Origin: Protonemura montana
Lineage: Eukaryota > Arthropoda > Insecta > Plecoptera > Nemouridae
Assembly: GCA_947568835.1 (NCBI GenBank)
Contig: OX387606.1
Location: forward strand, 5,332,001-5,396,000
Direction of reading: 5' to 3'
Length of the DNA: 64,000 nucleotides
Shown here: one piece after another, positions 1 to 64,000 of the stretch
How positions within the stretch are numbered: the first letter of the stretch is position 1
Layout of the letters: the number at the start of each line of letters is the position of its first letter
The notes under the pieces: generated by a model
Told to the model about the DNA's origin: nothing
Seen by the model: the letters and a program-made list of their open reading frames with translations, nothing else
Database searches by the model: none
Program-made: the position numbers and the translations under genes

Positions 1-4
1 AATA

Positions 5-460
5 CTTATTATTATTATTATTATTTGTGGTGTTTAACGACGCACTGTTTTGACAACTGGCCCTGCGGCACTGGTCTAATGGCGTCGGTGAATGAGTGGA
101 TGATGATGAGGATGATGATGAACCTAACCTAGCCTAGAAGGGAGGAGGGGAAACCCGGTGCCGGCACGTAGCCTACTCCTGTCGAAAAGCACCAAGGGGA
201 CCACCGGCTTCACGTCCCTTCCGAAGGACGGTACAACTCGAACAGCAGGATTCCTCCACAAATCCATGCTGTCGAGAGGTTGATAAGCAAGGCGAATGAA
301 GTTGCTGTACTAACTTTCATCCCTCCAACCTCTCTCCCGAACAGAACTGGGCATGTGTATGATGGTCACCCATCCAATACCTGACTCAGCGCAGTGTTGC
401 TTAACTTCGGTGATCTCACGAGAACCTGAAGAAGTGTTCGCTGTTTTACCCGTGGTTGGC
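5..460 (-). repeat. 5S rRNA-derived SINE, copy A
   Basis: Read on the minus strand, the right end of this block is 5S-like. It contains GCCAACCACG (451-460), then GGTTCTCGTGAGATCACC, AAGTTAAGCAACACTG (5S A-box region) and TTGGATGGGTGACC (5S C-box region). A body of about 300 bp follows, then a CATCATCATC-rich stretch, the motif TGCGTCGTTAAACACCA and a (TAA)n tail at the left edge. This layout is a SINE3-type retroposon: the RNA polymerase III promoter comes from 5S rRNA and the tail presumably from a partner LINE. The (TAA)n tail suggests an I-clade partner, which is inference. The same unit recurs near 19.3, 23.8, 55.9 and 57.6 kb. Confidence 0.85.
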
Positions 461-2740
461 TTCCTCAGTTCTCGGGGTTCAAGGGCACGTCCCGGACATG
501 CCCAAGTACGGTTTCGATCACACTTAAATGGATACAATCAATTAGCTGCAATTATATACAAGTATTTTGTTTTAAATGACAGTGGGGCTGTGCGCCTAGG
601 GGCGAAACGATTGGCCCCCAATAAAAGTTGACTGAATACATGTAGACTATTTTATAATAATAAATTGTATTTTTATTGGATTGATCATGCGTGAAGTTAT
701 TAATACATCCCAATATTTACAAAATTATAAAAATATTTACAACAGTATCCAAAATACTTTCAACCGTCGGAAAGTAAACAATAATAGCTCACCATCAACA
801 TTTTGGTTGTATCAGTTTTAAATTCCGCACCAAATGAATCTGCTCTGCGGGGATGCGTTCAGGGGCAGATCGTTCCCTCCAAAGGCAAGCACTCACATTT
901 TTACTAATGTGGGTACCTTTAAATGACCGCGAACCAACATATTCGAGGTGCTCTTGATGCTAATTTAGACCGTATTAAAGACAAAATTGTATACTATTTT
1001 ATTCTTGTCACGTGTCCGAAAGTCTAAATTAGAATTTTTACAATCGTTACCATGAGCCTAGAGAAAGAAATTGTCACGAGTTTTAAGCTAACTTTAGGTA
1101 AATACAGCCCGAAAGAGTGATTTAAGACTGTCATCGACAATATACGTTCGTGGTCACTTTGATGCGAGCAAATATGATGACCAAGAATTGGCTCGGCTAT
1201 CTTTTCCTGTATTTTTTTTTTGTTTTTTTAACGGACTTTCCTCTACTGCATATATCATTATCACTAGTTTTGAAAAACATTTGTTATTGTTAAAACTGTT
1301 AAACTTCCCTTGAGAAAGTAACAGGCACAAGCGAAGAAACTTTGTGAAAATGTTATTTTTCTTTATATAATATGTCCGGTTGTACCAAAATCTCGCCTCC
1401 TTGGCGACGTCCAATCACATGCAGTGAAATTCAGATGAAATTTTAGTAAAACTCGACCTTAGTATTCAAGACCCAGTTTTAAAAAGAGTTTCTCAATATA
1501 ACTGGGTATCCTTAGGCCCAGTTTTACCATCATTTAAACTTGTTGTTGAAATGCGAGTTGAAACTATTGCCACGGTGACTTCCAAACACTTGCAGTGAAA
1601 TGCAGAGGTTTCTAATTAACATGATTGAAGAATTTGGTAAAACCGTCTCTTATATTCTATTCTATTATTTTATATTCTATTCTTATAGGTATTAGTGCCA
1701 AGTCATATGGGGCTACATTTAGCTGGAGGTGCAGAGTATTTTGTACTGCTGGCTGCATTCAGGGGCATCGTCGATAAAACATAATCTGTCCATAAAAACA
1801 AACATAATGTTTCCTTTGTGTTTATTTTCAAGTATAGCCACTTAATACATTGTCCGTCCCCTTCTTTATTCTATTCAGACGCTGGAAGCGTTTAATGAAG
1901 CGTTTAATGAAGCACTTCATTTGCACCCTAATGAAAAGCAACAACTCATTAAGCGGGCTACGTTAGTTCATCCCTGTGTTCTACACGCTACCCTTTAAGA
2001 GGTTCTTGGCTCAACGACGACCAATTATAAGGATGAGGCACTCAGACGCTTTTCTTTCAACTTAGAGAGCGTAGAACAAAAATAATATTTTTTCTCCTCC
2101 AATTTCAGCGCTATTTAATAATTGGGAATCTGGTTTCCATCGTGAGAGACCACAATATTTTTAGCTTTAAGTTAATAAGTTTGAGCTTTTGGAGATTTAA
2201 GCTGTAAGGTTTAAAGGTAAAAAGAGAAAGTTCTCTCTTACGTTTTTACAGGTTATAATCGACTTTAAAAATAGGGGATTTAAAATATCGCGGTGTCATT
2301 AATATCAGTGTTAGCTAAAAGGTCGCTCGTCAGTCTGAAACTGCAAAACAAGTCCGAAGCGCCGAAGTACGGAAATTATTGGAGATACAACGATTTGGAC
2401 ACCACGAGGCAAGATATATTTTTTTATTTTTTCCTTCCCAGCGGTTTAAGTTTAATGCAATCTACAAATGAGTTGTGTTACCTGTTAGCCCCGCATTTTC
2501 TTGTAATGCCAATAGTTTTTTCCGGGCTGATAATAAAATAGGTCATTAAATAATAGCACTAATGTAATTAAAGTAATACTGGGGCTAGTTGTTACTGTTC
2601 ATTTCTTGTGTGGGTCTGGACATGCTGTGAGATTATGGGTCACTGCCTTTTCTATTTTAGGCTGGATATATTTTCTAGGTTTCATATTTCGTTAGTACAA
2701 AATATAATATGATTGTTTCCATTAGATTTCCAGGTTTTGA
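461..2740. other. upstream non-coding stretch, probably DNAH1 intron
   Basis: AT-rich sequence with no convincing exon. It holds short simple repeats (TATTCTATT near 1655-1685) and a small hairpin-like pair, CCCAGTTTTACCA near 1518 and its inverted partner near 1630-1648, which may be an old MITE. A short coding-like run near 1880-1998 follows a pyrimidine tract ending in CAG but matches nothing I recognise. Because the dynein exons downstream start mid-protein, this stretch is most simply part of one of that gene's introns, although earlier dynein exons were not found here. Confidence 0.4.
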
Positions 2741-2854
2741 AATGCGAATTTATAGGAGGAAGATTGACATATTGACATAATATGAGATAAGAAGCGAAAA
2801 GCGCCAACGGATGTCAACGAGAACTTTTCTCCGGAGGAGGACAACGAAGACTGA

Positions 2855-2992
2855 GTTTGTTTTGTCTGTTCTCAACTCTTCTCCAAATCAGGCCCCGCAG
2901 AACTAGACAGGATTCAGTGCATTCAGTGTTCGGCTTGGGCGTATGTGAAGTGTATTGTATTCACACCAGAGTTTATTTGTGCATATTGCATG
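2855..2992 (+). pseudogene. PHD zinc-finger relic upstream of LINE ORF1
   Basis: In the same frame as ORF1 this segment reads CFVC, then CIQC, then the pattern C-x2-W-x-Y-x2-C, and ends with CAYC. That is the cysteine spacing of a PHD finger, with Tyr in place of the usual His. It is closed by TAA at 2993-2995 before the ORF1 ATG, and TGA (2852-2854) stands directly before it. CR1-like ORF1 proteins are known to carry PHD fingers, so this is probably an ancestral N-terminal domain now outside the ORF, unless read-through or another start joins it. Confidence 0.65.
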
Positions 2993-3025
2993 TAAGCGAT
3001 TGATACAGTCAAAAAGGAATTCAAG

Positions 3026-4213
3026 ATGGCGGCAGGACAGGTGGACACGTGCAAATCGCTCCGAGAAAAATTAGAATTACTCAGTGACATGGTGATGTGT
3101 GACTTGAAGAAGGAGTGTGAAAAGTTCGGGATACCTAAGACAGGCAAAAAAGAAGAGTTGGTGGATAGACTGAAGCTGGGAATTGAAGAAAAATTAGAAA
3201 AACTGGAAGAGGAAGGGGGCGGATCCACTGTAAGTAAGCTAACAACAACATCCATGATTACGCACTTACAAGCTATTCTGAAAGAAAAGGAACTTCTTAT
3301 TACGGAAAAGAATAAAAGAATTAAGGATCTGGAAGAAATAATTTCCCTACAGAAAGCTAGAATAAAGGATTGGGAAACGAAAATCTCAGCTGAAAGCTTA
3401 GCAAAGCAAGCCTTTAGTGAGCAACAACAGATATCAGCACAGTCAACCGTGGGGATGATGGTGGCGCGGCTAGAATCACCGATGAGAGGTGTATCACAAG
3501 GTCAACCCTTTCGTCGAAATGTAGGTCACCAGGTAAATCCCAACAACCTCGGTGCGGACAATAATGAGGAAGTAGCGGAAGGAACATCAGAGGTGAATAA
3601 CACGTCAACCCAAACAAACAGATCTGATCTATATCGTAGACTGTTGGGGGGAGGCAAAGAAGCGAAACCATCAGACACAGAAGCCGATAAAATGAAAAAA
3701 GAAAAAAACAGCCAAGTTTTAATATTCGGGGACTCGATGATCAGGGGAGCCGGAAAATTCTGCGAAAATGAAGGCTGCGAAGTCCATGTCTTTCCAGGAA
3801 TTAGAGCAAAGGAACTAGAAAAGAAGATAGTAGAGAGGAAAGAAGAGTCGCTCGATCCTAAAGTCATAGTTGTCAACGTGGGAACGAACAATATGAAAGC
3901 TCGGACTGGAACTCATCTGATGGTAGAAATGGGAGAACTTATAGATGAAGCGAGGAAAGTGTACAAAAATGCAAAATTTGTGATAGGTGGAATTGTGTAT
4001 CGGGATGACATGTACTATACAACGATAGACAAACTGAATGACAGCATCAAATGGATCTGCGAAGAGAAAGATGCTGTGTTCTACAACCCAAATATGAGAA
4101 TTTCAGGAAATGAGGCAGCTAGAGATGGGATTCATCTAAACCATGCGGGGGGAAGAATTTTGGGAAAGCTCATAATGGAGGAAGTGGAAAAGCTGCTTCA
4201 CACGGACACATAG
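3026..4213 (+). CDS. LINE ORF1: SAP, coiled coil and SGNH esterase
   Basis: A 395-residue ORF1 protein of the CR1-like LINE. Residues about 20-50 fit a SAP DNA/RNA-binding motif (LKKECEKFGIPKTGKKEELV). Residues about 55-125 are Lys/Glu-rich and look like a coiled coil. From about residue 230 an SGNH/GDSL hydrolase fold begins: GDSM carries the nucleophile block, GTNN is the third block, and DGIHLN near the end holds the catalytic Asp and His. In CR1-like elements ORF1 binds the element RNA and the esterase is thought to act on lipids or assist RNP assembly. The start ATG is preceded by AAG. Codon use is A-rich, unlike the GC-rich dynein exons. The SAP motif is an unusual addition. Confidence 0.85.
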   Translation: MAAGQVDTCKSLREKLELLSDMVMCDLKKECEKFGIPKTGKKEELVDRLKLGIEEKLEKLEEEGGGSTVSKLTTTSMITHLQAILKEKELLITEKNKRIKDLEEIISLQKARIKDWETKISAESLAKQAFSEQQQISAQSTVGMMVARLESPMRGVSQGQPFRRNVGHQVNPNNLGADNNEEVAEGTSEVNNTSTQTNRSDLYRRLLGGGKEAKPSDTEADKMKKEKNSQVLIFGDSMIRGAGKFCENEGCEVHVFPGIRAKELEKKIVERKEESLDPKVIVVNVGTNNMKARTGTHLMVEMGELIDEARKVYKNAKFVIGGIVYRDDMYYTTIDKLNDSIKWICEEKDAVFYNPNMRISGNEAARDGIHLNHAGGRILGKLIMEEVEKLLHTDT

Positions 4214-4244
4214 CAATCACGGGTACCCAAGTACCCAAGAGTAG

Positions 4245-4651
4245 TACCGTTGAGTGTAGGTTATAGGTAGAGTTTCAACGTCAATGTTAAAGTCTCTGCG
4301 TGAAAAATGACTACCTTACCGACAAAAATGCAGAGTACCGGACAATCACGTTAAGTGGAGCCACTGTCGTATGAATTTTAATTTCGATATTTCTCGTAGG
4401 TTAACTCACTTTTGAAACTTTTCATGCTCAAAAAATCTTCATCAATGTTTACCTCAACGATTGATACACATGTAACGATATTCATAAGCGAGTAACCTAC
4501 TATAAATATCGAAATTAAATTTCATGTTACAGTGGCTCCACTTAACGTGAACTTCCGGTACTCTGCATTTTTGTCGGTAAGGTAGTCATTTTTCACGCAG
4601 AGACTGTAACATTGACGTTGAAACTCTACCTATAACCTACACTCAACGGTA
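4245..4651. mobile_element. 407-bp palindromic MITE inside the LINE
   Basis: The two halves are near-perfect inverted copies (arms of about 165 bp), from TACCGTTGAGTGTAGG at the left to CCTACACTCAACGGTA at the right. The 13-bp sequence GTACCCAAGAGTA flanks it on both sides (4231-4243 and 4652-4664), with one extra G at 4244. The body encodes nothing. It separates ORF1 from ORF2 without breaking the long frame of either and supplies a stop (4619-4621) upstream of ORF2. A duplication of 13 bp is long for most cut-and-paste families, so I leave the superfamily open. Confidence 0.85.
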
Positions 4652-4756
4652 GTACCCAAGAGTAATCAGGATAGTAAAACTAATAAATCAGATATCAACA
4701 TTTTTTACCACAACATATGCAGTCTGCAGAACAAAATTGAAGAAATTGAGTTATAC

Positions 4757-7618
4757 ATGGATATGAAAACAGAAACAAGATATGACGTAATGTGTCTAGC
4801 CGAAACTTGGCTAAAGGAAGGACAGCAAGAGTCCGTCTCCATTCAAAATTTCACGCTCGCAGCAAGTTTTTCCAGAAAGAAGAAAATAGGTGGTGGCGTA
4901 GCCATATACGTGAGAGAAAACACACCCTGGACCTTCACACGAAGAACCGACATTGAAGCAATCGGCGAAGAATCGACTTTCGAGGTGAGTGGCATCGAGA
5001 TCAAAGGAGAAACTTCAACAATCATAGTAGTTCTTTATCGAACCCCAGATGAAAAGAACTTAGACAGCTTTTTTAAGAAACTGCATGGTCTTCTTTCACG
5101 CCTAAGCAAAGAAAAAAAACCAGTGTCAATTTGCGCAGATCTAAACATCGACATACTGCAAGAAAATAAAAAGAAATCCCGGCTCGTAGACATTTTACTT
5201 GAATTTAACATGAAAGCTCAAATAAAAACGCCAACAAGAGTTTCAGCATCATCATCAACTGCCATCGACAACATCTTAACAAACTTTAAATTAAAATATG
5301 ACCCGAAGATAGAAAAGACAGCAATATCTGACCATTACGGTCTTTCTTTTGTCCTACAAATTCATGAAACTAAAGAAAACGTGAAAATCCCGGGGTTTTA
5401 CAAGAAAAGACTTATAACGACAGACAAGCTAAACGATTTCACAAGGGATATCGAAATTCAGGACTGGACAGCTGTCTGCCACGGGACAACGGTGGACGAG
5501 AAATTCGCAGCATTTCAAGAAATCTTCAACTACCACTTCAATAACAATTTCCCTAAAAAAACTTTAAAAGTAGGCCCTGGGAAAAATACCCCAAAAAGAA
5601 CATGGAAAATTACGCCGGAGATAATCGAAGCAAGCAAGAAGAAACGACGTCTGTATCACCTGAGCTGCAAAAAAAATGGAAGTAAGCACAAGGAAGAACT
5701 GAAGAAAGCAAGAAAATCTTTAAGATCCTTAATCAAAGCCGAGAAGAGGAAACAAAACGACAAGTCGATCGCAGAAGCTGAAAATAAAAATAAAGCATTA
5801 TGGGACATTATAAACAAGTGTAGAAATAAATCGGTGTTAAGAAAACCAAAAACCATACAACTCGTAGTCAACGGTATAAAAATCCTGGATAATCAAATAA
5901 TAGCCAACCAATTTAATGACCACTTTGCGACAATCGCGGAATCTATCGTCGACACTCAAGCCATAAAAATACCTGAATGCATGAACCTAATTAAAAACGC
6001 TTGTCCTGAATACGCTGGGCCGGAATTCACCCTTACGCCGACAAATGAAAAAGAAATTATCGAAATTATTACGAATCTAAAAAACAAAAAATCAACAGGG
6101 TGGGACGAAATTCCTATTAAAGTCATAAAATGCGTAAGCACACTAATAGCAAAACCAATGGTTGATATATGCAATTTCTCTCTAATGACAGGGACATTCC
6201 CTTCTGCGGCAAAATGGTCAATTATTAAACCCCTTCATAAGAAAGGTGCGGACACAAATATGGATAACTACCGTCCAATTAGTCTAGTTACAAACTTCTC
6301 GAAAATATTTGAAAAAGTATTCTTGGTTAGGCTTCTAAGCTTCATTAAAGCCAATGGCATTTTATGTAAAAGTCAGCATGGGTTTCGGAAAGGTTTTTCA
6401 ACTACAACAGCAACTACCTGTCTGGTACAGACCGTAACCGAATGTCTCGAAAACAAAAAGGCAGTAGGTGTTATCTTCTGTGACCTTTCAAAAGCCTTTG
6501 ACACCATTAACACTTGTATCCTAATTATAAAATTAAATTTCTATGGCATAAAAGGGACTGCATTAAAATGGATCAAATCATACCTCTCGGAAAGAAAACA
6601 AAAAGTGAAACTGAATTTCAACGATGATGGTTCTGAATGGATAGCAAGTAAACACGGAATCCCGCAGGGGACCTTGCTGGCGCCAATCCTTTTTAGTTTA
6701 TATGTTAACGACCTGGCTTATGCAGCGACAAATGTAAACACGGATGTAATTTTATATGCGGATGATACGAGCTTAATAGTCGAAAGTAAAAATAGAAATG
6801 AACTGCTAGCAAACCTAAAAAGCTCTATCAGCAAGGCAGAAAGATGGTTCAAACCAAACCAACTGAAACTTAATCACGATAAAACCAATATTGTTATTTT
6901 CACGGGGAAAGGAAGCGCAAGCGAAACGGAAGTGATATGTGAGGGCAATACTATATATACCAAAGATACTTGTAACTTCTTGGGCACCACAATAGATCAC
7001 AGACTCATATGGAAAACCCATGCAAATAATCTTAGCTCCTCACTTAGCTCGGCCTGCTTTGTTTTATCCAACCTGACCAGTCATGTAAACAAAATCACCG
7101 TCAAGATCGCTTTCCACGCGCTGGTCCAAGCTAAAATTAGATATGGTATCATACTATGGGGTAGTTCGCCATCGGCTGAAAGAGTTTTTAAGAAGCAAAA
7201 AAGGGCTTTAAGAATAATCGGAAATTTAAGAAAAAGACAATCTTGTAAACCACTTTTCAAAGAACTTCAATTTTTAACTTTGACATGTATTTATATATTA
7301 GAACTGGTTTTATTTGTATTAGACAATATAAGTGATTTCAAGAAAAATTCCGATATTCATAATTTTAACACAAGATCCAACTACTTTCGCAAAAATAAAA
7401 CTAGACTCAACATTGCAGAACAAAGCCCAAAAAACATAGGAGTTCATATTTTCAATTATCTTCCGGACTGCATAAAAACGCTAACTGAAAAAAGGTCAGT
7501 TTTTAAAGAACAAACGAAGAGGTTCCTCTTAAATCATGGTTTTTATACTCTTGACGAATTTCTAGCATCAAAGGATTGTAAATGTATTTATTGTGTAGAT
7601 TTTATCTGTATAAATTGA
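4757..7618 (+). CDS. LINE ORF2: AP endonuclease and reverse transcriptase
   Basis: A 953-residue polyprotein counted from the first ATG; the frame is open back to 4622. The endonuclease domain includes the upstream codons for FYHNICSLQN, then AETW (catalytic Glu), GGGVAIYV, DLNID and the SDHYG block (catalytic Asp-His). The reverse transcriptase runs from about residue 430 to 730: NYRPISLV, SQHGFRKG, FCDLSKAFDT (first catalytic Asp), GIPQGTLLAPILF and YADDTSLIV (catalytic Asp pair). A C-terminal region without RNase H completes it. These proteins nick target DNA and copy the element RNA onto the exposed 3' end. The natural start may lie upstream of the MITE, because the endonuclease begins before the ATG at 4757. 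No internal stop is present. Confidence 0.9.
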   Translation: MDMKTETRYDVMCLAETWLKEGQQESVSIQNFTLAASFSRKKKIGGGVAIYVRENTPWTFTRRTDIEAIGEESTFEVSGIEIKGETSTIIVVLYRTPDEKNLDSFFKKLHGLLSRLSKEKKPVSICADLNIDILQENKKKSRLVDILLEFNMKAQIKTPTRVSASSSTAIDNILTNFKLKYDPKIEKTAISDHYGLSFVLQIHETKENVKIPGFYKKRLITTDKLNDFTRDIEIQDWTAVCHGTTVDEKFAAFQEIFNYHFNNNFPKKTLKVGPGKNTPKRTWKITPEIIEASKKKRRLYHLSCKKNGSKHKEELKKARKSLRSLIKAEKRKQNDKSIAEAENKNKALWDIINKCRNKSVLRKPKTIQLVVNGIKILDNQIIANQFNDHFATIAESIVDTQAIKIPECMNLIKNACPEYAGPEFTLTPTNEKEIIEIITNLKNKKSTGWDEIPIKVIKCVSTLIAKPMVDICNFSLMTGTFPSAAKWSIIKPLHKKGADTNMDNYRPISLVTNFSKIFEKVFLVRLLSFIKANGILCKSQHGFRKGFSTTTATTCLVQTVTECLENKKAVGVIFCDLSKAFDTINTCILIIKLNFYGIKGTALKWIKSYLSERKQKVKLNFNDDGSEWIASKHGIPQGTLLAPILFSLYVNDLAYAATNVNTDVILYADDTSLIVESKNRNELLANLKSSISKAERWFKPNQLKLNHDKTNIVIFTGKGSASETEVICEGNTIYTKDTCNFLGTTIDHRLIWKTHANNLSSSLSSACFVLSNLTSHVNKITVKIAFHALVQAKIRYGIILWGSSPSAERVFKKQKRALRIIGNLRKRQSCKPLFKELQFLTLTCIYILELVLFVLDNISDFKKNSDIHNFNTRSNYFRKNKTRLNIAEQSPKNIGVHIFNYLPDCIKTLTEKRSVFKEQTKRFLLNHGFYTLDEFLASKDCKCIYCVDFICIN

Positions 7619-7767
7619 CTGTACATATGTATTAGGTTTTAATTTTTCATCTCGATGTATTTTATGCACATTCGGACCTTTTTTCATGCTCAAATTATGT
7701 TGCAATCCAACTAATGAGTGTTTCTGTAAAGAAATTGAAAAATAAAAAAACAATACAATACAATACA

Positions 7768-8053
7768 ATATAATGTTGATTCAGTTAATATAACATTTCA
7801 CGTTAAAGATTAAAACCTTATTTGTATTATCTATTAAACGTTATTTCTAATCAGCTCATTTTTGTTTTTTTTCCTATTATCTAGGAACTGTAACAACTTG
7901 CCCCGACAAGGGGCAAGTTGCTACCAAATTCTCTGGATACATTTCAGTAAAAAATATTTTTTTCCTAGATTTTCAGAAAACAAATTTAAATGTTAAGTTT
8001 TTCCTGATTTAATATTTCTTAGTATCTTGATCTATTCTTTGGAATTTAGATTT
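7768..8053. other. intronic spacer with a GC hairpin
   Basis: AT-rich sequence with no coding signal. At 7891-7925 a short inverted repeat, AACTTGCCCC-GACAA-GGGGCAAGTT, extends to about 15 paired bases with one mismatch. It is the only GC-rich patch here and may be the relic of a small repeat. Confidence 0.4.
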
Positions 8054-8137
8054 AAATTGTTTAATATTGCAATGTGCAAAGTATTTTATTATTAGTGTTC
8101 CTTATATTAATAATGTGTTATTATTTTATTATTAACA

Positions 8138-8262
8138 ACACTATAACCGTCTCAAAAATTGATGCCCAAACGCGGACTCGAACTCCGATCTCCACCTTTC
8201 GCGGGTGTTGCTCTGAACCACTGAGCTATCTGGACACTGGCTTCTTGAGACGATTTTAGTGT
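8138..8262 (-). repeat. tRNA-like sequence bounded by inverted repeats
   Basis: On the minus strand, 8236 to 8163 is tRNA-sized. An acceptor-like GTCCAGA pairs with TTTGGGC, the D arm is TAGCTCAGTGGTTCAGAGC, and the B-box is GTTCGAGTCC. The anticodon arm keeps four of five pairs but has G where U33 belongs, and the T stem is broken, so it is not a normal tRNA gene. The unit is framed by imperfect inverted repeats, ACACTATAACCGTCTCAA at 8138 and its partner ending at 8262 (16 of 18 matching). It is a tRNA-derived SINE or MITE-like module related to the hairpin at 8407-8633. Confidence 0.65.
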
Positions 8263-8406
8263 ATTTGATGAGAATGACAGTTCTCCGAGGAGTAGAACCA
8301 TGAGGCTGTGAATACTCACAATCACTCTGATTCTAGTGACGCTATATCACGTCACAACCTGTCAAACTCGAATAACTCCTAATTGACGTTGGATTCGTTA
8401 CTGTAT

Positions 8407-8633
8407 TAGGATGAACTCTTATTTAAATTGCAAACGCTTGCAATGCGCGGGGTATTTTATTATTAACAACAATATAACCGTCTCAAAAATTGATGCCCAA
8501 ACGCGGACTGGATCGGAGATCGGGGTTCGAGTCCGCGTTTGGGCATCAATTTTTGAGACGGTTTTAGTGTTGTTAATAATAAAATACCCCGCGCATTGCA
8601 AGCGTTTGCAATTTAAATAAGAGTTCATCCTAA
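8407..8633. repeat. 227-bp near-perfect hairpin carrying tRNA-like 3' halves
   Basis: Two arms of about 103 bp face each other around a spacer of about 20 bp. The outer ends read TAGGATGAACTC and GAGTTCATCCTA. Each arm contains the GCAAACGCTTGCAATGCGCG block, an AACAACA stretch, CGTCTCAAAAATTGATGCCC and the tRNA-like acceptor and T-arm segment seen at 8163-8200. Only a few mismatches separate the arms, so the structure is young or homogenised. A collapsed relative lacking the centre is at 22488-22566. Confidence 0.8.
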
Positions 8634-8902
8634 TGTGTTATTATATTTCTTTATTTTGAACCTTCAAAGCATCATGCAATTGTTCTTGTCGTTCACAGCA
8701 TGCCTTTGCACCACATATCTTTGTATTACATGTCTTTAAAGAGGTCCGAACAGGGGATAAGATACGTGAATTTTATTTTCTATGTCCTTTATGTTTGCCA
8801 GTGTGATCATGAAAGACGATTTATGTATTTTAAAATAAAACACAGATTCAGGATTCGGGCTGTTTCAATGAAAAAGGCTCACTAAACGGTTGACCGTTTC
8901 AG

Positions 8903-10505
8903 GAACTGTCCCGACACAACTATGTTACGCCTACTTCATACTTGGAGCTATTGTCCAGCTATTCGCGGATGATGGACAAAAAGAAAGGAGACCTCATGGC
9001 TGGGGTGAAACGTCTTAAAACTGGTGAGTTATACGGCGGTTAACTGCTTAGTGCTTACTGACTAGGTAAACGCAGCAAATTACTCATCAATCGCCCAAAA
9101 GGGAGAAGGGGTGGACACCCTAGTTTGAAGACCAAAAATACTCCAAAAATACAAAAGATATTTTTTGGCATTATCTCCGATATATTTTTGACTTTTTTTT
9201 ATTTTTTTTTATTCAATTATGGTTTAAAATTATCAAAATTGAATTGAACTATGTTGTTTATATTTGCATAATAATCTACTGTTAAAATTAGATTTAACCA
9301 CTTATTAATGTTCCCTAGTTATAAATTTACAAGATTGCTTGTACCTACACCCCAAGTAAAATGGTCATAGCTGATTTTTTTGGCGTGGTTGCTTAGAAAA
9401 ACGTAGCTCAAAACAGTAGCAGTTCCTTCGAGCCCTAACCTTAAGCTTCTTGAATAAAAAGTCATTCTTACTATGGCATTCATAAATCTTCCGGAGGGAA
9501 CAGTAAGATGCACATCTGAAATTTCGTTCAAAAACCTTAGCACTCTAACGAAAGCAAAGTGTTGGCACATTTTGACCAAATTCCTGTGCTATTTTCTGGT
9601 CGTTGGGCGTTCATACCTTGACTTTTGCTAAAACTGGTTTACAAATCGAAGAAAATTCTGACGAGAAAAACACGCTTTTCCCATTTCACCTGGATACCAC
9701 CTGCACATAGGGCTGGACAAACTGCTGACCACCGGCGAGGAGGTCAAGGTGCTGCAGGTGGAGTTGGCGGCAATGCGGCCGGCGCTGATGGCCGCGGCCG
9801 AAGACGCGGCGATCATGCTGACCAAGATCGCCGCTGACCAGGTTAGAAAATACTGCAAATAATCATCTTCCACTCTTTTGTCAAACTTAAAGATTTTGAT
9901 AGAAAATAATACCATGCGATGTCATCGTAGATTTAAAGAATGACAACTATGGATATGCTAAGATTACTTGGTAGGGCGTCGCAATTCTGCTCAATGTCAC
10001 CAAGTTATCGTGGGTTTTTTATTGTGCTTATAACAGGAGATTGTGTAAAATGAAAAACAGGGTCAAAAACTTTTGTCTCGAAACAGTTAGAAACTAATCA
10101 ATTTCCTAAAATATTATTAACATCCAGCCAGTGAAAGAATATACTATTTGAAAGCCTGAATGTATTTCGTTTCCACTTGGTATATTTTATCATACAATGG
10201 TTGTAGAAGTTTTTGATTCGGTTCATTCTTACACTGGATCGATGGTATTTTCTTTAAAATGTATCACTCTTTAAGAGGAAGTTGCTAACTTAATTGGCAC
10301 TCAGGTATTGTATACAATTGTATACAACTGTATACAATACTTGAGTAGGGGTTGGTATGGAGGGTGTGGCGTTACTGAGGGTTGATCGTTTGGCACCAGG
10401 TCGTAGCAGAGGAGACACGTGCCGTGGTGGAGGCAGAAGAGTTCGAAGCAGCCAAGCAGTCGATGGCGACGGCGGAAATCAAGGAAGATGCTCAGAGAGA
10501 CTTGG
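8903..10505 (+). CDS. DNAH1: DNAH1 exons: end of AAA4 and stalk helix CC1
   Basis: Three exons (8903-9023, 9711-9841, 10400-10505). The first carries [17 protein letters not shown], the conserved end of the AAA4 module leading into the stalk. The second and third are charged and heptad-like ([20 protein letters not shown], then [18 protein letters not shown]), as expected for coiled coil 1 of the dynein stalk. Splice sites are TTTCAG/GAACTG, CATAG/GGCTGG and CACCAG/GTCGTA, with donors GTGAGT, GTTAGA and GTAAGT. The first exon is only 121 bp and easily missed, but it joins the second in phase through a split Gly codon. Confidence 0.85.
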
Positions 10506-13500
10506 GTAAGTCGAGCACATTGCACTTTGGCACTTTGGCATAATCGCTCGGTTGACTCGGTATGTTTAAAATTCCGCCACGGAAGTAGGCGTCAAGCTTC
10601 CAATTATGCAGAAATCTTTTTGTTGGTATTACGATGCTTCCAGTGTAAAGGTTCGTACAGGTTTAAAGAGCCTTGAAAGAGTATAAGAGTTTTTAGAAGA
10701 GTCTTTAAATGAGTACGCCTTACGTCTTAACGCCATTAAACTGAGACATCATCTTACTTTGTTAAAAATTTCAATGAAGACTCTCGCCTATCTGGGAGCC
10801 CATAAAAGTATTTTCGTTTTCTACGCAACGTATTTTCGTTTTCATGGGCACCTTGCCCATGGGCATTGGGAAGCATGGATGCGTATGAAATATATCTTCA
10901 TGGGAACAGACGCGAATGTTTTCAGAGAAGATTGGTTTATTATGAATGCCACATCGTCACCTTGCTAGACTTTTTTCGCACCCCCCCCCCCCCCCAAATA
11001 AATTCTTGTCACATGCCTGAGCGCTCCAAAGATGTTCTGGAAAATTAAAAATTAATTCGGTGCGACGTGTACGCGTCGGCATTTTAGACAAGAACAATTC
11101 TGCATTGTGGCAATACCCTGATGTTTCAGCGCTCTTCCCATCTATCAAAATGGCACTTTCTTTTATATCATTTTAATTTATAAACATCCATTAATACAAA
11201 CGGGTAGCAAATTTTGACATTTCAGGCATGGTGCTAAAGTATGCCAAATTCATTTCTTCGACTTAAAACTCTTTTTCACATATTACATTTTCCCTCTCTT
11301 CTTTCTCCAATCAGCTTTCTTTCTCTACTATTCCACTCCATTTTTCTCCTCTTTCTTCCAAATCTGCTCGTACTTTTTGTATCCGTCTTTCTCGTGGTCT
11401 TCTTCTTCCCCTTCTCTCATATTCCAAGCTAAAATTTTCCTCGACAATCTTTCTTCCTCTATTCTCATTATTTTTCCAAGCAATTTCAAACTTTCTTTCC
11501 CAATTTTAAAACATAATTACTCTATATCTATCCTTTTTCTCAATACTTTACTTTTAATCTTGTCCAACTTTGTCCAACTTCATCTGCACTGATTCCATTC
11601 TTCTTTTCTCCGTTCCATTCAAACACCATGATTCACACCCATACATTGAAATAATGGCATATCTCACAAAAATATGCCTTCTGGTAATTTTCCATGAATC
11701 AACAAATACTTCGCTGTTTACAGGCAACCCCAAACATTGTTTTATTTTCCTAACTAGTTTGATATCCTTGCTGAACGCTTCAAAACGATTCTATCAGCTC
11801 CGGGGTGCAATGCTTCGAAAATTTTCCTCAATTTCAGTCCCAATGACAGGGGAGAATTACGCTTCATGATGAAATTCAATTAAATTCTTTTTATTTTATC
11901 AACAAAAACCTTGTACCTACATAATGGCATATGACAAGTCAATATCTAAAATCTATGTTCTGTTTTATCTTCATTCGAAAAGTGGAAACATTCGGCAGCA
12001 CTGTATGCTTCGTTATTAAGTGTTATAAAGTGTAAAGTGTTATTAAGTGTAAATATAAACTGTGGCTTGGGATATCGTAAACCAGTGTAAAAATCAGTTT
12101 TTGCTGTGTCTACTGCATGTATATGTGCTTTTTTTTAACCAATCAAAAGCTGACTGACGCTTTCATGCCCCAGAGATGACAATAACTATTGCTCTCTAGT
12201 TTACATACGAATTTGAATTTTATCCTAGAGACATGTTAGTTTTAAAATGTATGTTGTTGTTTGCTGAGCTACATCGTATCGCTGCATACAAACTGGTAAT
12301 TTAATCCAAATAAAAAATGGGAAAATAGTCAAAATAAAATATAACCAACTTTGCGGGCAAAAAAAATATCACATCAATTTGAGGAATAATTATAACCTTC
12401 CGTCAAAATAAGTTTAGCAAAGTTCATGCACAGTAGCCGGCCAAACCTTAGTATATTTTGACCTTAGTGTAATGACCCATTTAAGTAACAGAATAAATAA
12501 AAACACCATTTGCTTAAGATAAGCAAGGAATTTTATTGTGTTAATACCTTAACAAAATTGCCAGGTGGCCGAATTACTTATTGTCTTACGGTTTTGGATC
12601 TGATGGTCTCCGCTCCGCCCGGTGATTGCAGACGAGGCGATGCCCCTATTGCAAGCGGCTGAAAACAGTCTCAAAGAGCTGAACAAGAACGATATTACCG
12701 AAGTCCGCGTCCTTAAGAGCCCTCCAGTGGGCGTCAAGTACGTCATGGAAGCGTTGTGCATCGTCAAAGACGTCAAGCCAAACAAGGTCAGACATTACAA
12801 CAAGTGGTCTTGACTAGCGTGCTCATCTCCTGTTTATACTGAACAGAGCCGACACATTTAGGGGCAAAATTGTTGGTAGAGAAACGCATGCCTCTCTTGT
12901 CACTTAGGAAATTTCCTACTTTCAAGTGCAATCATGGCTGTGCACCAACATAAAATAAAATTTTAAACCCATTCAACTTAACAGCCACCCACAAAGTAAG
13001 TACTTTTTCTTTTTAGTTTTTAGACTTATGTCTACTTTATCTAACCCTAGCGTTAGTTTTGACAAACACTATTTCAACTGGGTTTTTTATTGGATGAGCG
13101 TAGCAAGTGAACTGAAGAAACAATTTGACTACCCAGGTAAAAATCCACTCGGCTTTTAGTGGAGAAAACAGCTGCCATTAACTCGATGGTTGGTCGCTTT
13201 GTAGGCTGGCGTACATTTTCATTGTCCGTCTCCCGAGCTGAGAATCTCATTGGTGTGAAATCTGATTTAAATTTAATTTTAAATTGCAATATAATTGATG
13301 GTCATTATGATCTGAAACAGATCAATAATAAATCTATACAATTTTGACACTTTTATGTCTCTAAAAAGTATTTTTTTTCCTGCGATACAAGAACCAGCGT
13401 ATTGCTTGAAAATCCAGACGTGGCTAACTAAGCAGGCTCTAAGCACATGTCAACGACGCTTAAATAACTGGAAAGTGGCTGCTATATAATTAAAAGTCCC

Positions 13501-16500
13501 TCCAGCCATTCAAAAACAGGCACCAAGCTGGGCCGAAGCTCCGGGTTTGTACGCTACCTATTAAACAAGCAGCTCAACAGATATGGAATATATTTCCAGT
13601 ACACCTTCAAAATCTTAATTTAAATTAAATGAACCGATCCAAAAGTTTTGTTGTAAAATTATTTCTAGATTAAAAAGTATTTCGAAGTTTTTGCAAGCTT
13701 TTTAGATTATACCTATGTTAGTTCTCAGTTACATCACCAAACTTTACCAAACTTTGCAAATGAGTTTATCGTATACATGTGTTTCTCTCTGCAAACAGCT
13801 AGAACAATTTTTCTTACTAGAGAGTAGAGTTATAAGCAGTGGCGGCTCGTGACTGTTTTTCTTGGAGGGGCGGCAGTAAAATTTCTCCCCCCCCCCCCCC
13901 CCCCCCCCCCTCCTCACCACCAGCACCATAAGTAATGAACACTGTAGTAGGATTTCAATATTGTAACATTAAAATCCAACATGTGATATTTAAAAAAAAG
14001 TTATCATTGAATTCTAGCTGTCAAGTCACACATTAGATTCATTTTCATTTTCATTTTCATTTCACATACGCAGTATGTGAAACTAGGTGGGACAGAAATT
14101 CAGGCTAGTAAACGGTAGTACTATTATTTTGAAACTATTAATTGCCGTGGAAAATATATGCGATCGTATGCATCGTTCTGTCTCACTCGCTCTCGCTGCT
14201 AGCTCAGCCAGGCGACTGGCCGAGGCTGGCCGAGGCTGGCCGAGGGCGGGTTTTCTGCTGCCCTCGCTAGGCTTGCGAGCGACGACAGGCGACACACGTT
14301 CAAGGCCATTTCCACGCACACCTAGCTGAGCAGGGAGGACGGCAGCGCTCGCTGCCCCAAAGAGAGCAAGAGGTGGCGTTCATGCTCTATAGGCAGCGGA
14401 CAACCGCCTACTGGATCGCAGCTCGTGCTGTCGGCGCGACGCAAATAGCGCGTTTTTTCGCATTTCGAAAGTAGCACCCATTTTAAAACACAGAACAAGC
14501 GTAGAACAATAATAATAATAGTAATAACACTTCTAATTATAATAATAATAACAATTATACTTTTATTCTGTCGAAAATGCTAGGGAGGGCAGCCGCCCCG
14601 CAGCCCTCCCTCACGAGCCGCCCCTGGTTATAAGTTAAGCCAATTTTTCACGTGCATTTTCAAGCAATGGGTACAAAGGTACTCTCAAAGCTCATTAATT
14701 TTTTTACCATCGATCTATGCTATGCAGTGCGTCGTTAAACACCACAAATAATAATAATATGCTATCTTTTCCCTTGGTTGGTGGAACAGTGTCCGGCTTG
14801 GGCAAGCGTGGCGCTCTTATTAATCAAAATGTGAGGGGTTTGTGTCTTCATAATATTGAGCATTCGATTTTGAATTCCAATTGCCGCCTCCAGTGGACCC
14901 AGACCCAGACCCAGAGAGGGTAGATATTCACTGAAGAGTTTATTTTACAGCTATAAGTTAGTCTTGTTAATTAGTTGAACCTATGGTCTCTACATAGCAC
15001 GCGTGTGTTGTTGTTTTCATAACTGAGGTTGTGATGAAATCCCGATCATGGTTATGGCTTGTTCGCACTCGCCCACTCTAGCGGCATGATGTTATTTACA
15101 CGGTAGCTTTTCGTGTTTACAAACTTGTGTTTTCCAGAATGTGAAATGCTGCGTTAACCTATCAAAATTTACGAAACTTTCCATAAACATATAAAGTCAA
15201 TACAAACTTATTAGGAAATTAACATAAAACCTTTGAGTGCGTTCATTTACACTCGACGATAAAACTAAGTTTGTTTTCCTCTGGCACAAAACGACAATGT
15301 TTTATTGAACACTTCTGGGAAATCGTCAATAAATTCGATAAGATTTTACTCATAAGATCTTTCTTCGGGATGACTTGATTAAGATTTAAGATATGATTTT
15401 AGTGCGTTCGCCATACTCCCAAGTCGATGGAAAAAATAGTGACAGCTTTCAGCGAAAAAGCTTAGTCATTTTTTATCAGAGACTTTTCGTAAATTTTGAA
15501 TAGACAAAAAAAAGAGCGCAAGCGATATTTCTGAAACACAAAGGGTATCCAAGGTGTTCGATTTGTAAAATTAGATTTAAACCCAAGAAATCAAATGAAA
15601 ATCGGAGGATGAAAACCTTTTGGCAGGCAAAGCGCTGTGCAACGCACATCAAAGCACCATGAATTGTGAGCCCCCGAAATTGAAGATTTCACCTGACTCG
15701 CTCTGCTCAGATCGTAGGTGTGGTACTAAATATGATCGTTTGCCCTTAGGTGCCAGGTAAGAAGCCAGGTGAGAAGATTAATGACTATTGGGAGCCGGGC
15801 CGGGGTCTACTTACCAACCCCGATCACTTTCTGCAATCTCTTATGAACTTCGACAAGGATAGCATCTCCGAGGCGATCATCACGAAACTCAAGGAGTACG
15901 TCGACAACCCGCTCTTCCAGCCTGCTAAGATCATCACCGTGAGTGTAGCTTTTTTAAACATATGTTTAATGTTTTTATTTTAACCAGTCAAACCTTAAAC
16001 GTCTTCACAGAGATTTCCTAAAGAGTGGATATTTGCGCACAAGTGCAACAAATTCGAGATTTTCTTGGCTGTCATTCTCTGTGGATTTACTTGAGTCCTT
16101 TCCATACCTGCTCAGATGTCATCCCCAGTAAATTTCATTGAACCATCATGTCTGCACTTACATCCACATGCTTGCTCAACATTTTCGGGCAGCTTCTACT
16201 CAGCAAAGTTTCAAATCGCAGAGCCCGCTCGTTTTAGAGGTAAAAACCGAGCAAGTCGATTTGCAATTCAAATACAATTTGTAGTAGCGTACGGGTTGTA
16301 TTGTAGTATACTGAAATTCTAAAATATCGTGGAAACACAAATCATTTTTTTGGTCTTTGAGAACAAAAAAAAATGATTCCAATGTTCGTTGAGATAAAAA
16401 AGTAATAAATTATTCAAAATTTAAGTTTGTCCCTTTTTTTCTGATTGCAAAGACTTTTAAAGACTAGATCAATGCTGTTATTTGTGCAACATAAATGTAA

Positions 16501-19500
16501 ATTATAAAAAAAAAAAAAAAAAAAACACACTCATACAAACAAAATAACAGGTACTCCCAATACAAAACTTAAGATTAAAATTATTTTTAATTAAATAACT
16601 AATTAATCTTAATTTTTAAATTATTCGTATGCTATTTCCCCACGAGGCTTGTTCAGTAACTTCTGTACGCGAGAAATGTTCCCCTTCCAGGAAATTACAG
16701 TGGGACGCGAGCAATAGGTGCAACGGTAATTTGACGGGAAAATTTACTCTTTTTCATGGTAACAAATCGCAGTTTTCTTACTGCTTAATATATTGTATAG
16801 CAGCAGGCTTCCGAACTGGAAAGCAGAAACCGAAAACTGCAGAAGCACTTTAGTTTGCTGTAACTTCATAAATCAATGGCATTATGCAGGATTATTTGTG
16901 TTGGTTTATGTTATTAACTCAGTGCAAACTATACCAACGATATCCACAAATTTCTTAGCGATCATTTCAATTAATTGTTGCTCGATTCACTGTTTGAAAA
17001 TCACGACCATGTACATTCAGGCTGTGAACTCTAGCTGTACCGCAAAAAAAAAACAAGAAGTCTTCAATGTATTGTTTTTGTGTTATCGCTACTCTTTGGA
17101 ATAATTGTGGAGTGGAGTAGAAGACCACCCTCTGAAAGGTGCTCTTTCAAATGACTGCTTTACCTAGAAAGTTTGTATTTACATATCAATTTTTTTCAAG
17201 ATCATCGCTTCCAAATCAGACAATGAAAGAAAAACTGAAGCAAAACCCGGTACGCACAGAATAAAGTTGAACTGTTTCCTGGAAATGTATGCAAGAAAAA
17301 TATGTTTAATTCAAAGTCTTCCGATTTTTCCAATGTTTTCCATATTTCTCGAAATTTCTCTTATTTTTTGTAAACTTTTTCCAGAAATAACGGTAGTAAC
17401 GGTAGAAGTTATGGTGCTCTGCTTGTGTAGTGTTAGTGTATACACTAAGAACTTCTTGTGACTTTCCATTTCCATTTCCAATAAATCAGGGCCCAGATCT
17501 GCAAACCTAAGAAATCATAAATATGGGAGAAAATATGTCATCATCATCGTAACAACCTCTAAAAATCTGACAATACCATCTGTGGTTGGCTGTTCAATTG
17601 ATCTGTGATCTTCAAGGTTCTGGTTGAGTGTAATCCTTACTTTGTGGATTCGCCCCCAGATCTCTGTCAATTATTCACGTATACTTGTAAAGTAACGCGA
17701 TTATCTGAAAAGAATCGAATTAAAGAAAGGTTTGAAGAAATCAGGAAAAAAAGTTGTGTTTTGGGTAATCCACATTACGGCGGGCCTCCGGCCGGGTTAC
17801 AGGTGTCCAAGGCTTGCACTTCGCTGTGCATGTGGGTGCACGCGATGTACAAGTACTATTTCGTCAACAAGGCGGTGGCGCCAAAGAAGGCAGCACTTGC
17901 TGGGGCGCTGGCGTCGCTGGCAATCACCGAGGCGCAGCTGGCACTTACCAGGGCGCGCATGAAGGCTGTAAGTTTTTCATTTAGCAACACTCGTGGACAT
18001 TTCAGACGCCGGTAACACTAAACGCAACCAAAAGCAGAAATAATTGTTTCTCCAAGTGGATGATTGTTCATATTTAAAAAAATTATTTATTTAGATTCCT
18101 TGTGGCCTAAAGCAGTTGCTAGACCCGAAGCTTTCAATTTCAGCTGGTCATAGCCATGGCGTTTTCAGGAAGACAGCACAAATGTATTTATTCATAGAAC
18201 TTTGAATGGTATATTCTGATATTTGTCTCAGATTTTTTTTAATTGGCAACATTGGAAACAAAAAATACCAGTAACGAAAAAAGATCCACAGGTAGTTTCG
18301 CTTTTCGGTAGCCAATGTGATGCTGAGATCCACTGATAGAGCTTCTCAATTCTGCTTTCTAGTGTTTCCGTGGGTTTACGGTCATTCTAACATTGCCAGA
18401 CATGCTAGCAAGTGATTTAGTGTCCCATGCGATGATAGGTGCAAGACGGCTTAGCAGTTCTGGAGGAAGAGTTGCGCGCCACCGAGGAACACAAGGCCGA
18501 CCTTGAGGCGAAGGCCAAGGTATGCGAAGACCGCATGGGGCGCGCAGTACGGCTGGTCTCGGGACTCGCGGACGAACGCGAACGCTGGATCCTGACCGTC
18601 GCCGACAGCGAGGTTTCACTGCACAACGTCGTTGGAGACATACTCATTAGCTCAGGTCAGTGAATCCACCAACAAGCGTAGCGTTTAGTGTTTAGCAAAC
18701 CGATTTGCAACGGATCTTGAAAGTAATCTAACTTAACACCCAGCCCGTGAGTGAGGCACGGATAATTGAACTATCATGAACACGATTAACCGCACGCTAT
18801 CAGTTCTCTTATGATGTAAGTTATCAATGAGTTTAATGATGACATGACACTCATGTGAAGGATATAAATTAAGGATATGTGCGTTATTGAAGAATTAAAG
18901 TGCTGCAACGACCTGCCAAACACTTAGGTACGACATGAGCGTCCACACCTCGTCCGGGGCACACAGATAAATGTCCTTGTTATCTCCAGCGGCCGTGGCA
19001 TACCTGACTCCGTTCACCGACAAGTACCGGCGGCGACTGCTGACCATTTGGCTGCAACGGCTTGTCGAGCAAGGCGTGCCTCACACAGCCGGCTGCTCGC
19101 CGGTCAGCACGCTGGCCGAGCCGGTGCAGGTTCGCAAGTGGCAGCTCGAGGGTCTGCCCCGCGACTCGCTGTCCACAGAAAATGCCGTCCTGGTGCAGAA
19201 CTCGCGTCGGTGGCCACTGTTCATCGACCCCCAAGGCCAAGCCAATCGCTGGGTGCGCAATATGGTGAGTACTTCGTTGGTGATGAGGAGTGAGGTGATT
19301 GGTATTTCTTTATTTGTGGTGTTTAACGACGCACTGTTTTGACATCTGGCCATGCGGCACTGGTCTAATGGCGTTGGTGAATAAGTGGATGGTGATGAGC
19401 CTAACCTAGTCTAGAAGGGAGGAGGGGAAACCTGGTGCCGGCACGTAGCCTACTCCTATCGAAGAGCACCAAGGGGACCACCGGCTTAACGTCCCTTCCG

Positions 19501-22500
19501 AAGGACGGTATAACTCGAACAGCAGGAATCCTCCACAAATCCATGCTGTTGAGAGGTTGATAAGCAAGGCGAATGAAGTTGCTGTACTAACTTTTATCTC
19601 TCTAACCTCCCTCCCGAACAGAACTGGTCATGTGTATGCTGGTCACCCATCTAATACCTGACTCAGCGCAGTGTTGCTTAACTTCGGTGATCTAACGAGA
19701 ACCGGTGTTTCCAACATGACAAACCGTTCGGTGGTGCGTAGACTTATGATAGTCAGTGTAACACTCGCGACTGGAGTGTTTTCTGGTCGATCGTTTCGGG
19801 TGGCCGGTTCGACGCCTTTTCATCAAATCTCTCTCTGAGGCTGCTCTGATCTGGCTATAAGAGTAGGGCAAGAGATGCGTCTTCAGCTCGGTTCATGGGG
19901 CAGATTGGTGTAAGCTCAGGGGAAACATATACATTTCCGGTTACAGACATGGCTGTTAGATCATCGTTAGTCAGTATTTACAGTCGTTGTGTAATTTTCT
20001 TGCAACCGTGCATTTTGATCGTTGTGCTCCTCCTACTTACATACATACTCGTTAGCACATTATGTGTATACCTCAATTAAATAAAGTGGTTATGCCTAGA
20101 GTCTGAAATATATTGGTATATATTGGTATCTAGTACCACTTCGATAGGTTTTTCAAGAAACAGGTATTATCGGCACTATAATTTCCGGCCATCGATGCAC
20201 TACAATTGGCGGCCAGTGTTCACTTCCGCTAGTGCCGGGTGATATCCGTAACACGATGGAAGAACGTAAGCTAATCAGAGGTCGTTGGACTGCATTTTGA
20301 AGGGAAAAGAGATGGGCCTGGCGGTGGCAAAGCTGTCGGATCGCGACCTGCTTCGCACAATCGAGTCGTGCGTGCGCTTTGGCAAGCCGTGTCTGATCGA
20401 GAACGTGGGAACAGAGCTAGACCCGGCACTCGACCCGGTACTTCAGCGGTTGGTCTACAAGCAGGGCGGGCAGTTGGTACTCAAGCTAGGTGATGCCATC
20501 GTGCCGTACAGCGAAGACTTCCAGCTGTTCATCACGACCAAGCTGCCCAATCCCCACTACACGCCTGAGGTTGCTATCAAGGTGTTGCTTGTCAACTTCA
20601 CGCTCGTGCCAAGGTACGTAGTGCTAAGCATTGCAATTAAGTGCATATTTGTATTCTCTCTTGTTTAAGAACCTATACAAGCTATGAAAAATATAAATTT
20701 TTAAATTTCTGGATAAAATGTAGAGTGAACAGTAATCAAATAAATAATGTGTTTATAGTATAATTATCTGTGGTATAATGAAATAAATTTATCAATCCTT
20801 ATAATATAATATGTATAATATGTATAATATAATATAATATGATTTTAACACTGAGACAACTAGCCCCTGAGACTTTTAGACCCCTCCTCCCCTATATATA
20901 TATAATATAGCTTGAAGATGCTGAGAAATCATTTATCTTGAGATTCTTGAGCACATTACTATTAGCTATCGTTAGGCATGATTATTTTACATTAGTTCTG
21001 CAGAGGTTAAAAGGCCGCTCTAACTTTTATAAGATATTTATCTTTGCTCCAAGCCAACTCATGCATCAGGAAAAAAATGTACGTGGAATTGCATAAATTA
21101 TAATGTTTGAAAACTCCAAGGAAAACAGATTGAAGTAAGTATTAACCATGACAAGAAAAATAGTTTGTTTATAGGAAAGACTCAAAACGTATTTTAAGTG
21201 AGTCTTGAGAATTTCACAAAAAATGTTCAAAATTACGGTCGGGTAAGCACCTTACGCCACACTGCTTTTAAAGTAATGTAATCATCTCGCGGGCGAATCC
21301 GAAGCCACTTAACAGATAAGGTTTTGATATTGCCTAGAGACTGTTTAAAGTTGGTTTTTTCGGATCCACCTGCCTTTGCTCTCACAGTATAAAGAAGGGA
21401 GAATGTAAGGTAAAGAAGTTAGTATCTACCAATGACAAAATATAATTTGTTTCTTAAAACGGCTCGAAACGTAACTATTTTTTGAGCTGTCGGAAAATCT
21501 TTTGTTCACTTTAATGGGTTATTATTTTGGACTAGATTGGAAAATAAAGAAACTCCGTAATTTATGAGAAGTAGTGGTAGAAAAAAAATGTTTACATATA
21601 CATATATACAAATCAAATTTAAACGTAAAACTAAACTAAGCGTAAAATAAAACGACAATTGACTTTTGATTAATGTGATTACAACAACTATTTGTAGATG
21701 CAAATATTTTAGCATGAAATTATGTAACCGGTTGTTTTAACACCACGCCAAATAGAAGTTCAAATAGAATATTGCAGGAAATTGTAATGTTGAATGTGGT
21801 CAAACATTGATGCTAGACGGCTATTCGGAACACTCTTCAAATATCATACATTTTAGTCTGAACAGAAATCATCTCATTTGTAACGGATTGATAAAGCTTT
21901 TTGCTAAAATAAAAAGACTCGATTGACGCTTAAAAGCCTCGGCAGGTTTCAAGATGTATCTAAATCAAGCTTGCAATCAGGTCCGAACATTTCAGTTGAT
22001 GTTTAAATGTATCACAACCTCTTACAATTAAATGTGTCACCTATTTATTTATTTATTTATTTATTTATTTATTACTTATTTTGGAGACTTATTTTCTGCG
22101 TCGCTGTAACCCAGGGAAAATTTTCAAAGCTGACGTGAGAAGAAACATACCCACGGGATTTTTTTAAATAATTTTTCAACCCCAGCACCTAGTAAATTGG
22201 ACTGCTTGAAAAAAATTCTCATCGTGACATTCGTTGATCATTCAAGGGCGCAACAAAAAAGCGCGTTTCAATCAAAATATTCGTTCAAAACCCGCATTAC
22301 TTTAACCAAAGCAATGTGTCAGCTTGTGAGCTTGTTTCAATGCTATTTTCGGGTCGATAAGCTGAAATCTGAGACTGAAATCTTCAGTTATTCTTATTTA
22401 TAAGATTTTTAATTAGAATACTCTTAATTTATTAGTTATTTAGAAGTTCTAGTTATTGCTGGACACACTTTCGTACTCAGCCACAGACTTTTTTTTATTA

Positions 22501-25500
22501 TTAACAACACTATAATAAAATACCCCGCGCATTGCAAGCGTTTGCAATTTAAATAAGATTTCATCCTAAGCCACATACTTGTTTTGTGACATTAAGGGCC
22601 AGAATTACAATATTTAGATAAAAAGATATCCGTCAGTTAGCAACTTATCTCCATGGTTACAGCCAATTAGATACTTCAAATTTCATCTCAACCACAAGAT
22701 ATATTTTTATCTAGACATTCTAATTCTAGACTATTTAATAATGATAGTTTTTAGACTCATGTCTACTTTATCTAACATTAATTAAATCACCTTAAACCTT
22801 AGTCAATTAAGTTTTAAAAATTCTGTGGTTTCTGTATTAGTGGTCTGCAAGATCAGCTGTTAGCGCTGGTGGTGATGGAGGAGCGGCCTGACCTCGAGGA
22901 AGCCCGTAGCGCCATCATCATCAGCAGCGCGCAGATGAAGCACGAACTAAAGGAGATCGAGGACCGGATTCTGCATAGACTGAGCGCGTCAGAAGGGTCG
23001 CCAGTCGACGATATTGACCTCATTGTCACGCTGGAAGCGTCTAAGATCAAGAGCGAGGAGATCAAGGTAAGACGGCAATAATGCGGCCGTACCGCAGTAC
23101 TTTTCAGTTATATCTCCAGTACATCATGCTGCTAGTTGCAGTGCCTTGATGCAGTTTTTTTAGTAGTTGTATGAGTTTAGCTTGTGCGTGCGTGTGCGTG
23201 CGTGTGTGTTTGGTGTATTTAGCGTGTATATCTTCTATATTTAAACCCTCAACTAAGTTAATTTGTATGGTACCTTTCTCTGCTTTCTTCAACATATTCG
23301 ATCAAAATGATTTTTCGAGTTCCTTAATTTCCAGAATTTTATCATTTTCCAGTGTTATACAGCCGAAATTTCTTGATGTTTTATCGAAAATGTACACATT
23401 TTTCAGTTTAGAGCGAGACTTGGCTGATTTAGTTGTTTACTAGTTAATTATCCATTCTGCTCCGTACACCGCTCGATCTCAAAGGTTAGCAACCAACAAC
23501 GCAACCAAAATTCCAAGTTTATGTACCCTTAGGATTTGCTTCTATGTTGGCGCCTTGTCAAGATGCCTAGACTAGAGCCAAGGGACGACACGTGCGTGGG
23601 GTGCTAAGACGGACGCGTCTAAGGTGCAGAGAAAATGCGCAAATAATTGATAATAATATGAGAAATGTATATCCTTATTTGTTTCGTTATTTAAAATCAC
23701 ATTAACTTTACCAACACAATAGTTTTTTTACACAATAACTTTCACAATAGTACCAACTTGAAGCACCTTATTAGAAATATATTGCAGTAATATCAAAGAG
23801 TAGACATTGACACACCTTAAGAAAGAAAAACTACCCCAGTTAAGCAACACTGCGCTGAGTCAGGTATTGGATGGGTGACCAGCATACAAATTACCAGTTC
23901 TGTTCGGAAGAGAGAGGTTAGAGGGATGAAAGTTAGTAAAGCAACTTCATTCGCCTTACGTACCAACCTCTCGACAGCATGGATTTGTGGAGGAATTCTG
24001 TTGTTCGCGTTGTACCGTCCTTCGGAAGGGACGTTAAGCCGGTGGTCCCCTTTAAGCTCTTCGACAGGAGTAGGCTACGTGCCGGCACCGGGTTTCTCCT
24101 CCTCCCTTCTAGGCTAGGTTAGGTTCATCATCATCCTCATCATCATCCACCCATTCACCGACGCCATTGGACCAGTGGCCATGGCCTGATGTCAAAACAG
24201 TGTGTCGTTAAACACCACAATTAATAATAGCAATAGCAAAACTACCTAAAAACTGGTTGCTTGAATTTTTTTCGAAACCCATAATATTGTCACCAGGTTC
24301 GTTAGTTTTCATAGGGATGATCGCTCACCGAAAATTAAAACTCCGCCGGCAAATATTAACTATTTCGACCGTTTTAAACTCCTGTATTATTGTTGTCAGC
24401 TGTATAGAATTCAACTAAGATGACTCGCTTTACTAGAGTGAGGTGGGTTTGGCGCTCCGCCAATAGACGCTGGTCGCTGATTCATCGAACTCTGGTTGGT
24501 ACAATACTATAATCAGTGTTGCGTCTTGCCTCTAGCGACCATTTTATCCAACTACAAAATAAGAAGACCTTGTTTTGTCCGTGATACACGATAGCTTAAT
24601 TATCGGGTAGGTACTATACAAAGAAATATCGCAAACAATTTCAATTTTATTTAGTGAGCAGCCTACGTAATTGGACCCTTCCAGGTAAAGTAATACGGAT
24701 ATCCGAAGAGTCATTATTTAGTTACGATGCCGCCAATAAATGCGACCTTTTACTTTGCAGCAACCTTAAATCTGCCCACTCCTTCCCGTGCCCATCCTAA
24801 CCCTAACGGTTCCTATTGGTCCAGTTCAAAGTGGAGTCTGCGGAGAAGACGCAGATCGACATCGACACGACACGTGCCCTTTACATCCCCGTGGCAAATC
24901 GTGCACAAATCCTCTTCTTCTGCCTCTCCGATCTGGCGAACATCGACCCTATGTACCAGTACTCGCTCGAATGGTTCATCAACATCTTCCTCGGTAGCAT
25001 GATTAACACGGAGAAGTCAGGTGAGTGACGACAGATTGCTTTTTGTTGTTTGAAACTCGACTATGTTGTCTTTTTCGTTCGTTACTTGGTAAGTATAAAG
25101 TTATCAAAAAACGATCACGACGTATTTTGTAATTCCAATTAACCCTAACTGGCGGTGTACGGACAATTTGCCAGCGGACAATTTGCCAGGCACCTGTTTT
25201 AGAGGGGGAAGACAATTTTCCAGGCCAGATCATGGGGAGAGGACAATTTGCCAGTCAAAGTTTGGGGGGAGGAAAATTTGCCAGGCTTCACTGTGTGGGG
25301 AGGACAATTTGCCAGACACAGTTCGATATATTGCAGGGGGGAGGACAATTTACCACGCGCGTCTTTTTAAACTATTACTATTCGCTATAAGTTGGACGAA
25401 ATAAATAGATAAAATGTTTTCAATCACGTTGATAATCATGCAAATATAATTAAATCACAATCTGAATCAAATTAGGTTACAATAATAGTAAACACAAAAT

Positions 25501-28500
25501 TACCATTATTGGCTACATAATTATTATATTTATCATTTATTTGCCATTTATTAGCGGTACCCGCTGCCTGACGGCTGCTATTCATGTTGAGGGAGTGGGC
25601 ATTTTGGTTTAAATGTTACTCGATTTAAAGCATATTTTAAAAATGTCTCGAGTTTTGTCAGATGCCGTTCCAAAAGCCTCTAATGGGACCAAAACCAAGA
25701 GTACTAAAAATGCTCAGAAAGCATAGTTTTATGCCCTTAAGAAGACTTGATCAAGCCTTATGCCTCTTCACCAGAACCCTATGCCCCAGAGGCATACCCG
25801 ATGGCAAGGTTATGACTCAAATATGGCCCTAGGCCATAACCATGGTCCTAAGACCCAGGGACCGAACCTGGACATCATAGGAGCTGCTTTATAACATATA
25901 AAAGTACCCGCTGCCTAACAGCGCTGTTTGTGTTGAAGAAGTGGACAATACCTTACATTTTGGTTATTTTTTATGAAAAATAAATTTGCCAGGTGCCCTT
26001 TTTAAAGCCTATTATGGGACCACCACCTTAAGTACTAATAAAATGATAAAAAAAAAGTTTTGTGCCCTTTAGATTTGAATAAGCCTTTTGCCTCTTTACC
26101 AGTACCTACCCTATGCCCTGCGGGCATACCCGATGGCCAAAATATTACTCAAATATGGTATTTCTATTTATTATATTTAATATTAAATATTTCTATTTAA
26201 TATATCTCTTTCAATATGCATTCAGTTTGCATTATAATAGCCCACTGCCCAATAGACAAAAAGATACAAACAGATGATCTCAATTAACCTGGATAGAGCA
26301 TAGGATCCAGCCAGCCGATCTCAAATAACCTGGATAGAGCATAGGATCCAGCCAGCTGATCACAAATAACCTGGATAGAGCATAGGATCCAGCCAGCTGA
26401 TCTAAAATAACCTGGATAGAGCATAGGATCCAGTCAGCTGATCTCAAATAACCTGGATAGAGCATAATATTCTGCCAGCTGATCTCAAATAACCTGGATA
26501 GAGCATAGGATCCAGCCATCTGATCACAAATAACTTGGATATAGCATAGGATCTAGCCAGCTGACCTCAGCCTATTGGTACTGTAAATTTGATTTTCATT
26601 CCAGAACAAATTTTCATACCGATTTAATGCTCCCAGTTATAAAAGTAGATATTGTTTTAAGTACAATAGTTTGAATCTTTACTAAATATTACTGAACACT
26701 CTTAAACACATGTATTGAAAGTTGAAACTTAAAATAACAAAAAGTAAGTTTAATTTCCATAAGGTTGTGTGATCCCGCCTGCAAAGTATCACACATTTTC
26801 CTTGCAAGCCTGTTCAAGATGAAAGGATTAAAAAAAAACGATTAAATCGCATTGTGAATGTCACGATTGGTAATGTGCGAAATAATGTGCAGTTTAAATC
26901 ATTTTTAAGCAGTCTATAACGCTGTAAATTTAAAAAGTAATGTACTTTTCGTGTATTGAAACGCACTTTTTGTGTTTGAAATTTGCCGCCAATGTCACTG
27001 AGGGGGTCACTGCATTGTGGAAACTCTGCGAATTCCAAAGTGACCACGATGACAATTTCGAAAACAAACGACGTTGGCTGTCAAAAGATTTCCGTGCATG
27101 ATTTCTTGAAATCTTTTTTAGATAGTAAAACTCATTAAACACGTGTTACATATCCACCAGATCTTACTAAAAACATGTTAAAACGACGGATAAGCTCCTA
27201 AAAATGACCCTGGAGTGGTAAAAAAACCAAACAAATGTTCGCATATGTCACTCTATTTGCAAAATTATTTCTGTTTCACGTAGAACGATGTCAAATAAAA
27301 GCGTTTTCGCTCAATTTCGTCAATAACTATCGTCATCTATAGCTAGATGTCGACATCGACAAAAAATCCTAAATCGCACTGCAGATACCAATGTGATTGG
27401 AAAACATTTTATCTATTTATTTCGTCCAACTTATAGCGAATAGTAATAGTTTAAAAAGACGCGCGTGGTAAATTGTCCTCCCCCCTGCAATATATCGAAC
27501 TGTGTCTGGCAAATTGTCCTCCCCCCAAACTTTGACTGGCAAATTGTCCTCTTCCCATGATCTGGCCTGGCAAATTGTCCTCCCTATCTAAAACAGGTGC
27601 CTGGCAAATTGTCCGCTGGCAAATTGTCCTACTACCCTAACTGGCAGCTTACGTTAGCATCTACCCACTTATTGCTCACCCCCCTTTATTGCCATACCGT
27701 AACGTGACGCGAAAGAGCAATGGCAAAATTTCATGAAAAATAATTAATTAACTTTTTTAATAAAAGCTAATAAAACAATGTTCGAAGTTTAACGTCGTTC
27801 GGTCAAAGAACATTGGCCGTGAACGTACAGACTCAATCTTTCGAGATTTTGAAGACTGAGCTGAAGAAACGCTCCAGTGAACTAAGTTTCAATAGTTTGT
27901 TATGTAATAGGTACTACAGTTAGAATTTTTTCGGTGGGATGAGGAAGGAAAGAATTAATCAAATTCTCTCTCGAATTTTACATTTCTGAGCTCAGCCTCA
28001 TAACACAATCTTCTCGTAAACATCATAATATCATAGAAACATCACAGATATCTGTGATATAATCACATGAAACTTTCCGATAGCGTGGCCCAGTTTAGTA
28101 CTGGGTCAAAAGAAAAACGCTCGTTTCCCTCGCTCTTTTCAGAGTTCAAAAATAATCTCCGTGAAGATGAAAGAAATCAGTAATCTCCTTTGAGCTAACC
28201 ATATAACGACACCTCCTACCCCCGCTCCCTTCTACCTACACGTGAACTAATTTCAGGTGATATCAACGAGCGAAAAGCCAGCATAAACGAATACTTCACG
28301 TTTAGCCTGTACACAAACGTGTGTCGCAGCCTTTTCGAGAAGCACAAGCTTCACTTTGCGTTCCTGCTATGCGCGCGGATCATGCTCGACGACGGCGACA
28401 TCGACACCCAAGAGTGGCAGATGTTGCTGGCAGGAGGATCCCCCGCAAAGGTAAGTGCCCGCCATGAATAATAAACATTGACAGGGTTACAGAGATAAGA

Positions 28501-31500
28501 ATGCAGCTCAATCCAATTGAACCGGGTGACCAAATGGCAACAAAATTGGGATTTTTCAGCTCAGGTGTGTCAGAGATACGTACGGGACTGAACACTTTTA
28601 AATATGCATGAGTGAAATTGCTGGCGTTTTCTATTTTAGGGGAGGGTTGGGGGATGAAAACAATTTTGATAATACATAATACACTGAAACAAAAGTGGCT
28701 TAGCCAATTACGGGGATTAACTGTATTTTAGGGGCGTTAAATCGCAGAACACCTCGATTTAGACGTTAATGAGATCGACAACCTGGCGAGAACTTGTAAG
28801 CTTGTTAATTAGGGGGAAGAGTCACCGGTGTCTTAGATGGGAGCACATGCCACCCCCCAACGTCGCCTTTTACTAAGCGTTGAATGACTTTGTTATCCTG
28901 CAGGAAATCGCCAACCCTGACCCATCCTGGATCTCCCCCAGGGCTTGGAAAGAAATCCTTTGTCTAGAATCGTTGCCAAAGTTTGAAGGAATCGTCGCCG
29001 ACTTCCCACGAGAACTCGACGGCTTTAGAAGGCTCTTCGAGTCAATGGAACCGGAAAAGTACGTGAATTTGCTTCTATTTCGTAAAGGCTCGGTATTACA
29101 ATATTATTTAACTCTGGTTAAGCTCCTAGCTCTCAGAAACAGCTTATTTTCACTGTATGTGATTGGTTGTTGCCATGGCAATTAATTTAACTCCCATTAT
29201 CTCTAAATACTAGGGACCTTGCACTCATACTGCTTGAAACAGTGTCGCCTTGATGGATGAGCGTCTCGGAAGACATGTGCACTCTTGCTGACGATCTAAC
29301 AACATTCTCAAAAATTAAATCTTCCTCAAAATTTTGGTGAAGAAACGTTAAAGAAATCGACCTTTCGTCAAAGTTGTTTTCTTTAAAGTTTTTCGTTAGT
29401 TAAAAAAAATACAAGTTTTTTGTCGAACTTCGTGAAGTTATGGAGCGATGTACACTGGCAATTATCGAGTCGTCAAAAAAAGTGCTTTACATTTTTCTAA
29501 CGCAACAGTTAAACGATTGCCTCCAAAAAACCTGGCAAATTATTCTTGAAACTTAACAAAATGCATTGGGATGTTTTGAAGCGTCTTTGACAGAGTGCTT
29601 GTTTTCCCACAAAAGAAAAGCTTCCTTTGCTCAAAAAACAGCACGTTTTTAAAGTCTGCATCAGAGCTCAATAAACACTTCCAATTAATCGCGACTCGGG
29701 AGCATTCATATCGTCAAAAACAGGCACACTCGGCGACGTATTTTAGAATACGAACAGTTTTCGACTAACTTAAATCGTCTTTAGCCAATTACTCTTCTCA
29801 TAAAATGTGTCTCTTGAATGGGAAACAATCTCGGGTGTCATATTGCTATTTCCGAGATCTAAAATATATTGGTAGAGTTCTCTTGTGGCGCCCAACTGTC
29901 AGAAAGGGTTTTTATTCAACTCTCTATAACTTTATTTTGTAGGAGCAAGTAATTTTTTATCTGTCACTCTCTTCACCGCGGGACATTCAAATAGCGTCAA
30001 GATAAGTAACTTTTTCCCAGTGATTGCTACCAACGATACGGTGCTAGATTACGGCTTTTACGAAAATGTGGGAAAGCCGTGTTTACCGGTAGGCTAAATA
30101 GGCAAATAGCCTACATTCGCGTTTAATCCAGACTAGTCCCAAAAGTCCTCCAAACGTGCGGATTTGATCCAACAACTATCTCGACACAAACTATAAATAA
30201 TACTTGAATATTTCAATGAGCGTAGCGAGAAAATCGAAGATCCAGTTTGACTACCTGGAGAAACCTACTTTTTTGTGTGTTTTTGCTCTCTTCCGGCCAA
30301 AGGGTGTTTTGAATTACACGGCCAATTACGGCCAATTTGAATTACATTTACAGGACACGTCATAAATCTATGAATTTAGATCGGAAGCAAAAGATTTTTT
30401 TTTTTACTGAGATATACGAATCTTTCAGATAAAAATTTTCAACTACTGAACCGATTTAATTCGTGCTGAACAAATCTTTATCTGTGCATTCCGACCTGTG
30501 AATGTGTTTGCATTTTTTTATTAAAATTTTGATTTTAATTATCGTATTTTTGGCCTTAAAGTATAACCAAATAGCCGATGGATTTCATCAAAGTAGCAGA
30601 TCTAAAATTGGAGATGTTGTTTATGCCCTGCAAGTTTCGTCCAAATCTGTTAAATCGTTTGGCCGGTAGAGAGCAAACAAACGTAAGTACATAAAAAACG
30701 TTCTTTACTTCTTTTTTCCGGGTGGTAAAATTGAGTCTTCGCTGCGTTCGCTACGCTCATCCAACTAAGACTTATATTGTCAGTGATCACAATTATGAAA
30801 ATGTGCATTGATGAGTTGAAAGTGTATCAGCCGTCATGTTATGTTTACATGCTTTATAGATGATCTGATTTTTTTGCAGTTGCATCACATGACAGTTCGC
30901 TTAAAAATATTAATAACGTCCACTTCATTAAAATCTAGGATCTAATAATAAAATAAGTATAATTATGCTTGTTTTATGATTAAATTTGTATTGCTATTCA
31001 TGTCCTCTTATCTCTGCCGTGCTCAGTGAGCAACTCCCCGGGCAGTGGTCGTCCAGGCTGGACGACTTCCAGCAGCTGCTGATGCTGAAGAGCCTTCGCC
31101 CAGACAAAGTGACCAATGCCATGCAGACATACCTCTCCGTACACATGGGCGACCGGTTCATCGAGCCACAATCCACCGAGCTGGCGGCCATGTACAAGGA
31201 GTCCAGCAACGCGACCCCACTCATCTTCGTCCTCTCCACCGGCACAGACCCCGCCGCTGAGCTGTACAAGTTCTCTGACAAGGTATCCAGACGTGAAACA
31301 TGACTTCATATCCCTCTAGGGGGTTAACGGTACACGTCTCAATTTTGTTTGTGGATCTTCAAGGTTTTCCGCCATATTGGACATAGTAAGGATTGTATGT
31401 CAGATCCTTGTTATACCAATTAATTTATTAATTTATTTTTATTTCACAACTTTGACATGCTTTTCTTTATAAATGCTATCGGATGTTGTTATTTTATTTG

Positions 31501-34500
31501 AATATTGCTAAGTTTAGCCTTCATTTCTTTGGAGGTTTTTGGCAATGGTACTACCGCTTGTCCCGGCAGATTATTCCATAGACGTACTCCCTCTGCGGCT
31601 AAACAGTACTTTCCAATGTCGGTTCTTGGTTTTAGCTGTTTTATTTTGTGAAGGTGATCTTGTCGGGATCTTTTGGATGTTTCATTATTGCACCAGAACA
31701 AATTTTTAGTGGCCCAGCTAATGTTTAACCACCTTTCAGGCTGCATGTGTGGTATATTACGTAACCCAGAATACTGACAGGTGCCCTAGGGTCTCTGCCA
31801 AAATGTAATTGCTGCTTCTGAGATGCGCATTTAAAGCGTATATTTTATCCAAGCCTTTCCATGTGGGTAGTGTCGTATTTAGGGGACCACTTATCCACTT
31901 AGAACAACCTTGGAACATGAGAAACGTTTCATGTGTGTCAACATGTGCGTTATTTGACACGGAGGTTCAATGCAGCCCCTCTTTCTGCAGATGAAGATGA
32001 GCAAGCGGCTGTTTGTGATCTCGCTGGGTCAAGGTCAAGGACCGCGCGCAGAACTGATGCTGCGAACCGCCATGGACATCGGTTCTTGGGTCTTCTTTCA
32101 GGTAAATTACTCCTGACAGTTTGCTGAATGAAATATGCCTATTATGGATATACATGCATGTGCACTGTATCTGAAAGCTTACAGTTTTCAACTTTCAACT
32201 GTCAAACAATCTAAAGATTAATCATCCGTTAAGAAATAAATACCCCGACCACGCGGATTTAAAGTTCGTGCTTTTCAAACACAATTCAAAACCAAGCGAA
32301 TAGCTCCCGCACGCTAACGAGCTAAACTAGGAATCTTATCTCGGCATGATCGTTTTACTCAAAAGTCAGAGACATACGATATTGAAGCTAATGGCTCTGC
32401 CCCTAACCCCCTTCCCCCCACCACCACCACATCTTCACTGGGCGCCTTCCATGCTTACATCTTACGTCCTTGTCCTCCACTGCAGAACTGTCACCTGGCC
32501 CCGAGCTGGATGCCACGCCTGGAGACGTTGGTGGAGGCTATCCAGCCCGACCAGACGCACAAGGAGTTCCGAGTATGGCTCACTTCAACGCCGTCCCCGC
32601 ACTTCCCCGTCTCCATCCTGCAGAACGGCAGCAAGATGACTGTCGAGCCGCCCCGAGGGATCAAGGCAAGCTCTCTGGCCCCCATCATCCCCCCACAATG
32701 CCTGCCACCAAAGGCTAAGGCGACAGACATGCCTTTTTAAAAATAAACTGTCTCACCAATGACAGGATAGCCGGACACCGGCATCAAAACGTTGGCCTCT
32801 TGAATGTGGGCATAGCACCTTCACTATGGCACCATTCGCAGTTGCAGTGCACAGTTAAGTTCTGGAAGCGCTAGAAATTGCATTACTTATACACATACCT
32901 TTTGTTTTCTTTTCATCCAAAGCATTAGGGAGGACGTAAAAACCACTTTACAGCCAATTTTCAGAGCAATATAACTTTTGATCTGTATTGGAAACATATC
33001 TTGAGAGGGTATAGACTAAAAATTCTACTAAAGTGCCAGGTTTCCACAACACCCAACACACTCTTCAATAAGAAAAAAACAAGTAATAACTGGAGCTCAA
33101 TCATCCTGGCTGAAAAGATATCCGTTGCTTGCTGTTCTGCAGGCCAATATCCTCCGCGCATATGCGAACCAGGTAACGGAGCTGCAGGAGTTTTTCCACT
33201 CGGATAACGAGAAGGTAGGTACGTTCAAATGCCTGCTCTTCTCGCTCTGCCTCTTTCACGGAGCGTGCATTGAAAGACGCAAGTTTGGACCACTTGGATT
33301 CAACATCCCCTACGAGTTTACCGACGGTGATCTCCGCATCTGTATCTCCCAGCTGCAGATGTTCCTGCTCGAGTATTCAGAGATTCCTTTTAAGGTTTGT
33401 AGTTTGTTTTTGGAATGAGGCTCTGGGAGAAGCCAGGGGGCCAGTGCTAGAGACCCACTAGATAGGGATTCAATTTTAAAACTAAATTAAAATTATCTGC
33501 ATAATTTGCTCTGTTTTGATCTTGTTAAAATTGGTAATCAGAATAATGAATATATTTAGGTATTGTTGTTGTTGTAAACGTCCATGATGGCATAAATTTA
33601 AGAGTTTCATAATGTTAATCATATTCAAGAAGCAAAATATTCATTAACATTGTCGCATATATGCGACAATTAAAATCGGAATTATGTGTCCTGCCACCTC
33701 ATGGGTATTTAGCACATGGTTTCACATTAGACAAAATTCCCAGAATTCTTTGGTTTTGTGACGGATGGGTCTCGTTTTGGCTTTGTGTAGGTCTTGATCT
33801 ACACCGCTGGGCAGATTAACTACGGCGGGCGCGTGACTGATGACTGGGACCGCCGCTGCATTATGAACATCCTTCAGGACTACTATAGTCCCAACGTTGT
33901 TGACGAGGCATATGCCTTTGACCAGGACGGACACTATCATCAGGTACCATTATTATTAATTTCAATTGATTTTGTTTTCAGTTGCATATTTTACTCAGTT
34001 CTATAACTTAAGGATCAGTTTATATTCATAGCTTCTTATATTTCTAGTTCTAGGTCTGAATGTTTAAATTGTCCAGTGAAGGTTACGTTAGCTATCTTAA
34101 CAGATGATTCCACACGCAAACCCTTCTTTGCCAACTGGTTCCGTGTATTTGTGGTATATTGGAGCTTATCGAAGCAATCTCTAGATATCTGTAACATTTC
34201 AGTTACAGAACTACTCCCAAAAGATTTATTTTCTGGCTGACTTACACCCTTGAACAAACAAAGAAGTTAAAATCTGCAATAAGTTATTGTATTGAGGAGT
34301 AAGTTACATTTTTATTATGCAAGCCAAAAATATTTCCTTACAGTCACTCACCGTTCAATACTTGATCGAAGGCTTCAAATTCTCAGACAACATTCAGTTG
34401 AACTGCATAACACAGTAATAAAATCTTAACAACCTCACAACGGAAATAAAACCGTTCCAGTTGCCCGCTGATACGATTCTGGTGGACTACATGACGTACC

Positions 34501-37500
34501 TGCGCACACTGCCTCTCAACGACCACCCGACACTGTTCGGGCTGCATGCAAACGCAGACATCAGCTCAGCACAGCGCGAGACTTACCGCTGCCTGGAGAC
34601 GCTGCTGGCGCTACAGCCAAGAACTGTGGGCAGTGCCGGGGGCAGCCAGGAGGATGAGACAGTCGCCACTGCCAATGGGATTATGGCTGTTGTACCCAAA
34701 CCATTCCCGCTTGCTGCTGTGCAGGAGAAGTGAGCATCATGCAGCGTGTCGTAATGATTCAGGTTGGAGGGTGCAGAAACTTACAAGATATTCCCATGGA
34801 TATAATGTAAATTTATCTATAATGTAACTTAATAACAGTTATTATATCATGGAAATGTTATCATTCTTCACCCTGCACTCAGTACGCACTTTTGCATACG
34901 CCAACCGAAATCAACACTTTTGTTAGTAATCTTATAATCTTGCTAACGTTGCTAGACCACAACATTCAAGTACACACTACTGATATATAGCATAGCAGGG
35001 GATTTGTTGTTGAATATTTAAAAAAATTAATTAGATGCAATATTGTAAGAAAGAATAAAACTTATTTTGAATGCAGTTTTAAGTGGAAAAAACTATTTGC
35101 AATTTAAGTAAGATCTAAGACCTAATTATATCAACAGTGCCCTTCACCAGTGTGTTATATGCACAGGTACCCGGTACTTTATGAGGAGTCGCTGAACACA
35201 GTGCTGGTGCAGGAAGTGATCCGCTACAACCGGTTGTTGGGCGTGATCCACTCGAGCTTGCGTGAGCTGCTGCGGGCACTCAAGGGACTCGTGGTCATGT
35301 CGGCAGCGCTCGAGGCCATGTCCCAAAGTCTATACATCAACATTGTCCCAGCTATCTGGGCTGGCAAAGCGTATCCCTCGCTCAAGCCACTAGGTGGGTA
35401 AAATATATTAATATCAATCGTCAAAGTTTTGATTGGCATTGGTGTTGCAATTAAGATCATTCACAACTCATAAGATTAAGATCAGAAATTCATTCAAAAT
35501 TACATTGCATCACAATAAATTGTACCACACAAATGTATTTCTGATGTTACAAGGTGAAGGTTCTATCTCGAATTATTTCTTGCTTTAATTAAAGAAGCCC
35601 CAAAGCAAATAACAAACAATTTGCATTGGTACAAAATGTAAATTAGTAACAAAAAAGTTTAAATGATCAAAGAATCCATATCTTTAGTTTGGGCATTCTA
35701 TTCAAATTACCTTTACTTCAAATTTTTCCAACTTTTCATTGTAATGTTTTTATAAGATGAATAATTCAAGAACATAGTGGCAAAGACTAATAGTTGTTAG
35801 TTGTACCAATGCCAAGACTATTAGTTGTAATAGTTTATTTTTGCTCTCGACGCAGAATGTTTAATAAGAAAAATTTTATTCCATATAAAAAAGTTCCAAA
35901 CGATGCAGTATCTCACACCTCAGTGTAGTGTACCTTAAAGTGGATGAAAATATTACACAAATTACCCAAACCACTAAATGCTTTTTTAAGTGAATGCCTG
36001 GATTCATGTTTTAATTAAAGCGTGTTAGTACGCTTTACGCTCGAGATCAGTGGCTCGACCCTCAGAGTGAGTCGATTTTCAAAGTTGAGCCGCATCGTTT
36101 AAAATTTAAATTGAAACATTATGCCGAAGTTGTGGATTTTCATGACGAATAATGTTACTATTACTATCAACTCACGCGATATATTTGCACTGCAGTAAAA
36201 GCATGACGAAAGACAATTTTGTATATTCAACCAAATTGTTTTGTAGTTCCTTGTAGATATGGGCACAGGTTCACATGAAAAGTTCTAATACACACAAAGG
36301 TTCTAATAAGCTACAACCGTTATTTTCCAAATAGATCCTGCAAATTCAACATGACCTTTCTAATTCAATAATATGATGGTTCTAGTTTCAGAATGTTCTC
36401 AGTACCTATGTATGCTTTTTGTGAATATGGAACTGAAGATTATAAGGTAGCATTGTAATTCCATCCCACCGGTTTTAGGAGCATGGGTGACCGACCTACG
36501 CGCTCGCATCGCATTCCTTGGCCGTTGGATCGATCATGGTATACCTGCCGTCTTCTGGATCTCCGGCTTCTACTTCCCGCAAGCGTTCCTTACAGGCACG
36601 CTGCAGAATTTTGCACGCAAATACATCGTCTCTATCGACGCCATCAACTTTGGCTTCAAGGTGAAGTCAACCCTTTGATATTCATTATTCATTAGGATAA
36701 CTACTTCCTCGTTTTATTTAATATTCAAAATGTACCCAAAATTACTAAATTTGAATCAAGTTCAATGTGATCAGTGGATATTCTTGCTCTTTTATGAAAT
36801 ATAATTTGTATATAGGTTGCATTTTCATGATTCCAAAAATATGCACAAAGTACAAATCTATAACTACTTCTGCTGCGCACTAAAACAGAACATTTTCAAG
36901 TTGCCATTCACTAATTTTGTAAATAGGGTACAAGTAAAAATTGTCACTGTTTTAGCTTGGGAACATGGGGTTGGGCAAATGGGGCATAGGATCATATGGA
37001 AGCTGCCTAATTTTTGGTTAAGCTGGAAGTGCCAGAATATTAACTCATAAATCTGCTGCTATCATATTATAACGGACACTACTGCCAGGTTTCACAAAAA
37101 TGTATATATTGGTCTGAATTTTTTAGGTCCTACAAAATGAACCAAAAGATCGCCCAAAGGATGGGTGCTGCATCACCGGTCTCTTCCTCGAAGGCTGCCG
37201 ATGGAGTGCCATTGTTGGGGTGCTCGTCGAGTCCAATCCCAAGGAATTGTACACAGGTAGTCACAGCTTTGGTCACATTCATGTCAGGTTCCTCTGTTTT
37301 CTAGAGTATAACTAATAATTTACATGTGAATATTTGTACCTTTTAAATGTATTGAAAATTTAAATTATCCAAAGAACAAAATGTTATAAGAATGACAAGT
37401 ATTCTACCTGATCAGATGAAAAGCTACAATGAGAGATCTTGAAGACTCATGGTGACAGATAGGTGTTCATTTTTTTACCATCACATTAGCTACGTATGTG

Positions 37501-37977
37501 TTTGGTAACTGATCAGAGAGGAATTGTGATGAGACATACCTGTTCACTATTTAATAAAAATCGTCATGCAAATTTGATCGTAAGCCACTTTGCTCAACCA
37601 TGTTTAAGCCACATAAATGACTTTCAAACGATATAATGGTCTCGTCCAGAGACACCTTCAACGTAAAACATCAAGGCAGAATGCAACAATAGGGTTTCCT
37701 CAACTTCCAAGAGCGCTAGGCGATCAATTGCTGAAATGTACTTTTCTACTCACGAGCAGATATGCCGGTGATGTGGCTCACCCCCGAGGAACGCCACGTG
37801 GTCCCGGAGTCCGGCATCTACGAATGCCCAGTCTACAAGACGCTCACTAGGGCAGGTACCCTCTCCACCACCGGCCACTCCACCAACTACGTACTGGCCA
37901 TCGAAGTGCCCAGCGATAAGCCACAGAGGCACTGGATAAAACGTGGTGTAGCCCTTATTTGCGCTCTTGACTACTAG
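8903..37977 (+). CDS. DNAH1: axonemal dynein heavy chain DNAH1, 3' portion (23 exons)
   Basis: The C-terminal 1472 codons of an inner-arm axonemal dynein heavy chain, the motor that slides doublet microtubules in cilia and sperm flagella. Exons: 8903-9023, 9711-9841, 10400-10505, 12632-12786, 15750-15938, 17803-17967, 18439-18655, 18990-19264, 20303-20613, 22841-23066, 24825-25020, 28257-28450, 28904-29058, 31027-31282, 31991-32101, 32486-32665, 33143-33394, 33791-33943, 34461-34729, 35167-35393, 36479-36660, 37127-37256, 37760-37977. All junction phases agree and no stop interrupts the frame. The DNAH1 call rests on the C-terminal segments [20 protein letters not shown] and [17 protein letters not shown], which match my memory of DNAH1 better than other axonemal chains. 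Exons are GC-rich, introns AT-rich. AAA1-AAA4 lie upstream of the window. All introns are GT-AG except one GC-AG. Confidence 0.85.
9380..9610. repeat. dispersed intronic repeat, copy 1
   Basis: The stretch TTCGTTCAAAAACC, followed by AACGAAAGCAAAGTG and GTGCTATTTTCTGGTCG, is loosely repeated in the same order and orientation at 22260-22370. It codes for nothing and its family is unknown. It lies in DNAH1 intron 1 of the window. Confidence 0.4.
11240..11870 (-). mobile_element. decayed LINE reverse-transcriptase 3' fragment
   Basis: On the minus strand the block at 11610-11657 translates as [12 protein letters not shown], followed downstream by charged Arg/Glu-rich sequence ending [19 protein letters not shown]. 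This is the familiar C-terminal signature of LINE RT proteins (YGCESW, then a PRGRPRKRW-like block). Stops and frame changes interrupt it, so it is an old 5'-truncated copy. On the plus strand it appears as the pyrimidine-rich tract of DNAH1 intron 3. Confidence 0.6.
12632..15938 (+). CDS. DNAH1: DNAH1 exons: microtubule-binding domain
   Basis: Exons 12632-12786 and 15750-15938. The first reads [20 protein letters not shown] and continues to the conserved [16 protein letters not shown], the tip of the stalk. The second has [19 protein letters not shown] and the helix-rich [19 protein letters not shown]. These are typical of the globular microtubule-binding domain that docks on tubulin. The exons are joined at a phase-0 boundary (KPNK/VPGKK). 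The 2.96-kb intron between them holds the 790-bp hAT element. Confidence 0.85.
13089..13150 (+). repeat. solo end of the GATGAGCGTAGC repeat
   Basis: TTGGATGAGCGTAGCAAGTG and the following AACAATTTGACTACCCAGG match the arms of the inverted-repeat element at 30212-30765. Only one end is seen here, in DNAH1 intron 4. Confidence 0.45.
13837..14626. mobile_element. non-autonomous hAT element
   Basis: The ends are inverted: the left starts CAGTGGCGGCTCGTGA and the right ends TCACGAGCCGCCCCTG. The 8-bp target duplication GTTATAAG is exact on both sides (13829-13836 and 14627-14634). CAG...CTG ends with an 8-bp duplication define the hAT superfamily. The 790-bp body has no transposase frame. It holds a 24-base C run (13887-13910), a short CATTTT repeat and GC-rich sequence. 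It sits in DNAH1 intron 4. Confidence 0.9.
14722..14760 (+). repeat. 5S-SINE tail fragment
   Basis: CAGTGCGTCGTTAAACACCA followed by CAAATAATAATAATAT is the exact 3' tail of the 5S-SINE family with nothing of its body. It is either a severely 5'-truncated copy or the 3' end of the partner LINE. Confidence 0.65.
17803..18655 (+). CDS. DNAH1: DNAH1 exons: stalk helix CC2 and strut
   Basis: Exons 17803-17967 and 18439-18655. [20 protein letters not shown] marks the return from the microtubule-binding domain, followed by Ala-rich and charged helical sequence for coiled coil 2. The second exon ends with [14 protein letters not shown] and the start of AAA5 ([12 protein letters not shown]). Acceptors are TTACAG/GTGTCC and GATAG/GTGCAA; donors are GTAAGT and GTCAGT. 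The exon 7-8 junction splits an Ala codon. Confidence 0.85.
18990..20613 (+). CDS. DNAH1: DNAH1 exons: AAA5 module
   Basis: Exons 18990-19264 and 20303-20613. The first has [18 protein letters not shown] and the stretch ending [18 protein letters not shown]. The second has [18 protein letters not shown], then [30 protein letters not shown] and [13 protein letters not shown], the classic AAA5 core. AAA5 in dyneins is a structural, non-hydrolysing module. The intron carries SINE copy B, whose tail begins about 40 bp after the donor. Confidence 0.9.
19305..19735 (-). repeat. 5S rRNA-derived SINE, copy B
   Basis: This is the copy with the best 5S head. On the minus strand it starts CCGAACGGTTTGTCATGTTG, continues GGAAACACCGGTTCTCG and then the A-box and C-box regions, matching 5S rRNA from near its first base. 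The body and the TGCGTCGTTAAACACCA tail follow. It lies in DNAH1 intron 8, antisense to the gene, and its tail starts about 40 bp after the exon donor. Confidence 0.88.
20750..20845. repeat. AT-rich simple repeat (TATAATATAATATG)
   Basis: A low-complexity run of TATAATATAATATGTATAAT type in DNAH1 intron 9. Confidence 0.7.
22046..22074. repeat. (ATTT)n microsatellite
   Basis: About seven tandem TTTA units in DNAH1 intron 9. Confidence 0.85.
22190..22385. repeat. dispersed intronic repeat, copy 2
   Basis: Diverged partner of 9380-9610, sharing ATTCGTTCAAAACCCG, AACCAAAGCAATGTG and ATGCTATTTTCGGGTCG in the same order. Non-coding. Confidence 0.4.
22488..22566. repeat. collapsed copy of the tRNA-like hairpin family
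   Basis: TATTATTAACAACACTAT joins directly to AATAAAATACCCCGCGCATT and the arm end TTTCATCCTA. This looks like the 8407-8633 hairpin after its centre was deleted, a common fate of long palindromes. Confidence 0.65.
22600..22735. repeat. small hairpin MITE
   Basis: CCAGAATTACAATATTTAGA near 22601 faces its imperfect inverted partner ending GACATTCTAATTCTAG near 22731. The non-coding unit is about 135 bp. The adjacent AGTTTTTAGACTCATGTCTA is also present near 13014, indicating a dispersed repeat. Confidence 0.5.
22841..25020 (+). CDS. DNAH1: DNAH1 exons: AAA5 to AAA6 linker and buttress helices
   Basis: Exons 22841-23066 and 24825-25020. The first has [20 protein letters not shown] and the helical [11 protein letters not shown], the buttress-bearing part that contacts the stalk. 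The second has [20 protein letters not shown], then [20 protein letters not shown] and [13 protein letters not shown]. The preceding exon ends AG and this one begins with T, restoring Ser. Strong donors GTAAGA and GTGAGT are used. Confidence 0.88.
23836..24237 (+). repeat. 5S rRNA-derived SINE, copy C
   Basis: Starts inside the 5S head at AGTTAAGCAACACTGCGC, so it lacks the first third of the 5S part. It continues through TTGGATGGGTGACC, the body, the CATCATCATC block and the tail GTCGTTAAACACCA. It lies in sense orientation in DNAH1 intron 10. Confidence 0.85.
25154..27633. mobile_element. 2.48-kb foldback element with repeat-built termini
   Basis: The ends are long inverted repeats (25154-25430 and 27390-27633) built from tandem units around GGACAATTTGCCAG. 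The left arm has one unit more than the right. ACCCTAACTGGC (12 bp) flanks both sides (25142-25153 and 27634-27645). The interior has no transposase. It has a roughly 250-bp segment present twice (25555-25830 and 25905-26160) and seven 41-bp tandem repeats. Long termini made of short tandem repeats resemble Drosophila FB/Galileo-type foldback elements, but the family is not established here. It fills most of DNAH1 intron 11. Confidence 0.85.
26276..26562. repeat. 41-bp minisatellite, 7 copies
   Basis: Seven head-to-tail units built on GATCTCAAATAACCTGGATA plus GAGCATAGGATCCAGCCAGC, 287 bp in total. The units are nearly identical and have no spacers. It sits at the centre of the foldback element. 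Confidence 0.95.
28257..29058 (+). CDS. DNAH1: DNAH1 exons: pre-AAA6 helical region
   Basis: Exons 28257-28450 and 28904-29058. The first reads [20 protein letters not shown] and [20 protein letters not shown]; the second reads [19 protein letters not shown]. In dynein heavy chains this helical segment leads into AAA6. Phase joins at both sides (split Gly before, split Asn after). The intron before the first exon is 3.2 kb long because it hosts the foldback element. Confidence 0.85.
30212..30765. mobile_element. inverted-repeat element, family unknown
   Basis: The left arm reads AATGAGCGTAGCGAGAAAAT and continues to TTTGCTCTCTTCCGGCCAAA. The right arm, read on the minus strand, is TTGGATGAGCGTAGCGAACG and continues to TTTGCTCTCTACCGGCCAAA. 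The arms are about 90-100 bp and imperfect; the centre is AT-rich and non-coding. A solo end is at 13089. It lies in DNAH1 intron 13. Confidence 0.6.
31027..33394 (+). CDS. DNAH1: DNAH1 exons: AAA6
   Basis: Exons 31027-31282, 31991-32101, 32486-32665 and 33143-33394. They encode [81 protein letters not shown] and [17 protein letters not shown], all hallmark dynein AAA6 blocks. The third exon ends ATCAAG followed by GCAAGC, a GC-type donor, and joins the fourth ([11 protein letters not shown]) in phase. A GTAGGT inside the fourth exon at about 33213 is not used, because reading continues through it into conserved protein. Confidence 0.9.
31430..31985 (-). mobile_element. decayed LINE 3' fragment
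   Basis: Minus-strand reading gives [20 protein letters not shown], the typical end of Jockey/CR1-type RT proteins, preceded in another frame by [17 protein letters not shown]. Frames are broken, so it is an old 5'-truncated copy. It ends close to the DNAH1 acceptor at 31991 in intron 14. Confidence 0.6.
33791..37977 (+). CDS. DNAH1: DNAH1 exons: C-terminal domain and stop
   Basis: Six exons (33791-33943, 34461-34729, 35167-35393, 36479-36660, 37127-37256, 37760-37977). Landmarks are [71 protein letters not shown] and [16 protein letters not shown], ending in the stop TAG at 37975. This is the long C-terminal domain of axonemal heavy chains. AATAAA follows four bases after the stop (37981) and again at 38026, so the 3' UTR is probably very short. 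Confidence 0.92.
35394..36478. other. DNAH1 intron 20, no features
   Basis: Plain AT-rich intron of 1085 bp. I see no exon, repeat boundary or RNA gene in it. Confidence 0.6.
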
Positions 37978-38558
37978 GAAAATAAACCTGAATTGGCTGC
38001 TGCAAGTTTGTTTCATTTCAAGAGAAATAAAATTTAATGATTGGGACACAGGTTGGTCTGATAAATACTACCTAGTACCTTAAAACCCCATTAAGGTGAC
38101 AGAGCTGTGTAAGAGAAATGAAAGAAGAAAATGAGAATTATAATTTTTTGCATTCTTTGCCTACAATTTCTCAATTGAATAAGAGATTGAGATTGTGCAA
38201 GAGAGACAGCAATTGAATTAGCATGGTGAATATCCTTTCTTTCTCACTCAGTGTAACCAACAGGTTTGTTAATTACAGAGAATGTTAATAATTTAATAGT
38301 TTTAGATTAACATCACTCAAAAAGTGTAAATATCATTTTGTGTTGTACCACTTCCTATGTACAGTAGCAAGTTACACACATTTTAAAATTTAGACGACTT
38401 ACGACCGACGAGACAAAGTAAGAGATACCTGTTAGAATCTCGTACAATAATAACCACGTTGAAAAGATTTTTTCAAAATAACTCATAAAAAAAATGAACA
38501 TGAACATTTGTATTTAACAGTGACTTTAATTTTCTGATAGGGACACATACAAGTAGAA
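37978..38558. other. convergent intergenic region
   Basis: Between the DNAH1 stop and the stop of the opposite-strand SLIMP gene. It holds the DNAH1 AATAAA signals (37981, 38026) and, on the minus strand, an ATTAAA at 38525-38530 placed 29 nt past the SLIMP stop. The rest is AT-rich and unremarkable. Confidence 0.65.
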
Positions 38559-39962
38559 TCAGCCTCCAGGGACAAATTGCTGGAGGGAATCCGGTATGGG
38601 GAATTTGTCAGTAGAAGGGCTTTGCTCTAGCAAACATGCTAAAAGCCTCGGCACACACACTGCATTTCCAGACACAACGTTGACATACTTTGTTTCCGAA
38701 GTGACTGAATCTTGGTAGCTAGTCAGCAGTCGTTTGCTCACAAAATCACCGCAAAGACAAACATTACCCACTTCCACATAGCACTGCAAGTATGTAGAGA
38801 ACATCTGTACACTGGCACGTAAACTTTCCCAGTGTTTTAGGTCCGGAGCAGGAAGAAAAGCGATGCGGAAATGGCAGTTGAGATGTTCGTAAGCAGATAT
38901 TAGCAGCTTAACTGCTTGTTCGAATTCGTACATCATGCTGTCAGTAGAAGCCGTTGCAATAAACATTTCGAGTGCAGAACCCTGCCAAACATTAAATAGA
39001 CCTCCATTGGGTAGACTATTATTTGGACTGTATTGCCGGCCTAGCGTGAAGTATTTTGATGGCAGCGATTGAGGCGTGATGACTTGCTTTGCGTGGAAAG
39101 CAGAAAAAGAGACTAGAGAAGCACCACCCACTAAATGAAGTCGGTTGTCGTCATTTACGATTTCATCGTCACTTTTAAGGATAAGCGATTCTCCAGCATC
39201 TTTGTGCTTGATGCCAACTCCTTCAACGGTCACACTTCTTCCAAAATCAGCATTGCTTATTTGAACAAAATTTGCATCTTGAAATTGCTTCTCAAAAAAG
39301 TAAAGAGCTCCCATCTCAAAAAGAGCCCCATCACTAACCAAGAAGTAGCTTGTTTCATTTTCATATCTCAAAACATTCAATCTCTGTCCCACCTGAATGT
39401 GGCTTTCTGGAGCTTTGAAATTCGGCCTGGGTTTGTTCACATAAAATACCGTTGGCTTGCATTCGGGTGTATCTGGATGTAGATCGTTAGGCAAAGAGAG
39501 AACCTTCAGCATTGCATTCCCTTCAAGATCCCACAGGCCTTTCATCAGAGACTTAAGATCATCCCTGATCAGTTTGCCCTCATGCCGATATTGCTTTTCT
39601 TTCTGCGCTCGTACTTCTTCTGTGTCGCCGCTAGATTTCAAGTCATTCATCCTGCTAACTACTTCGGTTCGGCACTTTTCGAGTATAATTTTATGTCCGT
39701 TTACCTCCTTGTACATTTCCAGTAATATTTTTAACTTATCTATGTTAATAGATAAGCCCCGAAGCTCCATATTTCTTTTAAGCTTGTGAATATCTTGGAA
39801 TCTGTTCTCATAATCCATGTGAGGAGTAAGAACAGAAAATGTTTCACTCGCCTTGTCACCAGTTATGTACAACGCAGAACTACTGTATCGACGTACTGTA
39901 CAAAAATGTGACATGATACGGCCTCTTACTCGGGAAAATGAGATGTTACAGAACGAAGCCAT
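38559..39962 (-). CDS. SLIMP: SLIMP, seryl-tRNA synthetase-like mitochondrial protein
   Basis: A single-exon gene of 467 codons. The N-terminus (MASFCNISFSRVRG, then VRRYSSS) is Arg-rich without acidic residues, as in a mitochondrial targeting peptide. Residues about 60-150 form the long helical arm of seryl-tRNA synthetases. The rest follows the class II synthetase fold: a degenerate motif 2 region (LGRQYSPNN to LFNVWQGSALEMF) and a motif 3-like stretch (NAVCVPRLLACLLE). The usual motif 2 residues of active enzymes are missing, which points to SLIMP, the non-aminoacylating paralogue known from insects. SLIMP supports mitochondrial SerRS and LON-dependent mtDNA control. I chose the ATG at 39962; an upstream TTG in frame is not a plausible start. 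Its start lies 46 bp after the ZNF593 stop. Confidence 0.82.
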   Translation of the reverse strand: MASFCNISFSRVRGRIMSHFCTVRRYSSSALYITGDKASETFSVLTPHMDYENRFQDIHKLKRNMELRGLSINIDKLKILLEMYKEVNGHKIILEKCRTEVVSRMNDLKSSGDTEEVRAQKEKQYRHEGKLIRDDLKSLMKGLWDLEGNAMLKVLSLPNDLHPDTPECKPTVFYVNKPRPNFKAPESHIQVGQRLNVLRYENETSYFLVSDGALFEMGALYFFEKQFQDANFVQISNADFGRSVTVEGVGIKHKDAGESLILKSDDEIVNDDNRLHLVGGASLVSFSAFHAKQVITPQSLPSKYFTLGRQYSPNNSLPNGGLFNVWQGSALEMFIATASTDSMMYEFEQAVKLLISAYEHLNCHFRIAFLPAPDLKHWESLRASVQMFSTYLQCYVEVGNVCLCGDFVSKRLLTSYQDSVTSETKYVNVVSGNAVCVPRLLACLLEQSPSTDKFPIPDSLQQFVPGG

Positions 39963-40008
39963 ATTTTGCAAAAGCAAGAAACTTTTACAGAGAATAATTT
40001 GTTACTGT

Positions 40009-40726
40009 TTATTCCATTTTCACATCACCATCTTTGTCTACCTTTTGCATTTTTATGGGGACTTCCTCTGGTAAAGGAGTTTGCGTTTGCATCTTGCGTT
40101 TCTTGGGTTGAACAAAATTACCCAAACCTGCGGCACGCTCGGAATCTTCAATGGAGTAAGGCTCAAGTTCCAATGCTTTCATGCGACGCTTATGGACCTT
40201 GGTTCGGAAATGCTCAGTCAAAGCCTGGTCATCGATGAAGTAACGTCTGGAAGTTGGAGCCGTTAGTAGGTACATCGATTTTGCACATCTTACATGTGGT
40301 TACTTGTGAAAAATACATCTAAAAATATATGCTGAACCTTCAAGTTGTACTTACGCACAGTGAAGACAATAAAACTGGGCAGTTCCAGGTTTGTCAAAAT
40401 CAACCTCTTGGTTCAGTAACTTTTCAGCATTGACGACTTTTAAATCGCCGTCGATCTAAGGATAACATTTTAAGGTTATAATATTTTATGATGAATTGTG
40501 CCTAGTTTGCCCTTAGAAACGCAAAAATAAGTTTGAGGAGAAACAGTTTCATGGAAGATGTGGAGCCCAGAGTTCAGATGAACTTGCCAAAAAACAAGGG
40601 AGGAGGAATGTATTTTTTTTAATTTCTTACTTGGTCCAAATCTTTTGTTCGCCTCTTTGTCCTCCAACTTTTTTTCATGTGTAGATTGCCATTATGTCGT
40701 TTCTTTCGGCTATACGGAGCTGGCAT
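40009..40726 (-). CDS. ZNF593: ZNF593/Bud20-type zinc-finger protein, 3 exons
   Basis: Minus-strand exons 40726-40631, 40455-40355 and 40246-40009. The N-terminus MPAPYSRKKRHNGNLHMKKS is highly basic, followed by TKRRTKDLDQ. The second and third exons form one C2H2 finger, FYCLHCARYF...HFRTKVH, with spacing C-x2-C-x12-H-x5-H. After it comes the conserved MKALELEPYSIEDSERAAGL. This order is diagnostic of ZNF593 (yeast Bud20), a shuttling factor that rides with pre-60S ribosomal subunits to help nuclear export. Introns have GTAAGA and GTAAGT donors and in-phase junctions. AATAAA overlaps the stop codon, so the 3' UTR would be tiny. Confidence 0.92.
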
Positions 40727-41617
40727 TGTAAAGTTATCTACTCTTTTCTAGGATACGTTTGTAGTTAAATAAATAGAGAAAATAGTCATACAATTTTCCA
40801 AAATCCTTACTGAGTATTCCTTCACACGTGTTCTACAATGGCGACAATCGTTTCGACCACATATGACGACACTGAGCAATCAACGTCGTAATTTGCTTTC
40901 GGACATCGCTAACAGAGTGCGACAGGAGTCGTTTCCCAAATAAAGATTCTAATAGAGCGGCATACAGTTCCGTAACAAGGAAATATTATCGAGATAGTTC
41001 CTGGCATAGGTTTACTTTATTTCGCTAAGTATTTAGATAGAAATATATTTCGACAAATTTAGTATGAGTTAACTAGCTGCAAAGTGAATACAGGAAACTG
41101 TGGTGACCAAAACATGTTAAGCAAAGCTATTTTGATCGCACAAATACGGCATGATGGCGTCCGCCATTTTCATCTATGACACTCCGCGTCGCACCAAGCT
41201 TTCTTAGTTTTGAGTGCTAGTTTACTGCGTGTGAAACCATATCGCCATCAGATACACAGATAATTGTGCGTGTGTCAACAATCAAGATGGATTACACGAG
41301 GTTATCGTGCGTGTTATCAACGAGATCGTCTTCAAGCGAGTTTGGTGGTTCTGCGCATTTTACTGCTGCGAAGTGAATGCAACGTCGAGCGAGCACAGGG
41401 ATTCGGATATCGAGTCCACCCTAACTACTTGTGCGGGAGTCCAGTCGCGAACAATACCCTTCGTCGGTTGGGACCTAACTGCAGACTTGCTATCTTTCCG
41501 AAGTGGATCTGCTATTCCCGATGGTCGCGTCGCGCGGATCGGGAACAACTATCGATGGGTAAATCCGTCGTCGTACACGTGTGGCGGCCGTAAACAACGA
41601 GTGGTGTTCGTGTTATA
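40727..41617. promoter_or_regulatory. divergent ZNF593/ARID2 promoter region
   Basis: The start codons of ZNF593 (minus) and ARID2 (plus) are 891 bp apart, so both promoters and 5' UTRs must lie here. GTCCGCCATTTTC at 41159-41171 reads on the minus strand as GAAAATGGCGGAC, a good YY1/Pho-type site often found near housekeeping start sites. No TATA box is obvious. The 41264-41617 part lacks stops in one frame but has no similarity I recognise and is probably the ARID2 5' UTR. Confidence 0.55.
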
Positions 41618-63825
<22,208 letters not shown>

Positions 63826-64000
63826 GTACGTTCTCATATCGGTCCTTGACCTGCTCTCTGTCAACTTGCATTCCTGGGAATGACTCGACTTAGAGCAAAA
63901 CAAGGAACAGGTGGCAAACTGTGGGTTTTTGCGTTTTATGACGTAGAAGATTGTGTCTGTGACGGAGAGAAAATTGTCATTTGGACACATTGCACCCACT

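Follow-up and report, generated by a model that had tools for sequence, protein, structure and literature searches.

Two protein-coding genes, one for the zinc finger protein ZNF593 and one for the SerRS-like protein SLIMP, follow each other so closely on one strand of the Protonemura montana genome that the question arises whether they share a messenger RNA. The window, i.e. the whole stretch of DNA that was analysed, comprises 64,000 nucleotides of contig OX387606.1, and positions 38559-40726 are bounded exactly by the SLIMP stop and the ZNF593 start. An earlier note on this DNA had placed the ZNF593 stop at 40009 and the SLIMP ATG at 39962 on the same strand with 46 bp in between, and these coordinates agreed to the base. 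It had further described an AATAAA that overlaps the ZNF593 stop and a SLIMP gene free of introns; we found the hexamer at 40013-40008 of the minus strand, and the SLIMP coding region is one uninterrupted frame. From the data below ZNF593 and SLIMP are probably two distinct genes in a densely packed region, with a dicistronic mRNA as the main rival. The features of the locus are as follows.

40631..40726, minus strand: ZNF593 exon 1, ATG at 40726
40355..40455, minus strand: ZNF593 exon 2
40009..40246, minus strand: ZNF593 exon 3, stop codon TAA at 40011-40009
40008..40013, minus strand: AATAAA over the ZNF593 stop, likely the ZNF593 poly(A) signal (predicted use)
39963..40008, minus strand: spacer between ZNF593 and SLIMP, 46 bp, 26% GC, no ATG
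38559..39962, minus strand: SLIMP coding region, 467 codons, no introns
38525..38530, minus strand: ATTAAA, 28 nt past the SLIMP stop, likely the SLIMP poly(A) signal (predicted use)
37762..37977, plus strand: C-terminal coding end of a dynein heavy chain gene, Dynein_C match, frame counted from an inner ATG

The ZNF593 reading frame has 144 codons and both introns are of the GT-AG type. SLIMP is read in a single open frame from the ATG at 39962-39960 to a stop that ends at 38559. Because this frame differs from that of ZNF593 (46 mod 3 = 1), readthrough of the stop codon is unable to fuse the two proteins. On the plus strand the dynein heavy chain gene is convergent with SLIMP and has its end at 37977.

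The gene names given in the earlier note were upheld by domain, structure-sequence and paralogue comparisons. The spliced ZNF593 protein contains a jaz-type C2H2 finger (Pfam zf-C2H2_jaz, PF12171, E 4e-11). Its top match among solved structures was zinc finger protein 593 (6lss, E 6.9e-25, residues 16-129 of 144); Bud20 chains were matched with an E of about 1e-22, and the likeness reaches beyond the finger. ZNF593/Bud20 is a pre-60S factor, and the window protein resembles it in carrying a single jaz-type C2H2 zinc finger, with no difference noted. ZNF593 was a single gene in a search of the genome (258 Mb in 34 contigs), the one further match having an E of 0.41.

The SLIMP protein has the core of a class II synthetase (Pfam tRNA-synt_2b, PF00587) and matches the mitochondrial SerRS 7u2a with an E of 2.3e-26 over residues 36-464. 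We compared it by alignment with two further SerRS genes from this genome. One of these, L006 (1390-2892), has Seryl_tRNA_N and tRNA-synt_2b domains in a single intronless open frame of about 500 codons and is likely the cytosolic SerRS. The other, L007 (471-2010; C3:2.06 Mb), has tRNA-synt_2b in its last exon, a shortened N-terminal part and at least two coding introns, and is likely SerRS2alpha. In the alignment the segment that we take to be motif 2 reads CFRQEVG in the cytosolic enzyme, CYRAETS in SerRS2alpha and QYSPNNS in SLIMP, and RGIFRVHQF is changed to GGLFNVWQG in SLIMP. Thus SLIMP has lost motif 2 residues in comparison with both other SerRS genes; the arginine of the segment presumed to be motif 3 is retained. 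The long N-terminal region of SLIMP, in which a coiled-coil that is lost in the partner SerRS2alpha would be expected, aligns to 7u2a, and SerRS2alpha is shorter in this part. By eye the N-terminus of SLIMP resembles a presequence, as would suit import into mitochondria.

In PMC10570016 SLIMP is described as the SerRS2-like subunit of the animal mitochondrial SerRS, a paralogue of SerRS2 whose catalytic pocket has collapsed. The window protein fits this description as far as its predicted sequence goes: it is likewise a mitochondrial SerRS homologue that has lost motif 2 residues, the genome has a likely SerRS2alpha, the expected heterodimer partner, at another place, and no differences of the protein were noted. 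Loss of catalytic pocket residues was judged here from the motifs.

Do the 3'-ends of the genes point to one or to two mRNAs? The AATAAA at 40013-40008 covers two bases of the last ZNF593 codon, the stop codon and the next base, and is the sole AATAAA on the minus strand within 41000-38300. A T-rich stretch follows each hexamer, with 17 of 36 bases being T for ZNF593 and 18 of 36 for SLIMP. In all five genes checked, a small sample, the nearest AATAAA or ATTAAA was less than 100 nt from the stop; the distances were -5 nt for ZNF593, 3 for dynein, 14 for SerRS2alpha, 28 for SLIMP and 99 for the cytosolic SerRS. The chance level was estimated by 20,000 first-order simulations of the 61 bases that surround a TAA stop, -12 to +46. 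Either of the two hexamers occurred in 15.3% of the simulations and AATAAA in 9.0%; in 3.9% of all simulations an AATAAA lay precisely on the stop. The hexamer over the ZNF593 stop is thus mildly unusual by chance at most. Because hexamers lie near the stop in five of five genes and arise by chance in about 15%, the one at the ZNF593 stop is both a plausible signal and an ordinary one. A hexamer close to both stops leans towards separate mRNAs.

On balance we favour the model that ZNF593 and SLIMP are two unrelated housekeeping genes, for each of which the genome searches gave a single copy, which are arranged head to tail in a densely packed region and are transcribed separately. Transcription of ZNF593 would begin at a promoter upstream of 40726, and its mRNA would mostly be cleaved and polyadenylated inside the 46-bp spacer, guided by the AATAAA. 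SLIMP would mostly be expressed from a start of its own, in the last exon of ZNF593 or in the spacer, and its transcript would end after the ATTAAA 28 nt past the stop. Some readthrough RNA spanning both genes may occur. The coordinates, the identities of the genes and the hexamers are the directly observed part of this model; the cleavage and the SLIMP start site are predicted.

The distribution of start codons fits such an arrangement. The ZNF593 coding sequence has ten ATGs beyond its start, the last at 40017; thus in an mRNA that begins between 40017 and 39963 the SLIMP ATG would be the first, whereas on a dicistronic mRNA many ATGs would precede it. With an A at -3 and a G at +4, the SLIMP ATG has a context that favours initiation by direct scanning. 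A SLIMP promoter inside ZNF593, one of the options of the earlier note, survives, as does the dicistronic mRNA: the hexamers and the ATG-rich first cistron lean to separate mRNAs, but no promoter motif was found. Between 41100 and 39963 neither a six-of-six initiator nor a TATA box nor a full DRE was present. Exon 3 has one five-of-six initiator with a CA core, at 40211, and the spacer has none. Since ZNF593 is not preceded by a six-of-six initiator either, the promoter scan carries little weight. An ATCGAT core at 40279 in intron 2 and another, 43 bp away, at 40236 in exon 3 were discarded as evidence for an internal promoter since neither is a full DRE; the core is not enriched in the window (11 versus 16.0 expected). 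It counts against the separate-gene model that a spacer of 46 bp is very short for separate 3'- and 5'-ends. Moreover, the hexamer at the ZNF593 stop, which was cited in favour of separate genes, could be due to chance.

A less probable but serious possibility is that SLIMP is translated from a mature dicistronic mRNA, made from the ZNF593 promoter and retaining both coding regions, by internal entry or reinitiation; monocistronic ZNF593 mRNA might be produced as well via the early poly(A) signal. The SLIMP promoter motif that was not found and the spacer without an ATG argue for it, while the AATAAA preceding SLIMP argues against it. So does a first cistron of 144 codons with ten further ATGs, which blocks leaky scanning, together with a spacer that leaves little room for reinitiation. 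Reinitiation is inefficient after long cistrons. Because the ten ATGs make scanning through to SLIMP implausible, internal entry or reinitiation would be needed.

The dicistronic pairs of Drosophila melanogaster offer a comparison (FlyBase; PMC4528330). There are 159 such pairs in fly annotation release 6.04. Where a fly locus yields polycistronic transcripts exclusively, stop and next start are -34 to 319 nt apart (PMC4528330), and the 46 nt found here lie within this range. As in the fly pairs, two unrelated coding regions share a strand. Unlike them, the pair in the window has a poly(A) hexamer before the second gene and is known from genome sequence alone. PMC4528330 also reports that most fly dicistronic pairs misfit a scanning mechanism too, so a dicistronic mRNA is conceivable in spite of the many ATGs of ZNF593. 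On the other hand, just 45 of the 159 pairs seem to yield both products exclusively from dicistronic transcripts (PMC4528330). Taken together, the dicistronic mRNA considered in the earlier note gained from the spacing and the absent SLIMP promoter motif and lost through the hexamers and the ATG-rich upstream cistron. That SLIMP is made in this lineage solely from a ZNF593-SLIMP dicistronic mRNA by internal initiation of translation appears quite unlikely to us. The coupling of 60S export and mitochondrial maintenance, which the earlier note had attached to a shared mRNA, was not substantiated; nothing beyond the adjacency of the genes speaks for it. A literature search for ZNF593 together with SLIMP found no paper.

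The origin of SLIMP is a separate matter, and a retrocopy would be compatible with either transcript model. According to this explanation SLIMP would have inserted 3' of ZNF593 as a fairly recent retrocopy and taken the place of a parent gene with introns. The uninterrupted SLIMP coding region, compared with at least two introns in the likely partner paralogue SerRS2alpha, is in line with it. Yet the likely cytosolic SerRS is also intronless, so an intronless SLIMP is unexceptional among its kin in this genome. The whole-genome search with SLIMP yielded three matches at E ≤1, namely SLIMP's own gene, L006 and L007, and thus neither a second copy nor a parent, although a much decayed parent could be missed by it. 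There is no poly(A) tract, the longest run of A within 400 nt past the SLIMP stop being 6.

An 11-bp direct repeat, ATTCTCTGTAA, flanks SLIMP, as might be expected of a target-site duplication; one copy is at 39995 in the spacer and the other at 38283, about 275 bp beyond the stop of the gene. If a 6-base gap is allowed, the repeat extends to 16 matched bases. With two Markov models and 2000 simulated pairs for each, such a repeat turned up in 0.6% and 1.4% of the pairs. Repeats of 11 or more bases occurred in 18 of 3360 windows of the same geometry and in 36 of 1454 AT-matched ones, and the gapped score was reached in 15 of 650 AT-matched windows; these chance figures are rough because the windows overlap and contain this locus. 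Two exact 12-nt direct repeats are present elsewhere within the same 3.3 kb. At a chance level of about 0.5-2.5% the repeat is not clearly beyond chance, and we set it aside as a target-site duplication and regard it as a weak lead. In addition, the family arose by a SerRS2 duplication at the root of the bilaterians according to PMC10570016. Thus a recent retrocopy, the third option of the earlier note, is poorly supported, with no second copy, no poly(A) tract and no clear target-site duplication, and we consider it highly improbable.

Hardly any weight can be given to a shared promoter with alternative splicing, by which the SLIMP mRNA would drop part of ZNF593 exon 3 through a site nearer to the SLIMP start. 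Two acceptor-like sites within exon 3, which end at 40225 and 40068, would suit such an event. No acceptor in the spacer passed the screen used, which was a crude one, since true acceptors and candidates all scored 10 of 16 pyrimidines. Furthermore, a splice from exon 1 would retain the ZNF593 start codon. Alternative splices that disrupt a cistron are known in fly loci (PMC4528330). A spliced-leader operon seems improbable: no acceptor in the 46-bp spacer passed the same crude screen, and the mitochondrial tRNA order, which we take to be ancestral for Pancrustacea, points to an insect or a near relative of insects.

A truly dicistronic pair would link cytosolic ribosome maturation with mitochondrial translation on a single transcript; if SLIMP were made solely in this way, the output of a pre-60S export factor would be tied to a subunit needed for charging mitochondrial serine tRNAs. 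The long ATG-rich first cistron would then be a test case for internal initiation in an animal, and the locus one more case of a known kind. As it stands the ZNF593-SLIMP pair is an example of tight gene packing, and we found no feature that marks it as a new kind of system.

RNA families were absent from 37900-41800 at gathering scores. A search for SLIMP relatives among viral contigs, with stray animal DNA in mind, gave one pattern match and none was confirmed.

The mitochondrial contig of the assembly (C34, 15,885 bp) has tRNA-Leu(TAA) between COX1 and COX2, and we take its tRNA order to be the ancestral pancrustacean arrangement. At 62459-62619 the window contains a 161-bp nuclear copy of a part of COX1 that is 98.8% identical to C34:3465-3625. 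Further COX1 copies are located in nuclear contig C4 at 5760925-5762262 (L008) and 5776811-5777755 (L010), about 0.36 Mb beyond the window end; the L008 copy scores 455.5 bits, equal to the copy of the mitochondrial contig. These copies are perhaps a large recent mitochondrial insertion, or else an assembly join.

At 2996-7618 the window has a likely non-LTR retrotransposon with a frame of 405 aa (SAP and GDSL-like) and one of 998 aa (reverse transcriptase). A tRNA-Ser(CGA) gene follows on the minus strand at 8161-8236, about 540 bp past the end of the second frame. Finally, 53277-62123 on the plus strand contains exons which matched no Pfam family in the three frames tried (53277-53684, 60863-61570 and 61662-62123) and which, by eye, we presume to be ARID2-like.
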